Below, in pieces: positions 1 to 64,000 of a stretch of DNA of 64,000 bases. Each line of letters opens with the position of its first letter. Position 1 is the stretch's first letter. The position numbers were made by a program, and so were the translations under genes. The stretch comes from an uncultured Bacteroidia bacterium (GTDB lineage Bacteria > Bacteroidota > Bacteroidia > NS11-12g > UBA9320): NCBI GenBank assembly GCA_943787465.1, contig CALSMN010000003.1:129093-193092 (forward strand). The letters are read 5' to 3'. The notes under the pieces were generated by a model that was not told the DNA's origin, did no database searches, and saw only the letters and a program-made list of their open reading frames with translations.

Positions 1-1330
<1,330 letters not shown>

Positions 1331-1336
1331 GTTGTC

Positions 1337-1969
1337 TTAAAATGTATGGCGAACTTGAACGGTGAGTGTGTGTTTTATATTTCCCATGATTTTATCTAAA
1401 CCAGAACCTATGGAATATTGTTCGTTGAGGCTTTGAATCGGTGAATCATGTTTGGTGAAGCCATATTTAATCCAAAGGTCGGTATTTCTGGTGGTTGAAT
1501 ACTGATATAATCCATAAAATCGAAGTCCAGAATAACTGTGATTAAATAACGGATAATCATATAACGGAGTTTTTTCGTAGCTATATATTCTGTTAGCATA
1601 ACTTGTTATGGTGCTATATGCCATTCTGCAACTCCAGCGATATGCTTTTTTATTGGGTTTGTATATGATGTCTTGATACATCAAGCTTCCTTTACTTTTA
1701 TTATTATCTTCACAACCAGAATTCCATGCAATGAGGTTGACTACAAAAAGTGATGAGTAGTCACCAATACCGAACCTGTTTTGAGCATTAAAACCAAATT
1801 GACTGGGACTCCAAACAAGATTTGCTGAATTGTATTCTATTGAAAAAGGAGAATGATGTGCTGCTGATGCGCCTCCTAAGCTTAGCGCAATGGCATTGTT
1901 AGGTGGTGGATTATTTGGAAAAATAGGAAGATATGAAAAGAGATAGATAAATAGATAAAGTTTTCTCAC
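1337..1969 (-). CDS. Small outer-membrane-like protein, possible deletion fusion of two genes
   Basis: The product of about 210 residues has no assignable function. It starts with a hydrophobic segment (residues 2-18), then a stretch ALSLGGASAAHHSPFSIEYN that resembles the N-terminal start of PorV/PorQ-like beta-barrel proteins. The second half (GSLMYQDIIYKPNKKAYRW to the end) resembles the C-terminal barrel end of the long Bacteroidota helix-hairpin-helix (ComEA-like) proteins, including the GSGLDKIMGN motif and a terminal RHTF beta-signal. The intact families are several hundred residues and carry HhH domains, which are absent here. There is no ATG; GTG at 1969 or TTG at 1972 must serve. 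It sits between merR and pdxJ with six-base gaps. It may be a remnant or a working small barrel. Confidence 0.55.
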   Translation of the reverse strand: MRKLYLFIYLFSYLPIFPNNPPPNNAIALSLGGASAAHHSPFSIEYNSANLVWSPSQFGFNAQNRFGIGDYSSLFVVNLIAWNSGCEDNNKSKGSLMYQDIIYKPNKKAYRWSCRMAYSTITSYANRIYSYEKTPLYDYPLFNHSYSGLRFYGLYQYSTTRNTDLWIKYGFTKHDSPIQSLNEQYSIGSGLDKIMGNIKHTLTVQVRHTF

Positions 1970-1978
1970 CAAGCAAAA

Positions 1979-2305
1979 TTATAATTCTTGCTTGATTTGA
2001 ATTAAAAACTGTTTGATTTTTTCTAACTTATGGATGAGTTTTTCTTGATGGTCAATATTCGCTTTATCTTTTTTTAGTTTTTCTATAGCTCCTTTGATAG
2101 TATATTTATTTGTTTTGACCAAGAGATGGATACGTTTGACTTCTTCTATATCTTTTTTCGTATAAAATCGGACTCCTCTTTTATTTCGTTTGGGATTTAA
2201 AGTATTAAATTCAGATTCCCAATAGCGCAATGTAGACGGTTGTATGTCAAATTGTGAACAAACCTCAGTCAGATTGAAGTATAATTTTTCTTGGGGTTCA
2301 TCCAT
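1979..2305 (-). CDS. MerR-family transcriptional regulator
   Basis: This 108-residue protein carries an N-terminal winged-helix MerR DNA-binding domain, with QPSTLRYWESEF as the recognition part and RGVRFYTKKDIEEVKRIHLL as the wing. A lysine-rich coiled coil follows at residues 75-108. It lacks any effector domain or metal-binding cysteines, so the signal it senses is not evident. Short MerR proteins of this kind are common in Bacteroidota. Its ATG overlaps the stop codon of the upstream M23 peptidase by one base (TAATG), which suggests translational coupling. Confidence 0.85.
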   Translation of the reverse strand: MDEPQEKLYFNLTEVCSQFDIQPSTLRYWESEFNTLNPKRNKRGVRFYTKKDIEEVKRIHLLVKTNKYTIKGAIEKLKKDKANIDHQEKLIHKLEKIKQFLIQIKQEL

Positions 2306-3267
2306 TAATCGAATGATTGATTGGGGTTAGACGATAGCTTAACGATTTCTTCATATTGATCGGAAGTTAAATCATTATAAAAATATCCAACAGGGTTTAC
2401 TTGCACTCCATTTTTAGCCACTTCATAATGTAAATGTGGACCAGTTGACTTACCGGTACTTCCAACTAATCCAATAACTTGGCCTCTTTTGACGTTTTCA
2501 CCTTTTTTGACGCTAGCCTTGGACATGTGCCCATATAAGGTCGTATACCCATATCCGTGATCAATTATGATGTGTGTTCCGTATCCCCATCGATCACGTT
2601 TGACCATCTGTATCACTCCATCACCTGTGGCATAAATCTTGGTTCCTTTTGGTGCAGAAAAATCAAGACCTTTATGCATTTTTCTTGTCTTGTATATAGG
2701 GTCAACTCGGTATCCAAATCCAGATGCGATTCGTTTTAATGTTTTGTTGGGTATGGGTTGAATAGCAGGGATAGAAGCAAGCATTTTACTTTTATCTTTT
2801 GCCATTTGGATTAGTTTTGAGTAGGAATCCTTCTGAATTTTTGATTGATTCTTCATATTATCCAACCGCATGTGCAATGCTTTTATTTTGTTGCCATCTT
2901 GCAATTGTTCTAGTGAAATATATTTATTAACACCTCCAGTTCCGGCTTTTCTGATATCATCCTCAATAGGATCTGCTCCAAATATTTCACGATAAACGTG
3001 ATCATCCATTGATGCTAATTCGTCCAATGATGATTGCATTTCTCCAGATTTTTGTTCTAGTAATTTAACCTGAATTTGATAATCAACCAATTGATTTTTG
3101 AGTTGTTCCTTCGTTTGATCTTGATTGAGAATCAGATAAGTAGTAATCCCACTAATAATGGCTAAAGATGTGAAGCCAAAAATCTTTCCAATTCGCAATA
3201 AAATGGAGTTGGAAACTTTCTCATATTCAAGAGTTTCAGGATTAAATCTAAATTTAGCTTTACTCAT
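2305..3267 (-). CDS. Membrane-anchored M23 (LytM) metallopeptidase
   Basis: This 320-residue protein is probably a zinc endopeptidase that cleaves peptidoglycan cross-bridges, or a regulator of such enzymes. The order is a short cytoplasmic N terminus, one membrane segment (about residues 25-46), a coiled coil (about 50-85, with a second at 125-155) and a C-terminal M23 domain. The zinc ligands are visible as HKGLD (residue 198) and HLHYE (residue 278). I chose the ATG at 3267 (MSKAKFRFNPETLEYE) over a TTG 45 bases upstream, because the methionine gives a family-like start and a TATCTTTG box lies 27 bases before it. It is divergent from alaS, with 73 bases between start codons. Confidence 0.9.
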   Translation of the reverse strand: MSKAKFRFNPETLEYEKVSNSILLRIGKIFGFTSLAIISGITTYLILNQDQTKEQLKNQLVDYQIQVKLLEQKSGEMQSSLDELASMDDHVYREIFGADPIEDDIRKAGTGGVNKYISLEQLQDGNKIKALHMRLDNMKNQSKIQKDSYSKLIQMAKDKSKMLASIPAIQPIPNKTLKRIASGFGYRVDPIYKTRKMHKGLDFSAPKGTKIYATGDGVIQMVKRDRWGYGTHIIIDHGYGYTTLYGHMSKASVKKGENVKRGQVIGLVGSTGKSTGPHLHYEVAKNGVQVNPVGYFYNDLTSDQYEEIVKLSSNPNQSFD

Positions 3268-3294
3268 CGTATTTTTGCTTTCCCAAATACAAAG

Positions 3295-3302
3295 CAAAGA
3301 TA
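3295..3302 (-). promoter_or_regulatory. Bacteroidota -7 box upstream of the M23 peptidase
   Basis: On the minus strand this reads TATCTTTG, an exact TAnnTTTG match. It lies 27 bases before the ATG at 3267, within the intergenic region shared with alaS. No good -33 TTTG was found at the expected distance. Confidence 0.4.
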
Positions 3303-3340
3303 ATAAGTTCAATCAATATATATTAACGAGGATTAAAAGA

Positions 3341-5962
3341 ATGACGGCAAGTGATATTAGGAATGTATTTTTAGATTTTTTCAAAAAAAAAGATCATCAG
3401 ATTGTACAATCTGCTCCCATAGTATTAAAAGATGATCCTACATTAATGTTCACAAATGCGGGGATGAATCAATTTAAGGATTTATTTCTTGGAAATCAAA
3501 AACCTATACATACTCGGATAGCCAATACCCAGAAATGTCTTCGAGTGAGTGGGAAGCACAATGATTTAGAGGAGGTTGGTGTTGATACGTATCATCACAC
3601 CATGTTTGAAATGTTGGGCAACTGGAGCTTTGGGGATTACTTTAAGGAAGACGCTATCAATTGGGCATGGGAATTATTAACAGAGGTATATAAGTTAGAT
3701 AAAAATCGGTTATATGTTTCTGTATTTGAAGGTGATATACAAGACAAATTACCCTTGGATGAGGATGCAAAGAATATATGGCTGAATCATGTTAGTGAAG
3801 ATAGAATCATCTTAGGCAACAAAAATGATAATTTCTGGGAAATGGGTGAAACAGGACCGTGTGGGCCTTGTTCTGAAATTCACATTGACCTGAGAACAGA
3901 TGAGGAAAGATCGACTGTTGATGGTGCTTCATTAGTAAATGCCGATCATGATCAAGTCATTGAGATATGGAATTTGGTTTTCATGGAGTATAACCGCAAA
4001 GCGGATTCAAGTTTGGTTCCATTGCCATCAAAACATGTGGATACGGGCATGGGTCTTGAAAGGTTAGTCAGAGCGGTGCATGCCCAACAATCCAATTACG
4101 ATTCAGACTTATTTATGGATACGATTCGTACCCTTGAGAAAATGAGTGAAAAGACCTATGGTAAAGATACACAGGTAGATATTGCCTTTAGAGTAGTTGC
4201 TGATCACTTAAGAGCAGTTTGCTTTGCTGTAGCTGATGGACAATTACCTGATAATTCAGGAGCTGGGTATGTAATTCGAAGAATATTAAGAAGGGCAGTC
4301 CGTTATGGTTATAGCTTTTTGGATGTAAAACAGCCTTTTATGTACCTATTAGTTGATGGTCTAATTCTCAAATTTGGGCATGTATTTGAGGGCCTGGAGA
4401 AACAAAAGGATTTCATTTCACAGGTCATAGAACAAGAAGAAAAATCATTTTTAAATACATTGAATAATGGATTAAAATTGTTTGAAAATTATGCCAATTC
4501 CGCTTCATCAGTTATTCAGGGGAATCATGCTTTTGAATTGTATGATACATTTGGTTTTCCTATAGATTTGACCCAATTATTAGCCAAGGAAAAGGGGATA
4601 TCAATAGATTTAGAGGGATTTAATCAAGAGTTAAATAAACAAAAAGATAGAAGTCGTTCGGATGCTAAAAAAGAATCTGGCGATTGGATTCAATTGGTTT
4701 CAGACGATAAAGAGGAGTTTATTGGGTATGATTATACAGAATCTGATGTGGTGATTACGCGTTACCGTGAGGTGTTAATTAAAGGTAAGAAGCTATTTCA
4801 ATTGATTTTTAATTATACCCCATTTTATGCAGAAAGTGGAGGACAAATTGGCGACACAGGATTTTTATTAGGGTATGAGGATCAACAAAAAATTGATATT
4901 ATAGATACTCAAAAAGAAAATCAATTGATTATTCATCTCGTAAAGGAACCGCCCCATAATTTTTCTCAAAAATTTAAGGCTCAGGTCCATGTATTGAGGC
5001 GCAATAAGATTACTTTAAACCATAGTGCCACTCATCTATTGCAAGCTGCTTTACGGAAGGTTTTGGGAGATCACATTACTCAAAAAGGTTCATTAGTAAC
5101 CGATAAGAATCTACGGTTTGATTTTTCTCATTTTAAAAAATTAGAATCCTCCGAATTGGAATCCATAGAAAGATTGATCAATATGCAAATTCGACAAGCT
5201 ATTCCTTTACAAGAGGAGAGGAATATACCCTATGCTAAAGCAATAGAGCGCGGAGCTATGGCGTTATTTGGCGAAAAATATGGAGATACCGTTCGCATGG
5301 TGACATTTGATGCTGATTTTTCAGTTGAGCTTTGCGGTGGAACTCACGTAAAAAATACAGCCCATATCGGGCAATTAAAAATAGTTCACGAGGGGGCTGT
5401 AGCTGCAGGCGTTAGACGTATAGAAGCAATTACAGGGGCTACTGCGGATGATTACATGCAAGAAAAATTAGAGACTTTACATCTAGTTAAATCGGAGTTG
5501 GGTAATCAACAAGATGTAATTAAAGCGCTTCAAGATTTAAAGAAAGAACACAATGAAGTAGTAGAAAGGCTAGCTATTTTTGAAAAGCAGCAACTTCATG
5601 CACTCAAAGAAAAACTAAAATCTAATAAACAGACTATAAATGGGTTTACATTCATCGTAGAACATATAGAATTAGATCAAGCCTCTCAGGCTAAGGATCT
5701 ATGTTTTCAATTGAAAGAAGAACTCAACCATCTATTTTGTGTTTTGTTATCCACTATCCAAGGTAAGCCAAGTATTAGTATTATGATTAGTGATTCTTTG
5801 ATCCAAGAAAGAGGATTCCATGCTGGAAACTTAGTAAGAGAATGGTCCAAGGAGATTCAAGGGGGAGGTGGTGGACAGCCTTTCTTTGCTCAAGCAGGAG
5901 GTTCAGATTCTAGTGGATTAGATACAGTCAAACAAAAAGCACTTCAATTATTAAAGGGATAA
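3341..5962 (+). CDS. alaS: Alanyl-tRNA synthetase
   Basis: AlaRS charges tRNA-Ala with alanine in the cytoplasm. From the ATG at 3341 the product is 873 residues, the normal family length. The open frame extends back to 3158, but that would overlap the divergent M23 gene. Class II motifs (TFTNAGMNQFKD-like N terminus, GPCGPCSEIH, DTGMGLERL) are followed by the editing domain with zinc-binding NHSATHLL and ELCGGTHV, and by the C-terminal C-Ala domain ending GGGGGQPFFAQAGGSD. gatB follows after two bases, so the two translation genes form an operon. Confidence 0.97.
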   Translation: MTASDIRNVFLDFFKKKDHQIVQSAPIVLKDDPTLMFTNAGMNQFKDLFLGNQKPIHTRIANTQKCLRVSGKHNDLEEVGVDTYHHTMFEMLGNWSFGDYFKEDAINWAWELLTEVYKLDKNRLYVSVFEGDIQDKLPLDEDAKNIWLNHVSEDRIILGNKNDNFWEMGETGPCGPCSEIHIDLRTDEERSTVDGASLVNADHDQVIEIWNLVFMEYNRKADSSLVPLPSKHVDTGMGLERLVRAVHAQQSNYDSDLFMDTIRTLEKMSEKTYGKDTQVDIAFRVVADHLRAVCFAVADGQLPDNSGAGYVIRRILRRAVRYGYSFLDVKQPFMYLLVDGLILKFGHVFEGLEKQKDFISQVIEQEEKSFLNTLNNGLKLFENYANSASSVIQGNHAFELYDTFGFPIDLTQLLAKEKGISIDLEGFNQELNKQKDRSRSDAKKESGDWIQLVSDDKEEFIGYDYTESDVVITRYREVLIKGKKLFQLIFNYTPFYAESGGQIGDTGFLLGYEDQQKIDIIDTQKENQLIIHLVKEPPHNFSQKFKAQVHVLRRNKITLNHSATHLLQAALRKVLGDHITQKGSLVTDKNLRFDFSHFKKLESSELESIERLINMQIRQAIPLQEERNIPYAKAIERGAMALFGEKYGDTVRMVTFDADFSVELCGGTHVKNTAHIGQLKIVHEGAVAAGVRRIEAITGATADDYMQEKLETLHLVKSELGNQQDVIKALQDLKKEHNEVVERLAIFEKQQLHALKEKLKSNKQTINGFTFIVEHIELDQASQAKDLCFQLKEELNHLFCVLLSTIQGKPSISIMISDSLIQERGFHAGNLVREWSKEIQGGGGGQPFFAQAGGSDSSGLDTVKQKALQLLKG

Positions 5963-5964
5963 CT

Positions 5965-7416
5965 ATGTTAAAGAATGATATACATGAAGTGGTTGTCGGG
6001 TTAGAAATCCACGCTCAACTCAATACAAAATCAAAAGCTTTTTGCTCTGATGAGGTTGCATTTGGAGCGGCACCTAATACGCTGGTTAGCCCCATAAGTC
6101 TTGGTCATCCAGGTACATTACCTGTTCATAATAGAGAGGCTATAAATATGGCTATTATGTTAGGGCTAGCTTGTCAGTGTGATATTCGGAAATACAATAC
6201 CTATTCACGTAAAAATTACTTTTATGCAGATTTGCCCAAAGGTTATCAAATCACTCAATTGGATACTCCGATTTGCAATCATGGATATGTGGAGATTTCA
6301 TTACCAGACGGATCAAAAAAGAAAATAAACCTGACTCGAATTCATATGGAAGAGGATACAGGAAAAGGAATTCATGATTTAGATATTTCCAATACCTTGA
6401 TGGATTATAATCGTGCAGGTACTCCATTGGTCGAAATTGTTACTGAGCCAGATTTCAGGAGTGGTGAAGAAGCATACGCTTTTTTGATGGAAGTCAGAAA
6501 ATTAGTTCGCTATCTTAATGTTTGTGATGGTAATATGGAGGAAGGGAGTTTGCGATGTGATGCCAACGTATCTATTCGTCCTATTGGTTCTAAAAGTCTG
6601 GGAACTAAAGTGGAAGTGAAGAATATGAATTCAATGAGTAATGTTCGCAAAGCAATTGAGTTTGAATTTGTCCGCCAGAGTAAAATGGCTGTAGCTGGGG
6701 AGGAGATTTTTTCAGAAACCCGAAGCTATGACGCTGTTAAGGGAACCACCTTCAGCATGAGAAGTAAAGAGATGGTCAATGATTACCGATTTTTCCCAGA
6801 GCCAGATTTGCCACCATTAGTTTTGTCGGATACATGGATCGAGGATATTCGTGCAAAAATGCCAGCTCTTCCTAAAGAATTGATTCATCGTTTTACCACT
6901 CAATATAAACTGGGAGTATATGATGCAGAAGTGTTAACAGAAAGTAAAGAAGTGGCTGATTATTTCATTCAGGTTTGTGACTTTACTGAAAATTACAAAG
7001 CTGCAGCCAATTGGGTTATGGGACCTATAAAAGGGTGGGTAAATAACCATGCAACTACCATTGATTTATTCCCAGTGAATCCAGCATCTGTTGCAGATAT
7101 CATATCAGCAATAGACCAGGGTGTGATCAATTTTAGTGTAGCAGAACAAAAATTGTTTCCAGAATTAGTTGCTAATCCTGATAAAAAAGTAGATCAAATT
7201 ATTGAAGATTTTAATCTTCGTCAAACAGGAGATGAAGACACCCTTCTTCAACTCATTCAAGAGGTAATTGCAGAAAATGAGAGTAAGGTAGAGGAGTATA
7301 AAGCAGGAAAGACTGGATTAATGGGTATGTTTATGGGACAGATTATGAAAAAAAGCGGAGGAAAAGCAGATCCCCAAAAGACGAATAAGTTACTTGCGGA
7401 ATGGTTAAATAAATAA
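5965..7416 (+). CDS. gatB: Asp-tRNA(Asn)/Glu-tRNA(Gln) amidotransferase subunit B
   Basis: GatB is the kinase/tRNA-binding subunit of GatCAB, which converts misacylated Glu-tRNA(Gln) and Asp-tRNA(Asn) to the correct amides. The 483-residue length is typical. Family motifs are present: VVVGLEIHAQLNTKSKAFC at the N terminus, GHPGTLPVHN, YFYADLPKGYQ, the EEGSLRCDANVSIRP segment and the C-terminal Yqey-like helix region ending in GGKADPQKTNKLL. It follows alaS with a two-base gap. gatA and gatC are not in the window. Confidence 0.97.
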   Translation: MLKNDIHEVVVGLEIHAQLNTKSKAFCSDEVAFGAAPNTLVSPISLGHPGTLPVHNREAINMAIMLGLACQCDIRKYNTYSRKNYFYADLPKGYQITQLDTPICNHGYVEISLPDGSKKKINLTRIHMEEDTGKGIHDLDISNTLMDYNRAGTPLVEIVTEPDFRSGEEAYAFLMEVRKLVRYLNVCDGNMEEGSLRCDANVSIRPIGSKSLGTKVEVKNMNSMSNVRKAIEFEFVRQSKMAVAGEEIFSETRSYDAVKGTTFSMRSKEMVNDYRFFPEPDLPPLVLSDTWIEDIRAKMPALPKELIHRFTTQYKLGVYDAEVLTESKEVADYFIQVCDFTENYKAAANWVMGPIKGWVNNHATTIDLFPVNPASVADIISAIDQGVINFSVAEQKLFPELVANPDKKVDQIIEDFNLRQTGDEDTLLQLIQEVIAENESKVEEYKAGKTGLMGMFMGQIMKKSGGKADPQKTNKLLAEWLNK

Positions 7417-7444
7417 TGGTATAATCTTTGAACAGAATTTGAAA

Positions 7445-8584
7445 ATGAATAACAATAAAATGAATAGATGGTCTTTAATCCTTGGGGTTGTAATGGTATT
7501 GGGGTTGACTAAAAGTGCTAGTGCATTTTCTGCCGAAAAAATGAATTACCAACTCAAAGTAATCACAAATATGTCGCCAAATACAGCTATTATTTTAAGT
7601 AAAATATCAGATATCCAGCTTCAAATTTTGGATACAGCATGGACAGATTCTAAAGGAATGGTTGTTTTTGAAGGAGATGGCTTGGATGAAAGTATGTTAT
7701 GTTTCATAACATTTGAAACAATTAAAAATCCTGGGATACCAGTCATCATTGATAAAGGAAGTAAAATATCAGTAAAAATCACAAAGGATATATTTATGGA
7801 TGTAGTCATGAATGGAGGGAAGGACAACGCATCCATGCTGAAACTGTATAATATTTACTCTGGTTTTGAACGCACAATGACCGCTTTTAATGAACAAGTA
7901 GAAGCTATAGATCCGCTGACATTAACGGATGAATTACGTGCAGAAACTACTTCAAAATACAATTCACTTATCTTACAAAGAGGGGCAGATATAGAGGAAT
8001 TTATAAAAACTGAGCCTACTTCTTTAGCCACATTTTTTGCTGCACGATATCTGTTTAATGAGCCCGTTCCCAAGCTACTAATTTTAGCTCGGGACAAAAT
8101 GGTCAGTGATTTACCCAATTCTCCCTATACTATGAATATAAAAAATACGGTTGAAAAGCTGGGGCCAATTGAGGGGAATATCGCACCAGAAATCAGACTA
8201 AAGACTCCTGCTGGTGATAGTTTGTCTTTGTCATCCCTTAGAGGAAAAGTAGTTTTGATTGATTTTTGGGCAAGTTGGTGTGGTCCATGTAGAAGAGAAA
8301 ATCCCCATGTAAAAGCCATATATGATAAATACAAAAATCAAGGTTTTGAAATATATGGTGTTTCACTAGACTCTAAAGAGGATAGTTGGAAAGCTGCCAT
8401 AGCAAAAGATGGATTGACTTGGAAGCACGTTAGTGATTTAAAAGGTTGGAAGTCATCAGCAGCCCAACGCTATAAAGTTCATTCTATTCCCTCAACTTTT
8501 TTGATTGATCGGGAAGGGAAAATTGTTAAATCTGGATTTCGAAGCAATGAACTTGAAGCACTTTTGATTCCTATAATCCATTGA
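7445..8584 (+). CDS. TlpA/ResA-like thioredoxin-fold protein with DUF4369-like N domain
   Basis: This is a secreted or envelope thiol-disulfide oxidoreductase of 379 residues. A signal peptide (about residues 6-26) precedes an N-terminal region of roughly 190 residues that resembles the DUF4369 beta-domain seen in Bacteroidota TlpA proteins. The C-terminal thioredoxin domain has the active site WCGPC with cysteines at residues 279 and 282, and the cis-proline segment HSIPSTFLID. The substrate is unknown; such proteins commonly reduce disulfides in cytochrome maturation or envelope proteins. I chose the ATG at 7445 over a TTG two codons earlier. The next gene overlaps or abuts its stop. Confidence 0.88.
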   Translation: MNNNKMNRWSLILGVVMVLGLTKSASAFSAEKMNYQLKVITNMSPNTAIILSKISDIQLQILDTAWTDSKGMVVFEGDGLDESMLCFITFETIKNPGIPVIIDKGSKISVKITKDIFMDVVMNGGKDNASMLKLYNIYSGFERTMTAFNEQVEAIDPLTLTDELRAETTSKYNSLILQRGADIEEFIKTEPTSLATFFAARYLFNEPVPKLLILARDKMVSDLPNSPYTMNIKNTVEKLGPIEGNIAPEIRLKTPAGDSLSLSSLRGKVVLIDFWASWCGPCRRENPHVKAIYDKYKNQGFEIYGVSLDSKEDSWKAAIAKDGLTWKHVSDLKGWKSSAAQRYKVHSIPSTFLIDREGKIVKSGFRSNELEALLIPIIH

Positions 8585-8586
8585 TA

Positions 8587-9027
8587 ATGAAATTTTTAGT
8601 ATTTCAATTGATAATTGTCTTACCTATTTTCATGGCTTCAGGTTGTTCAGATGAAAAACAAAAGGAAAATGTTTCTTCCAACCCATTTGAAAGTTGGTAT
8701 ACGGGGAATTTTCGCTACATAGATACTCCATATGCCTACTATATCTATAGAACTCGTACATTTCAAGATGAGTATGAAATTCATGAAAAGTACAAGGTTA
8801 GATTCGACATTGATTGGCAGAATGATAGCACCTATGTGTTAACATTTGATTCTATTTTAGCCAACCCTAACAGCATTATATTTCCTTCTGAAATCAAAAA
8901 TTTTAAAAAAACATGTGTCATCACACAATTGGCTGATTCTTCTTATCTTGAAAAGGCAGTATCTAGTCTAAAAATGGGTTCTCACTTTACTAGGATATAC
9001 CGATATTCCAGCTCCATTTTTCACTAA
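8587..9027 (+). CDS. Small predicted lipoprotein, function unknown
   Basis: This 146-residue protein has a lipoprotein signal peptide ending in the lipobox MASGC, so it is probably anchored in a membrane by Cys after processing. The mature part is rich in Tyr, Ser and Asp and shows no recognisable domain. The ATG at 8587 is preferred; a TTG at 8581 overlapping the stop of the TlpA-like gene is an alternative. The tight spacing suggests cotranscription with the thioredoxin-like protein. No family could be assigned by eye. Confidence 0.75.
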   Translation: MKFLVFQLIIVLPIFMASGCSDEKQKENVSSNPFESWYTGNFRYIDTPYAYYIYRTRTFQDEYEIHEKYKVRFDIDWQNDSTYVLTFDSILANPNSIIFPSEIKNFKKTCVITQLADSSYLEKAVSSLKMGSHFTRIYRYSSSIFH

Positions 9028-9094
9028 TTAATAATCAATTAACTTTGACATAACATTAAAATAGTATTTGAGTTTGATCATCGTATTATAGAAT

Positions 9095-9766
9095 ATGGCT
9101 GAAAAAATATTAATTGTTGAAGATGACCAAGATATTTTAGACTTATTAGAGTATAATCTTAAAAAGGAAGGGTATCGCTGCTACAGTGCCATTAATGGTA
9201 TAGATGGTTTATCTAAAGCCATCAAAAATATTCCAGATCTTATTTTATTGGATATCATGATGCCAGAAATGGATGGAATTGAAGTATGCAGACAAATAAG
9301 AAGTAAACCTGATTTAAAGGATGTTTTTATTGTTTTCTTAACCGCTCGAGGTGAAGAGTATTCTGAACTTGCTGGGTTTGATGCAGGTGCCGATGATTAC
9401 ATTACTAAACCTATAAAGCCTCGTACATTAATTAGTAGGATAAAAGCAATATTATCCAGAAAGAAAGGACCCAAAATTATAGACAAAATACAACATGGCG
9501 ATATAACCATAAATCGGGATACATTTCAGGTTTTTGTTCAAGATAAACTAATGGTCCTACCTAAAAAGGAATTTGAATTATTATTTCTTCTGGCTTCAAA
9601 ACCAGACAAAGTTTTTAGAAGAGATAGTATACTTTCTGAAGTTTGGGGTGATGATGTTAGTGTGGTCGATCGAACGATAGACGTACACATTCGAAAAATT
9701 AGGGAAAAAGTGGGGGAGAATAGAATAAAAACAGTCAAAGGCGTTGGGTATAAATTTGTATTGTGA
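9095..9766 (+). CDS. OmpR/PhoB-family response regulator
   Basis: This 223-residue two-component regulator has an N-terminal receiver domain with the phosphoacceptor Asp53 in LILLDIMMPEMDG, acidic residues EDDQD near position 9, and Lys in DYITKPIKPR. A C-terminal winged-helix DNA-binding domain follows (about 130-223; VDRTIDVHIRKIREKVG). It overlaps the histidine kinase gene by four bases (GTGA), so the pair is translationally coupled. The architecture is PhoB-like, but the target genes cannot be read from this window. Confidence 0.95.
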   Translation: MAEKILIVEDDQDILDLLEYNLKKEGYRCYSAINGIDGLSKAIKNIPDLILLDIMMPEMDGIEVCRQIRSKPDLKDVFIVFLTARGEEYSELAGFDAGADDYITKPIKPRTLISRIKAILSRKKGPKIIDKIQHGDITINRDTFQVFVQDKLMVLPKKEFELLFLLASKPDKVFRRDSILSEVWGDDVSVVDRTIDVHIRKIREKVGENRIKTVKGVGYKFVL

Positions 9767-10800
9767 AAAAGAACGATAATCCAAAGTCGATTGCATTTAT
9801 ACTTGGTCTATTTTCGGCAGTATTATCGACTGCAATTTTGCTTTTTTTCACTAGAGATTGGGTCTCAGTTGTACTAAATTTTATCTTTATTTTCTTCCTT
9901 TGTTTTTTCACTTTCCATTATATTTTAAATGCTTTTATTTTTGATAAAATTAAAACAATTTATAGGAATATTTATCAATATAAAACCAGTCAAGATCCAC
10001 CTCTTTTTGATGAAATAGTCCAAAAATCTGATCCACTAACTACGGTAAGTAATGATGTTTTGGAATGGATGAAATCCAATCAAAAAGAAATGAATGATTT
10101 GAAAGAACTAGAATCGTATAGAAAAGAATTTTTAGGTAATGTGTCTCATGAATTAAAAACACCAATTCAAAGCATTCAAGGATATATCCATACTTTATTA
10201 GATGGTGCGTTGGAAGATAAAAAAGTAAATCGATTATTTCTTGAAAAAGCAGGAAACAGTACTCAACGATTAATCGAATTGGTAGATCAGCTGACAAGTA
10301 TTAGTATTTTGGAGGGTAAAAGCGCACCCTTAATTTTATCCAAATTTGATATGATAAAACTTACAGAAGAAGTTTTTGAAATTGTAGATAATAAAGCCAA
10401 GAAACTTAATATTCAATTAGGCTTTCAAGAGAAAAATGCAAAGCAAGTTATGGTAGAAGCGGATCGTTCAAAAATTCGACAAGTAATGGTTAATCTTATT
10501 GTAAATGCTATAAAATATGGAAAAGAAGATGGATACGTGAGTGTAGGATTTTATGATATGGATCAAACACTTCTTATAGAAGTTTCAGATGATGGTCAAG
10601 GTATTTCAAATGAGCATTTGCCTAGATTATTTGAGCGCTTTTATAGAACTGATAAAGGGAGAAGCAGAGACCAAGGTGGAACAGGATTGGGCCTCTCAAT
10701 CGTAAAACATATTATTGAAGCACATCAACAGATGATTAATGTCCGAAGCACGGTTGGTGTTGGAAGTATCTTTGGATTTACCTTAAAAAAAGGGGCATAG
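9763..10800 (+). CDS. Sensor histidine kinase (PhoR-like), no periplasmic sensor
   Basis: This 345-residue membrane kinase is the partner of the preceding response regulator. Two membrane helices (about residues 11-29 and 33-57) are joined by only a few residues, so there is no periplasmic sensing domain. A dimerisation and phosphoacceptor domain carries His129 in GNVSHELKTPIQS. The ATPase domain has N (NLIVNAIKYG), G1 (DDGQGIS) and G2 (GTGLGLSIV) boxes. The start is GTG at 9763, overlapping the regulator's TGA. The signal must be sensed in the membrane, in the cytoplasm, or through partner proteins. Confidence 0.94.
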   Translation: MKKNDNPKSIAFILGLFSAVLSTAILLFFTRDWVSVVLNFIFIFFLCFFTFHYILNAFIFDKIKTIYRNIYQYKTSQDPPLFDEIVQKSDPLTTVSNDVLEWMKSNQKEMNDLKELESYRKEFLGNVSHELKTPIQSIQGYIHTLLDGALEDKKVNRLFLEKAGNSTQRLIELVDQLTSISILEGKSAPLILSKFDMIKLTEEVFEIVDNKAKKLNIQLGFQEKNAKQVMVEADRSKIRQVMVNLIVNAIKYGKEDGYVSVGFYDMDQTLLIEVSDDGQGISNEHLPRLFERFYRTDKGRSRDQGGTGLGLSIVKHIIEAHQQMINVRSTVGVGSIFGFTLKKGA

Positions 10801-10806
10801 CCAATA

Positions 10807-11673
10807 CTAATCAAATGTTTCAATTAAAACACCCATTTTACCCATTTGAGCATTTCTGAGTGCTTCCATAAGCTCAGTTTGATTATTCATTACAAATGGA
10901 CCGTAGGTGGCGACTGGCTCATTAATAGGCTCACCACTTAAAATAATATACCGAGTATGTGCAGTTGCAGTTATTTGAATTTTGTCTCCGTCATGATTAA
11001 AAATACCCATATCTTTTGTTAGAAGTTTTTCGTTGTTGACTTCTAACCCGCCTTCTAAAACATAAAGGATGGTATTGTAGGTTGAGGGTATTGGTATTTC
11101 TACGATTCCATCTTTCTCTATTTCACCTCGAAGCAGGAGTTGAGGTGAATAGGTAGGCGCAACCCCATTAGTCTCCTTATAGGTGCCGCTTACTACCCAT
11201 ATTTTACTGTTTGTTTCTTTAACCAATGGCGTTTCTTCCATACTGATGGGCTTATAAAATGGTGGTTTCCCTTTATCTTTTGCAGGGGCATTTACCCAAA
11301 ACTGAATAAATTCTAGCTCTCCACCATCTTCTACTAGTTTTTTTGGGAATCGTTCACTATGAGTAATTCCTTTGCCCGAAAACATCCATTGGGTACCCCC
11401 ATTTTCTACGATGGCTCGATTTCCTATACTATCTCGGTGCTCAATAGCCCCTTTAAAAATAAATGTAACAGGACTAAATCCACAATGAGGGTGCGGTCCA
11501 ACTCCTTCTTCTTGTGGCTTTTGATTTCCAGGAAGGTGATTATGCCAATGATGGATCAGTAAAAAAGGGTCCAAACTATCCAATTGTGGTGATGGTAATG
11601 GCTGATCTATAATGTGCCCACCCATGTTTACCTTTTCTGATGGGATGATCTGTTTAAGGGTTTTGTTAGACAT
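10807..11673 (-). CDS. Pirin family protein
   Basis: This 288-residue bicupin belongs to the pirin family. Some members have quercetin 2,3-dioxygenase activity; others act as redox-sensing regulators. The N-terminal cupin metal site is visible as PHPHCGFSPVTFIFKGAIEH (His-x-His and later His), with WMFSGKGITHSERFP completing the motif. A second cupin domain lies at about residues 170-270. I prefer ATG at 11673 (MSNKTLKQ) to the ATG five codons earlier. It converges on the histidine kinase gene with a six-base gap. The substrate is unknown. Confidence 0.9.
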   Translation of the reverse strand: MSNKTLKQIIPSEKVNMGGHIIDQPLPSPQLDSLDPFLLIHHWHNHLPGNQKPQEEGVGPHPHCGFSPVTFIFKGAIEHRDSIGNRAIVENGGTQWMFSGKGITHSERFPKKLVEDGGELEFIQFWVNAPAKDKGKPPFYKPISMEETPLVKETNSKIWVVSGTYKETNGVAPTYSPQLLLRGEIEKDGIVEIPIPSTYNTILYVLEGGLEVNNEKLLTKDMGIFNHDGDKIQITATAHTRYIILSGEPINEPVATYGPFVMNNQTELMEALRNAQMGKMGVLIETFD

Positions 11674-11781
11674 GTATAGTATGAACAATATGAATTAAAA
11701 AAGGTTTAAAAAGCGGCTACAGATAATTTTATGAATGAGTCTGGCCACTAAAATTATCTATCGGATTTAAAAACAGATACC

Positions 11782-11789
11782 TACCTTTG
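11782..11789 (+). promoter_or_regulatory. Bacteroidota -7 box directly before mtaB
   Basis: The sequence TACCTTTG is an exact TAnnTTTG match and lies only six bases before the mtaB ATG at 11796. If transcription starts 4-8 bases past the box, the mRNA would be leaderless or nearly so. No TTTG at the -33 position is apparent. Confidence 0.5.
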
Positions 11790-11795
11790 TGCGCG

Positions 11796-13115
11796 ATGTC
11801 TCGAGTGGCTATTCATACGTTAGGATGTAAATTGAATTTTTCAGAGAGTAGTACTATCGTTCGACAGTTAGAGGATCATGGATTTAGCCGAGTTGATTTT
11901 GCTGACGAAGCCGATATTTATATCATAAATACCTGTTCGGTAACGGATAATGCAGACAAAAAATGTAGATCTACCGTAAAGCGCGTTTTAAAGCAAAATC
12001 CTGAAGCTTATATTGTTGTAATAGGGTGTTATGCTCAATTAAAACCAAAAGAAATATCAAATATACCTGGAGTTGATATGGTTCTTGGTGCTGCAGAAAA
12101 ATTTAATATGATAGCTCATCTTCACTCACTCAAGAAGGAAGATAAACCATTGGTTCATACAAAAAATATAAAAGAAACCCAAGATTTTGTTCCTTCATTT
12201 AGTTTGGGTGATCGAACACGTAGTTTTTTGAAAGTTCAGGATGGGTGTGATTATTTTTGTTCATTTTGTACCATACCTCTAGCACGTGGTAAAAGTAGAA
12301 ATGCAACTGTTGGGGAAACAATTGAAAAAGCTAGAAAAATAGCTTCCAAAAATATTAAAGAAATAGTACTTACAGGAGTTAATATTGGAGATTTTGGGGC
12401 TGATGATGACTATGAAGAAACTTTCTATGATTTGTTAGTTGAATTGGATAAGATACCGGGGATAGAACGCATAAGAATAAGTAGTATTGAGCCCAATTTA
12501 TTGAGCAATGAAATAATAGATTTTGTAGCTTTAAGTGATAAAATTGTCCCTCATTTTCATATTCCTTTACAAAGTGGGAATGATGAGATATTAGTAAAAA
12601 TGAGAAGAAAATATCTCAGTGCTTTGTATACAGATCGTATATCAAGAATCAAACAGAAAATGCCTAACTGTTGTATAGGAGTTGATGTCATTGTTGGTTT
12701 TCCAGGAGAATCTGAAGAACATTTTTTAAGCACATATCAATTTATCAATGCTTTAGATGTCAGCTATCTTCATGTATTTCCGTATTCTGAGAGAAATAAT
12801 ACAACGGCAAAAAAAATTCCTCATAAAGTATCAAAAGCGGACAAAATGGATAGAGCAGAACGCCTTCGTATTTTAAGTGAAAAAAAGAAACGGTTCTTTT
12901 ATGAATCTCAGATGGGAAAGTTGCATAAAGTACTTTGGGAAGATGAAAAGCACGGGGATGGATCAATGCACGGATTTTCGGATAATTATATTCGTTTTGA
13001 ATCTCCATATGATTCTTCAAAAGTAAATACTATAGAAGAATTACCCTTTGAACGTATCAATGAAAGTGGATTAGCAGAAGCTAAGCTACCCTTATTAAAC
13101 GATAATATATTATAA
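11796..13115 (+). CDS. mtaB: tRNA (t6A37) methylthiotransferase MtaB
   Basis: MtaB is a radical SAM enzyme that adds a methylthio group to t6A at position 37 of tRNAs. The 439-residue protein has an N-terminal UPF0004 domain with Cys residues in LGCKLNFSE, NTCSVT and VIGCYAQ. The radical SAM cluster GCDYFCSFC has Cys at about 151, 155 and 158. The following IPLARGKSRN distinguishes MtaB-type from MiaB-type proteins. The C-terminal TRAM region is short. A second methylthiotransferase, miaB, lies at 59.7 kb. Translation starts at ATG 11796; an upstream TTG falls inside the promoter box. Confidence 0.94.
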   Translation: MSRVAIHTLGCKLNFSESSTIVRQLEDHGFSRVDFADEADIYIINTCSVTDNADKKCRSTVKRVLKQNPEAYIVVIGCYAQLKPKEISNIPGVDMVLGAAEKFNMIAHLHSLKKEDKPLVHTKNIKETQDFVPSFSLGDRTRSFLKVQDGCDYFCSFCTIPLARGKSRNATVGETIEKARKIASKNIKEIVLTGVNIGDFGADDDYEETFYDLLVELDKIPGIERIRISSIEPNLLSNEIIDFVALSDKIVPHFHIPLQSGNDEILVKMRRKYLSALYTDRISRIKQKMPNCCIGVDVIVGFPGESEEHFLSTYQFINALDVSYLHVFPYSERNNTTAKKIPHKVSKADKMDRAERLRILSEKKKRFFYESQMGKLHKVLWEDEKHGDGSMHGFSDNYIRFESPYDSSKVNTIEELPFERINESGLAEAKLPLLNDNIL

Positions 13116-13134
13116 CTTTCTTAAAATAAACAAT

Positions 13135-14247
13135 ATGTATCCAACCTTATATCACGCAGTATTAGACCTTTTTGGAATTTCTATTCCTATATTTAAGATA
13201 GTTATGATGTTTGGTTTTTTTGTAGCTCTTGCCTTTTTAGCAGGTAATTGGGTGTTAACCAAAGAAATGAAACGTTTTGAGTCTGAGGGTGTATTAAAGT
13301 CTAGTGAACAACTCAAACGTCAACCCAATATGATTTCGGAATACATAACGAATGGATTGGTTGGGTTTATAATTGGGTATAAATTAGTATATCTTGGATT
13401 GAATTTTTCAGAACTATCCTCAAATCCACAAGATTTTCTGATATCAAGTCAAGGTTCATTGCTTTGGGGATTCATTTTGATGCTTGGATTTTTAGGATTT
13501 AGATATTTGCAATTTACCAAAGAGATTCCTATACAACGAGGAGAAACAGAGGAAATATTCCCTCATATGATGATTGGTAATTTGATGATGATAGCTGCAT
13601 TGTCTGGATTTGCTGGAGCAAAGTTATTTCACCATTTAGAGCACTTTAGCGATTTTATCAATGATCCACTTGTTTTATTTAGAGATCCATTTAGTGGATT
13701 AACATTTTTTGGTGGTCTTATTGGTGGAGCAATTGGGGTACTTTGGTATTCATCAAAGAAAGGTGTTCCATACAAAATTATGCTAGACATTGGAGGTCCG
13801 GCTATGATGCTAGCCTATGGCGTTGGAAGGTTAGGATGTCATATGAGTGGTGATGGAGATTGGGGGGTTGATAATTTATCTCCCAAACCAGCTTGGCTCG
13901 ATTGGTTGCCTGATTGGGCATGGGCTTATAATTACCCAGGTAATGTACATGGTATAATATTGGAAAATCCGGTTTGGCCAACCCCATTTTATGAGGTGAT
14001 TATGGCCCTAATTTTATTTGGGGTTTTGTGGACCATTCGTAAGAAATTTGCTCCTGGAGTTTTATTTGGTATTTATTTAATATTCGCAGGGGTAGAACGA
14101 TTTCTGATTGAAAAAATTAGAGTAAATCCAGACTATCATTGGTTTGGCTTAAACTTTACACAAGCAGAATTGATTTCATTTAGTTTTATGATATTGGGTT
14201 TATTAGCCATTTTACTATGGCAAAGAAAGCCAAAGTCAGCCCTTTAA
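13135..14247 (+). CDS. lgt: Prolipoprotein diacylglyceryl transferase (long form)
   Basis: Lgt transfers diacylglycerol from phosphatidylglycerol to the lipobox cysteine of prelipoproteins in the inner membrane. This 370-residue polytopic protein has about seven membrane segments. The family signature appears as GRLGCHMSGDGDWG, and the conserved second Arg as GVERFLIEKIR. The position equivalent to the essential His of the E. coli HGG motif is Phe (LTFFGGLIGG), and the usual Asn/Glu of the signature are Ser/Asp. I believe such changes are common in Bacteroidota long-form Lgt. A shorter second Lgt lies at 37.7 kb. It follows mtaB by 19 bases. Confidence 0.88.
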   Translation: MYPTLYHAVLDLFGISIPIFKIVMMFGFFVALAFLAGNWVLTKEMKRFESEGVLKSSEQLKRQPNMISEYITNGLVGFIIGYKLVYLGLNFSELSSNPQDFLISSQGSLLWGFILMLGFLGFRYLQFTKEIPIQRGETEEIFPHMMIGNLMMIAALSGFAGAKLFHHLEHFSDFINDPLVLFRDPFSGLTFFGGLIGGAIGVLWYSSKKGVPYKIMLDIGGPAMMLAYGVGRLGCHMSGDGDWGVDNLSPKPAWLDWLPDWAWAYNYPGNVHGIILENPVWPTPFYEVIMALILFGVLWTIRKKFAPGVLFGIYLIFAGVERFLIEKIRVNPDYHWFGLNFTQAELISFSFMILGLLAILLWQRKPKSAL

Positions 14248-14323
14248 TATATTCAATATTTAGAGGAAGCGCTCTTAATTTACACACAACGGTTGTATAT
14301 TAGCAGCTTTAAATCTTAAGCTC

Positions 14324-16357
14324 ATGAAAAATATATACGTATTACTTTTTTTAACAGTTTTTGTTTTACAAAAAGACACATATGCTGAGGATACTCTTCA
14401 GATCATTGCACATGAAAAGACTCAAATGGTATGGCATAGAAATTACGATCAGAAAGTATTTTTTCCGACCGAAGGATCACAGTATAGGAAAATTTATATG
14501 TATTTTACTTTAGGTTGTGCTGATGGAGGTTGTAGTGGTTGGGATTATGATGTATTAACCCAATTGATGTACAACACAGGAGCAATCGATAGTAGTGTCT
14601 CCAAATTAGATACAATATCTGAGTCGCCACTCGTTGTAGATACAACTTGGAATGTATATGATGTACTAGAACCCTATGAATTAGGTAGATTAATCACTCC
14701 ATATGGGACATATATGGATTTTAGAAAATACCCCAATGGAACACAAGGATATGATAGCAGCTGGAAACACACTTTCAGATATGATGTTACTGATTATGCT
14801 CCGCTATTAAAAGATAGTGTCATCATTCGAGCTAAATATAATGGTTGGTCGGATGGCTTTAGTGCAGACATTCGATTTGAATTTATTGAAGGGAAACCTC
14901 AAAGACCAGTTATAGCAATTAAAAATTTGTACACCAAAGGTGGTGGATATCAAAATTCAACCCAGTTTGAAAATGATATAATTCCAGCAAAGGTCATGAA
15001 TATTCCACTCCACACGACAAGTGCTCAAGCAAAAGTCCTCATTACCGGTCACGGGAATAATTCAGGTTCAAATTGTGGCGAGTTCTGTGATAAAGATTAT
15101 TATTTTAAGGTGAATGGCGAGCCACAATTTTTACACCGAATGTGGCGCCAAGATTGTGGAGCAGTCCCTGTAAGGCCTCAAGGAGGAACCTATCTCTATT
15201 CAAGAGCCAATTGGTGTCCCGGAGATAAAGTACATGAACAAAGATGGGAATTAACTCCGTTTCTTCAAGGGGATAGTATTGAATTAGATTTAGACATAGA
15301 AGCATACTCCAATCAATCTGGTGGTGGAGGCAGTAGTCATAATATTTCAAGTACTGTATTTTTTTATGGTCCAGATAATTACAATTTTGATGCTGAAATA
15401 AACACCATAATGGCACCATCTACTTTTAGTGAATTTATAAATTACAATCCATCATGTGGTGAAGTTATTATCGTTATTAAAAATAATGCACATGTCCCAT
15501 TGACTTCTTCTAAAATTGTCTATGGTCTTCAAGGAGGTAAAATGCGAACAGAAACATGGACAGGCAATCTAGGTTTTGAAGAAATGGATACGGTGTTTTT
15601 ACCACCAGCATATTGGGATGGGGTTTCAGCTGGCACCAATCAATTTATTGCGAGACTTTTAACACCCAACAAGAGATATCAAGATGAAAATACAACCAAT
15701 GATCAATTTGTGAGCAAATTTGAACTTGCTCCTCGATGGGAACCATTTCGTATTATGTTTTCTGCCAATGGTATGCCCCAAGAAAATGCCTTAACGATAA
15801 CCAATGAAAAAGGGGAGGTAGTATGGGAGAAATCAGATTTTGAAGCGAATAAGACCTATATTGAAGATGTATCTCTACCCAATGGATGTTACGAGCTTTT
15901 ATTGACGGATGCCAATGAAGATGGCTTAGATTGGTGGGTTTACAGACAAACGGGGCAAACTAATCGCACCAATGGTGCATTTCGTATTCTAAAACAGGGG
16001 GGTGGAGTATATGCTATAACTTCTGATTTTGGAAGAGAATTTCGAACTAATTTCGTTGTAGGTCAAATGGATGTACCTGAGGCGCCATTGGAAGCGTCAG
16101 CTGATTTTGAAATTTACCCCAATCCCTCATTTGGTAAGTTAAATATATTAATACCTGGGTTTGATGAAGGTTTTGCCTCTATTGAAATAAATGATTTGTT
16201 AGGTAAACAAATTAAAACGATCACAAGTATACCCACCGATTTAGAACATATCACGGCTATAGATATTAGTGATTTGTCGAATAACATGTATATTGTTAAA
16301 GTCTCCGTTGGAAGTAGAAGCTTTACCCAAAAAGTCTTAAAATCAGGGATTAACTAG
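14324..16357 (+). CDS. Secreted PNGase F-like protein with T9SS sorting domain
   Basis: This 677-residue secreted protein resembles peptide-N-glycosidase F, which removes N-glycans from glycoproteins. A signal peptide (residues 1-21) is followed by an N-domain-like motif LGCADGGCSGWDYDV, comparable with the CxxxxxEWDRY active-site region of PNGase F. A C-domain-like stretch has GHGNNSGSNCGEFCDKDYY, DCGAVPVRPQGG and RANWCPGDKV. After a linker (about 470-590) comes a T9SS type A C-terminal domain (FEIYPNPSFGKLNI to the end). The protein is thus likely exported across the outer membrane by T9SS. Cysteine-rich motifs suggest disulfides. Whether it cleaves glycans is inference. Confidence 0.82.
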   Translation: MKNIYVLLFLTVFVLQKDTYAEDTLQIIAHEKTQMVWHRNYDQKVFFPTEGSQYRKIYMYFTLGCADGGCSGWDYDVLTQLMYNTGAIDSSVSKLDTISESPLVVDTTWNVYDVLEPYELGRLITPYGTYMDFRKYPNGTQGYDSSWKHTFRYDVTDYAPLLKDSVIIRAKYNGWSDGFSADIRFEFIEGKPQRPVIAIKNLYTKGGGYQNSTQFENDIIPAKVMNIPLHTTSAQAKVLITGHGNNSGSNCGEFCDKDYYFKVNGEPQFLHRMWRQDCGAVPVRPQGGTYLYSRANWCPGDKVHEQRWELTPFLQGDSIELDLDIEAYSNQSGGGGSSHNISSTVFFYGPDNYNFDAEINTIMAPSTFSEFINYNPSCGEVIIVIKNNAHVPLTSSKIVYGLQGGKMRTETWTGNLGFEEMDTVFLPPAYWDGVSAGTNQFIARLLTPNKRYQDENTTNDQFVSKFELAPRWEPFRIMFSANGMPQENALTITNEKGEVVWEKSDFEANKTYIEDVSLPNGCYELLLTDANEDGLDWWVYRQTGQTNRTNGAFRILKQGGGVYAITSDFGREFRTNFVVGQMDVPEAPLEASADFEIYPNPSFGKLNILIPGFDEGFASIEINDLLGKQIKTITSIPTDLEHITAIDISDLSNNMYIVKVSVGSRSFTQKVLKSGIN

Positions 16358-16366
16358 GATCCTTTT

Positions 16367-18649
16367 TTAGAATAGTGATTCATCAAATTCAGAAAAATCA
16401 GAATTCAGAGGGTTTGTATTTAGTGAATCAGAATTGCATTCTAGTTCAATCAAAGGCATACCATTTGGAGGTTCAAATTTACCATTTCCAAGGGAGGTAG
16501 ATTTGTTGGCGTATACTTTCTCCATATATTTCCCAAATATGGGTAACGCCATATTAGCACCTTGTCCATAACGGGTATTATAAAAATGGACATTCCGTTC
16601 CTCTGCACCTACCCAACATCCACTCACTAAGTTTGGTGTAATTCCCATGAACCACCCATCAGAGTTATTTTGAGTAGTGCCAGTTTTTCCACCAATGGCA
16701 ACATTTTCAGGTAGTTTATAGTCACGCCTCAACCGTGCAGCTGTTCCACCAGGCATAGTTACTTTCTCCAACATTTTGCATATAGTATGTGCTGTTGAAG
16801 TACTCAATGCTTCATCTTTTTTTGGAGTAAAATCTGCAAGAATATTTCCATTTTTATCTTCTATACGAGTTACAAAAATAGGCTCTACCCAGATACCTTG
16901 ATTTACAAAAGTGCCATATGCACTAACCATTTCGAAGACAGATATGTCCATAGTGCCTAGACAAATTGAGGGGTAAGGTTCAAATTTACTACCATCAATA
17001 CCCATTTTACTGGCAGTCTGACGGACAACTTCAGCACTGTTGGGTCCAAGCCGTTTCATGACTCTAGCCGTTACCGTATTAATCGATTTTTGGAGTCCTT
17101 CATAAAATGTAACTGTCTCTGGAACTTTGCCGGAATTCGATGGCTTCCATTCTTTTCCATTGGCATACTCTACAATGACTGGACCTGTGCTCTCAATTTC
17201 GCAAGGATGGAATTTACCATCGTCAAGTCCACGTGCATAAACCAGTGGTTTGAAAGTAGACCCAACTTGACGAGTGGCCTTTTTATTGACATGGTCATAT
17301 TGAAAATAAGCGTGATTTATCCCACCTACCCATGCTTTAATGTATCCGGTTTGAGGTTCAAAACTCATGAACCCTGCATGAAGAATTTGTTTGGTATATT
17401 TCAATGAGTCCATGGGACTCAGGATAGTATCCACTTCTCCTTCCCATGTAAAGAGTTTCATAGGAATGGGTTTATTAAGATAAAAGTTTATAGAATCGCT
17501 TTGAGTATATTTATTTTTTAATGATCTATATCGATGTGATTGCTTTATCATACGTTGAGGATATTCTGGATCATATACCCTGTTTCCTCGTTTATCTTCA
17601 CCATACCAAGGATCTTTCTTTCTTTTTTTTGTTTCATCCCAAAATTGTTGCTGCAAAATTGCCATATGAGATGATACCGCTTCTTCTGCATATGCTTGCA
17701 GCATTGGATCAATGGTCGTATATATTTTCAATCCATCATCATAAATATTGTATTTTATGCCTGTTTGGGCAGCATATTGTTGAGTCCAAGTTTTTAACCA
17801 TTGGGTTAAGTGTGCTCTGAAGTAAGTGGCGATTCCTGTATTGTGATCTGTAAAACTATAGTTTGTCTTTAGTGGGAGCGCTTTCAAACTATCATAATCG
17901 TGTTTGTCCAGATAACTATTCTTGTGCATTTGAGCTAAAACAACATTTCTTCTTTGCACAGAATTCGTCGGATTTTTAACAGGATTATAGGTGGTATTGG
18001 CTTTTAACATCCCCACTAAAACAGCTGATTCTTCAACAGTGAGGTCTTCTGTATTTTTGTTAAAATACGTTCTAGCTGCTGATTTTATACCGTAGCTATT
18101 GCCATAAGGAACCGTATTAAAGTACATCAGAATAATTTCATCTTTTGTATACCGTTGCTCTATTTGAAGGGCTAAAATCCATTCTTTGAATTTTTGAATA
18201 ATTCTATTTGATTTTGATATTGATTCTCTGTGAAATAAGTTTTTAGCAAGTTGCTGAGTGATGGTACTTCCTCCACCGTCTTTTCCAAGATTAATAATGG
18301 CTCTAATAAGAGCTTTAGCATCTATTCCACTATGGTTTTCGAAACGTTCATCTTCAGTAGCAATTAGGGCTTCTTTCAGATGCTCCGGAATTTCCTCGAA
18401 TGTACAATTGGTTCTATTTTCTTGAAAAAAAATTTTACCTAGAATATCACCATTATTCGCGTAGATCTCAGAGGCTAATTTAGTTTTGGGATTTTCTAAT
18501 TCAGAGGTGTCTGGTAATGCTCCCCACATTCCTATTTTGATACTTCCAAAGAAAAGAATGGCAAAGGTTAACATACATAAAAATCCTATCCACATGCTTG
18601 GTATAACTAGATGTAGATAGTTTTTAAGATTGAATTTCTTTTTAGCCAT
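16367..18649 (-). CDS. Penicillin-binding protein 1A (bifunctional class A PBP)
   Basis: This 760-residue bifunctional enzyme polymerises glycan strands and cross-links peptidoglycan in the periplasm. One membrane helix (about residues 17-38) precedes the GT51 glycosyltransferase domain, with ATEDERFENHSGID (catalytic Glu) and GGSTITQQLAKN. The transpeptidase domain has the nucleophile Ser464 in GSTFKPL, the SIN motif KSINTVTARV, and KTG in GGKTGTTQNNSDGW. It lies three bases downstream of porW in the same direction, so the two are likely cotranscribed. It converges on the PNGase F-like gene with a nine-base gap. Confidence 0.96.
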   Translation of the reverse strand: MAKKKFNLKNYLHLVIPSMWIGFLCMLTFAILFFGSIKIGMWGALPDTSELENPKTKLASEIYANNGDILGKIFFQENRTNCTFEEIPEHLKEALIATEDERFENHSGIDAKALIRAIINLGKDGGGSTITQQLAKNLFHRESISKSNRIIQKFKEWILALQIEQRYTKDEIILMYFNTVPYGNSYGIKSAARTYFNKNTEDLTVEESAVLVGMLKANTTYNPVKNPTNSVQRRNVVLAQMHKNSYLDKHDYDSLKALPLKTNYSFTDHNTGIATYFRAHLTQWLKTWTQQYAAQTGIKYNIYDDGLKIYTTIDPMLQAYAEEAVSSHMAILQQQFWDETKKRKKDPWYGEDKRGNRVYDPEYPQRMIKQSHRYRSLKNKYTQSDSINFYLNKPIPMKLFTWEGEVDTILSPMDSLKYTKQILHAGFMSFEPQTGYIKAWVGGINHAYFQYDHVNKKATRQVGSTFKPLVYARGLDDGKFHPCEIESTGPVIVEYANGKEWKPSNSGKVPETVTFYEGLQKSINTVTARVMKRLGPNSAEVVRQTASKMGIDGSKFEPYPSICLGTMDISVFEMVSAYGTFVNQGIWVEPIFVTRIEDKNGNILADFTPKKDEALSTSTAHTICKMLEKVTMPGGTAARLRRDYKLPENVAIGGKTGTTQNNSDGWFMGITPNLVSGCWVGAEERNVHFYNTRYGQGANMALPIFGKYMEKVYANKSTSLGNGKFEPPNGMPLIELECNSDSLNTNPLNSDFSEFDESLF

Positions 18650-18652
18650 GAT

Positions 18653-21238
18653 TTAGGGATTAAATGTGGTTTTAAATTGGGCCAAATATTCTAATTCTTT
18701 TTGATTAGAAATGAGTTTTCGAAAGTTTTTCTCTGTAATGGGATAACTTCTCATATTTGTCAAGCCAGCATCAACTAATATTCTTTTGTTTGCCAATAAT
18801 TCTTCATGATACAGCTTCGCCTTTGTTTGATCTGGGAACTGTTTAACGTAAAACATACTTCTATTGCCTAATAGTATACTAGAAACTTTCAAGGGTAGGC
18901 TGCTAGATATTTTTTCATTCAGTTGATTTATACCAATTTCTATTTCTTTCTCTTGAGATGTAATACCTGTAATCACGTAATAAAATACGCCACTTAAGTT
19001 ATTATCAAAAATATTTTCAGACATTTTATTATCTGAAGATTGCTGTAATGTTCGAATGGTGAAAGCCGCTATGTTACTTATCTGTGTGCCTTGATATACA
19101 TCACTAATAATCTCAAGTTCCTTAATATATGCTTCTTTCCCTTGAGTTTTTCCAACAGTCAACGCGTAAATGTAATCTATTTTATCTTGTATGGAGTTTC
19201 CAGCATAGTTTTGATCTATATTTTTTTTGATTGCAAATACCTGTTTGAAATCTTCAAGAAGATATGCTTCATACATGTTGGTATATAAATCGATGACCTC
19301 TTTATCGTTGTTGTCTTCTGGAATGATTTGACTATTTAAAACTTGATTATAAACGGTTTCTGGAAATTCATCAGCAATTTGTTTTGCTATCTTTCTGGCT
19401 AATAGACTGTCTCCGCCTGCAAGAGCTATTTTTGATAAATAAAATAATACTTCAGGTTTATGTTCGGTGGAAGGAAATCGATTGATAAGGGTGTTAAAAC
19501 TACCCTTAGCTTTTACATTTTCTCTCAAGTCTTCAAAATATATTTTTCCGATAGTCAGGTAAGCGGTTTGTATTTTTTTCTTTGAAATTATTTGAGCAAG
19601 AGGACTAAATGGGATATTCTCATAATATTTTTTTAAGTCTTCGGAAACATTATCTAATGCTTTTAATTGATTTTCATCTTTTGCCATGGTATAGGTCTCA
19701 GGGTTGGATGCATCCTCATTTTCTTCCTCTAACTTTTCGTCTAATAATACATTACTCATGGAGTTTTTATTGAGATATCTCCAAAAATCTCCGTGAGTTC
19801 TTTTACCCCAAGTTCGTATGAAATCGTTTGTTCCTCGGGCAACACCATTGATATTGTAGAAATACCAAACACTACCTGTGGAAGTAGTTGATGCAAGCGA
19901 GTTTGAATTATTATTCGAACTGAGCATTTCTTGGTCTCTTCGAATAACCTCTTCTTCAGCGTCTCTTAACTTTTGTTCTTTTTCTTCTGAGACCAGATTA
20001 TTTATTTTTTTATCCAGGACATCTCTATCCAAAGCACTCAGTTCCAGTAAACTGTCTTGCACTGAAATAACTTGGATGTTTTCAATGAGTTTAGATAAGA
20101 CCGTATGTTTTGCTTTAATATTATCAACCTCAGGGAAATCATCGGGTATTTCTGCAATGGTTGTATCATAATAAGCTTGAGCCAAGGTATACGAGCGTTT
20201 ATCAAAGAAATAATTAGCAAGATATAAGTAAGTTTTAGTATTTTGAATTTGGTTTTTACCAGAATTGTTTGCAGAGGCTTGCATGTAACTTAGTCCAGCT
20301 TTTTCATTGTTAGTACTGAATTCCAAGAGCGCTAATTCAAAATATATTTGGTCAAAATAATCTATATTTTTATCATCATCAAGCATTCGTTTAAGGTACT
20401 TTTTTGTTTTCTGAATGCTTTGACCATTTTCACTTACACTTGATTTTGCCATTCCTAGATTGGCTTGAAATACATATTCATAAGGAGCATTTAATTTAAG
20501 TACTTTGATAAAATGACTGTTTGCTACTTCAAAATTTCCCATATCTAGGTTAAGTTGTCCAAGGACAAAATGAGTTCTATATCTGAGGGTTTTATCTTTG
20601 ATTTTATGAATAGCTTTATTAAGGAGTATGATCGCTTCCGCTTTTTTATGTTGTTTTACCATTAAATCTCCGCCAACTAGATATAGATGCGTTTTAAATT
20701 CAGGATATTTAATAGGATTCTCTTGTAGTATTCCTAAAATAGCTTCCGCATTATCATACTTTTTTTGTTGGATGAATGATTTCATGAGCCATAGTTGACT
20801 CTGAACTTTAATTTTAGGATCTTTAAAACTGTTATTTACAAACTGAAAAGTTTCGATAGCCGAGAAATAGTCGCCACTAAAAAATTGAGTTTGACCAATC
20901 AGAAAGTATGCGTCATCCACCCATTCACTATTTGGCTTATTTTGTATTACTTTAGAAGCTTTTTTCATAGCTCCCTCTAGGGATTCTTTGATGGTTTTTG
21001 CATCCTTTTCAGTACCATAGGGGAAAATGTCTATGACCCGATTAAAATCATCTTTATGGTTATCAGCTAACCGTTCTATACTGGCGTTTAATTTTTGTTC
21101 GGCATTAAAATAAATATTAAAATGAGCTACCATGTTATTCCAGCTCTTTTTAATCCATGGATCATTACTTTGTTGCGCATTTGATATGTTAGCGACACCC
21201 ACTATTAGCGCTAGGATTATGTATTTATATATCTTCAA
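18653..21238 (-). CDS. porW: PorW/SprE-like TPR protein of the type IX secretion system
   Basis: This 861-residue protein has a signal peptide (MKIYKYIILALIVGVANIS, cleaved near NAQQ) and a chain of tetratricopeptide-like helical repeats. The N-terminal region with NIYFNAEQKLNA, EWVDDAYFLIGQTQFFSGDY and GDYFSAIETFQ matches the SprE/PorW pattern. These proteins are needed for T9SS secretion and, in gliding species, motility. Unlike some SprE homologues, I see no lipobox cysteine at the cleavage site. The start is TTG at 21238, 84 bases from the divergent M23 start. It is the only T9SS machinery gene in the window, although three probable cargo genes are present. Confidence 0.75.
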   Translation of the reverse strand: MKIYKYIILALIVGVANISNAQQSNDPWIKKSWNNMVAHFNIYFNAEQKLNASIERLADNHKDDFNRVIDIFPYGTEKDAKTIKESLEGAMKKASKVIQNKPNSEWVDDAYFLIGQTQFFSGDYFSAIETFQFVNNSFKDPKIKVQSQLWLMKSFIQQKKYDNAEAILGILQENPIKYPEFKTHLYLVGGDLMVKQHKKAEAIILLNKAIHKIKDKTLRYRTHFVLGQLNLDMGNFEVANSHFIKVLKLNAPYEYVFQANLGMAKSSVSENGQSIQKTKKYLKRMLDDDKNIDYFDQIYFELALLEFSTNNEKAGLSYMQASANNSGKNQIQNTKTYLYLANYFFDKRSYTLAQAYYDTTIAEIPDDFPEVDNIKAKHTVLSKLIENIQVISVQDSLLELSALDRDVLDKKINNLVSEEKEQKLRDAEEEVIRRDQEMLSSNNNSNSLASTTSTGSVWYFYNINGVARGTNDFIRTWGKRTHGDFWRYLNKNSMSNVLLDEKLEEENEDASNPETYTMAKDENQLKALDNVSEDLKKYYENIPFSPLAQIISKKKIQTAYLTIGKIYFEDLRENVKAKGSFNTLINRFPSTEHKPEVLFYLSKIALAGGDSLLARKIAKQIADEFPETVYNQVLNSQIIPEDNNDKEVIDLYTNMYEAYLLEDFKQVFAIKKNIDQNYAGNSIQDKIDYIYALTVGKTQGKEAYIKELEIISDVYQGTQISNIAAFTIRTLQQSSDNKMSENIFDNNLSGVFYYVITGITSQEKEIEIGINQLNEKISSSLPLKVSSILLGNRSMFYVKQFPDQTKAKLYHEELLANKRILVDAGLTNMRSYPITEKNFRKLISNQKELEYLAQFKTTFNP

Positions 21239-21253
21239 ATTTGATATTATAAT

Positions 21254-21261
21254 TAACTTTG
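21254..21261 (+). promoter_or_regulatory. Bacteroidota -7 box upstream of the second M23 peptidase
   Basis: The sequence TAACTTTG is an exact TAnnTTTG match in the porW/M23 divergent intergenic region. It lies 61 bases before the TTG start at 21323, so this transcript would have a normal-length leader. Confidence 0.4.
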
Positions 21262-21322
21262 CATGAGCTTAACTCTTTAAGCAACAAAAATATTTTAAAA
21301 ACCTTGCAAACATTCAATTAAT

Positions 21323-22135
21323 TTGGGTTCTTTAAGAAGAAAAATAGTAAATAAACTTAAAAATAGATATCGATTAATTATTCGAAAAGACGATAATCTT
21401 GAAGAAAAAGTATCTGTTGTTCTCAAACCTTCCAATTTGATCTTATTGATTTCAAGTGGGTTTTTATTGTTTGGAACAATCATATACTTGATGTTGGCCT
21501 ACACTCCATTAAACTATATTTTTCCTACACGAAATGCAAGCTATAGTAATCGTGAGTTTTTTGAATTGATACAAAAAATAGATTCCTTGGAACAAGGAAT
21601 GACCCAATTACAACTTCAATCACAAATATTAAATCAAGTCCTTTCTGGTGAAATATTACCGAAGGATATTCCCACGGATGTAATTTCTTCTCCATCGATT
21701 AGTTCAAACGATGAGAATTTATCAAATTATGAATCTGATTTTATTTCTCTAACCACGTTTACTTCCACCCGCAATTTTTTATCTCCTTTGACCGGTGTGA
21801 TGAGTGATTCATTTAATGTTCAACGAAATCATTTTGGCGTTGATATTGTGGCTAAGCACAAGGAAGTAGTCAAATCTATTCAGCAGGGTACGGTTATATT
21901 TAGCGGCTGGACACCCGAAGGTGGGCATACGATTGTAGTTCAACATCCAGATAATTTTATTTCAGTATACAAACACAATTCGGTACTCTTGAAAAAAACG
22001 GGTACATTTGTTCAAGCGGGTAGCCCTATTGCATTAGTGGGGAACACAGGAGAACTGAGTTCAGGGCCTCATTTACATTTTGAACTTTGGGATAAGGGCT
22101 TGGCTGTAAACCCAAATCAATATATAAATTTTTAA
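21323..22135 (+). CDS. Membrane-anchored M23 metallopeptidase linked to bactofilin
   Basis: This 270-residue protein has a basic cytoplasmic N terminus, one membrane helix (about residues 37-60), a coiled-coil stretch (about 75-115) and a C-terminal M23 domain. Zinc-ligand motifs are HFGVD (about 171) and HLHFE (about 252). It probably cleaves peptidoglycan or controls a hydrolase. There is no ATG in frame after the upstream TAA at 21296, so TTG at 21323 is the likely start. The bactofilin gene follows 16 bases later; an M23 peptidase beside bactofilin is a known cell-shape module in other bacteria. Confidence 0.88.
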   Translation: MGSLRRKIVNKLKNRYRLIIRKDDNLEEKVSVVLKPSNLILLISSGFLLFGTIIYLMLAYTPLNYIFPTRNASYSNREFFELIQKIDSLEQGMTQLQLQSQILNQVLSGEILPKDIPTDVISSPSISSNDENLSNYESDFISLTTFTSTRNFLSPLTGVMSDSFNVQRNHFGVDIVAKHKEVVKSIQQGTVIFSGWTPEGGHTIVVQHPDNFISVYKHNSVLLKKTGTFVQAGSPIALVGNTGELSSGPHLHFELWDKGLAVNPNQYINF

Positions 22136-22151
22136 AAATCAATCATAAAGT

Positions 22152-22568
22152 ATGTTAGGACAAAAAGATAGAAATACACCGGCCTCTACAAACACCATCA
22201 ACGTAATCAGTGAGGGGACAGTAATCAAAGGGGATATTCATTCGAGTGGTGATTTAAGAATCGACGGTGAAGTAAAAGGAGATGTAACGACAGATGGCAA
22301 ATGTGTAGTAGGTATTAATGGATTAATCACGGGATGTATAAAGGCTAAGGATTGTGATATAAGTGGTAAAACCCAAGGAGAAGTGAATATTTCTAACTTG
22401 CTGCTCATAAAAAGTACTGGAAAGGTGAATGGAGATATTTTCACTTCAAAAATGGTGCTTGAAAATGGGGGTGAATACAATGGAACATGCTCGATGGGGA
22501 ATTCCATTTCTATGAAAAAAGAGGTCATCCAAACCGAATTAAAAGATGGCCTACAAGCCAAAGGGTAA
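22152..22568 (+). CDS. Bactofilin (polymer-forming cytoskeletal protein)
   Basis: Bactofilins form filaments at the membrane and guide local peptidoglycan remodelling. This 138-residue protein has a right-handed beta-helix core built from short hydrophobic repeats (EGTVIKGDIHSSGDLRIDGE, GDVTTDGKCVVG, CIKAKDCDISGKTQGE, VNGDIFTSK) between about residues 20 and 120, with polar tails. It sits just downstream of the M23 peptidase. Its last 23 bases overlap the start of atpZ in another frame, so translation of the ATP synthase accessory genes may be coupled to it. Confidence 0.92.
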   Translation: MLGQKDRNTPASTNTINVISEGTVIKGDIHSSGDLRIDGEVKGDVTTDGKCVVGINGLITGCIKAKDCDISGKTQGEVNISNLLLIKSTGKVNGDIFTSKMVLENGGEYNGTCSMGNSISMKKEVIQTELKDGLQAKG

Positions 22569-22740
22569 TTCTCAAAAATATGCTGGAATTGGGTTTCAGC
22601 TCATTATAGTAACATTTGTTATAATTGGTGTCGGTCGTTTTCTTGATAACTATTACAATTTAGAATCAGTTTTTTTGCTTATTGCTATATTTATAGCTGT
22701 ATTTGCAGTCATTTATTTGCTAATCAAAAAACTACAATAA
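22546..22740 (+). CDS. atpZ: AtpZ-like ATP synthase accessory membrane protein
   Basis: This 64-residue protein has two membrane helices (about residues 17-36 and 41-60) and matches the AtpZ/AtpI-type small protein placed ahead of F1Fo operons. Such proteins are thought to help in c-ring assembly or to act with AtpI in Mg2+/Ca2+ movement. It begins with ATG inside the end of the bactofilin gene and its stop abuts the next ATG at 22741. Confidence 0.8.
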   Translation: MAYKPKGNSQKYAGIGFQLIIVTFVIIGVGRFLDNYYNLESVFLLIAIFIAVFAVIYLLIKKLQ

Positions 22741-23145
22741 ATGAGTATTAAATTTATTCTTCGTCTACTTTTACTCTCACTTGGAGTAGCTGTCTTAGAT
22801 ATCTTATATTTTTATTTTTCAAATGAGACAGAACAATCTTGGTATTGGTTTTCCTTGTTATTTTATATCTTACTCGGACTCATCATTGGTCAAAGTTCTC
22901 ATAAAGCTGTCCAAAAAAAATCAAATTCAGATTTTTATTTAGGAATCATGACAGGTACGGGTTTGAGAATGTTATTTTCGATAATTTTCATAGCTATGTA
23001 TCTAGTAATAAGCGATATAAAGTCTAACGTCTTTGTCGTGTATTATTTATTTTTATATTTATTGTTTACAATATTTGAAATATATCATTTAGTACATAAA
23101 TTGCGAACCGAAAAAAACAGCAACACTGGTAATGCAACTAGCTAA
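22741..23145 (+). CDS. Four-helix membrane protein at the AtpI position
   Basis: This 134-residue protein has about four membrane helices (residues 4-25, 34-52, 68-92 and 98-118) and lies between atpZ and atpB. By position and topology it is probably an analogue of AtpI (UncI), which helps build the c-ring, but sequence similarity is too weak to be sure. Its end overlaps the atpB start by 14 bases. It is typical of Bacteroidota ATP synthase operons. Confidence 0.7.
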   Translation: MSIKFILRLLLLSLGVAVLDILYFYFSNETEQSWYWFSLLFYILLGLIIGQSSHKAVQKKSNSDFYLGIMTGTGLRMLFSIIFIAMYLVISDIKSNVFVVYYLFLYLLFTIFEIYHLVHKLRTEKNSNTGNATS

Positions 23146-24235
23146 AATTCAGATACTTACAAGAAATTTAAAAGTAACATTTTTGACTTTAGTCGTGCTT
23201 TTTACGACATTTTCTGTTGCCCTCGCGGAGCATTCCACCAAAAATAGTGCTGAAAAAGAATCATTTAATGCTGGTGAGGTAATCATGCATCACGTAATGG
23301 ATAATCATGAAATCCATATCGGTCCGTTGCATGTTCCATTACCGATCATGCTGTACTCAAAAGAAAAAGGTTTGGATATTTTTATGTCTTCACACTTGTC
23401 ACATGGTGAGGCTTACAATGGTTATATCATGGTCCATGAAAAAATATACCATGTCGGAACGGATGGCAAACTATCTCATGATAAGGATGGACATGTAAAT
23501 GCAGCACGTCCTCTTGATTTATCGATCACCAAATCTGTTTTTGGAATGTTATTGACCATGATCATTATGTTGGTAGTGTTCATATCGATCAACACATCTT
23601 ACCGTAAAAACGCGATGCAAGCTCCAAAAGGCATTCAGTCATTTTTTGAACCCTTAATCTTATTTGTCATGGATGAAATAGCTAAACCATCCATTGGAAA
23701 AAAATATCAAAAATTCTTGCCCTATTTATTAACCATTTTCTTCTTTATATGGATTGGAAATATGTTGGGTCTTATCCCTTTTATTGGAGGATTTAATGTC
23801 ACAGGAAACATCGCTGTAGCACTTGTGCTTGCTCTCTTTACCTTCATTATCACTTCGGTAAATGGGAATAAGGATTATTGGAAACACATTTATAACACTC
23901 CTGGGGTACCGTGGTGGTTGAAATTTCCAATACCTTTAATGTTTGTTATTGAGTTTATTGGTTTTATCTCAAAACCGGTGGTGTTGACTTTGCGATTGTT
24001 CGCCAATATCACAGCGGGACACATCATCATTCTTTCGTTTGTAAGTTTGATATTTATTTTTAATAATTTATATGGTGCAGGAGGAGGATATGGGGTATCC
24101 ATACTTTCTGTAGCATTTTCGATATTTATGTTTGCTATAGAGCTTTTAGTAGCCTTTTTGCAGGCATATGTTTTTACATTATTGTCGGCCCTTTATTTTG
24201 GATCAGCAGTAGAAGAGCACGACCATGCTCATTAG
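23132..24235 (+). CDS. atpB: ATP synthase Fo subunit a
   Basis: Subunit a forms the proton half-channels beside the c-ring. At 367 residues it is longer than the E. coli protein because of an N-terminal signal peptide (about residues 1-32) and an extracytoplasmic segment rich in His (MHHVMDNHEIHIGPLHVPLP). The membrane part has the essential Arg in LRLFANITAGH and about five or six helices. The C terminus ends EEHDHAH. Extended a subunits of this kind are common in Bacteroidota. Confidence 0.96.
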   Translation: MQLAKIQILTRNLKVTFLTLVVLFTTFSVALAEHSTKNSAEKESFNAGEVIMHHVMDNHEIHIGPLHVPLPIMLYSKEKGLDIFMSSHLSHGEAYNGYIMVHEKIYHVGTDGKLSHDKDGHVNAARPLDLSITKSVFGMLLTMIIMLVVFISINTSYRKNAMQAPKGIQSFFEPLILFVMDEIAKPSIGKKYQKFLPYLLTIFFFIWIGNMLGLIPFIGGFNVTGNIAVALVLALFTFIITSVNGNKDYWKHIYNTPGVPWWLKFPIPLMFVIEFIGFISKPVVLTLRLFANITAGHIIILSFVSLIFIFNNLYGAGGGYGVSILSVAFSIFMFAIELLVAFLQAYVFTLLSALYFGSAVEEHDHAH

Positions 24236-24283
24236 ATAAGTTTATAATTAAATTAAGTATATAAAACAAGTAACAATTAAGAA

Positions 24284-24532
24284 ATGGAATTTTTAACAAT
24301 TTTATTAGACATGGCAAATGCTTACATGGGAGCAGGAATCGGAGCAGGAATTGCAGCTATCGGAGCAGGAATTGGTATCGGTAGAATCGGTGGATCGGCG
24401 TTAGAATCAATGGCTCGTCAACCAGAATCAACAGGAGACATCAGAGCAAACATGATCGTTGCTGCTGCACTTGTAGAGGGTGCTGCATTCTTTGGTATCA
24501 TCGTTTGTCTATTGGTCGTATTAACCAAATAA
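24284..24532 (+). CDS. atpE: ATP synthase Fo subunit c
   Basis: This 82-residue hairpin protein forms the proton-driven c-ring. Helix 1 is Gly/Ala-rich (AGIGAGIAAIGAGIGIG), the polar loop is ARQPE, and helix 2 carries the ion-binding Glu in AAALVEGAAFFGI. The residue after this Glu is Gly and helix 1 lacks the Gln of sodium-type rings, so the ring is most likely proton-specific. A perfect hairpin follows before atpF. Confidence 0.97.
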   Translation: MEFLTILLDMANAYMGAGIGAGIAAIGAGIGIGRIGGSALESMARQPESTGDIRANMIVAAALVEGAAFFGIIVCLLVVLTK

Positions 24533-24551
24533 TAATTAAGATATAAATCAT

Positions 24552-24577
24552 GGTAGTGGGTAATCAATCCCACTACC
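24552..24577 (+). promoter_or_regulatory. Perfect RNA hairpin between atpE and atpF
   Basis: GGTAGTGGG pairs exactly with CCCACTACC around an eight-base loop (TAATCAAT), a nine-pair stem. It stands in the 50-base gap between atpE and atpF and is followed by only three T residues, so it is a weak terminator at best. It may stabilise the atpE mRNA end or allow partial termination, giving more c subunit than other subunits. This role is inferred from its position and the high c-subunit copy number. Confidence 0.6.
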
Positions 24578-24582
24578 TTTAA

Positions 24583-25086
24583 ATGAAGATTATTATGAAT
24601 CCATTATTGCCAGAATTAGGTCTCGTCCTTTGGATGTCGGTTGCCTTTTTAGTCGTACTTTTTCTGTTGAAAAAGTTTGCTTGGAAGGGTATTATCAAAG
24701 CACTCAACGATCGAGAAGAATTTATTGAACGCTCACTTAAGTCAGCTGAAGAAGCGAAGGCAAAAATGAGTGAACTCAAATCAGATAACGAAAAATTACT
24801 TGCTGAAGCTAGAAAAGAACGCGAGCAGATTTTAAAGGAAGCTAAAGTGATGAAAGAGCAAATTTTATCTGAAGCTAAAATAACAGCAACCCAAGAAGGT
24901 GATCGTTTGATTTCCTCAGCCCGTAAAGAAATTGATAAAGAAAAAAATCAAGCCTTAACGGACATCAAAAAGCAGGTATCGGAATTGTCTATTGCCGTTG
25001 CTGAAAAAGTAATTCGAAAAGAACTAAGCGATAATAGTGCCCATGAGGCATTGGTGTCCTCTCATTTTGATCAACAATCCAACTAA
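24583..25086 (+). CDS. atpF: ATP synthase Fo subunit b
   Basis: Subunit b is the peripheral stalk that holds F1 against the rotating ring. This 167-residue protein has one N-terminal membrane helix (about residues 10-29), then a long charged coiled coil (about 40-150). ATG at 24583 is the first start; ATG at 24595 (MNPLLPELG) is equally plausible and closer to the family's usual N terminus. atpH follows after five bases. Confidence 0.95.
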   Translation: MKIIMNPLLPELGLVLWMSVAFLVVLFLLKKFAWKGIIKALNDREEFIERSLKSAEEAKAKMSELKSDNEKLLAEARKEREQILKEAKVMKEQILSEAKITATQEGDRLISSARKEIDKEKNQALTDIKKQVSELSIAVAEKVIRKELSDNSAHEALVSSHFDQQSN

Positions 25087-25091
25087 TCACT

Positions 25092-25631
25092 ATGGCGTCC
25101 AGTAGAATTGCATCCCGATATTCAAAATCATTATTTGATTTAGCTATACAAAATAATAAGTTAGATGAAGTAAAGGTGGATATGACTACTATTGAATCTA
25201 TGTGTCATTCTTCTACAGATTTAATTCATCTGCTTAAAAATCCGATAATCAAATCAGAGGCTAAAAAAGCAATTATGATGAAGTTGTTGAAGGATACAGA
25301 ATCAGTAACTCAAGGTTTTGTTTCTTTTTTGATTGATAAAAAAAGAGAGGAAGAACTTGCTATGATTGCTACTCACTTCATTGGGTCATACAACCAAATG
25401 AAAGGAATATCTCAAGCTACTGTTGTGACTGCTATCCCCTTATCCGACAAAATGCTAACCGACGCAAAAAAATATGTTGAAAAGGTAATTGGAAAGTCAG
25501 ACATACAAATCATTAACGAAATTGATTCTACTATTATTGGCGGAATCATTATTAAATATGAAGACAAACTTTTAGATCAAAGCGTATCTAAAGAATTAAG
25601 AGAAATCAGAAAACAATTAATTTACAATTAA
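25092..25631 (+). CDS. atpH: ATP synthase F1 subunit delta
   Basis: Delta links the top of F1 to the b stalk. The 179-residue protein begins SSRIASRYSKSLFDLAIQNN, typical for OSCP/delta, and ends with the conserved IIKYEDKLLDQSVSKEL region. It lies in the expected order between atpF and atpA. Confidence 0.96.
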   Translation: MASSRIASRYSKSLFDLAIQNNKLDEVKVDMTTIESMCHSSTDLIHLLKNPIIKSEAKKAIMMKLLKDTESVTQGFVSFLIDKKREEELAMIATHFIGSYNQMKGISQATVVTAIPLSDKMLTDAKKYVEKVIGKSDIQIINEIDSTIIGGIIIKYEDKLLDQSVSKELREIRKQLIYN

Positions 25632-25640
25632 AATATAATC

Positions 25641-27221
25641 ATGGCTGCAATAAGACCAGACGAAGTTTCTAACATCATCAAAGAGCAATTAGCTGGGGTA
25701 AATACAGATGCCCAATTAGAAGAAGTAGGTACTGTGCTTCAAGTAGGAGACGGTATCGCACGTATTTATGGACTTACACAAGTAAAGTCTGGAGAGCTTA
25801 TCGAATTTGACAATGGCGTTCAAGGCATCGTTCTTAACCTTGAAGAAGATAACGTGGGAGCTGTACTTTTGGGAAGTTCTACTGACATTAAAGAAGGAGA
25901 TACGGTAAAAAGAACCAATAGAATTGCATCTCTTAAAGTAGGTGAAGGTATGTTGGGTAGAGTAGTAGATACTCTTGGAAATCCTATTGATGGTAAAGGT
26001 CCCATCGAAGGGGAAACCTATGAAATGCCTTTGGAACGAAAAGCTCCAGGTGTAATTTATAGAGAGCCTGTATCAGAGCCAATGCAAACAGGCCTTAAAG
26101 CGGTGGATGCGATGATCCCCATAGGAAGAGGTCAAAGGGAGCTCATTATTGGCGATAGACAAACGGGTAAAACTGCCGTTGCTATTGACACGATTATTAA
26201 CCAAAAAGAATTTTATGACAAAGGCGAACCGGTATTTTGTATCTATGTAGCTTGTGGTCAAAAATCATCTACTGTAAAACAGGTTGTTTCTGCCCTTGAA
26301 CAAAAAGGGGCAATGGCCTATACCGTTGTAGTCTCTGCATCTGCTGCAGATCCTGCTCCAATGCAATTTTATGCACCTATGGCTGGAGCAGCTATTGGTG
26401 AGTTCTTCAGAGATACGGGACGTCCTGCACTTATTGTCTATGATGATTTAAGTAAGCAAGCAGTGGCCTATCGTGAAGTTTCGTTATTGCTTAAGAGACC
26501 TCCAGGGCGTGAGGCTTATCCTGGGGATGTATTCTATTTGCACTCTCGTTTGTTAGAACGTGCAGCTAAAGTGAATGGTTCCGATGAAATTGCTCAAGGG
26601 ATGAATGATTTACCAGAATCAATCAAACATCTTGTTAAAGGAGGTGGATCATTAACCGCACTTCCCATTATTGAAACACAAGCGGGCGACGTATCAGCGT
26701 ATATCCCAACCAATGTAATTTCGATTACGGATGGTCAAATATTTCTAGAATCCGACTTATTTAACTCGGGTGTTCGTCCAGCCATTAACGTAGGTATTTC
26801 TGTTTCTCGTGTGGGTGGTGCTGCTCAAAAGAAATCCATGAAAAAAACGTCGGGTACGCTTAAATTGGACCAAGCTCAATATCGTGAGCTTGAGGCATTT
26901 GCTAAGTTTGGTTCGGATCTGGATGCTGCTACAAAAGGGGTTCTAGACAAAGGTTCGCGAAATGTTGAAATATTAAAGCAGCCTCAGTTCTCTCCATTAT
27001 CTGTTGGAAAACAAGTAGCCATTATCTACTTGGGTACAAAAGGGCTTCTTCGAAATGTTCCTGTTAACCAAGTGCGAAAGTTTGAGGAAGAATTTCTCAT
27101 GAAAATGGAATCAGATCACAAATCGGTTATAGATGCACTTACTGAAGGTAAAATCGATGATGCTTTAACTAACACGATTGAGCAAGTAGGAGCTGAAATT
27201 GCAAAAAACTTTAAAGCATAA
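25641..27221 (+). CDS. atpA: ATP synthase F1 subunit alpha
   Basis: Alpha is the non-catalytic nucleotide-binding subunit that alternates with beta in F1. The 526-residue protein carries Walker A GDRQTGKT (about residue 173), a Walker B-like [10 protein letters not shown], and the arginine finger in [10 protein letters not shown] (about residue 380). Length and order are typical. atpG follows nine bases later. Confidence 0.98.
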
Positions 27222-27230
27222 TTTCGCTTT

Positions 27231-28115
27231 ATGGCAAATTTAAAAGAAGTTAGAACACGAATATCGAGTACTCAGTCTACTCAACAAATTACCAAAGCCA
27301 TGAAGATGGTTTCGGCGACGAAGTTGCGTAAGGCTCAACAAGCCATTACTCAAATGCGGCCGTATGCGGATAAACTCAATGGAATTCTTCAGAATTTAGC
27401 TGATTCGGCTAAAGATGAGTCAAGTGTTCAGGGCTATTTTGAGCATAGAGAAGTTCAAAATGTTCTGTTAATTGTAAACTCAAGTGATCGGGGTCTTTGT
27501 GGTGGTTTTAATTCGAACATCACAAAAGAAGTATCATCACTCCTAAAAACAACGTATGCAGGGAAAAATGTAGAAGTAAAATTCTTAGGTAAAAAGGCAT
27601 ATGAATTTTTTAAACGTCATTCATTCAAAATGGATACTTCCGCTATCGCTGCCTTCCAAAATTTGAATGCGGATGATGTATTTAACATTGGAGGAAATGT
27701 AATTGCAGATTTCTTAAATGGCAAATATGATGAAGTACGTGTTGTTTACAATAAATTTAAAAATGCAGCTACTCAAATTGTAACCGTTGAGAAACTTTTA
27801 CCCGTGGAATTAGAAGCTTTTGAAACTGAAAAAGCGGAGCAGGGCAAATACTTAGCTGACTTCGTTTTCGAGCCTACCCAAAAGGATTTGCTATTTACGA
27901 TCATTCCGCGTGCTGTAAAAACACAGCTCTATCGAACGATGCTTGACTCTCAAGCATCAGAACATGGAAGCAGAATGGTTGCCATGGATAAAGCCACAGA
28001 AAATGCTGGCGAACTAATTTACGACCTTAAACTACAATATAACCAAGCCCGTCAAGCAGCCATTACAACCGAAATTTTAGAAATTGTTGGTGGGGCTGCA
28101 GCGTTAGAAGGTTAA
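27231..28115 (+). CDS. atpG: ATP synthase F1 subunit gamma
   Basis: Gamma is the rotating central shaft of F1. The 294-residue protein has the paired terminal helices of the family: N-terminal ISSTQSTQQITKAMKMVSATK and C-terminal ENAGELIYDLKLQYNQARQA followed by ITTEILEIVGGAAAL. It is the last gene of the operon; a strong terminator follows within 25 bases. atpD (and presumably atpC) are encoded elsewhere. Confidence 0.98.
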   Translation: MANLKEVRTRISSTQSTQQITKAMKMVSATKLRKAQQAITQMRPYADKLNGILQNLADSAKDESSVQGYFEHREVQNVLLIVNSSDRGLCGGFNSNITKEVSSLLKTTYAGKNVEVKFLGKKAYEFFKRHSFKMDTSAIAAFQNLNADDVFNIGGNVIADFLNGKYDEVRVVYNKFKNAATQIVTVEKLLPVELEAFETEKAEQGKYLADFVFEPTQKDLLFTIIPRAVKTQLYRTMLDSQASEHGSRMVAMDKATENAGELIYDLKLQYNQARQAAITTEILEIVGGAAALEG

Positions 28116-28139
28116 CCGTTTTTTTACGATAGGATATAG

Positions 28140-28171
28140 GCCTCATCCCAAACGGGTTGAGGCTTTTTTTT
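28140..28171 (+). terminator. Intrinsic terminator of the ATP synthase operon
   Basis: GCCTCATCCC and GGGTTGAGGC form a ten-base stem with one T-T mismatch around an AAAC loop, followed by eight T residues. It begins 25 bases after the atpG stop and closes the operon. Confidence 0.9.
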
Positions 28172-28229
28172 ACCTCTTTAAATTTAAATTTAAATCCCAA
28201 GTTTTAAAAATAATTCTCTTGGATTTGTT

Positions 28230-28237
28230 TAAGTTTG
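28230..28237 (+). promoter_or_regulatory. Bacteroidota -7 box before the 28.3 kb membrane-anchored gene
   Basis: The sequence TAAGTTTG is an exact TAnnTTTG match, 22 bases before the ATG at 28260 and just beyond the ATP synthase terminator, as expected for a new transcription unit. No clear -33 TTTG was seen. Confidence 0.4.
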
Positions 28238-28259
28238 CCATTCAAGATATTTCATTACT

Positions 28260-28802
28260 ATGTCCATAAAGTATAGCATCAGAATAGGATTATTAATTAT
28301 TATAGGAGTATTAGCTTATTTTACTTATGAATCCATTGCAGAACCTATTCGTTACCAAAAACAGGTTGATATAAAAGAAGAAGCGGTTATCAAAAAATTA
28401 ACAATCCTTCGTGATGGGCAATTAGCTTACAGAGAGTCTAAGGGAAGTTTTGCAGGTAATTTTTCTGACTTGCTAAATTTTATGGAAAAAGGGGAAATGA
28501 AAGTATTGATCCAGCAGGGAGATAAAGACGATTCTACTACTGTTTTTAAAGTAGAAGAACAATTCATTAGTGTAAAAGACTCGTTGTTTCCTAACATCGA
28601 CATCCCCAACTTGAAATATGTTCCATTTAAGGAAAATTTGATGTTTAAAATTGCTGCAGGTGAAATCAAGAAAAATGGAGTTATCGTTCCTGTTTTTGAA
28701 ATTTCAGATCCAGAACCATTCAACAAAGAACGCCAGAAAACCAATAATCCACTTAAAGTAGGTTCTATCTACGATGCAAATTATAGTGGAAACTGGGATT
28801 AA
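28260..28802 (+). CDS. Membrane-anchored protein of unknown function
   Basis: This 180-residue protein has one N-terminal membrane helix (about residues 7-24) and an extracytoplasmic part. The region after the helix (EEAVIKKLTILRDGQLAYRE) recalls the helix that follows the membrane segment in pilin-like proteins, although there is no prepilin cleavage motif. No domain can be named. It lies 12 bases ahead of the DUF3822 gene and is probably cotranscribed with DUF3822-rsmD-coaD, a grouping I recall from other Bacteroidota. Confidence 0.75.
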   Translation: MSIKYSIRIGLLIIIGVLAYFTYESIAEPIRYQKQVDIKEEAVIKKLTILRDGQLAYRESKGSFAGNFSDLLNFMEKGEMKVLIQQGDKDDSTTVFKVEEQFISVKDSLFPNIDIPNLKYVPFKENLMFKIAAGEIKKNGVIVPVFEISDPEPFNKERQKTNNPLKVGSIYDANYSGNWD

Positions 28803-28814
28803 TCTCCACCTGCG

Positions 28815-29546
28815 ATGTCAGTCTATCACAATGCTGTAAGCGACCTACTTATTGTTACTGTAGATTCACATCGTCAGATCTATAGCATCTACGCCAAAGA
28901 CAATCAACTGAAACATCAAATGGTAGGGGTTGATCACACACTACCAGCATCATTAAGTGCTGCTATTTTTAGTTCTACCCATGTCCATGTGATGAATTCT
29001 CCGTTCACTTTATGCCCATTGGAAACCAAAGAACTTGCGCCCTTCTTTGAACTCAATCATGGGAAACCTTCACACCTTGCTAGTAGTAAAACAGATGCTT
29101 TTCAAATAGGGTATGACCAGCCAGCATGGATACAACCATTACTAAAAAGCCTCGTTAATGCGAAATTAAATACAGATATTGAGCTTCTCTATGAATATGC
29201 TGCAAAGGCTAATGTAGTCCATGCTATCTATTTTTATGAATATGAAGGAATCCTTACCCTTTTGGCCTGGAAAAATGGTTCATTTGTTCTAGCAAACCGA
29301 TACCCAATTCAACATATAGATGAGTTGTTTTATTTTCTGATGTTGGTGGTGGAGCAATTGGAACTTCCCGTAGATTCGCTTCAATTGACGGCTATTTCGT
29401 CTCCATCCAATGCAGAAAAATATCTTCATACCTTTAAAAATTACCTTCCAGCTATCCGTACTATAACCCCAACCGATAGTTCCTCTGGAGATATTGATGA
29501 ATCGATGCATGCTGTGCTTCATTTTTTTGCACAATGCGAATTATAA
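28815..29546 (+). CDS. DUF3822 family protein (predicted actin-like fold)
   Basis: This 243-residue soluble protein matches the DUF3822 family, found in Bacteroidota next to rsmD and coaD and probably having an ASKHA (actin/hexokinase-like) fold. Its function is not known. Its end overlaps the rsmD start by 13 bases, so translation is likely coupled. The assignment rests on both sequence character and the conserved neighbourhood. Confidence 0.75.
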   Translation: MSVYHNAVSDLLIVTVDSHRQIYSIYAKDNQLKHQMVGVDHTLPASLSAAIFSSTHVHVMNSPFTLCPLETKELAPFFELNHGKPSHLASSKTDAFQIGYDQPAWIQPLLKSLVNAKLNTDIELLYEYAAKANVVHAIYFYEYEGILTLLAWKNGSFVLANRYPIQHIDELFYFLMLVVEQLELPVDSLQLTAISSPSNAEKYLHTFKNYLPAIRTITPTDSSSGDIDESMHAVLHFFAQCEL

Positions 29547-30088
29547 GTGGATATCATAAAGGTTTTCGTTTTCCAAAACGAGCGATGCCACATGCAAGAC
29601 CTACCACAGATCGAGCAAAAGAAGCGTTATTTAATATCTTAGATCAGCGTATCGATTATGAATCTGTTGAGGTATTGGATTTATATAGTGGTATGGGCAG
29701 TATTGCATTGGAATTTATATCTCGAGGAGCCTCCCATGTCACCGCAATAGATCATAATCGGAAATCCATTGCTTATATTCAAGAAATAGCTCAGCAGCTA
29801 GCGGTCAAAAATTTAACGGTTCATTCGTCTAAAGTGCTTTCTTTTTTGAAAAAAACGGATAAATCCTACCCTGTCATTTTTGCAGACCCACCCTATCATT
29901 CCACCCAAGAGATTCGTCAACTATTGGATGTGTTATCCGCGGGAAATTTCTTGACTCTTGGAGGAATATTTATTTTAGAACATCAATCAATGACTCCCAT
30001 TCACCATCCAGCACTAATAGAATCTCGGAATTATGGGCAGAGTACCTTTTCTTTTTTTAACTTTGTGAAACTACCATGCGAAAAATAG
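29534..30088 (+). CDS. rsmD: 16S rRNA (guanine966-N2)-methyltransferase RsmD
   Basis: RsmD methylates G966 of 16S rRNA in the small ribosomal subunit. The 184-residue Rossmann-fold protein has the start MRIISGYHKGF, the RPTTDRAKEALFN motif, SAM-binding VLDLYSGMGSIALE (about residue 47) and the catalytic DPPY (about residue 117). It overlaps DUF3822 upstream and coaD downstream (13 bases). Confidence 0.93.
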   Translation: MRIISGYHKGFRFPKRAMPHARPTTDRAKEALFNILDQRIDYESVEVLDLYSGMGSIALEFISRGASHVTAIDHNRKSIAYIQEIAQQLAVKNLTVHSSKVLSFLKKTDKSYPVIFADPPYHSTQEIRQLLDVLSAGNFLTLGGIFILEHQSMTPIHHPALIESRNYGQSTFSFFNFVKLPCEK

Positions 30089-30546
30089 CCATATTCCCCG
30101 GTACATTTGACCCATTTACGTTGGGTCATTTTGATTTGGTCCAACGTGGATTGGGCATGTTTGATGAGATCATCATTGCATTAGGGGTAAATGCAGGGAA
30201 ACAGCACATGTTTTCATTAGAACGTCGGAAACATTGGATTACTCAAGTATTTGAGCATGAACCTCGTGTAGGTGTCCAATCCTATGAAGGTCTGACTACC
30301 CGTTTTGCCGAACAGGTAGGAGCACAGTTTATCCTTCGGGGGTTACGCAATTCCCAAGACTTTATTTACGAAAGTCAAATTGCCCAAGTGAATGCAGATA
30401 TGGCATCGGGGATACAAAGTGTATTCATCATGAGTCATTCATCACACACCATGATCAGCAGCACGGTGATTCGAGATCTGATTCAGTTAGGAGGCAATTA
30501 CGAGAAGTACATTCCATCCCTCATTGCGCAAGACATCCCATCCTAA
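30076..30546 (+). CDS. coaD: Phosphopantetheine adenylyltransferase
   Basis: CoaD catalyses the fourth step of coenzyme A synthesis, joining 4'-phosphopantetheine and ATP to give dephospho-CoA. The 156-residue protein has the nucleotidyltransferase motif GTFDPFTLGHFD at residues 9-20, RGLRNSQDFIYE in the middle and the terminal SSTVIRDLIQLGG (ISSTxVR motif). It overlaps rsmD by 13 bases. Confidence 0.95.
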   Translation: MRKIAIFPGTFDPFTLGHFDLVQRGLGMFDEIIIALGVNAGKQHMFSLERRKHWITQVFEHEPRVGVQSYEGLTTRFAEQVGAQFILRGLRNSQDFIYESQIAQVNADMASGIQSVFIMSHSSHTMISSTVIRDLIQLGGNYEKYIPSLIAQDIPS

Positions 30547-30553
30547 GTTATTG

Positions 30554-31183
30554 TTATAATCCCATATTTGGTGTTGGTTTTTGGTACGATTTTATGATAT
30601 ACCGTATGGCAGGGTAGGTCTTTAGTTTTTTTATATCTAGAGATTCAAACGGAAACCACTCTACCGCTTCAATATCCTCTTCCGTTTGTGGTTTCAAGTT
30701 TTGTTGTTTTTTACAAAACATAGCGTACCAGTGGGTTTGTTTAATGATCCATTGATGGTCTCTGTAATAGGTATGAAAAGTATCGGGCAAGGAATGGCGA
30801 ATAGTCAGGTTTTGTACATTGGTTTCTTCCATGACTTCGCGTATGGCACACTGTTCCATCTCTTCTTCCGGCTCTAATTTTCCTTTGGGAAGATCCCATT
30901 TGCCAAGTCGTTTAATGAGAAGGAGTTCATTATGTTCATTGAATACCAGACCGCCGGCGGCAATGATTCGGTTAAATTTTCCCAAGAGCATGCGAAAAAT
31001 AGCATCGGGCTCACCCACTAAGGCAATTTTTAATTTTTGGGTTGCTTTTTTACTTAGTTTTAAAACTTCTTGTATCTGTTTGGGTTTCGGATTTTTAAAG
31101 ATAAAGTCAGGAGTAAATGTATCCCATGTATCCGGTTGATTGGTAATAATCAGAAGATGTTTCCCGTGAAAAATATGATACAT
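30554..31183 (-). CDS. Nudix hydrolase with an N-terminal extension
   Basis: This 209-residue protein hydrolyses a nucleoside diphosphate linked to another group; the substrate is not predictable. The Nudix box is visible as GKLEPEEEMEQCAIREVMEETN (Gx5Ex7REVxEExG-type) at about residues 103-124. Residues 1-70 form a small N-terminal domain of unknown role. I chose ATG at 31183; a longer frame to 31306 would overlap pyrE. The start is divergent from pyrE with only 13 bases between the start codons. Confidence 0.88.
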   Translation of the reverse strand: MYHIFHGKHLLIITNQPDTWDTFTPDFIFKNPKPKQIQEVLKLSKKATQKLKIALVGEPDAIFRMLLGKFNRIIAAGGLVFNEHNELLLIKRLGKWDLPKGKLEPEEEMEQCAIREVMEETNVQNLTIRHSLPDTFHTYYRDHQWIIKQTHWYAMFCKKQQNLKPQTEEDIEAVEWFPFESLDIKKLKTYPAIRYIIKSYQKPTPNMGL

Positions 31184-31186
31184 TTG
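31179..31186 (+). promoter_or_regulatory. -7 box of pyrE overlapping the Nudix start codon
   Basis: The sequence TACATTTG is an exact TAnnTTTG match ten bases before the pyrE ATG. Its CAT is the reverse complement of the Nudix ATG, so the promoter element and the start codon of the divergent gene share bases. Confidence 0.5.
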
Positions 31187-31196
31187 TTCAACTATT

Positions 31197-31829
31197 ATGT
31201 CTGCAAGTATAGAAACAAAAATCGCTAAAATATTATTAGAAACAAGTGCCATAAAATTGTCTCCCGATGCACCATTCCAATGGAGCAGCGGATGGAACAG
31301 CCCCATATATTGTGATAACAGAACGGTATTGTCCTATGCACATCATCGAAAGGCCATAAAAGAAATGTTATCTGCAGAAATAAAACGTCAGTTTCCGACA
31401 GCAGACACCATTATCGGTGTAGCTACAGCGGGTATTGCAATGGGGGCTTTGATTGCGGATGAATTGAATTTGAGTTATGCGTATTGTCGTCCTGAACCCA
31501 AATCGCACGGACTCAAGCGACAGCTAGAAGGCAAGGTAGCGCCCAATGCTACCCTGGTTGTTTTGGAAGACCTAATCAGTACGGGAGGCAGTAGCCTGAA
31601 GGTTGTCCATTATTTGCGCAACGAAGGCTATCATGTCGCCGGTATGGCAGCTATTTTCACATATGGATTTCCGATAGCAGAAGCCAATTTCAAAGCGGCC
31701 GATTGTAAGCTGATTACCTTGGGCAATTACGGCAGTATGATCCATGAAGCGGTTGCTTCGGGGTATGTCCAAGCAGCAGATCTCGACAAATTGGCCCAGT
31801 GGCGAGAAAGCCCCGATACGTGGGGGTAG
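31197..31829 (+). CDS. pyrE: Orotate phosphoribosyltransferase
   Basis: PyrE makes orotidine 5'-phosphate from orotate and PRPP in pyrimidine synthesis. The 210-residue protein has FQWSSGWNSPIYCDNR near the N terminus, the RPEPKSHGLKRQLEG loop and the PRPP-binding motif VLEDLISTGGSS (about residue 121). The codon use and GC content of this gene look slightly higher than those of the island that follows. Confidence 0.95.
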   Translation: MSASIETKIAKILLETSAIKLSPDAPFQWSSGWNSPIYCDNRTVLSYAHHRKAIKEMLSAEIKRQFPTADTIIGVATAGIAMGALIADELNLSYAYCRPEPKSHGLKRQLEGKVAPNATLVVLEDLISTGGSSLKVVHYLRNEGYHVAGMAAIFTYGFPIAEANFKAADCKLITLGNYGSMIHEAVASGYVQAADLDKLAQWRESPDTWG

Positions 31830-31833
31830 GTGA

Positions 31834-31932
31834 TTATTTCATGAATGATACTTCCCACTCTGTTGGCTTTTGAAGTATAAAACCCTGACCATTGTCTATT
31901 GATTTTTTATATTCATTAATGAGATCAAACAT
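31834..31932 (-). pseudogene. Short open fragment, possible gene tail
   Basis: A 32-residue frame on the minus strand (start ATG 31932, stop TAA 31834-31836) encodes FDLINEYKKSIDNGQGFI and a tail with TEWEVSFMK, which looks like the C-terminal end of a real protein. A second frame just upstream could start MMKKVNNGIKSTILCLIS, like a secreted or membrane protein start, and runs into a stop after 25 codons. Together they may be a frameshifted remnant. No family was recognised. Confidence 0.3.
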
Positions 31933-31972
31933 AGGATAGTTGATTTTATACCGTTATTTACTTTTTTCATCA

Positions 31973-32662
31973 TTATTTAAGCTGATGTTGTTTTTTATAT
32001 TTTCTAGTTTGTTCATCTTCATATGTAGTAGAGATAAAGTCATGGAGTGTAAATACTTGATAGTTATCTTTTCCTCTAAGACTGAAAACAAAGACTTCAT
32101 TATTTTCGGAGAAACAGAAGTAAGTAGGCATGGATACATTATTGATAGCAATACTTTGTTTGATGTTTTTTTCCCTCACAAATTCCAGAAACTCGCGATC
32201 ATCATCAAACACAGTATTCTTGTAATCTTCTATACACATTATAATTACTCCGTCGCTAGACCCTAAAATTATGGTGTCTTGAGTATGTATTGTAGTGGTT
32301 ATGGTCGATAAGTACTTTTTTAATCTGTATTTAATTTTTCGAACTTCTAATTTTTTTAATGAATCTTCATTTTGAAGGTTTTATAAATTGAAATTTTTAG
32401 GTACAGGAACATAAAAAATATGCGTCTGTTGTGGTGTTACATTCTTCTCTGCACAACTACTTTTTTGATACGATTTCATTACCCTTCTTTCATACCGTTT
32501 CAATAAGCAGGAGTCTACTTTTACTCCAATGGATGTATTTTGACCATGTACATGGTTGGTCAACATTGCAAAAAATATAACATAAGGTGCAATGGACTTC
32601 GTACTGCCTTTATCATAGTATCTATGCATTAAGTATAAAAATTTTAATATAAATTTCTTCAT
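31973..32662 (-). pseudogene. Membrane protein gene interrupted by an in-frame stop
   Basis: A single reading frame of 230 codons is broken once, by TAA at 32381-32383. The first 93 codons encode a protein starting MKKFILKFLYLMHRYYDKG with a membrane helix (APYVIFFAMLTNHVH) and an extracytoplasmic part. The frame stays open for about 130 codons after the stop, and that part reads like coding sequence (SDGVIIMCIEDYKNTVFDDD, FCFSENNEVFVFSLRGKDN), but it has no ATG for its first 45 codons. The simplest reading is one gene with a nonsense mutation. Two separate genes or readthrough are less likely. No function is recognised. Confidence 0.5.
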
Positions 32663-32846
32663 AATTTTTTATCCATTGATTCGATTCATTTTTACAATTA
32701 ATTTTACCATTGATGGTGATATCTCGATTGACTGCAAGTATAAAACCATTATTAGTAGGAGTTCCAATACCTATATTGCCAAATTTATCCATTCTTAAAC
32801 CGCTTACAGTTGTGTCTCCACCTGCTGCCCACGGAGCAAGGACCAA
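32622..32846 (-). pseudogene. C-terminal fragment of a GNIGIGT-type surface/tail-fibre-like protein
   Basis: About 75-80 codons encode GLRMDKFGNIGIGTPTNNGF followed by ILAVNRDITINGKINCKN. This is the motif found near the C terminus of Bacteroidota surface proteins that resemble phage tail fibres (GNVGIGTxxP...LxVNG). The usual long N-terminal part and the C-terminal chaperone-like region are missing, and the frame opens straight after a stop codon. It overlaps the start of the interrupted membrane protein gene. I read it as a truncated remnant. Confidence 0.5.
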
Positions 32847-32849
32847 TGC

Positions 32850-33172
32850 ATAGGCTTGATTTTACAAGGTGTTGGGTGAAGAGGTGTTTCATACAGGTTT
32901 TGTTTCAATAGTAAAAAGGTTACAAAAAGTGGTTTTGGGCCACGGATTAAACGGTTTTCAGCAGTCCTTTTAAGGGGGCTGATGAAAAAAAAGTCCAATC
33001 GAAAACACAGATGAATTGTAGTATTCAGCGCTTTCGATTGTCAATGCTTAAAGTTAAATGGAGAAATTAAAAAAAACAAATAGGAAAGGAATGGCTGCAG
33101 CAGGATAGCACGTGCGAGGCAAGTATGACTGCCTTGTAATCAGCAACTTAGCGTGGCAAAAAAAATTAAAAA
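32850..33172. other. Non-coding stretch downstream of the MacA-like gene
   Basis: I see no convincing gene here. Positions 33090-33160 are clearly richer in GC than their surroundings (about half G+C by eye) and hold short palindromes (CTGCAG, GCACGTGC) and a GGCA-N8-TGCC pair. It could be a structured RNA, an interspersed repeat or a remnant. One minus-strand open frame at 32804-32998 has no protein-like character. Confidence 0.4.
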
Positions 33173-34459
33173 TTATTTTTTCTCAAGTTTATCGGTGGTC
33201 GTTTTTTCCATAACAGCCACTTTACTGCCCGCTTTGAGGGTTTTGCTGATGGCATCGTAGGGGCCAATGATGACCTTCTCCAATCCATCGATGCCAGACA
33301 AAATCTCGATGTACCGGCTATCTTGAATTCCGGTGGTGATAATATGCTTTACAGCTTTGTCATCTTCTATTGAAAAAATAACTTCATCCAGTTGATCCTC
33401 GTTATTCAGACTATCGGAAGACATGCGGGTGCCTACAGCCTCAATGGGAAGACTATACACCTTCTTTTTAACCGCGGTTTGTATTTCGACATTGGCACTC
33501 ATACCCGGTAAAAAAGGGGCATTGGTTTGGGTAAGTAAATCACTATAACTGGATTTTAGAATACGAACTTTTACCTCAAAATTGGTGACTTGATCCGAAT
33601 TCATAACGGTATTTGATTGGTTCGCACTTTTGGCAATGTCTGTTACGATGGCCTTGAATGTACGATTGGAGTATGCGTCTACCTCTACGAGTGCAGTGTC
33701 CCCTTTTTTGACGTTGAGAATGTCATTTTCATTGACATCCACAATCACTTCCATGTGATTGAAGTTCGCAATAGTCATAATTTCAGTACCGGCCATTTGA
33801 GCGGTACCCACTACGCGTTCTCCCTTTTCGTTATTGAGGGCACTAATCACGCCGTCAGAAGGAGCAAAGATCCGTGTTCGTTCTAATGCTTTGTTGGCTT
33901 CATTGAGGCTAGCTTGGGCGTTATCGATGCTATATTTAGCACCAGCTAGGCGTTGTTTGGCAGCCGTTACTTCACTTTTGGCTACTTCGTAGAGGGTTTG
34001 GGCAGCATCCCACTCGGCCTCACTGAGTACCTTTTCATTAAAGAGATCTTGGTTGCGTTGGTAGATGGATTCTTGTTCTTTCAAACGGGTTACCGCTTGT
34101 GTCACTTGGGCCTCTGTGGTTTTGAAATTACTTTGAGAACCACTCAAGCTGGCTTGAGCTCGATCCTTCGCCGTGATGTATAAATCAGGATTTATTTTGA
34201 GTAATAATTGACCTTCAAATACGGTATCACCTTCTGTTACGAAGAGTTCTGTGATTTCACCAGAAACGTCTGCACTGATTTTCACCTCGGTTTCGGGTCT
34301 TATTTTTCCATTGGCACTTACCGAAGAAATGATGGTTCGTTGTTCAATTTTTCCAACGGTAACTTCAATAACCCCTCGTTTTCTGTTTTTTCCTATGACT
34401 ACTAAAATGATGGTAATTAGAACGATACTAAGGCCTATAATTAATTTTTTTTTGGTCAT
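33173..34459 (-). CDS. MacA/HlyD-like periplasmic adaptor of an efflux pump
   Basis: This 428-residue membrane fusion protein connects an inner-membrane transporter to an outer-membrane TolC channel. It has one N-terminal membrane helix (about residues 4-23), a lipoyl half-motif (SADVSGEITELFVTEGDTVF), a long alpha-helical hairpin (about 95-200), the second lipoyl half (IFAPSDGVISALNNEKGERV) and beta-barrel domains. The pattern is MacA-like. The TolC-like gene is directly upstream with a one-base stop/start overlap. The partner ABC or RND transporter is not in the window. Confidence 0.88.
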   Translation of the reverse strand: MTKKKLIIGLSIVLITIILVVIGKNRKRGVIEVTVGKIEQRTIISSVSANGKIRPETEVKISADVSGEITELFVTEGDTVFEGQLLLKINPDLYITAKDRAQASLSGSQSNFKTTEAQVTQAVTRLKEQESIYQRNQDLFNEKVLSEAEWDAAQTLYEVAKSEVTAAKQRLAGAKYSIDNAQASLNEANKALERTRIFAPSDGVISALNNEKGERVVGTAQMAGTEIMTIANFNHMEVIVDVNENDILNVKKGDTALVEVDAYSNRTFKAIVTDIAKSANQSNTVMNSDQVTNFEVKVRILKSSYSDLLTQTNAPFLPGMSANVEIQTAVKKKVYSLPIEAVGTRMSSDSLNNEDQLDEVIFSIEDDKAVKHIITTGIQDSRYIEILSGIDGLEKVIIGPYDAISKTLKAGSKVAVMEKTTTDKLEKK

Positions 34460-35871
34460 TATAATGATAATTCTTTTCCTTTATAAAAGTCGATAATTAG
34501 ATTTCTAAATAGCCATTCGTACTTGGCATTGATCCATTGTATTTGAGCTTGATTCCACTGATTTTTAGCGGTCAATAACTCTACACTATTGAGGATTCCA
34601 GCATCAAAACGTTTCTGGCTATACGCGTAATTTAATTGTTGTGCTTCAACACTTTGTTTGGTAGCTAAATACCGGCTTTCTGCGGTTTTAAGATTGGTAT
34701 ATGCCGTAGTGACATCGTTTCGAATCTGATTTTTAGTATTCTGAAGATTGAGTTCACTTATTTTGGTGTTCAGGCGTGCATTTTTAAGGGCGGTTTGATT
34801 GCGGTAGCCATTAAAAATAGGGATTGAAATGGATAATCCAACCTGTTGTCCTAAGTTGTCTGTCAGTTGATCTCCAAAAGATTTGGGAGTAAGTTCTGTT
34901 GCTACATTGGGGACCAAAACCTGCTCCAATGAATTTTCGGTAAATCCGATAGGGATAAAAGTGGTGTCACCAAAACGGATATTCTGACCACTTTGAGAAT
35001 ATACCGTATTGATATTACCATACCCAGATATGGTGGGTTGTAAACGAGCAGAGGCCATCTTTTCGGCATATTTATTTTGAGCAATGATAGCTTCTGCTTG
35101 GGCAATGTCGGGCAAGTTTTGTAATGCCATGGTATATATATCGGCAACCGATTCTGTACGCATGGATGGATCATACGTCATGGGTTGAATATGGATTTCA
35201 AACGATTGATCTATGGGGTATTGCATCAGATTCATTAAGGTATTATATCCCCGTTCAATCGTATTTTGTGCATTGATAATATTAACTTTATCGTTGGCCG
35301 ATTGTGCCTTTAGGTTAAGGACCAATTGAGCATTCGTTGATCCATTTTCTAAAAATATTTCAGCTTGTTTTAACTGACTTTGCGTGATTTCGTATTGGGT
35401 ATTTGCCCATTTTAAATTTTCTTCTCCTTGGATGATCTGAAGAAATGTTTGCGAAACCGATAAAGCAATTTGATTCCGAATGACAGCAAGGCTAGATTGG
35501 TTGGCCAAAAGAGCAGATTTGTTTTGATTAATGGTGTGATTCACTTGGCTACCTCCGTAAAGTAAAACACCTGCACCAATCGAAAACGAATTACTCTGAA
35601 TGGTCGTATTATTGAAAGAGTTGGTGAAAGGGTCAATGGTTCTACCAATATTGTAGTTGTGATTCCCATTGCCATTGATGGCCGGCAGTCGGTTGATTTT
35701 GCTTTGGAGTAAATTGTTTTCTGCGATTTCACCTTGAAGTCTATTTTGAGCGATAGAGGTGTTGTGCTCTAAAGCATATTGAATACATTTTTTTAAAGTC
35801 CAAGGGGATGCTTCTTGGGCTACTGTTGTGCAATAGGCCAAGAGAAGGAAAACAGTAATTAGTTTATGCAT
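34459..35871 (-). CDS. TolC-family outer-membrane efflux channel
   Basis: This 470-residue protein forms the outer-membrane exit duct of a tripartite efflux pump. A signal peptide (residues 1-18, ending near TVAQ) is followed by two repeated helical regions typical of TolC/OEP proteins (AENNLLQSKINRLPAINGNG and a second half near 270-440 with ARLQPTISGYGN and LNLQNTKNQIRNDV). It overlaps the start of the MacA-like gene by one base, so they act together. Confidence 0.92.
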   Translation of the reverse strand: MHKLITVFLLLAYCTTVAQEASPWTLKKCIQYALEHNTSIAQNRLQGEIAENNLLQSKINRLPAINGNGNHNYNIGRTIDPFTNSFNNTTIQSNSFSIGAGVLLYGGSQVNHTINQNKSALLANQSSLAVIRNQIALSVSQTFLQIIQGEENLKWANTQYEITQSQLKQAEIFLENGSTNAQLVLNLKAQSANDKVNIINAQNTIERGYNTLMNLMQYPIDQSFEIHIQPMTYDPSMRTESVADIYTMALQNLPDIAQAEAIIAQNKYAEKMASARLQPTISGYGNINTVYSQSGQNIRFGDTTFIPIGFTENSLEQVLVPNVATELTPKSFGDQLTDNLGQQVGLSISIPIFNGYRNQTALKNARLNTKISELNLQNTKNQIRNDVTTAYTNLKTAESRYLATKQSVEAQQLNYAYSQKRFDAGILNSVELLTAKNQWNQAQIQWINAKYEWLFRNLIIDFYKGKELSL

Positions 35872-35977
35872 ACAACGATTCTAAATAACCAAACAAAGGT
35901 AAGGGTATCTTTAATAAAGTAGAATAAGGGGAAAATAAATCTTACGTTATCTTCATTTAATATTGTCGATAATCTTT

Positions 35978-35985
35978 TAGATTTG
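35978..35985 (+). promoter_or_regulatory. Promoter of the deacetylase gene, five bases before its TTG
   Basis: TAGATTTG is an exact TAnnTTTG match. TTTA at 35956-35959 lies 18 bases upstream, close to the -33 TTTG consensus. The start codon TTG at 35991 follows after five bases, so the transcript would be leaderless or nearly so. Confidence 0.5.
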
Positions 35986-35990
35986 TGTGA

Positions 35991-36596
35991 TTGAATAATT
36001 GGAGCAAACTGGGTTATTATTTTTTTCCTCAATTGACATGGCGGAGGGAAGTTACTCGCAAACAAGTTTTTTTGACATTCGACGATGGTCCTCATCCGGA
36101 TATTACTCCTTGGGTAATGGACGCTTTAGCTCAGGTAGGAGCAAAAGCTACGTTCTTTATCGTTGGAGAAAATGCACAACGCCATTTTGAGTTAATTGCT
36201 CAACTAACCGATGCAGGTCATCATGTAGCCAATCATACCTTTAAACATTTGAAAGGGTGGCGTACTTCAACCAAAAAATATGTTGCGGATATCGCAGATT
36301 GTGAAGATTATATCAAAAGTAATACCTTATTCAGACCACCGTATGGACAGATCAAATACAGCCAAATCCGTTCAATCCAATCCAAATACGAAATTATTAT
36401 GTGGGATATTCTATCCCGGGACTACCTTCCAAACTTAAATGTGAGACGAGCATTGCGACGCATCAAAAAGGCCACCCGGCCCGGAAGTATTGTCGTTTTT
36501 CATGATAGTGTAAAAGCAGAAAAAAACGTAAAATCATTATTGCCGGCTTATTTATTATTTCTTAAGGAGGAAGGCTATACGATGTCTGTTTTATGA
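35991..36596 (+). CDS. Polysaccharide deacetylase (NodB/CE4 family)
   Basis: This 201-residue metal-dependent deacetylase acts on acetylated sugars such as peptidoglycan or a surface polysaccharide. CE4 motifs are present: TFDDGPH (about residue 29), NHTFKH (about 80), RPPYG (about 114) and the C-terminal VVFHDS (about 168). There is no signal peptide. An in-frame TGA stands directly before TTG 35991 and there is no early ATG, so TTG is the only sensible start. Its stop overlaps the following glycosyltransferase start by four bases (ATGA). Confidence 0.88.
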   Translation: MNNWSKLGYYFFPQLTWRREVTRKQVFLTFDDGPHPDITPWVMDALAQVGAKATFFIVGENAQRHFELIAQLTDAGHHVANHTFKHLKGWRTSTKKYVADIADCEDYIKSNTLFRPPYGQIKYSQIRSIQSKYEIIMWDILSRDYLPNLNVRRALRRIKKATRPGSIVVFHDSVKAEKNVKSLLPAYLLFLKEEGYTMSVL

Positions 36597-37723
36597 TTGC
36601 GATACTTGGGATAGGTCTTATTATGGGTATTTTTTTGAGTATTCAAATTTTTTCATGGTGTTCGATGTTGGTGTACACGACCAAACCATTGCAACCGCGA
36701 TCAGAATATCCGAAGGTATCTATTTTGTTGGCAGCTCGCAATGAAGAAGCATTGATTATTCGTTGTTTGGAGGCCATGCATCGCCTCAATTATCCGACAC
36801 ACCTATTAGATATTCAGATTGGAGATGATTCCAGTTCAGATAACACCCTAGCACTCATCCAAGAATTTATCCAAGACAAACCCCATTTTCATGTGCATTC
36901 CATTACCGAAGTAGTTGGAAAAGGAAGAGGAAAAGCCAATGTGTTAGCACAATTGGCTCATCATGCAGATGGAGTTTTTTATGGTATTACCGATGTGGAT
37001 GTTCAATTGCCAGCCGATTGGATTTTGGGATTGCTTCAAGAATTTGATGACGACGTGGGATTGGTAAGTGGAACAACAATGTGTCAGCCTGGGGAGCTAT
37101 TCGCTACCATGCAGAGTATCGATTGGTTACATTTTATGGGCTACATTAAAGCATTTGCCCATGTGGGGGTGGGGTGTACAAGTGTAGGGAATAACATGGC
37201 TGTTCGAGCCTCAGCCTACTGGCAAACGGGAGGCTATGAGAACATTGATTTTTCGATTACAGAGGATTATAAGTTATTTCAAGAAGTCACATCCCGAGGT
37301 TGGGGCTGGAGAAATATATTGAGTGATTACTCACTAGGGAAGGCTTGGTTTATACCTTCTATCACCGAAATGCTTCATCAACGAAAACGTTGGCTCATCG
37401 GTGCGCGTGATCTCCCACTCAATTGGAAAGCAATCATCCTGCTTTATGGTCTTTTTTTACCGGCTTTAGGGATTCTTTTTTTTATTTCTATTCAATGGGC
37501 TCTGGTTGTCTGGGGAGTGAAGTTTTTGCTCCAATCTTTATTTATGCTCACGCTGTGTCATAAGGCGGGAGTACAACCATTTAAATTCTGGCAATTAGCC
37601 GTGTATGAGGGGTATGTTTTGATCAATACGTTGGTTACTGCGGTGTTTTACTTTCTTCCGATTCCCTCCGTGTGGAAAGAGAGAAGATATGGAACAACAT
37701 ATATTCAAGACGGAATAGAATAA
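36593..37723 (+). CDS. Family 2 glycosyltransferase, membrane-bound
   Basis: This 376-residue enzyme has an N-terminal membrane helix (about residues 4-24), a GT-A catalytic domain (VSILLAARNEE, GDDSSSDNT, a DVDVQ DxD-like motif, ITEDYKLF, and QRKRW near residue 263) and two or three C-terminal membrane helices. The motifs match processive or membrane glycosyltransferases that extend polysaccharides or transfer sugars to lipids. Coupling with the deacetylase suggests they modify the same glycan; the product is unknown. Confidence 0.88.
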   Translation: MIAILGIGLIMGIFLSIQIFSWCSMLVYTTKPLQPRSEYPKVSILLAARNEEALIIRCLEAMHRLNYPTHLLDIQIGDDSSSDNTLALIQEFIQDKPHFHVHSITEVVGKGRGKANVLAQLAHHADGVFYGITDVDVQLPADWILGLLQEFDDDVGLVSGTTMCQPGELFATMQSIDWLHFMGYIKAFAHVGVGCTSVGNNMAVRASAYWQTGGYENIDFSITEDYKLFQEVTSRGWGWRNILSDYSLGKAWFIPSITEMLHQRKRWLIGARDLPLNWKAIILLYGLFLPALGILFFISIQWALVVWGVKFLLQSLFMLTLCHKAGVQPFKFWQLAVYEGYVLINTLVTAVFYFLPIPSVWKERRYGTTYIQDGIE

Positions 37724-37724
37724 G

Positions 37725-37732
37725 TATTTTTG
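37725..37732 (+). promoter_or_regulatory. -7 box four bases before the second lgt
   Basis: TATTTTTG is an exact TAnnTTTG match straddling the 13-base gap after the glycosyltransferase gene. ATG at 37737 follows after four bases. It may be an internal promoter in the operon; a chance match in T-rich sequence is possible. Confidence 0.35.
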
Positions 37733-37736
37733 AAGC

Positions 37737-38549
37737 ATGTTTCCAAAATTGATTACGATTACTATTCCTGATTTTTTACAGGGATTTTTACCACCTCAAT
37801 TTTCGTTGTACAGTTATGGTTTTATGATTGCCCTAGGAGCTATTTTGGCTTTTTATATTGTGCTATATCAATCCAAGTCTTTGGGTCTTAACACCGAAAA
37901 ACTGTCTAGTTTATTTATGTGGGCTATAGGGGCCGCCTTTGTGGGAGGAAAGTTATTTTTCTTTTTAGAGGATATCAATAAATATTGGGATAACCCCTCA
38001 TTAATGAAAAATGCACTACAAGGAGGGTTTGTTTTTTATGGATCATTGATTTTTACCATACCGACTCTTGTTTTGTGGTTAAAAATAGAAAAAATAGCAG
38101 TTCGACCGTTTTTAGATATACTTGCTTTCGCAGCACCCGTCCTTCATTCGATGGGGAGAGTAGGCTGTTTTTTGGCAGGGTGTTGTCATGGGAAAGTGTG
38201 TTCTTCAAATCTAGGAGTGGTTTTTTCTCATCCGGATACGCTAGCTGATTTTAAAGATGTACCCTTATATCCTACTCAATTATTCGATATTGGTGTAAAT
38301 GTATTGATTTTAGGCGTCGTATATTTTCTTCGAAAAAGACAATCGTTTCAGGGTCAATTATTTTTAGTTTATCTAATCATGTATGCCATTGGAAGAAGTA
38401 TCGTAGAACTGTATCGCGGGGATGATTCACGTGGATTTTTGTTTGATGGTCAAATTTCACACTCCCAATTTATTGCTTTATTCGTTATTGTTGGATGTAG
38501 CTTTTTTTGGTACAAATGGCGCAAATCAGACGCCTCTTTGGGGAATTAA
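37737..38549 (+). CDS. lgt: Second Lgt-family diacylglyceryl transferase (short form)
   Basis: This 270-residue polytopic protein is a short Lgt paralogue. The signature reads GRVGCFLAGCCHG, and the second conserved Arg region reads YAIGRSIVELYRGDD. The His of the canonical HGG loop is Tyr (FVFYGSLI) and the Asn/Glu of the signature are replaced by Ala/Cys. It could be a lipoprotein-modifying enzyme with altered specificity or could transfer another lipid group. It lies in a cluster with a deacetylase, glycosyltransferase and lipid kinase. Its stop overlaps the stop of the convergent lipid kinase gene. Confidence 0.8.
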   Translation: MFPKLITITIPDFLQGFLPPQFSLYSYGFMIALGAILAFYIVLYQSKSLGLNTEKLSSLFMWAIGAAFVGGKLFFFLEDINKYWDNPSLMKNALQGGFVFYGSLIFTIPTLVLWLKIEKIAVRPFLDILAFAAPVLHSMGRVGCFLAGCCHGKVCSSNLGVVFSHPDTLADFKDVPLYPTQLFDIGVNVLILGVVYFLRKRQSFQGQLFLVYLIMYAIGRSIVELYRGDDSRGFLFDGQISHSQFIALFVIVGCSFFWYKWRKSDASLGN

Positions 38550-39433
38550 ACGATTACTTTTACTTGTCCTGTTTTTCGGATATGAAAATTTTTTTCGATC
38601 AAGGGTTCACCATCGAGTTGAGCAGGGATAGGGCAATCAGAAGCAATGGTAATTTCTTCCAATTGTTGATATTCAATGGCTGATTTGTGTAGGTGTCTCC
38701 CCAATTTCACTAGCGGTAAAAAATACATGCGCTTAAAAAGAGAAACACGTTTACATAAAATAATTTCTAATTTACCATCACTAATATTGGCATTTGGCGC
38801 TACTTTAAACCCTCCTCCATAGACTTTTCCATTGGCCGCAGAGAGCATGAATACCTGTTTATTTTCACCATTAATTTTAGCTTGGAAAGAACGATAGATA
38901 AAAAGATGCTTGATGATTTCTATCCAGTATTTTGCTTGACTTGAAAACAGGATTTTTTTAAGTTGTGTTTTTTGAGCAATAGCACCATCAAATCCAGCAC
39001 CAAATCCATTTATAAATCGTTTTTGATTGCAAGTCCATACATCTATGGACGAAAATTCTTGTTGGTTGTTGAATGGAATTTGAAGTATACGTTGAAGTGA
39101 TTGGTTTGAATATAGCATTTTAACTAAATCATTTCCTGTGCCGGCCGGGATGATGTGCAGGGGAGTATCAAAATGGGGTAGGGCTTGTAGAGTGATATTG
39201 ATGGTACCATCTCCACCCACAATGCTAATTAAATCAAAAGGGTGCTCATCCATTAATTTTTGAATTTTTTCTGTATCATCATTCCCATTGGTTTGGTAAA
39301 GAGAATAGGCAAAACCTTCCTGTTTTAAAATGGTTAGGTATGGAGTTAATGCAAGGTGAGATTTACCTCCTTGAGCCGCTGGATTAAATACAATAAGCGT
39401 ATGCTGGTAGATCAAAATGTAATTTAGATTCAA
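38546..39433 (-). CDS. Diacylglycerol/lipid kinase family protein (YegS/DgkB-like)
   Basis: This 295-residue protein phosphorylates a lipid such as diacylglycerol. The NAD/DAGK catalytic fold is shown by IVFNPAAQGGK near the start, the GGDGTIN motif (about residue 75) and IPAGTGNDL (about 95). The C-terminal domain has GFGAGFDGAIA. There is no ATG near the start. TTG at 39433 or a TTG six codons later are the candidates. The start faces kmo with 45 bases between the two start codons. Confidence 0.88.
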   Translation of the reverse strand: MNLNYILIYQHTLIVFNPAAQGGKSHLALTPYLTILKQEGFAYSLYQTNGNDDTEKIQKLMDEHPFDLISIVGGDGTINITLQALPHFDTPLHIIPAGTGNDLVKMLYSNQSLQRILQIPFNNQQEFSSIDVWTCNQKRFINGFGAGFDGAIAQKTQLKKILFSSQAKYWIEIIKHLFIYRSFQAKINGENKQVFMLSAANGKVYGGGFKVAPNANISDGKLEIILCKRVSLFKRMYFLPLVKLGRHLHKSAIEYQQLEEITIASDCPIPAQLDGEPLIEKNFHIRKTGQVKVIV

Positions 39434-39462
39434 ACAAATATCGGAAAAATAGCTGGGTTAAG

Positions 39463-39470
39463 TAATTTTG
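39463..39470 (+). promoter_or_regulatory. -7 box eight bases before kmo
   Basis: TAATTTTG is an exact TAnnTTTG match; the kmo ATG at 39479 follows after eight bases. The predicted mRNA is nearly leaderless. No -33 TTTG is seen. Confidence 0.45.
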
Positions 39471-39478
39471 AACCAAAC

Positions 39479-40798
39479 ATGAAAAGGATAACATTAGTAG
39501 GAGGAGGATTAGCTGGTTCTCTGGTAGCGGTTTATTTAGCCAAACGTGGTTATGAAGTGAATATATATGAACGAAGACCCGATATGCGGAATGTGGAAAT
39601 ACCCGCTGGTCGATCGATCAATTTAGCATTATCAAACCGGGGTATTCATGCTTTACAAAAAGTGGGATTGGATCAATTGGTATTGGACAAAGCGATCCCC
39701 ATGGCGGGTAGAATGATGCATGACACAGCAGGTAATTTAGCCTACCAACCCTATGGGAAAGAAGGGCAAGCGATCAATTCTGTAAGTAGAGCACATCTTA
39801 ATGTTCAACTCCTGCAATTAGCAGATGAACATGAAAATGTAAATCAGTTTTTTAATATGAGATGCCAGGAGGTAGATATTGAAAATAGTGTATGCTGGTT
39901 TTTGGATGAGAAAACGGGTGAAAAATTAGAGGTTAAATCCGATTATATCCTTGGAGGAGATGGAGCATACTCTCCTGTTCGCTTAAAAATGATGAAGAAC
40001 GATCGGTTTGATTATTCTCAAAGCTATACTAAAAGTGGATATAAAGAATTAAATATTACACCTACTGCAGAGGGAGACTTTGCGATGGATCCCGATTCGC
40101 TTCATATTTGGCCCCGAGGCAATTTTATGATGATTGCTTTGCCTAATCCAGACAAATCCTTTACCTGTACCTTATTTATGCCTTACGAAGGAGATGTAGG
40201 TTTTGATCGGATTCAAACCGATGAAGATATTCTTGAATTCATGAACACCTATTTTGCCGATGCAGTGCCGCTAATGCCTGAATTATTAGAAGATTTTAAG
40301 AATAATCCGGTGGGTAGTTTAGTTACAGTTCGGTGTTATCCCTGGCACATGAAAAAGGCTACTTTGATTGGGGACGCCTGTCATGCGATTGTTCCCTTTT
40401 ATGGACAAGGTATGAATTGTGCTTTCGAAGATTGTGTAGAATTGGATCATTGTTTGGAAGAATTTGGTGACTGGGATATCGCCATGGACGCCTACCAAAA
40501 AAGACGAAAGCCCAATGCAGATGCCATTGCTGATCTTGCTTTGCAAAATTTTATTGAAATGAGAGATCTTGTGGGAGACGAACAATTTTTACATTACAAA
40601 AAAGTGGAACATCAGTTATGTGAACTGCATCCCGATTTGTTTAAGTCTCAATACGAAATGGTAACATTCAGTACCATTCCATATAGTGAGGCATTATCTG
40701 TTGGTGCAAAAAATACAAAACGCGTTTACGACCTCATCACTGAGGATAAGGTGGATCAAATCAACGATCGGAACTTTGTAGAAGCTTGGTTTAAATAA
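39479..40798 (+). CDS. kmo: Kynurenine 3-monooxygenase
   Basis: KMO is an FAD enzyme that hydroxylates kynurenine to 3-hydroxykynurenine in tryptophan breakdown towards quinolinate/NAD. The 439-residue protein has the N-terminal FAD motif GGGLAGSLVAVYLAKRGY, the family motif AGRSINLALSNRG, the GDG motif (LGGDGAYSPVR) and the second FAD motif GDACHAIVPFYGQGMNC. Length fits the family. Other kynurenine pathway genes are not in the window. Confidence 0.93.
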   Translation: MKRITLVGGGLAGSLVAVYLAKRGYEVNIYERRPDMRNVEIPAGRSINLALSNRGIHALQKVGLDQLVLDKAIPMAGRMMHDTAGNLAYQPYGKEGQAINSVSRAHLNVQLLQLADEHENVNQFFNMRCQEVDIENSVCWFLDEKTGEKLEVKSDYILGGDGAYSPVRLKMMKNDRFDYSQSYTKSGYKELNITPTAEGDFAMDPDSLHIWPRGNFMMIALPNPDKSFTCTLFMPYEGDVGFDRIQTDEDILEFMNTYFADAVPLMPELLEDFKNNPVGSLVTVRCYPWHMKKATLIGDACHAIVPFYGQGMNCAFEDCVELDHCLEEFGDWDIAMDAYQKRRKPNADAIADLALQNFIEMRDLVGDEQFLHYKKVEHQLCELHPDLFKSQYEMVTFSTIPYSEALSVGAKNTKRVYDLITEDKVDQINDRNFVEAWFK

Positions 40799-40801
40799 CC
40801 A

Positions 40802-43800
40802 TTAATGATGTATAACTATTTTCTCAGAAGACGTACCTGCAGAAGTGTGCACTTGTACAAGGTAAGTGCCACTAGCTAACGTGTCATTTACCCTTACTTC
40901 GTTGGTTATTCCTTGAAATGTAAATACTGTTTTTCCAGCCATATTGAGGATCTCAATACTAACGGCCTGTTGTTGATCCAATTGAATGACAAAAGGACCT
41001 TGTGCTGGGTTGGGAGACAATTGAAAGGAAGTTTTTAGTGGTGTTGCAATACGATTAACTTCTGGTTCTTTGAGCCGAATTGTGTAATCTTCGATTTCAC
41101 CAGGAGTATTGCTGCATGGCGACATTGGATTGGTGAAGTACTGACTTCTTACCCGCAATCGTAAATTTTTATTGATCGTTGCATCCGTTGGAACAGTGAA
41201 AGTGCTCGTCGCCTTTTTTGTTTCATTAGATAGGGTGGAAAAAATAAGTTGTTCTGTTGTTTCAAAATCGCCATTACGATTATAATCAATCCAAGCAGTA
41301 ACAGAATCTCTACCGTTAAAAACGTAATTCATACCCACTTCTAGGGTATAGTTCTCGCCTAATTCAAGCTCCGTAGATTGATCTGTAAAATCGCCATAAA
41401 ACTCTTGATTGGAAGTGTTATTAATATCCTCTAAATCTACATAATTGATATAATCTTGTGTAGCTCCTTCACCGGAGGGAACGCAATATTTGAATTCTCT
41501 AACCAGGTAATCAAAGGTGTATGTTTCAGATAAATTGCCATTTTTTGAATGAGCCAATACCTTGAAATAAACATGATCATTCCAAGTGTCTGCACCAATG
41601 GGTCTCTTAGATTTCCAAGTGTTCGTGCCCGTTTTTTCCATGGCTATGGTGCTATCCAATGTAACGCTATTAGCACTCCAAAATACATTTACATCATCTA
41701 AATCACCATCATAATCAATGGTTGCGGTGACATACTGATCAATACCATCTTTGGGGGAATTGATGGTGGGTGTGCTTGTCAGAGTAGTATGTGTGATGGA
41801 AGGATAATTATTTCGACCTACCAAAGTATATTCCCATAAACCTCGTCCCCAAGTGGCAGCTCTTAATGTATTGCTTCCGTAATGAATTTCTAAATCCTTA
41901 ACCGTAACGTTGGGAAAATTTTCATTGTAAAGGGTCCATATAGTAGCCGATTTGCTTTTGTAATAGATGCCAATTTCTCCTCCTACATACAGGTAAGACG
42001 AATCACTATGATCCATAACTACGGTTCGAAGTGGCATGTCTCCCAGATTGTATGTAATGTTAGTCCAGGTAGCCCCCTGATCGAAGGAGATAAATATTTT
42101 TTGATTGTCTTTTTGATACCGGTTGTATGTAACCATAATGGTGTTTTTATTTTTTGGATCAAAGGCAATATCTGTAATCGAAAAATTGGGCAAACCCGAA
42201 TGGATACTCTTCCACGATTGTCCTCCATCTGTGGTTAGACGAAGGATATTATTTCGGGCAACAGCGATAACATTAGAATCCGATTCGGCTATAGCAGCTT
42301 CCGTAATGGTAGCCCCTATTCCTGGATCAGATTTGAAAGTCCATTGTGTTCCAAAATCATTTCCACGATACATGGTATCACTAAAATGGTAGACTTGCAT
42401 ACTGTTTTGAGGATTTTGTAATAAAGGGGCTTCCCAAGCAGCATTTCCACTGCCTCCATTTGGGTTGTTACATCCGTTCCGGGTTAGTCCTCCATTTTGG
42501 GTATAATTTCTTGACCCAAATTGCCAACTGCCTATCATCCAATCCTTATTGAGGGGATGAGCTAAAGCTTCCATACCGTCGCCACCGTTCCATTCTATCC
42601 AGCCATCTTTATTTAAAATACTGGTTCCATTGTCTTGTGATCCAGCCATATTGATGTCGTAGTTGCCTTGACTCAGCCCAACGGCATAAAATTCACGAAT
42701 GGCGGTTCCGTCATTGAGGCGAGTCCAAGTGTTTCCATTGTCAGTACTTTTTGCAAAATACCCGTCTGTACCTACATAAAATACACCATTTACACATTCG
42801 GCTATCCGCAAATCAGCATGAATGTATGCATTATTTTGATTAGCCCATGCCGTTTTTTGACTGAATGATTGACCACCGTCAGCAGAGGCAAAAAGGTCCA
42901 CATACCCATAGATCATATAATCGGGATTAATATCTGATACGGCAAATGCGAAGCCACTGCTATTGGGATTACTTAATGCCGTAAAGTTTGCTCCTTCGTC
43001 GGTAGATTTAAATACTCCATTGGAGGATGCTGCATAGACATGATCAGGTTCGGCAGGCGAAACAGAAAGATAAATTCTTGAGTAATTGTTGTTAGGGTAT
43101 GCTCCAGCATTACTAAAAGACGCTCCTGAATCAGTAGATTTTTTTAATAAATCCCTATCATTAAAATAGCTTCTATAGGCATAAATAATATTATTTTTTG
43201 TTGGATGGAAATTCAATATCTGTAGCGGCTCCATTAAAGGCTAAAGTCCAAGTTTTTAAGTTGTCATTGGATACAAATAGACCTTTTGATGTACCCAAAA
43301 AGACTTGATTATTTACATTTGGATGATAGGCGATTTTGTATATTCTGTCTGTATTGCCTAACCCTCCCCAACCTAAAATATCAGGATTAAAATTGGATTT
43401 TATCCAAGTATCACCACCATCCGTACTTCTGTATATTCCATGTGTAAATTCAGCACCTCCGTGTTGAACATCGATAAGAATCTCATTTTTATTGAAAGGA
43501 TTTACATCAAATGTACGCACACCACATGCAACCAGAAAATCGGTCGTATTCTTCCAGTTTTTACCACCATCACTGGTTTTCCAAAAACCACCGCTTCGAC
43601 TTCCCAAATACAAATGATTAGCGTCAGTTGGATCTATCCAAATATCTTCTACTCTGCCAATGCCTGGGGAGTAATGACTAGTCACCGTATTAGCATCCCA
43701 TGGACCAAGCTCTACCCAGCCATTATCAAAAGAAGTTTTATTTTTCAAATGGGATTGCTTGGCTAGGATGGATGCATATTCCTTTTGAGGTAAATAGAAA

Positions 43801-44063
43801 TCAACAGTATGGCGTTCTCCTGTTGGAAAAAATTTACTTTCATTTTCGTTTTTCCATCGTTCAAAATTTTTCCACCCCGAACCCTTACCACGTCCATGTA
43901 TATCAAAATAAGTATTGGCAGCATCAACAACCTCATAAAAGTGGTAGGAGTTGTCTGCCATCATTTTTTTATATTCTCTCACTTGTGCGGAGGTCAAAAA
44001 TTGTGCAAAAATGAAAAAAGGGATAAACAGTAGCTTGAATGTTGGCATAAATGTGTTATTCAT
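40802..44063 (-). pseudogene. Secreted BNR/sortilin-repeat T9SS cargo protein with one-base frameshift
   Basis: Two overlapping minus-strand frames (44063 to about 43194, then 43211 to 40802) read as one protein of about 1085 residues. The N part has a signal peptide and BNR/VPS10-like beta-propeller repeats (SRSGGFWKTSDGGKNWKN, YRSTDGGDTW). The C part continues the repeats (STDSGASF, STDEGANF, SADGGQSF, STDNGNTW), then a GEVED domain (YCVPSGEG to DYTI) and a T9SS type A domain (FQLSPNPAQG to the end). One extra base lies between 43194 and 43211, in TTTCC or in a run of six A (minus strand). It may be a real disabling mutation, slippage or a sequencing error. ATG at 44063 is preferred; ATG 44048 is an alternative. 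Confidence 0.8.
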
Positions 44064-44071
44064 AAACAGTG

Positions 44072-44079
44072 CAAATATA
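44072..44079 (-). promoter_or_regulatory. -7 box eight bases before the BNR-repeat T9SS cargo
   Basis: On the minus strand this reads TATATTTG, an exact TAnnTTTG match, eight bases before ATG 44063. This supports that start codon over the one at 44048. Confidence 0.45.
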
Positions 44080-44149
44080 TGGTCTTGAAAAATATAGACA
44101 GAATTAAGCGGTCTGAAATTGACCATATTTACCTTGTATTGACGATAAA

Positions 44150-45514
44150 TTAATTTTCTTCAGCGAAGTATTCGTAAAAATAAGGAATGGTTTCAATGCC
44201 TTTATAAAAGTTAAATAACCCGTATTTTTCATTAGGAGAATGAATAGCATCACTATCTAATCCAAATCCAAATAAAACAGTTTTTAATCCCAATACTTCT
44301 TCAAAAAGAGCAACTATCGGAATACTACCTCCCCCTCGTGTCGGGATAGGTGTTTTCCCAAATGTTTTTTCCATGGCTCGACTTGCCGCTCGATATGCAG
44401 GGCTATCTGTTGGTGTTACGGCTGCTTCTCCACCGTGGTGTGGAGTTACTTTTACTTTTACGGATTCAGGAGCTATTTTTTTAAAATGATCTTGGAAAAG
44501 TTGCGTAATTTCTGCAGATGTTTGACTGGGTACCAATCGCATGCTAATTTTAGCGTAGGCTTTACTTGGCAACACAGTTTTGGCACCTTCTCCAATGTAT
44601 CCACCCCAGATACCATTGACATCCAATGTTGGGCGAATCCCAGTTCGTTCAATGGTTGAATATCCGGATTCTCCCATTACGTCATTCACATCCAATTCTT
44701 TTTTGAATGCTTCTAAATCAAATGGAGTTTTGTCCATGGCTTCTCGATCTGCCTCACTCACTGTATCTACTTGATCATAAAATCCAGGAATAGTAATATG
44801 TCTATTTTCGTCATGCAAACTACTGATCATATCACATAATACATTAATGGGATTAGCAACAGCACCTCCAAAAGTTCCGCTGTGCAAATCAATTTTAGGC
44901 CCAGTCACCTCAACTTCTACATAGCTTAGCCCTCTTAAACCGGTATCTATACTGGGGATATCGTTGGCAATCATACCTGTATCTGAGATGAGTACTACAT
45001 CGGCAGCTAGTTTTTCGCTATTTTCTTTCACATAGATACCCAAGTTGGAACTGCCAATTTCTTCTTCCCCCTCGATCATAAATTTCACATTACAGTGAAG
45101 GGTATTGGTTTGCATCATGGTTTCAAATGCTTTTAAATGCATATAAAATTGCCCTTTATCATCACACGCACCACGGGCATAGATATTGCCCTCTTTTAGG
45201 GTAGGTTCAAAAGGAGGGGTGTGCCAAAGATCATTTGGGACTGAGGGCTGTACATCATAATGACCATAGACTAAAATTGTGGGTTTATTTGGGTCAATTA
45301 TTTTTTCTCCATAGACTATAGGGTTGCCTGCAGTTTGCTCAAGTCTCACATTATCGGCTCCAGCCTCTTGGAGTTTCATGGCTGTATAATCGGCACAACG
45401 AAGGACATCCTTAGCGTATGCAGAATCTGCACTGATGCTTGGGATTCTGAGTAAGTCAAACAGTTCTTCTAAAAATTTATCTCGGTTGTTTTCAATGTAT
45501 TCTTCTCGGGTCAT
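44150..45514 (-). CDS. M20 family dipeptidase
   Basis: This 454-residue cytosolic zinc peptidase cleaves dipeptides or related amides. Metal-binding residues are visible: His in VYGHYDVQP (about residue 83), Asp in ARGACDDKGQ (about 117), Glu in IEGEEEIGSS (about 150), Asp in LISDTGM (about 180) and a C-terminal His. A dimerisation domain lies at about 190-370. The length and ACDDKG motif match the CNDP/DapE-like dipeptidases. It is divergent from the LolA-like gene. Confidence 0.92.
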   Translation of the reverse strand: MTREEYIENNRDKFLEELFDLLRIPSISADSAYAKDVLRCADYTAMKLQEAGADNVRLEQTAGNPIVYGEKIIDPNKPTILVYGHYDVQPSVPNDLWHTPPFEPTLKEGNIYARGACDDKGQFYMHLKAFETMMQTNTLHCNVKFMIEGEEEIGSSNLGIYVKENSEKLAADVVLISDTGMIANDIPSIDTGLRGLSYVEVEVTGPKIDLHSGTFGGAVANPINVLCDMISSLHDENRHITIPGFYDQVDTVSEADREAMDKTPFDLEAFKKELDVNDVMGESGYSTIERTGIRPTLDVNGIWGGYIGEGAKTVLPSKAYAKISMRLVPSQTSAEITQLFQDHFKKIAPESVKVKVTPHHGGEAAVTPTDSPAYRAASRAMEKTFGKTPIPTRGGGSIPIVALFEEVLGLKTVLFGFGLDSDAIHSPNEKYGLFNFYKGIETIPYFYEYFAEEN

Positions 45515-45522
45515 ATCGTTGG

Positions 45523-45554
45523 CGAATTTAGAAATAATCCTCTGGCAATCAAAA
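45523..45554 (-). promoter_or_regulatory. Promoter of the M20 dipeptidase gene
   Basis: On the minus strand TTTG (45554-45551) is followed after 20 bases by TAAATTCG (45530-45523), one mismatch from TAnnTTTG. The spacing matches the Bacteroidota -33/-7 pattern. The ATG follows after eight bases, so the leader would be very short. Confidence 0.55.
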
Positions 45555-45579
45555 TCTGTTCTTGTGGGTTTATTTATTA

Positions 45580-46344
45580 ATGATTCATTCTTTACATAAA
45601 TTGACCTTGTTAGTCATAGTTATTTTATGGAGCCAATTAGCTAAAGCTGACGAACCCAATGCGATACAAGTGCTTCAGAAGGCAGAGCAAAAACTGCTTT
45701 CTTCATCCATGATTACAACGATGAATATCACTATTGAGAGGCCTCGATGGACAAAACAAATGGAACTTAAGACATGGTCAAAAGGAAAAGATTATGCAGC
45801 AGCGTACGTTATTGGCCCGGAAAAGGACAAAGGGACTGTTTATCTCAAATCAAAAAATGCCGTATACAACTATCTACCTAAAATAAAGAAGTCGATCCAA
45901 TTGCCAGTAACCATGTTGAATCAAAGTTGGATGGGAACCGACCTGAGTGCGGATGATTTAATAAAATTAACTAACATTACACAAGATTATAATGCAAGAA
46001 TTACCGGCTCACAAAATGTGTCAGGGCGGTTGTGTTATGAAATTTTACTTACACCAAAAGAAGATGCGGATGTATTGTGGGGGAAGTTAATTATATATAT
46101 CGATAAGGTGGATTATATACAATTGAAGACAGTGTTTTACGATGAAGATTTAGTGGCAGTGAATACATTGGTTGCGAGTCAAATAAAAGTCTTTGGGGAT
46201 AGAAAATTAGCTTCTAAGATCGTAATGACTCCACAAAAAAAAACAGGCTATAAAACTACGATAGAGTATACCCGTATTATTTTCAATCAATCCATTCCTT
46301 CTTCTTTTTTTACGAAGGAAAATCTTCCCAAAATAAAGCCTTAA
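45580..46344 (+). CDS. LolA-like outer membrane lipoprotein-sorting protein
   Basis: This 254-residue periplasmic protein belongs to the LolA/LppX-like fold used for lipoprotein or lipid transfer. A signal peptide (about residues 1-24) precedes the half-barrel. Motifs include LLSSSMITTMNITIERP, GPEKDKGTVYLKSKNAVYNY, the SWMGTDLSADDL segment and IYIDKVDYIQLKTVFYDED. Proteins of this shape are often encoded beside RND-type exporters, but here the neighbour is a T9SS cargo gene. ATG at 45580 is chosen over TTG 45562. Confidence 0.85.
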   Translation: MIHSLHKLTLLVIVILWSQLAKADEPNAIQVLQKAEQKLLSSSMITTMNITIERPRWTKQMELKTWSKGKDYAAAYVIGPEKDKGTVYLKSKNAVYNYLPKIKKSIQLPVTMLNQSWMGTDLSADDLIKLTNITQDYNARITGSQNVSGRLCYEILLTPKEDADVLWGKLIIYIDKVDYIQLKTVFYDEDLVAVNTLVASQIKVFGDRKLASKIVMTPQKKTGYKTTIEYTRIIFNQSIPSSFFTKENLPKIKP

Positions 46345-46356
46345 TTCCTCAATGAT

Positions 46357-46364
46357 TATATTTG
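46357..46364 (+). promoter_or_regulatory. -7 box seven bases before the 46.4 kb secreted protein
   Basis: TATATTTG is an exact TAnnTTTG match; ATG 46372 follows after seven bases. No -33 TTTG is seen. Confidence 0.45.
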
Positions 46365-46371
46365 ACGCTTT

Positions 46372-48231
46372 ATGAGAGAGTCATTATTTATCGTATTTTT
46401 TGGTATCTTTACATCGGCTTTTTGCCAAACAGAGGTAAAGCAAACCTCGGATATTCAGGTTTACAAACACTGGAATATTCATTTTAGTGAATCCAATAAT
46501 GGTTTAGAGCTTAGCAAACTTAAAGATAACGCTGTAGCACCTGCTCCGATTATGCGAAGCCATATGGTAAAACAGAAAATTGATGCCCAGCGAAAAAGGA
46601 TGCATCTTAAATCTAAAACTTCCTACCAAACACAACCCCAAGATCTCAATCCACGTAAGGATGCTAGCTTCAATGGGAAGCCAATAGGAAATGCAGGTAT
46701 TCCTAACGATAATACCATGGCTATTAGTAATGATGGAATCATTATTTCTGCCATCAATAGTACCGTTACCATATTGAATGAAGCGGGAGAAAGACTGGGT
46801 TTCAAAACCTTGTATGGAATGACAGGTGGACAACTGGGGCTCTTGGATCGTTATTATGATCCTAAAGTAATCTATGATCCGGTTGCCGATCGATTTATAT
46901 TAGTATTTCTAGAGGGAAGCACAAGTTCTGATACCCGAATAGTCATAGGTTTTACTGCAACCAATGATCCAACCCAGATTTGGAATTTTTATGCATTAAA
47001 TGGCAAACCTTTGGGTGGTAAGACATGGAGTGATTATCCCATTATTGCTCATAATAAAACCGATCTTTATATTACAGTAAACCTTCTTCGAGATAATGAA
47101 AGTTGGCAGGAAGGTTTTGTAGAAAGTTTTATTTGGCAAGTGAATAAAAATGATGGTTACGACAACCAAGCGAATTTAACACAACGATTATTTTCTGGGA
47201 TCACATATGGAGGGCAACCAGTTTGGAGTATTTGCCCTGTTCAGCCAGGTTTAGATTTTGATCAAGATTATATGTATTTTTTATCTGTGAGACCAGATGC
47301 GTCATCCAACGACACGGTATTCTTACATAAAATTACCCATAATTCATTATCACCGGAGGCTGATCACCAACTAACGGTTTTGAAGGCAGATCTTCCATAC
47401 GGAGTTCCTCCCTCAGCTTACCAACCGATTGAAGGTTTTAGATTACAGACCAATGACACCCGGGTATTGAGTGCAGTATGTCATAATAATACCATTCATT
47501 ATGTTCAAAGTTCAATATTAACCGATGATATCCGTTCCGGTATTTACCACGGTATTATTACTTCAATCAAGGGAAAGCCTGAACTCAAAGGTGAGATTAT
47601 TTCTTCAGATGTGCTTGATTTTGCCTATCCTTCTATAACATATGTTGGAAAAGATTCTTTCGATGAGCATGCTATGGTCATCACTTTTTCACATGTCGGT
47701 GAGCAAGATTTTGCAGGAACAAGTGCGATTTACCATACCAAAAAAAGAGGGTTAGAACGGTTGTACTCTGAAATCATTCAGGTTAAATCGGGAGATAGTT
47801 TGATCAATACTTTTGTAAACGATACCGCTGAACGATGGGGTGATTATACGGATATCCAAAGAAAATATAATGAGGATGGTGTGGTATGGCTCTGCGGAAG
47901 TTATGGAGATAGTTTAGGAAAAAATAACGTATGGATATCAAAATTACGGGTCAAGAATGAAGTCATCGTCTTGGATAAGTTTATTGCTTATCCCAATCCT
48001 GTAAATACATCACTCACAATTAGTGTTAATTTTCCAACCGTTGATCAGGTTAGTTTTCAATTAGTAAATATGCTGGGGGAAATAGTTAAAGAAATTAAGG
48101 ATGAGCATGTGACACAAGGCAATTATGAATTTTTATTAAATACCGCTGATTTGAGTCCAGGTCAATATGTTCTCAGTTTATACAGTCAATCAGGAGAAAA
48201 ACTAAATACTCAAAAAATAAGCGTGAACTAG
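46372..48231 (+). CDS. Secreted protein with T9SS type A sorting domain
   Basis: This 619-residue protein has a signal peptide (about residues 1-18, ending FCQT) and a large domain of unknown function (about 90-540) with propeller-like repeated phrases (DRYYDPKVIYDPVADRFILV, TWSDYPIIAHNKTDLYIT, WGDYTDIQRKYNEDG). These resemble sialidase-like or exo-alpha folds, but no catalytic motif is clear. The C-terminal T9SS domain begins at FIAYPNPVNTSLTI and ends in QKISVN. It is a likely T9SS cargo. gpsA follows eight bases later. Confidence 0.8.
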   Translation: MRESLFIVFFGIFTSAFCQTEVKQTSDIQVYKHWNIHFSESNNGLELSKLKDNAVAPAPIMRSHMVKQKIDAQRKRMHLKSKTSYQTQPQDLNPRKDASFNGKPIGNAGIPNDNTMAISNDGIIISAINSTVTILNEAGERLGFKTLYGMTGGQLGLLDRYYDPKVIYDPVADRFILVFLEGSTSSDTRIVIGFTATNDPTQIWNFYALNGKPLGGKTWSDYPIIAHNKTDLYITVNLLRDNESWQEGFVESFIWQVNKNDGYDNQANLTQRLFSGITYGGQPVWSICPVQPGLDFDQDYMYFLSVRPDASSNDTVFLHKITHNSLSPEADHQLTVLKADLPYGVPPSAYQPIEGFRLQTNDTRVLSAVCHNNTIHYVQSSILTDDIRSGIYHGIITSIKGKPELKGEIISSDVLDFAYPSITYVGKDSFDEHAMVITFSHVGEQDFAGTSAIYHTKKRGLERLYSEIIQVKSGDSLINTFVNDTAERWGDYTDIQRKYNEDGVVWLCGSYGDSLGKNNVWISKLRVKNEVIVLDKFIAYPNPVNTSLTISVNFPTVDQVSFQLVNMLGEIVKEIKDEHVTQGNYEFLLNTADLSPGQYVLSLYSQSGEKLNTQKISVN

Positions 48232-48239
48232 AAAGCTCG

Positions 48240-49232
48240 ATGGAAAAAATATTAGTAGTAGGAAGCGGAAGTTGGGGAACAGCACTCGTTAAAATTATAT
48301 TGGAAAATAAACAGCTTAACGTGGATTGGTGGGTTCGTAATGAACAAGTGGCCAAAAAAATTAATGCTAGTGGAAAAAATCCAAAGTATTTGCGTCCGGT
48401 TCAATTGGACACCCAACGTGTTAGGGCAAGTTCAGATATTAAACAGCTTATAGCTTGCAATTCTACTATTTTACTAGTTACACCTTCAGCTTTCATTGCT
48501 GATTTGTTCAAAGATGTTTCTGCTGAAGATCTTATGGATAAAAAGATAATTTCTGCTATTAAGGGGGTAGAGCCAAAAACACTTAAAATTATTGGTGAAT
48601 ATTTTTTTGAACATAAAGGAGTTCAGGAAAACAATTTTGGGGTCATTACGGGTCCATGCCATGCCGAAGAGGTAGCTTTAGAAAAATTAAGCTATCTAAC
48701 TTTTGCGAGTACGAATTCGGTTTTTGCTGATTCTATTTGCGAGATGCTTTCCTGTGACTATATTTCCGTGTCACCAAGTGCAGACATCTATGGTACAGAG
48801 ATAGCTGCTGTATTAAAAAATGTATATGCCATCGCTTGTGGAATGTGTCACAGTCTTGGATATGGGGATAATTTTCAGGCGGTTTTAGTCAGTAATGCCA
48901 TTCGTGAGATAAAGCGTTTTATTGCTGCAGTTCATCCTATTGATCGCGATACAGATGATAGCGCATATCTCGGGGATCTATTGGTTACGGCCTATTCTCA
49001 ATACAGCAGGAATAGAACATTAGGAGCCATGCTTGGAAAAGGCTATTCAGTGGAGTCGGCTTTATTAGAAATGGAAATGATAGCTGAAGGCTATTACGCG
49101 ACAGAAAGCATGTATAAGTTTAACTTCAATTTTGGGGTACAAATGCCCATATTAGATTTTGTGTATCAAATTATCTATCAGAAAAATGATCCAAAAGAAG
49201 CAGCTATTCAATTATCACAACAATTAAACTGA
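48240..49232 (+). CDS. gpsA: NAD(P)-dependent glycerol-3-phosphate dehydrogenase
   Basis: GpsA reduces dihydroxyacetone phosphate to sn-glycerol 3-phosphate for phospholipid synthesis. The 330-residue protein has the N-terminal Rossmann motif VVGSGSWGTALVKI, a central ITGPCHAEEVA, the catalytic Lys in AAVLKNVYAIACGM and the C-terminal helical domain. It begins a group with a GldL-like membrane protein and a DUF2797 protein. Confidence 0.93.
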   Translation: MEKILVVGSGSWGTALVKIILENKQLNVDWWVRNEQVAKKINASGKNPKYLRPVQLDTQRVRASSDIKQLIACNSTILLVTPSAFIADLFKDVSAEDLMDKKIISAIKGVEPKTLKIIGEYFFEHKGVQENNFGVITGPCHAEEVALEKLSYLTFASTNSVFADSICEMLSCDYISVSPSADIYGTEIAAVLKNVYAIACGMCHSLGYGDNFQAVLVSNAIREIKRFIAAVHPIDRDTDDSAYLGDLLVTAYSQYSRNRTLGAMLGKGYSVESALLEMEMIAEGYYATESMYKFNFNFGVQMPILDFVYQIIYQKNDPKEAAIQLSQQLN

Positions 49233-49233
49233 T

Positions 49234-49743
49234 ATGAAAAAGACACTCATAACTTTAATCTATTCCTCGTTGAGCTTATTAGTTTTAGTCTATCTATTTA
49301 AGTTGATGAGTTGGCCTGGACTGGCAGATTTGTCAAAAGGTGTTTTTTGGTTACATGTTGGCTCCTATTTGGGGTATTCTTTTTTTGTTAATCCCAAAGA
49401 TGATAGAATCATTTATCCACTTATTTTACTTGTAGGTAGTATTGCTTTCAATACTTTTCAAATCGAGGTGGGTCTCTGGTTTACCTATGTTGTATTTGGC
49501 TTATTGTGGATCTACGTTTCCTTTCATTTATTGATAAAAAATTACTTGGCTACTTCGAATATTCCCTTTCTTACCCCTTTAAATTATCTTGCTATCATCT
49601 TGTTTGGATTAGCTGGTATTTTTAAAATGAATCATTTAGCCTTTACAGACACATTATTTGTTTCGGGTTCTGCCTCTTTATGTTTTTTACTCATTTTAGC
49701 AGGGATCACCAAAGGAATAGAACGAAAAAAAATGAATAAGTGA
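49234..49743 (+). CDS. Six-helix membrane protein with GldL-like motifs
   Basis: This 169-residue protein has about six membrane helices (residues 5-24, 36-51, 59-77, 79-100, 115-133 and 139-159). Two short segments, LFKLMSWPGLADLSKG after helix 1 and IFKMNHLAFTDTLFVSG after helix 5, resemble the FKxMHWPGA signature of the T9SS motor protein GldL and its relatives. The protein lacks the cytoplasmic coiled-coil tail of GldL. Its function is unknown. Its TGA overlaps a possible GTG of the DUF2797 gene, so the two are likely coupled. Confidence 0.65.
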   Translation: MKKTLITLIYSSLSLLVLVYLFKLMSWPGLADLSKGVFWLHVGSYLGYSFFVNPKDDRIIYPLILLVGSIAFNTFQIEVGLWFTYVVFGLLWIYVSFHLLIKNYLATSNIPFLTPLNYLAIILFGLAGIFKMNHLAFTDTLFVSGSASLCFLLILAGITKGIERKKMNK

Positions 49744-49745
49744 CT

Positions 49746-50561
49746 ATGCAAATAGAAGGGAATCTTAGAAAAATGAGTAATGAGCTGGTAAATAATATTC
49801 CACAATATCATTTACCTATACATGATATCATTTCACCTCAAGATCATGTGGATATGAATTTGTTAATTGGAGAGCATATTCGAATAGAATATAAAGGATA
49901 CATTAATTCGATCTTATCAGGTAAAAAGATGAATAAGGTATTTGGTGAGGGTCTTACATACCAGGAATTTATGGAAAGTCCTATAGCAAGTCCAAGTATC
50001 ATGCGACCAGAACTTAGTGAGATCCATAATGGTATCGCATTACGTGATTATGAATGGGAGGTTAAGCATCACCTGCAACCCCACTATGTATATATTGCCC
50101 TTACCAGCAATTACAAAGTAGGGGTGACACGAACTACGAATAGACCTTACCGTTGGATAGATCAAGGAGCAACGCAAGCCATTATTTTGGCTGAAGTTCC
50201 ATATCGACAACTCGCGGGCCTTATTGAGGTAAGTTTGAAATCGCACATACGTGATAAAACTGCGTGGCAAAAAATGTTAAAAGGTGTGATAGATGAAGAA
50301 AAAAATATTGAGGAGGTAAAAGCAGAAATGAGCGCCTTAGTTCCCCTAGAATATCAATCTTTTATTTCAAACAAAAACGAGGTATGCCATATCAACTATC
50401 CAGTATTAGCATTTCCAGAGAAAGTAAAAAGTTTGAAATTAGAGAGAGATCATATCATTGAGCAAAAACTAATGGGCATTAAAGGACAATATCTCATTTT
50501 TAAAGATGGCGTGTTAAATGTAAGAAGTCATGCTGGATATCGGGTAGTGATTAACTTTTGA
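49746..50561 (+). CDS. DUF2797 family protein lacking the family cysteines
   Basis: This 271-residue protein matches DUF2797, a family of unknown function. The conserved core KVGVTRTTNRPYRWIDQGAT and the AWQKMLKG segment are present. From memory, other members carry clustered cysteines before this core (GYCYxCF, CxxCIVRPELC, GTC, HCF). Here the aligned positions are GLTYQEF, ASPSIMRPELS and KHHLQPH, without cysteine. The only Cys in the protein is near residue 215. The start is ATG 49746, or GTG 49740 overlapping the previous stop. Confidence 0.75.
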   Translation: MQIEGNLRKMSNELVNNIPQYHLPIHDIISPQDHVDMNLLIGEHIRIEYKGYINSILSGKKMNKVFGEGLTYQEFMESPIASPSIMRPELSEIHNGIALRDYEWEVKHHLQPHYVYIALTSNYKVGVTRTTNRPYRWIDQGATQAIILAEVPYRQLAGLIEVSLKSHIRDKTAWQKMLKGVIDEEKNIEEVKAEMSALVPLEYQSFISNKNEVCHINYPVLAFPEKVKSLKLERDHIIEQKLMGIKGQYLIFKDGVLNVRSHAGYRVVINF

Positions 50562-50629
50562 GATAAGGAAACATTTGTGCGGATAGATTTGTTAATAGCT
50601 TTACTAAACTAACCCTTATTTTCGCATCA

Positions 50630-51631
50630 TTGGGACAACAACAAACATCAGACCGAAAAAAAGATCACATTGATTTAGCTTTCAAATCAGCTTTATCAAA
50701 TCAAGATTCAAGATTTTATTACGAACCACTTTTTTCGGGACACCCTTCCGAAGAATTAACACCAGTCCCGTTTGTTGGTAAAACCATGCAAGCACCAATT
50801 TGGATAAGTAGTATGACTGGGGGCACCAAGGAGGCGAGTATTATCAATAAAAATTTAGCGAAAGCATGCGGTCAATTTGGTTTAGGTATGGGCTTAGGGT
50901 CTTGTAGAATAATAATAGATGATAATGAATATCTTTCTGATTTTCAATTAAGAAAATTTGCTTTAGACGCTCCACTTTATGCCAATTTGGGAATAGCTCA
51001 ACTTGAAACTCTTTTTAAAGAACAAAAAGAGTATCTAATTGCAGAACTCATTAAAAAAACAGAAACAGATGGGTTGATTATTCATGTGAATCCCTTACAA
51101 GAATGGCTCCAGCCTGAGGGTGACATCATTAATTTTTCTCCAATAGACACCATTAAAAAAACGATAGATTTAAATATAAAGGTTATTGTCAAAGAGGTTG
51201 GTCAAGGATTTGGTCCAGAAAGTCTTCGAGCTTTGATGAAACTTCCACTTGCAGCCATAGATTTCGGGGCACACGGTGGTACAAATTTTAGTAAATTAGA
51301 AATGCATCGCAGCCAACCCATTAAACAAGATGCTTTTGATAAGATTGCATCTTGGGGACATTCTGCAGCAGAAATGGTAGGTTTTCATAATTGTTTATTG
51401 GAAGAACTACAACAAGAATCTAATCATAATGATATTATAATAAGCGGTGGCGTTCAAGATTTTATGGATGGTTTTTTTCTAATCAATAAATCACAAGCTA
51501 ATGCTGTTTATGGTCAGGCATCCGCTTTTTTAAAGTATGCACGTGGCGATTATGAAGTATTAGAAGACTATACTAAACTTCAAATAAACGGACTAAAATT
51601 AGCAAATACGTATTTAAAAATCAGACCTTAA
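50630..51631 (+). CDS. fni: Type 2 isopentenyl-diphosphate isomerase
   Basis: Fni interconverts isopentenyl and dimethylallyl diphosphate using FMN. The 333-residue TIM barrel shows RKKDHIDLAF at the N terminus, the APIWISSMTGGTKEA loop, HVNPLQEWLQPEGD, VKEVGQGFG and IDFGAHGGTNF. There is no ATG, so TTG 50630 is the likely start; TATTTTCG, one mismatch from the -7 consensus, lies five bases before it. It opens the mevalonate cluster and is followed by mvaA after three bases. Confidence 0.93.
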   Translation: MGQQQTSDRKKDHIDLAFKSALSNQDSRFYYEPLFSGHPSEELTPVPFVGKTMQAPIWISSMTGGTKEASIINKNLAKACGQFGLGMGLGSCRIIIDDNEYLSDFQLRKFALDAPLYANLGIAQLETLFKEQKEYLIAELIKKTETDGLIIHVNPLQEWLQPEGDIINFSPIDTIKKTIDLNIKVIVKEVGQGFGPESLRALMKLPLAAIDFGAHGGTNFSKLEMHRSQPIKQDAFDKIASWGHSAAEMVGFHNCLLEELQQESNHNDIIISGGVQDFMDGFFLINKSQANAVYGQASAFLKYARGDYEVLEDYTKLQINGLKLANTYLKIRP

Positions 51632-51634
51632 ATC

Positions 51635-52957
51635 ATGCATGTTTCAGGATTTTCCAAATTATCTAAAGATGATAAAATTGAATGGTTAGTCAATCATTAT
51701 TTTAATGGAAGTGAGGAAGCAAAAACCACGTTAACTTCCTATTGGCATCAGGACCAGGAGCTTCAAAAAATGCATGATGAGTTTATAGAAAATACACTCA
51801 CCAATTTTTATGTTCCCTTCGGAATAGCCCCTAACTTTTTAATTAATGGAAAAACATATGCAGTTCCCATGGTCATTGAAGAAAGTTCTGTGGTTGCAGC
51901 AGCTTCAAAATCGGCCAACTTTTGGTTAGATAAAGGTGGATTTAAGGCTACCGTAAAAAGCACTATCAAAATGGGTCATGTTCATTTCATCTGGAATGGG
52001 AGTGAAAAAGCTCAATTGAGACAATTTATAGCACATATTAATCCTATTTTCTTTGAGCAGACGGATGCTATAACAGCCAATATGCAAAAAAGAGGCGGCG
52101 GCATATTAAGTGTAAACTTAATCGATAAGACCCATGATATACCCAATTACTATCAATTAGAGGTAAAATTTGAAACATGCGATAGTATGGGTGCTAATTT
52201 CATTAATTCTTGTTTAGAAAAGTTAGCTGAAGTGCTTAAAAATGAAATAATGACATCTGACCTCGCACCCAATCAGGTGGAGATAATCATGTGTATATTG
52301 AGTAACTACACACCTGAATGCATTGTTAGCGTTGAGGTTTCATGCCCAGTAGAAAAAATGGTTGAAGGAACCCAGCTCTCATCCAAAGAATTCACAGAGC
52401 GTTTTGCATTAGCTGTAAAAATTGCAGAAACACAGCCTTATAGAGCAGTAACGCATAATAAGGGAATCATGAATGGAATAGATGCTGTGGTACTAGCTAC
52501 TGGAAATGATTTTAGAGCTGTTGAGGCTTCAGCTCATGCCTATGCATCTCGAAACGGAACCTATTCGAGTCTCACTCATACACAAATTTCAGATGGAATA
52601 TTTCGTTTTTATCTAGAAATTCCCTTAGCATTAGGAACAGTTGGAGGGATTACGGGATTGCACCCATTAGTGAAGTTTTCACATCAATTGCTTGGAAATC
52701 CAAGTGCAGAAGACCTCATGATAATAACTGCAAGTGTAGGATTGGCTCAAAATTTTTCTGCACTCCGGAGTCTTACCACAACAGGTATACAGCAAGGTCA
52801 TATGAAAATGCATTTGCTAAATATATTGAATCAATTGGGAGCCAATGAATCTGAAAAACAAATAATTGTCAAGTATTTTATTACACATACACCTCACCAT
52901 GCAGAAGTAGTTGAAGCATTCAACAGCATACGACGAGGTGAGAAATTAATCCAGTAA
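51635..52957 (+). CDS. mvaA: Hydroxymethylglutaryl-CoA reductase (class II)
   Basis: This enzyme reduces HMG-CoA to mevalonate, the committed step of the mevalonate pathway. The 440-residue protein has the class II motifs: VIEESSVVAAASKSANFW (catalytic Glu and CoA site), ETCDSMGANFINSC, THNKGIMNGIDAV (catalytic Lys), LGTVGGITGLHPLV and the C-terminal GLAQNFSALRSLTTTGIQQG with the catalytic His in HMKMH. HMG-CoA synthase is not in the window. Confidence 0.94.
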   Translation: MHVSGFSKLSKDDKIEWLVNHYFNGSEEAKTTLTSYWHQDQELQKMHDEFIENTLTNFYVPFGIAPNFLINGKTYAVPMVIEESSVVAAASKSANFWLDKGGFKATVKSTIKMGHVHFIWNGSEKAQLRQFIAHINPIFFEQTDAITANMQKRGGGILSVNLIDKTHDIPNYYQLEVKFETCDSMGANFINSCLEKLAEVLKNEIMTSDLAPNQVEIIMCILSNYTPECIVSVEVSCPVEKMVEGTQLSSKEFTERFALAVKIAETQPYRAVTHNKGIMNGIDAVVLATGNDFRAVEASAHAYASRNGTYSSLTHTQISDGIFRFYLEIPLALGTVGGITGLHPLVKFSHQLLGNPSAEDLMIITASVGLAQNFSALRSLTTTGIQQGHMKMHLLNILNQLGANESEKQIIVKYFITHTPHHAEVVEAFNSIRRGEKLIQ

Positions 52958-52971
52958 ATACAAGTAACAAA

Positions 52972-53904
52972 TTGAGGCATTTTTTTTCACATGGTAAATT
53001 GCTTATAACTGGAGAATATGTGGTGCTTGATGATGCCTTATCCTTAGCTTTGCCCACCACATTAGGACAACATCTCTCTGTTAAAGAATATAAGGACTCA
53101 ACTTCTGAATCTCTCCTGTGGAAAAGTTATACATCAGATGGTGATTGTTGGTTTGAGGGAATATTTCAAAAATCCAAAAATTATTCCACTTCAGTTTCTT
53201 TAGTCTATCCTCGATCAGGCAACATGGGAAGTCAGGATATTGCCAACAAATTAATTCAAATATTAAATAAGGCGTGTATGCTTAATCCAGATTTTTTATC
53301 TGGAGGTGCATATGAAGTCGAAACAAAACTTGATTTTGACCGTAACTGGGGATTAGGCAGTAGTAGTACATTGATTTGTAATATTGCTAAGTGGGCAGAA
53401 GTCGATGCTTTTGAACTTTCTCAAGCCAGTTTTGGGGGAAGTGGGTATGACATTGCGGTAGGGATGTTGGGAGGCGACATACTATATCGGAATTCACAAC
53501 TATGGGAGGGTTTCGTATTTAATCCTTCTTTCCAGAGCCAATTGTATTTCGTTCATCTTAATCAGAAACAAGATAGTCGATCTGGAATACATATGTACAG
53601 AGAAAAAGAGGTTTCAAAACAAACAGTGACCTCAATTTCAACGATAACTGAAAAAATGATTTTGTGTACAGATTTTAAGGAGTTCCAAAAATTAGTAGTG
53701 GAGCATGAGCGGATAATTGCTTCAGTTATTGAAAAAGAACCCATCAAGCAAGTATTATTTAGTGATTATCCATATGCTATCAAATCATTAGGAGCTTGGG
53801 GAGGAGATTTTATTTTAGCCTGCGGGGATGAACAAACACCGGGCTATTTTGATCAAAGAGGATACAAAACTGTTCTTTCTTATCAAGAACTGATAAAAAA
53901 ATAG
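52972..53904 (+). CDS. GYDIA family GHMP kinase, candidate phosphomevalonate kinase
   Basis: This 310-residue protein has the GHMP kinase fold: GKLLITGEYVVLDDALSLAL (N-terminal motif), WGLGSSSTLICNIAKWA (ATP-binding GLGSSS, about residue 127) and SGYDIAVGMLGGDILY (the GYDIA signature). In the cluster HMG-CoA reductase, mevalonate kinase and MVD are accounted for, so this enzyme is the best candidate for phosphomevalonate kinase. That role is inferred from position. It starts at TTG 52972 (no ATG available), 14 bases after mvaA. Confidence 0.82.
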   Translation: MRHFFSHGKLLITGEYVVLDDALSLALPTTLGQHLSVKEYKDSTSESLLWKSYTSDGDCWFEGIFQKSKNYSTSVSLVYPRSGNMGSQDIANKLIQILNKACMLNPDFLSGGAYEVETKLDFDRNWGLGSSSTLICNIAKWAEVDAFELSQASFGGSGYDIAVGMLGGDILYRNSQLWEGFVFNPSFQSQLYFVHLNQKQDSRSGIHMYREKEVSKQTVTSISTITEKMILCTDFKEFQKLVVEHERIIASVIEKEPIKQVLFSDYPYAIKSLGAWGGDFILACGDEQTPGYFDQRGYKTVLSYQELIKK

Positions 53905-53917
53905 GTTATATTCAAAT

Positions 53918-53947
53918 TTTGATTAATCTAAAGAGCGAATACCTTTG
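53918..53947 (+). promoter_or_regulatory. Promoter of mvaD with both -33 and -7 boxes
   Basis: TTTG (53918-53921) and TACCTTTG (53940-53947) are separated by 18 bases, an almost exact match to the Bacteroidota TTTG-N19-TAnnTTTG promoter. The mvaD ATG follows 13 bases after the -7 box. This is the best promoter match in the window and suggests mvaD has its own promoter within the cluster. Confidence 0.65.
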
Positions 53948-53960
53948 TTAAATTATTAGC

Positions 53961-54986
53961 ATGGAATACAATACCACCTGGGAGAGTCCAAGTAATATAG
54001 CACTAGTAAAGTATTGGGGTAAAAAAAATGGAGGAATTCAATGGCCTGCAAACGCATCGATCAGTTTCACTCTCAGCCATTGTAAAACATCTACACAGCT
54101 TACTTTTTTTGAAGGTGAACCCTTAGAAATTGAGGTTTTATTGGATCAAAAGAAAGCCTTGAATTTTATCCCTAAAATCACCCAATTTTTTGAGCGAGTC
54201 GCATCCATTTATCCCTTCGTATTGAAGGGACGCTATGAGATTCAAACTTCCAATACTTTTCCGCATAGTAGCGGAATAGCAAGTAGTGCTAGTGGAATGA
54301 GTGCATTGGCACTATGTATCTGTGATATAGCAAAATCTAAAGGTTTACTCAAAGAAGATGATTTTTTTCGTCAAGCTTCAATTTTAGCTCGATTAGGTTC
54401 TGGAAGTGCATCACGATCGGTCTATGGACCGATGGCTGTTTGGGGTAAACATCAAACCTACAGCGGAAGTGATGATGACTTTGCAATCGCTTTTACGGAT
54501 ATAGCTCCTATTTTCAGGGGTTTTTGTGACACGATTTTACTTGTACACAAAGGACAAAAAACGGTTAGTAGTTCTGTTGGTCACAACTTAATTAATAATC
54601 ATCCATTTTCAGCAAATAGATTTGATCAAGCAACCGAACATATGTCTGATATGCAACACATATTACAGGCTGGAGATTTAGTCTCATTTGTTTCATTGGT
54701 AGAGCGAGAGGCATTGACTTTACATAGTCTAATGATGAGTAGCGATCCCTATTTTATACTGATGAAACCCAATACGCTAAAAATTATCGAAGCCATCTGG
54801 GAGAAAAGACAAAAAGATGGAGTGCTGTGGTGTTTTACCCTTGATGCAGGGGCTAATGTCCACTTTTTGTATCCTCAAACAGACAAAGCTGAAGCTATCC
54901 TATTTGTAGAAACCACATTAAAACAATATTGTGAGAATGGAGCCTTCATCCATGATCAAGTTGGCCTAGGTCCTCAGAAAGTGTAG
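53961..54986 (+). CDS. mvaD: Diphosphomevalonate decarboxylase
   Basis: MvaD decarboxylates mevalonate 5-diphosphate to isopentenyl diphosphate with ATP. The 341-residue GHMP-fold protein has SPSNIALVKYWGKKNGGIQW with the catalytic N-terminal Lys, NTFPHSSGIASSASGMSAL (substrate and ATP site), SGSASRSVYGPMAVW and the conserved catalytic Asp in TLDAGANVHFLYP. It has its own promoter and lies 56 bases after the GYDIA kinase gene. Confidence 0.94.
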   Translation: MEYNTTWESPSNIALVKYWGKKNGGIQWPANASISFTLSHCKTSTQLTFFEGEPLEIEVLLDQKKALNFIPKITQFFERVASIYPFVLKGRYEIQTSNTFPHSSGIASSASGMSALALCICDIAKSKGLLKEDDFFRQASILARLGSGSASRSVYGPMAVWGKHQTYSGSDDDFAIAFTDIAPIFRGFCDTILLVHKGQKTVSSSVGHNLINNHPFSANRFDQATEHMSDMQHILQAGDLVSFVSLVEREALTLHSLMMSSDPYFILMKPNTLKIIEAIWEKRQKDGVLWCFTLDAGANVHFLYPQTDKAEAILFVETTLKQYCENGAFIHDQVGLGPQKV

Positions 54987-55051
54987 CAGGTTTATCGAAT
55001 TTTTTATAAAACAATTAAACACAATTAAGTTCAAATCAAAACAACTTTTGA

Positions 55052-55059
55052 TACATTTG
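55052..55059 (+). promoter_or_regulatory. -7 box upstream of the mevalonate kinase gene
   Basis: TACATTTG is an exact TAnnTTTG match in the 105-base gap after mvaD, 32 bases before ATG 55092. A clear TTTG at -33 is not present. Confidence 0.45.
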
Positions 55060-55091
55060 CGTTTATATATCAAACATAATCATTCGTTTAA

Positions 55092-56018
55092 ATGATTAAA
55101 GAATCTTCATTCTACAGTAAAATTCTTCTCTTTGGAGAGTATGGCATTATTCAGGATGCTATGGGGTTATCTATTCCTTACAACTCATACCAAGGGAGGT
55201 TTCATTTCTCAAAGGATATGTATTCAGAGTCTAATGAACACCTTCGAACCTATTATACCTACCTGTCGTATTTAGATGTTACGCATCAGATTATTGCTAA
55301 ATTAGACTTAGAACAATTCAAAAAAGATATAAAAAAGGGTATAAGTTTTGACTCCTCTATTCCTCAAGGTTTTGGTGTAGGTAGTAGTGGAGCACTTGTA
55401 GCCGCAATTTATGACAAATATGCAGTACAGAAAATCGATCCAGAAAATATAACCAAAAGTGATTTATCTGAATTGAAGAAAATATTTGGTCAAATGGAAT
55501 CTCATTTTCATGGAGAAAGCTCGGGTCTAGATCCTTTGATATGCTACCTTAACTTACCTGTTATCATCAAGTCAAAAGAAGAATTAGATACCGTTGGGTT
55601 ACCTTCTCAGGAAACGGGTCAAGGAGCGATTTTTTTATTAAATACAAATGAGCCAGGGGAGACACAACCAATGGTTCAAATATTTATGGAAAAGATGAAG
55701 GAACAGGGATTTCGTAATATGGTAAAAACCGAATTAAAAAAGTATAATGACGAGTGTATTACATCTTTCCTAAAGGGTGATTTTATTCCATTATTTAAGA
55801 GTTTGAAACAACTTTCTTTAGTTCTTCTTCAAAATTTCAGTCCTATGATCCCCAATCAATTTCAATCTGTTTGGAAAAAAGGTATAGATTCTGGAGATTA
55901 CTATTTAAAATTGTGTGGTAGTGGTGGTGGAGGCTTTATATTAGGTTTTACCAGGGATTATAAACGTGCTCAATCTCAATTAAAAGGTTACCAATTAGAG
56001 TTGGTACAGCGGATATAA
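55092..56018 (+). CDS. Mevalonate kinase (GHMP kinase)
   Basis: This 308-residue GHMP kinase has SKILLFGEYGIIQDAMGLS (N-terminal substrate motif), PQGFGVGSSGALVAAIYDKY (ATP loop, about residue 94) and LCGSGGGGFILGF (motif 3). The fold and position in the cluster fit mevalonate kinase, which phosphorylates mevalonate at the 5-hydroxyl. The GYDIA kinase of the cluster could swap this role with it. It lies ten bases before the UbiA-like gene. Confidence 0.86.
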   Translation: MIKESSFYSKILLFGEYGIIQDAMGLSIPYNSYQGRFHFSKDMYSESNEHLRTYYTYLSYLDVTHQIIAKLDLEQFKKDIKKGISFDSSIPQGFGVGSSGALVAAIYDKYAVQKIDPENITKSDLSELKKIFGQMESHFHGESSGLDPLICYLNLPVIIKSKEELDTVGLPSQETGQGAIFLLNTNEPGETQPMVQIFMEKMKEQGFRNMVKTELKKYNDECITSFLKGDFIPLFKSLKQLSLVLLQNFSPMIPNQFQSVWKKGIDSGDYYLKLCGSGGGGFILGFTRDYKRAQSQLKGYQLELVQRI

Positions 56019-56028
56019 AATTGAAAAT

Positions 56029-56898
56029 TTGAAAACAAATCATTTTCAAAAACGAAATTCATTTTCTCTTAAAGTATTAGCATTATTATCAACGATTCGA
56101 TGGAAAAACATTCTTTTTATTGGATTGGCTCAGTATTTATCCTTCCTATTTGCATTCAATAATAGAACCACGCTTGCAACTTCAATTCTCGAAATAAAAG
56201 TTCATCTTATCATTCTATCTACTGCCTTTATTTTAGCAGCAGGATACATCATCAATAATTTCTATGATCTTGAAAAAGATTTAATAAATAGACCTTTTCG
56301 TACTCGATTCCAAAATCTGATTAGTAATGGTTTTAAGTTAAAGTTCTATTTTCTGTTAAATTTTATTGGTTTATCAATTGCTTATTTGGCTTCATGGAGA
56401 ATATTCACTTTCTTTATTTTTTATACATTTTTGTTATGGTTGTATTCACATAAAATGAGCAAAATAGTCTTTATTAGAGAGCTTACCGCAAGTTTTTTAA
56501 CAGTATTGGCATTCTTTAGTTTGGCTCTTTATTTTAAAATAATCAATGTTTCTTTTATACTTTACGGTACTAGTCTTTTTTTTACGTTGTTTGCTAGAGA
56601 ATTGTATAAAGATATTATTTGGATTAAAGGTGATATAATTCAGGGTTATCAAAGTGTAGCCAGTACAAAAGGCATTCACTTTTCTTCCCAAGTATTCCAA
56701 ATATTACTTTTATCAAGTTGTACATTTGACATAATCCTGTATACGTATTTACCCCGAAATGCAATTTTTTGGATCATACTAATTTTAGGGATATTGAAGT
56801 TGATATTATTACTATTAATAAACAGAGATAGAAAGCCGATTCATAGGCTGTTGCAACTTTTGATATTGATTTATATCCTGGGAATTATTTGGTTATAG
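56029..56898 (+). CDS. UbiA-family prenyltransferase
   Basis: This 289-residue polytopic protein (about eight or nine membrane helices) transfers a prenyl chain to an acceptor. The first Asp-rich motif is NNFYDLEKDLINRP (about residue 81) and the second is ELYKDIIWIKGDIIQG (about 191). Bacteroidota homologues are often annotated as geranylgeranylglycerol-phosphate geranylgeranyltransferase, but the acceptor is not proven. TTG 56029 is the start. Its 3' end overlaps the convergent reductase gene by 14 bases. Confidence 0.88.
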   Translation: MKTNHFQKRNSFSLKVLALLSTIRWKNILFIGLAQYLSFLFAFNNRTTLATSILEIKVHLIILSTAFILAAGYIINNFYDLEKDLINRPFRTRFQNLISNGFKLKFYFLLNFIGLSIAYLASWRIFTFFIFYTFLLWLYSHKMSKIVFIRELTASFLTVLAFFSLALYFKIINVSFILYGTSLFFTLFARELYKDIIWIKGDIIQGYQSVASTKGIHFSSQVFQILLLSSCTFDIILYTYLPRNAIFWIILILGILKLILLLLINRDRKPIHRLLQLLILIYILGIIWL

Positions 56899-57796
56899 AT
56901 TGTTGCATAATCAGTTGTATCCCTTCCTCAAAACTTCGAGGTTCATAGCCCAATATTTCTCTACTCTTTTCCAAGTTAAATCCTGTAATGGGTGGTCTTT
57001 TAGCCAGCTGATTCAGCGTATTCGAACTTACTTTATTTATGATAGATTTATCCAAATCAAAAAAATCAGCAACTCGTTCTACTAATTCTACGATGCTCAT
57101 TTGATCTTTACCGCTGATATTGAAAATACCTTCCGCATTTTTTTGTTCTACTAATTGACAACCTATGGCCAAGTCTTCAGCAAGTGTTGGGCTTCTGTAT
57201 TGGTCATGAACGATATTTAATGGTTGTCTTTTTTCCAGAGCACCTTTTGCCCACAGTACAATATTGCTTCTACTCATATCATGAACAATTCCGTAGACAA
57301 GGACTGTGCGAATAATACTCCATTTTTTACATTGAGTTCGAATTATATTTTCAGCAGTTAGTTTTGTTTCACCATAAAAACTTAATGGTGAGGGAGTATC
57401 TGTTTCAGTATACGGACCTGATGTTCCATCAAATATGAAGTCAGTACTCAAGTGAATGAAATGAGCATGAATTGAATTAGCTACAGAAACTAAATATTCT
57501 ACAGCATCAATATTCAGTAATTTAGCACCTTCACGATCCTCCTCGCATTGATCAACATTGGTCATAGCAGCTGTATGAATAATGCAATCGGGTTTATGAT
57601 AAGGTATTATTTTATTTATTTCATCTGGATTAGTAATGTCAAGTGATGTGTATACATATCCTTGTTGAGTAGGATGACGATTTTTACCTTTGGCTGTTGC
57701 GATAAATTCGATGTCTTTATTATCAAGATATAAATCAATGAGTTTTTGTCCAAGCAATCCGTTACTGCCTGTTATTAGAATTTTTTTTAGTTTCAT
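56885..57796 (-). CDS. RmlD-like NAD(P)-dependent sugar reductase (extended SDR)
   Basis: This 303-residue protein has the Rossmann motif ITGSNGLLGQKL at residues 7-18, the SDR catalytic site with YGETK (Tyr/Lys about 140-144) and the RmlD-type HTAAMTNVDQCEED segment. It is probably a dTDP-4-dehydrorhamnose reductase or a related sugar-nucleotide enzyme; the usual rmlABC partners are not nearby. It overlaps the GSCFA gene by four bases and the UbiA gene (convergent) by 14 bases. Confidence 0.85.
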   Translation of the reverse strand: MKLKKILITGSNGLLGQKLIDLYLDNKDIEFIATAKGKNRHPTQQGYVYTSLDITNPDEINKIIPYHKPDCIIHTAAMTNVDQCEEDREGAKLLNIDAVEYLVSVANSIHAHFIHLSTDFIFDGTSGPYTETDTPSPLSFYGETKLTAENIIRTQCKKWSIIRTVLVYGIVHDMSRSNIVLWAKGALEKRQPLNIVHDQYRSPTLAEDLAIGCQLVEQKNAEGIFNISGKDQMSIVELVERVADFFDLDKSIINKVSSNTLNQLAKRPPITGFNLEKSREILGYEPRSFEEGIQLIMQQSITK

Positions 57797-58740
57797 AGGT
57801 GCAAGAAAGAATATTTTTTTTGAAGGTTTTGCTTGAGTTTTCTTAATTTTTCTGAATGAATTTCAATGTCAGTAGGCACATGATTTTTGTAGGAGAGATA
57901 CTGTTCAACTGAATTTATTACCTCTCGAGTTGATTTACTGAAATAGGTTTCAGTAAATCTAGACCAAATGTAATGTTGAGCCTGTGAAGTAGGATGTGTT
58001 AAATCTTCTTGAGAAAATCGATAATCTCGAAGTTCATCGATAAATATCTCGTAGGCAGGGAAATAGGTTATATCTACATGTTTTAATCGTTCAATAAGCT
58101 CATGAATTGCAGCAATAAGTATTGCTTTACTTCTATTGTTATTAATGATTCCACTTTTAAGATGTCGTATTGGACTTACAGTAAAGATTACAGATAGGTT
58201 TGGGTTAGCAGTTTTGCAATGTTTTACTATATTGGATAATGAAGCTAATACTTGATTATAGCTTAGCTGTTTATTTTTAAATATATGGTTGGGTAATCGA
58301 TGGCAATTAGCAACAGGGGTATCATCTAGCGTATATACAATGGAGGTCCCAAGTGAAATAATACACGTTTTAGCTTCATGGATTGCTTGACAACTTTTGA
58401 ATAATATCTCATTACTCTTGGCAATTGCTTTTTCTTCATCTGTGTATTTAAAATGACCATGATGTTCTAATGAAAAGTAACTTTTTTCATGAATAAAATC
58501 TTGAGGGGTATATTCCTTTTTATAAGCTATTCTGTAAAAAAATCGTTCAATACTTAAAGGATTATACATTATGCCATAGGGATTAGAATAAACCGAAAAT
58601 CCAAGTTTTTTTAGAGTGTTAGATTGATTTTCAGCAAAACATGACCCTATGCTAAAAAATGAAGGCCATAAATCGTTTAACTCTTGACGAGGAATATCAA
58701 AATCTAATTTTAATGGAAGCGAGTAGGTATTATACTTCAT
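57793..58740 (-). CDS. GSCFA domain protein
   Basis: This 315-residue protein belongs to the GSCFA family, named from the motif visible here as SIGSCFAEN (about residue 30). The family resembles SGNH-type hydrolases. Further conserved pieces are IISLGTSIVY, CHRLPNHIF, TVSPIRHLKSGI and DLTHPTSQAQHYIW with the His of a catalytic dyad or triad. The acyl or sugar substrate is unknown. I chose ATG 58740 because the longer frame runs across a perfect terminator hairpin. It overlaps the reductase gene by four bases. Confidence 0.85.
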   Translation of the reverse strand: MKYNTYSLPLKLDFDIPRQELNDLWPSFFSIGSCFAENQSNTLKKLGFSVYSNPYGIMYNPLSIERFFYRIAYKKEYTPQDFIHEKSYFSLEHHGHFKYTDEEKAIAKSNEILFKSCQAIHEAKTCIISLGTSIVYTLDDTPVANCHRLPNHIFKNKQLSYNQVLASLSNIVKHCKTANPNLSVIFTVSPIRHLKSGIINNNRSKAILIAAIHELIERLKHVDITYFPAYEIFIDELRDYRFSQEDLTHPTSQAQHYIWSRFTETYFSKSTREVINSVEQYLSYKNHVPTDIEIHSEKLRKLKQNLQKKYSFLHL

Positions 58741-58748
58741 ATTTTTAA

Positions 58749-58782
58749 ACCAAAAAAAGCTGCCGTAGCAGCTTTTTTTGGT
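58749..58782 (-). terminator. Perfect hairpin terminator, can act in both directions
   Basis: A 15-pair stem (GCTGC core flanked by seven A and seven T) encloses the four-base loop CGTA. On the minus strand it begins 13 bases after the stop of the lipoprotein gene and ends nine bases before the GSCFA start. It should stop lipoprotein transcription before GSCFA. Confidence 0.85.
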
Positions 58783-58794
58783 AAAGAACATTTT

Positions 58795-59595
58795 TTACTT
58801 ACAGTCATAAGTTACTGTAGTTTGGTTAGCCAACCCTAAGACTGAAATAGAAATATCTGTTGGATAATCATTACTATTATATTCGTAAGTTGCGGTATAC
58901 GGCATTTCAACACCTCCTAAGTCTAACATTCCACTAACTAAATTTTCATTCCCTATTTTTGATGGATTGCCTGTATCCATAAAAAAGAATACAAAGCTTT
59001 TATTGTAAGGGTTATTCTTTTTGTCATAAGATGTTGCCTTAAACGTGTAAAGTGTTTCGAGGGATGAAGTTTCTTCGTCATATTCTTTATACTCAGAATT
59101 TGATACATTATTATTGTTATCATATTGGAAAGTCGTTAATCCGTCTATAAAATCTTCTCCATCTACTAATGAATGTTCTTCAAACTCTGTAATATTAGAA
59201 CCTTGAGATTGAATGGCATAATAACCAACATAGTCGTTTCCTTCTTTTAAACTTATCCGTGATGGAATTGAATTATTGTCGATATAATCAAATTCAAAGG
59301 TGAGATAAGAATCATTAGCTTTAATAATCTTATTGTCAAAGTATTCAAAATACGTAGTTTCTGGATCCTCTCCCTCATACATACTTGTAGCAGAAATGAT
59401 TTGATTCTGACTATTATAATTATATGTTATTGTTTCTATTTCATCGCCGTCATTGATTACTTCTTGTGTTACATAACAAGTTGGTGATGAGTTAGATGAA
59501 TTTTGAGGAGTTGTGTCTTCCTCAGAACAGGACTGCATGAACATGCCAGCAAATAATGGCAGAATTGCATATACAAATGGTGAATTGAATTTCAT
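58795..59595 (-). CDS. Predicted lipoprotein, function unknown
   Basis: This 266-residue protein has a lipoprotein signal peptide ending at the lipobox FMQSC. The mature part is acidic and rich in Asn, Tyr, Asp and Thr, with short beta-strand repeats of the type YNYNSQNQIISATS, FQYDNNNNVSNSEYKEYD and YEYNSNDYPTDISIS, like the YD-type or DUF4595 repeats of Bacteroidota surface lipoproteins. It is followed by a strong terminator, so it forms a single-gene unit. No activity can be assigned. Confidence 0.8.
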   Translation of the reverse strand: MKFNSPFVYAILPLFAGMFMQSCSEEDTTPQNSSNSSPTCYVTQEVINDGDEIETITYNYNSQNQIISATSMYEGEDPETTYFEYFDNKIIKANDSYLTFEFDYIDNNSIPSRISLKEGNDYVGYYAIQSQGSNITEFEEHSLVDGEDFIDGLTTFQYDNNNNVSNSEYKEYDEETSSLETLYTFKATSYDKKNNPYNKSFVFFFMDTGNPSKIGNENLVSGMLDLGGVEMPYTATYEYNSNDYPTDISISVLGLANQTTVTYDCK

Positions 59596-59662
59596 TTTTT
59601 TAATTTTTTACGAATGTAGTTAAAGAAATAGTACATTCAAACCAATATAACTCAGGTTTGAA

Positions 59663-59670
59663 TAGTTTTG
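59663..59670 (+). promoter_or_regulatory. -7 box seven bases before the miaB TTG start
   Basis: TAGTTTTG is an exact TAnnTTTG match; the TTG start at 59678 follows after seven bases. An ATG at 59673 opens only a two-codon frame. The predicted transcript is nearly leaderless. Confidence 0.45.
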
Positions 59671-59677
59671 CAATGTT

Positions 59678-61087
59678 TTGACAAAAGAAGTTATTATACA
59701 AAAACGAAAACTATTCATAGAAAGTTATGGGTGTGCTATGAACTTTGCAGATAGTGAGGTTGTAGCATCCATTATGAACGAAGTAGGGATAGAGACTACT
59801 CAGCATGAAATGGAAGCGGATATTATTTTTATTAATACTTGTTCTATTCGTGACAATGCAGAACAAAAAATCCGCCATAGACTTAGACATTTAAGACACA
59901 ATAAGAAGCAAAACAAAAATCTCACTATTGGAATATTGGGTTGTATGGCTGAGCGATTAAAAAAACAATTATTAGAGGAGGAGAAATTAGTAGATATTGT
60001 AGCTGGACCAGATTCGTATAGGGAGTTACCACAATTACTCCAAGAAGTAGAGGGTGGACATAAAGCTATGAACGTCATACTAAGTCTAGAAGAAACCTAT
60101 GCTGAAATTCAACCTTCACGTTTAAATTCCAATGGAGTTACTGCCTTTATAAGTATAACTCGAGGATGCGACAATATGTGTAGTTTTTGTGTTGTGCCTT
60201 TTACTAGAGGTAGAGAACGAAGTCGAAATCCTGAGAGCATTATTGAAGAAGCAAGGGATTTAGTTGAAAAAGGATATAAAGAAGTAACTCTGTTAGGTCA
60301 AAATGTAGATTCATACCTTTGGTATGGTGGAGGACCACGAAAAGATTTTGATAAACTAACAGACGATGAAAAAAAAGAGAGTGTAAATTTTGCAGCTTTA
60401 TTAGAAAAAGTGGCCCAAGTTGACTCTAATCTTCGAGTACGTTTTTCAACCTCCCACCCAAAAGATATTCACGATCAAGTGCTTCATGTAATGAAAAAAT
60501 ATGACAACATAGCCAAGCACATTCATCTCCCAGCACAAAGCGGAAATAGTAGAATATTAGAAAAGATGAATAGGACCTATACAAGGGAATGGTATATCAA
60601 TAAGTACAACCGAATTAAAGAATTGATTCCTGAGTGCAGTGTAAGTTGTGATATTATTACGGGGTTTTGTACTGAAACAGAGGATGAACATCAAGATACA
60701 TTGAGTTTGTTACGTGAATGTCCATTTGAATTTAGTTACATGTATTATTATTCTGAACGTCCTGGTACCTTAGCCGCAAGAAAGTTTGAAGATGATGTCC
60801 CAGAAGATATTAAAAAAAGACGACTTGCCGAGGTTATTAAAATACAGCATGAAATAGCTAATAAATTAAACAGTACTCAAGTAGGTAAAATTCATGAGGT
60901 ACTCATTGAAATGCAAAGCAAGAAAAATGAAAATGAATGGATGGGAAGAAATGAACAAAATATTAAAGTTATTTTCCCAAAAGAAAACTTTAATATGGGT
61001 CAATTTGTCAAGGTAATGATTGACAGGAGTACGACAACCAGTCTAATAGGTAGAGGAATATCTCTTGTAAAAAAAGAATTTAATTAA
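59678..61087 (+). CDS. miaB: tRNA-2-methylthio-N6-dimethylallyladenosine synthase
   Basis: MiaB is a radical SAM enzyme that adds a methylthio group to i6A37 in tRNAs. The 469-residue protein has the N-terminal iron-sulfur cysteines in [25 protein letters not shown] and [10 protein letters not shown], the radical SAM motif CDNMCSFC (about residues 164-171) with [14 protein letters not shown], and a C-terminal TRAM domain. Conserved RxRGRE marks MiaB rather than MtaB. TTG 59678 is the only suitable start. Its stop converges with rocD, overlapping by eight bases. Confidence 0.95.
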
Positions 61088-62309
61088 ATGATAAAATAGT
61101 TTGCTCTATAATGTCACAAGCTGAATGAAGTTCAGTTTCATTAATAACAAGAGGTGGAGCAAAACGAATGATATGATCATGAGTAGGTTTAGCGAGCAAC
61201 CCATTTTCTTTTAATCGAATGCAAACATCCATCGCTGTTTTTGTTTCATTTTTATGTTTGAATGGAGAAATAACAATCGCATTTAATAACCCTTTACCTC
61301 TGCAAATTTCTATCAATGGTGATTTTATGTTTTGCATCCTAATTCTAAATATTTCACCCATTTTTTCTGCATTCTTTGCTAAATTTTCATCCCTAACTAC
61401 ATCCAAAGCAGCCATTGCAACTTTACATGCTAGTGGATTCCCTCCAAAAGTAGATCCATGTTCACCTGGTTTAATACATAGCATAATGTCATCATTAGCA
61501 AGCACGGCACTGACAGGGAAAACACCACCACTTAATGCTTTACCAAGAATAAGAATATCCGGTTTTACATCTTCATGTTCACAACAGGTCAGTTTTCCAG
61601 TTCTGGCAATCCCTGTTTGAACTTCATCTGCAATAAAAAGTACATTGTTTTGTTTACAAAGTTCGAAAGCTTTTTTTAAATAACCGGATTGTGGAACAAT
61701 AACTCCAGCCTCACCCTGTATGGGTTCAACCATAAAGCCAGCAACGTTTGGGTCTTGAAGTGCTGCATTGAGTGCCTCCAAATCATCATACGGGATAAGC
61801 TCAAATCCAGGCACATAGGGCCCAAATCCCTTATAACTATCTGGATCTGTGCTACTACTGACCGCCGCTATAGTTCTTCCCCAAAAATTCCCATTGACAA
61901 ATATAATCTTAGCTTCATTTTCAGGAACTTTTTTTACTTCATACGCCCATTTTCTACAAAGCTTTATTGCTGTTTCTCCACCTTCAACACCCGTATTCAT
62001 GGGGAGTACTTTATCGTATCCAAAATAGTCAGTGATGTATTTTTCATATTCTCCAAGTACATTATTGTAAAATGCTCTAGATGTCAACGTCAATTTTGTT
62101 GATTGTTCCTGTAGAGCTTGAATAATGCGAGGATGACAATGTCCTTGATTTACAGCACTATATGCACTCAAAAAGTCAAAGTATTTTTTGCCATCGGTAT
62201 CCCAAACGTATATCCCGCTTCCTTTTTCTAATACAACAGAAAGAGGATGATAATTATGAGCTCCATATTTACTCTCAAGATCTATATAATATTGTTGGGA
62301 ATTTTGCAT
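61080..62309 (-). CDS. rocD: Ornithine aminotransferase
   Basis: RocD is a PLP enzyme that converts ornithine and 2-oxoglutarate to glutamate semialdehyde and glutamate. The 409-residue class III aminotransferase has the N-terminal [46 protein letters not shown] (Asp for PLP ring nitrogen), the PLP Lys in [18 protein letters not shown] and [14 protein letters not shown]. The N-terminal [11 protein letters not shown] segment is characteristic of ornithine aminotransferase. ATG 62309 is chosen. It converges on miaB. Confidence 0.93.
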
Positions 62310-62401
62310 CAGGCAAATCAAATGATTTTGAATTCAAACTAAAAGAATTTATTGATTTAATTCATTTTGTTCAAATCAATTAATTAGTTATCATAATTGA
62401 A

Positions 62402-64000
62402 ATGGCATTTCTAAATCACATCTTTTATTTAGAGTTGGTTGTATATTGCGATTTAGTGTTTGGGTTTAAAAACAGAATAGTTATAGTATTGACGTTATGT
62501 TGCGTATATGTTTCTGCTCATGCCTGGGAGGTTGTTTCATTCAATAGAATTAGCATTTATCATCCTTCTCTTGAATTAAAAAAAATTTATAAATTAGAAT
62601 CGATTTTTGACGATGAGCTTAAAAAGATTGAAAATAGAATTAATTATACAACCAATGAAACTGTTGACATTTTTTTAACTTTCAATTTATCAGAAGCCAT
62701 TCATTCAAATTACTTAACCACAACTGGACAGGTTGATTTAGCTAAACCCAAAATAGTTTTGGATTTAAAACAAAGTCCAGATGTTCTTTTGTCTAGCTAT
62801 AGGTATCAAATCACTCAAATATTGGTTGATGAAATGCTTTATGGACAAGTCGTTGAAGATAAGATTAAATATGCTAATGTATTGAAAATGCCTTCGTGGT
62901 TAATGCCAGGTCTTTATGGATATATTGCTAATAATTGGTCCGATGAATTGGATAATACCCTTCGCTACATATTTGAGCAAAAGTTTAATAAAAATATCAA
63001 AACGATCTCAACCAAATATCATCAGGCATTGGGCGCATCATTTTGGAGGTTTATGGAATATAAATATGGATTAAAGGCAATTCCAAATTTTCTATACATG
63101 ATTCGCTTAACAAGAAAATTCAAAATTGCAATTAGTTACACTTGTTATGATAAACCTAATAATATTATTGATGATTGGTTAAAGTATTACGGTCATGCTT
63201 ATCAATTAGACCAAAATAAATCACTTCCAGTAGATGGGATAAAATTAGACCATAATAGGGTGATTGATGTTTGGGCAGAATCAGACACCAATTACATCAG
63301 TCTTGAAAAATCATCCCGAGGTTTTTTTGTTGTGGAGAATCCTACTCGAATAAAAATAGTACGTATACCCCCAGAAGAAATCCCAATCGAATCATTTGGG
63401 CAATCCTTTTTTGAGTACAAGAATCAGCTTTGCATGATTCTGAATAGTAAGCAAGGAGTGATACTTTATCAAGACATATTGAATGTCAAGAAGCGAATTG
63501 TGTTACCAATGAAACGAGTAAGTTTTGTAGCAGCAGATGATTTTCATTTCTATATTGTAGATGCTAATGCAATCGGAAGTACTATCTATAGGTGTAGCTT
63601 TTCAGAATTTGAGCTCCTTAGCCAGTCAGATGACTTCGTGTCAAGTATGGATATTAAGGAAGAAAAGATTTGCAAATCTGTAATCTCATTTTTTAATTAT
63701 CAAATACATCTGGACTCAGCAGAAAGTTCTTCTGTAATATGGGAGACAGCAAAACCTATTCATCAAATTTTGTTTGCAGACGATACATCTATTCTTTTCA
63801 ATCATGGAGCTAATGGAATAATCAACAGTAAATTACTGAATATTAAAAGCTCAGATATACATCCTTTGACCAACTTTAGGTATAATATTTTACATCATTC
63901 TTTTGATAACGACTATTTTGTAGAAATCATCAATAAAGTATCTCATTTAGAAATGTTTGTGGTAGAAAACCGATTGGTAAACGAATTTTATGTCTACGAC
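62402..64000 (+). CDS. Long beta-propeller protein, N-terminal part (cut by window edge)
   Basis: An open frame of 533 codons runs from ATG 62402 to the end of the window with no stop. A hydrophobic segment (NRIVIVLTLCCVYVSAHA, about residues 24-41) acts as a signal or anchor; a later start is possible. The next 200 residues resemble a peptidase MA-like domain (MPSWLMPGLYGYIANNWSDE, GASFWRFMEYKYGLKAIPN) without a clear HExxH site. From about residue 280 it turns to short beta repeats like those of TolB-type propellers. Similar long proteins of Bacteroidota are often annotated as translocation protein TolB-like. The role is unknown. Confidence 0.75.
   Translation, partial: MAFLNHIFYLELVVYCDLVFGFKNRIVIVLTLCCVYVSAHAWEVVSFNRISIYHPSLELKKIYKLESIFDDELKKIENRINYTTNETVDIFLTFNLSEAIHSNYLTTTGQVDLAKPKIVLDLKQSPDVLLSSYRYQITQILVDEMLYGQVVEDKIKYANVLKMPSWLMPGLYGYIANNWSDELDNTLRYIFEQKFNKNIKTISTKYHQALGASFWRFMEYKYGLKAIPNFLYMIRLTRKFKIAISYTCYDKPNNIIDDWLKYYGHAYQLDQNKSLPVDGIKLDHNRVIDVWAESDTNYISLEKSSRGFFVVENPTRIKIVRIPPEEIPIESFGQSFFEYKNQLCMILNSKQGVILYQDILNVKKRIVLPMKRVSFVAADDFHFYIVDANAIGSTIYRCSFSEFELLSQSDDFVSSMDIKEEKICKSVISFFNYQIHLDSAESSSVIWETAKPIHQILFADDTSILFNHGANGIINSKLLNIKSSDIHPLTNFRYNILHHSFDNDYFVEIINKVSHLEMFVVENRLVNEFYVYD

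Follow-up and report, generated by a model that had tools for sequence, protein, structure and literature searches.

Probable decay of accessory genes at a convergent pyrE–HlyD junction in an uncultured Bacteroidia bacterium

Bacterial pseudogenes arise by nonsense mutation and by deletion, often from foreign or accessory genes (PMC522871). The locus we describe here resembles such cases: it has a premature stop, truncated fragments, a narrow distribution and a GC content below that of the neighbouring genes. Unlike them, its interrupted frame comes without a known intact parent. Some purported pseudogenes turn out to be real genes, and an internal stop is not always a sign of loss (PMC11017572). 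Our frame has the internal stop in common with these, but nothing found here points to its expression or conservation.

The explanation we prefer, at a probability of roughly three in four, is ordinary decay: a graveyard of accessory genes at a convergent junction, among them an orphan gene stopped by a nonsense codon. The kind of locus is well known and the gene decay is of an ordinary sort. The interest is that one place shows accessory surface genes being acquired, disrupted and whittled down within a compact Bacteroidia genome (~2 Mb), with the flanking housekeeping genes untouched.

The junction and its flanks

The window, by which we mean the whole stretch of 64,000 nucleotides that was analysed, belongs to a genome of 1.97 Mb in 10 contigs with a completeness of 99.5%. 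Its genus relatives are mostly uncultured Bacteroidia/Bacteroidetes assemblies, several of them derived from seawater going by their isolate names. Measured between open reading frames of at least 120 codons, the longest intergenic gap in the window is 1,343 bp (31830-33172); the next longest is 347 bp and the median 9 bp. To its left lies an intact gene for a pyrE-type phosphoribosyltransferase (31197-31829, plus strand; PF00156, E 9e-9), which has a match in 15 of the 19 genus genomes (our own counted), the best relative showing 85% identity. To its right is an intact gene for an HlyD-type efflux adaptor (33173-34459, minus strand; PF16576, E 4.5e-20), matched at E ≤ 0.001 in 17 of the 19 genomes, again counting our own (the G013 match is weak, 1.2e-4). 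A gene for a TolC-type outer membrane efflux protein follows (34459-35871, minus strand; PF02321, E 9.7e-58). These domain matches identify the flanks between which the first-pass annotation had placed its gene fragments, pyrE and an efflux operon. Both pyrE and the HlyD/TolC genes are transcribed toward the gap, making it a convergent junction. Because both end here, insertions should be harmless to either, and the junction would be a spot where accessory genes can insert, decay and be deleted without harm to pyrE or the efflux operon.

The part of the gap nearest the HlyD gene, 32862-33172, holds no coding remnant recognisable by a six-frame hmmsearch with the family profile introduced below; a 78-codon frame within it has a codon score of z 1.3 against shuffles. 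Just downstream of HlyD, at 32996-33040, there is an imperfect inverted repeat with 16-nt arms, 81% complementary and 13 nt apart, which might be part of a terminator. We also considered direct repeats of 12-29 nt as scars of insertion and rejected them, for the inserted stretch does not lie between them.

A relic of a secreted surface family

The remainder of the gap carries three pieces of coding character on the minus strand, two of which the first-pass annotation had rightly listed as a GNIGIGT-type fragment and a short tail-like one. The tail is a frame of 39 codons (31834-31953, minus strand), a probable coding remnant of unknown parent that draws no Pfam or NCBIfam match. The GNIGIGT fragment (32622-32861, minus strand) is more telling, being the remnant of a secreted surface family of ~400 residues. 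It matches our family profile A2, made from seven full or nearly full members and ~410 positions long, with an E of 1.1e-7 over positions 285-316, and a six-frame unfiltered hmmsearch of the interval found no family part beyond these; only 32 of the ~410 positions are recognisable in the window. The fragment is therefore a relic and not a member gene of the family. Full-length members (alignments A1 and A2) carry G-x-GxG-x-x-P in their N-terminal part and WW.DFVF in their C-terminal part; the signal peptide and the latter part are absent from the interval. What the fragment shares with the family is an ALVLAPW...GLRMDKFGN segment, 72% identical over 25 residues to the protein at locus L076, and unlike a true member it has those 32 profile positions and nothing else of the profile. 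It runs on into a GIGT...NGFILAV segment that is closer to a 198-residue protein at L090.

Beyond the genus, the first half of the fragment is matched by proteins from other genera of its order; at E ≤ 0.1 such matches occur in 23 of 108 genomes, some of them fortuitous. The strongest, from G084, G058 and G021, show 60-67% identity over 26-30 residues. Proteins of 2,000+ residues that also matched the fragment were dropped, the three we opened (L086, L087 and L092) reading as unrelated protein, and a scan of viral contigs with the fragment gave no match. Neither Pfam nor NCBIfam has a name for the family (tried with L074 and L077 in Pfam, with L074 in NCBIfam).

Within the 19 genus genomes the A2 profile finds matches in five: G009, G018, G003, the window genome and G005, the last marginal at E 0.0097. 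Two open copies are present in G009, along with one broken across two frames (267 and 161 residues). Broken copies besides that of the window lie on contig C1 of G009 (1435450-1436668; L096, L136, L138) and on contig C103 of G003 (1080-1806; L026), and the family seems to be one that is readily frameshifted and truncated. Between pyrE and HlyD, G003 has two stretches of the family, positions 8-98 and positions 100-241, that lie in different frames, and a further frame comes after them. It is a frameshifted, truncated copy of the same family, in the same place and the same orientation.

These sequence comparisons support the idea of a decaying island as far as the surface family is concerned. 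A member of the family would formerly have sat in the interval, and what deletion has left of it is some 32 recognisable residues. The surface-gene decay proposed in the first-pass annotation is thus well supported for the GNIGIGT fragment, with the family found, few of its positions left and the G003 copy broken at the same place. The suggestion that the decay was recent fares less well here, where the gene is nearly gone; it is plausible for the one-stop frame next door, in which a single lesion was found.

The interrupted frame and its stop

That frame (31973-32662, minus strand) reads as 93 codons, a TAA at 32381-32383 and a further 135 codons ending in another TAA, so that the single-stop frame of about 230 codons previously reported comes to 229; the label of membrane gene given to it there finds no support. 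The downstream half does lack an early start, as had been noted: its first ATG, GTG or TTG is codon 48 of 135, at 32239, which makes a start-less stretch of 47 codons directly after the TAA and leaves 88 codons from the ATG. The GC content of the frame, 0.300, is low beside the mean of 0.364 (sd 0.027) for 36 genes.

To judge such a frame we simulated 3,000 order-1 and 3,000 order-2 Markov sequences with the composition of the 1,343-bp interval. Allowing one stop at most, the longest frame that the real interval contains is 231 codons; a one-stop frame of at least 230 codons appeared in 1 of the 3,000 order-1 sequences and in none of the order-2. The 135-codon frame is weaker evidence by itself (reached in 1.0% and 1.8% of the Markov sequences), and an open run of at least 135 codons following a stop has a probability of 0.00005-0.0002 in these models. 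By codon score, the proposed frame outranks the other five in each part of the interrupted frame (the 93 codons, the start-less 47 and the remaining 88), and the same holds of the frames proposed for the GNIGIGT piece and for the tail of 39 codons; as a control, with 143 stretches of 93 codons taken from window genes, the true frame came first in 141. Set against shuffles the z-scores are modest, at 1.1 for the 93 codons, 2.6 for the 135, 4.2 for the GNIGIGT frame and 1.7 for the tail, where the 12 window genes tested gave 2.7-5.9. (A 108-codon antisense frame on the plus strand was rejected as coding, with a z of 0.6.) Since the interrupted frame is rare in simulations and scores best on both sides of the TAA, the most likely interpretation is a single gene that a stop has interrupted. 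A premature in-frame stop within a coding frame beyond chance, as found at 31973-32662, is one mark of a pseudogene.

Homologues were sought widely, in sets of genomes that overlap. Against 58 relatives at E ≤ 1 the frame found itself only, apart from four weak matches; 108 genomes of the order yielded nothing apart from four weak matches, and 395 genomes of the class and 395 of the phylum gave one weak match each. There was no match in genome contigs, viral contigs, phages or plasmids, and nothing below E 0.01 in Pfam, PHROGs, NCBIfam or the PDB. The check proposed in the first-pass annotation, an intact homologue spanning the TAA, turned up none in genomes, viral contigs, phages and plasmids, nor did either the 93-residue or the downstream piece alone have a homologue in the same collections. 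We found no second genome of the same species. The matches at E 0.005-0.25 (G019, G039, G024, G002, G068, G063, G070, G433 and G587) we put down to chance: they fell on a coaD-type gene, on a wrong-strand ArsR-type gene and on a RecX-like protein (names given by eye), the remainder on other long frames or frames filled with stops. A DNA search of 40 genomes returned, besides the window itself, short AT-rich matches only (best E 1.1e-4, 63 query bases).

From its frame continuity and codon use, decay of the orphan frame is probable, as the first-pass annotation had suggested. An AT-rich gene of secreted type, ~229 codons long and adjoining the surface gene, would have been cut short after its 93rd codon by a nonsense codon. 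The frame itself is observed; that it was a single gene before the stop arose is what we infer. The gene may have been an accessory one not adapted to its host, which the modest z-scores and the low GC content would fit. Expression of the locus could give no more than a truncated polypeptide of 93 residues, and the locus probably does nothing. Against decay it can be said that the wholeness of the gene rests on statistics, with no intact homologue found, that its codon z-scores lie below those of intact genes, lowest for the 93-codon part, and that an assembly error could equally give a single lesion in 229 codons.

This last point leads to the alternative that survives best, albeit an unlikely one in our estimation: the TAA would be an artefact of sequencing or assembly, with an intact orphan gene of ~229 codons standing beside one true pseudogene fragment. 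Some 11 kb away a conserved Sortilin-Vps10/GEVED/T9SS-sorted gene (40802-44126, minus strand) suffers a frame change near 43,200 that leaves overlapping frames of 311 and 810 codons. The best match in 11 of the 18 genus relatives searched is one open frame of 1,045-1,132 residues; the other seven have shorter, broken-up or only distant matches. The frame change goes back either to faulty assembly or to a fresh mutation. This assembly therefore has at least one lesion that relatives lack, and the TAA could likewise be an error or a fresh mutation. However, the Sortilin-Vps10 lesion is a frame change and not a stop-making substitution, it may itself be real, and the surface-gene fragment adjoining our frame is truly decayed.

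We consider it quite improbable that the frame represents two genes, the first an intact one for a secreted protein of 93 residues that stops at the TAA, the second one of 88 residues that starts at the ATG at 32239. Both pieces do have an ATG start, and by eye the N-terminus of the first resembles a signal peptide ending ...HVHG|Q. But the start-less 47 codons between them are open in the same frame, for which chance gives 3-5%, and score best of six as coding, and neither piece has a homologue in the collections searched. Annotators should be cautious here and not call the 93-codon and 88-codon pieces genes. A chance opening in AT-rich sequence strikes us as very improbable. Homologues are missing, GC is low and codon z-scores are modest, and single-sequence structure models are of low confidence (mean pLDDT 35 for the whole with the stop read as K, 51 for the downstream half); yet only one of the 6,000 simulated sequences reaches such a frame, and the proposed frame wins the codon score in every piece. 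Hardly credible at all is the stop-codon readthrough that the first-pass annotation had also entertained, a programmed event that would make the 229-codon frame whole as a longer, lineage-restricted secreted protein without known relative: 135 codons are open past the TAA, but the collections searched hold no conserved homologue with the same stop, the window has no Rfam match, and by eye we recognised no context for it.

The same junction in relatives

Decay at this junction can be set beside the pyrE–HlyD interval of 11 relatives, which we read along with the window; the lengths given for relatives count the stop codons and, in some cases, a few codons at the gene ends. The interval is short in G007 (7 bp), G002 (17 bp) and G017 (67 bp), of middle length in G011 (483 bp), G006 (592 bp) and G016 (604 bp), and long in G001 (1,346 bp), G003 (1,415 bp), G018 (2,125 bp), G004 (2,172 bp) and G012 (2,258 bp, with a run of N). 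In G009 the pyrE and HlyD genes are 47 kb apart. In a tree of PyrE and HlyD from 12 genomes, G000, the window genome, falls beside the clade formed by G007, G003, G017 and G008 (support 99). As the junctions of G007 and G017 are empty within the clade of G003, either the surface family was present early and then lost at least once, or it arrived twice, and the insertions in G000 and G003 may be independent events and not one old one.

Other relatives carry other cargo. A protein of ~150 residues, with no Pfam match in the two tested, occupies the interval in G011, G016 and G006. In G018, G004 and G012 we find a PAP2-like gene (PF01569, tested in G018) and a long frame that by eye resembles a membrane transporter, which in G018 has no Pfam match. 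The transporter-like frame beside the PAP2 gene has 408 residues in G018 (L029) versus 133 in G001 (L028), as if the latter had been shortened by an internal deletion, another decay event at the junction.
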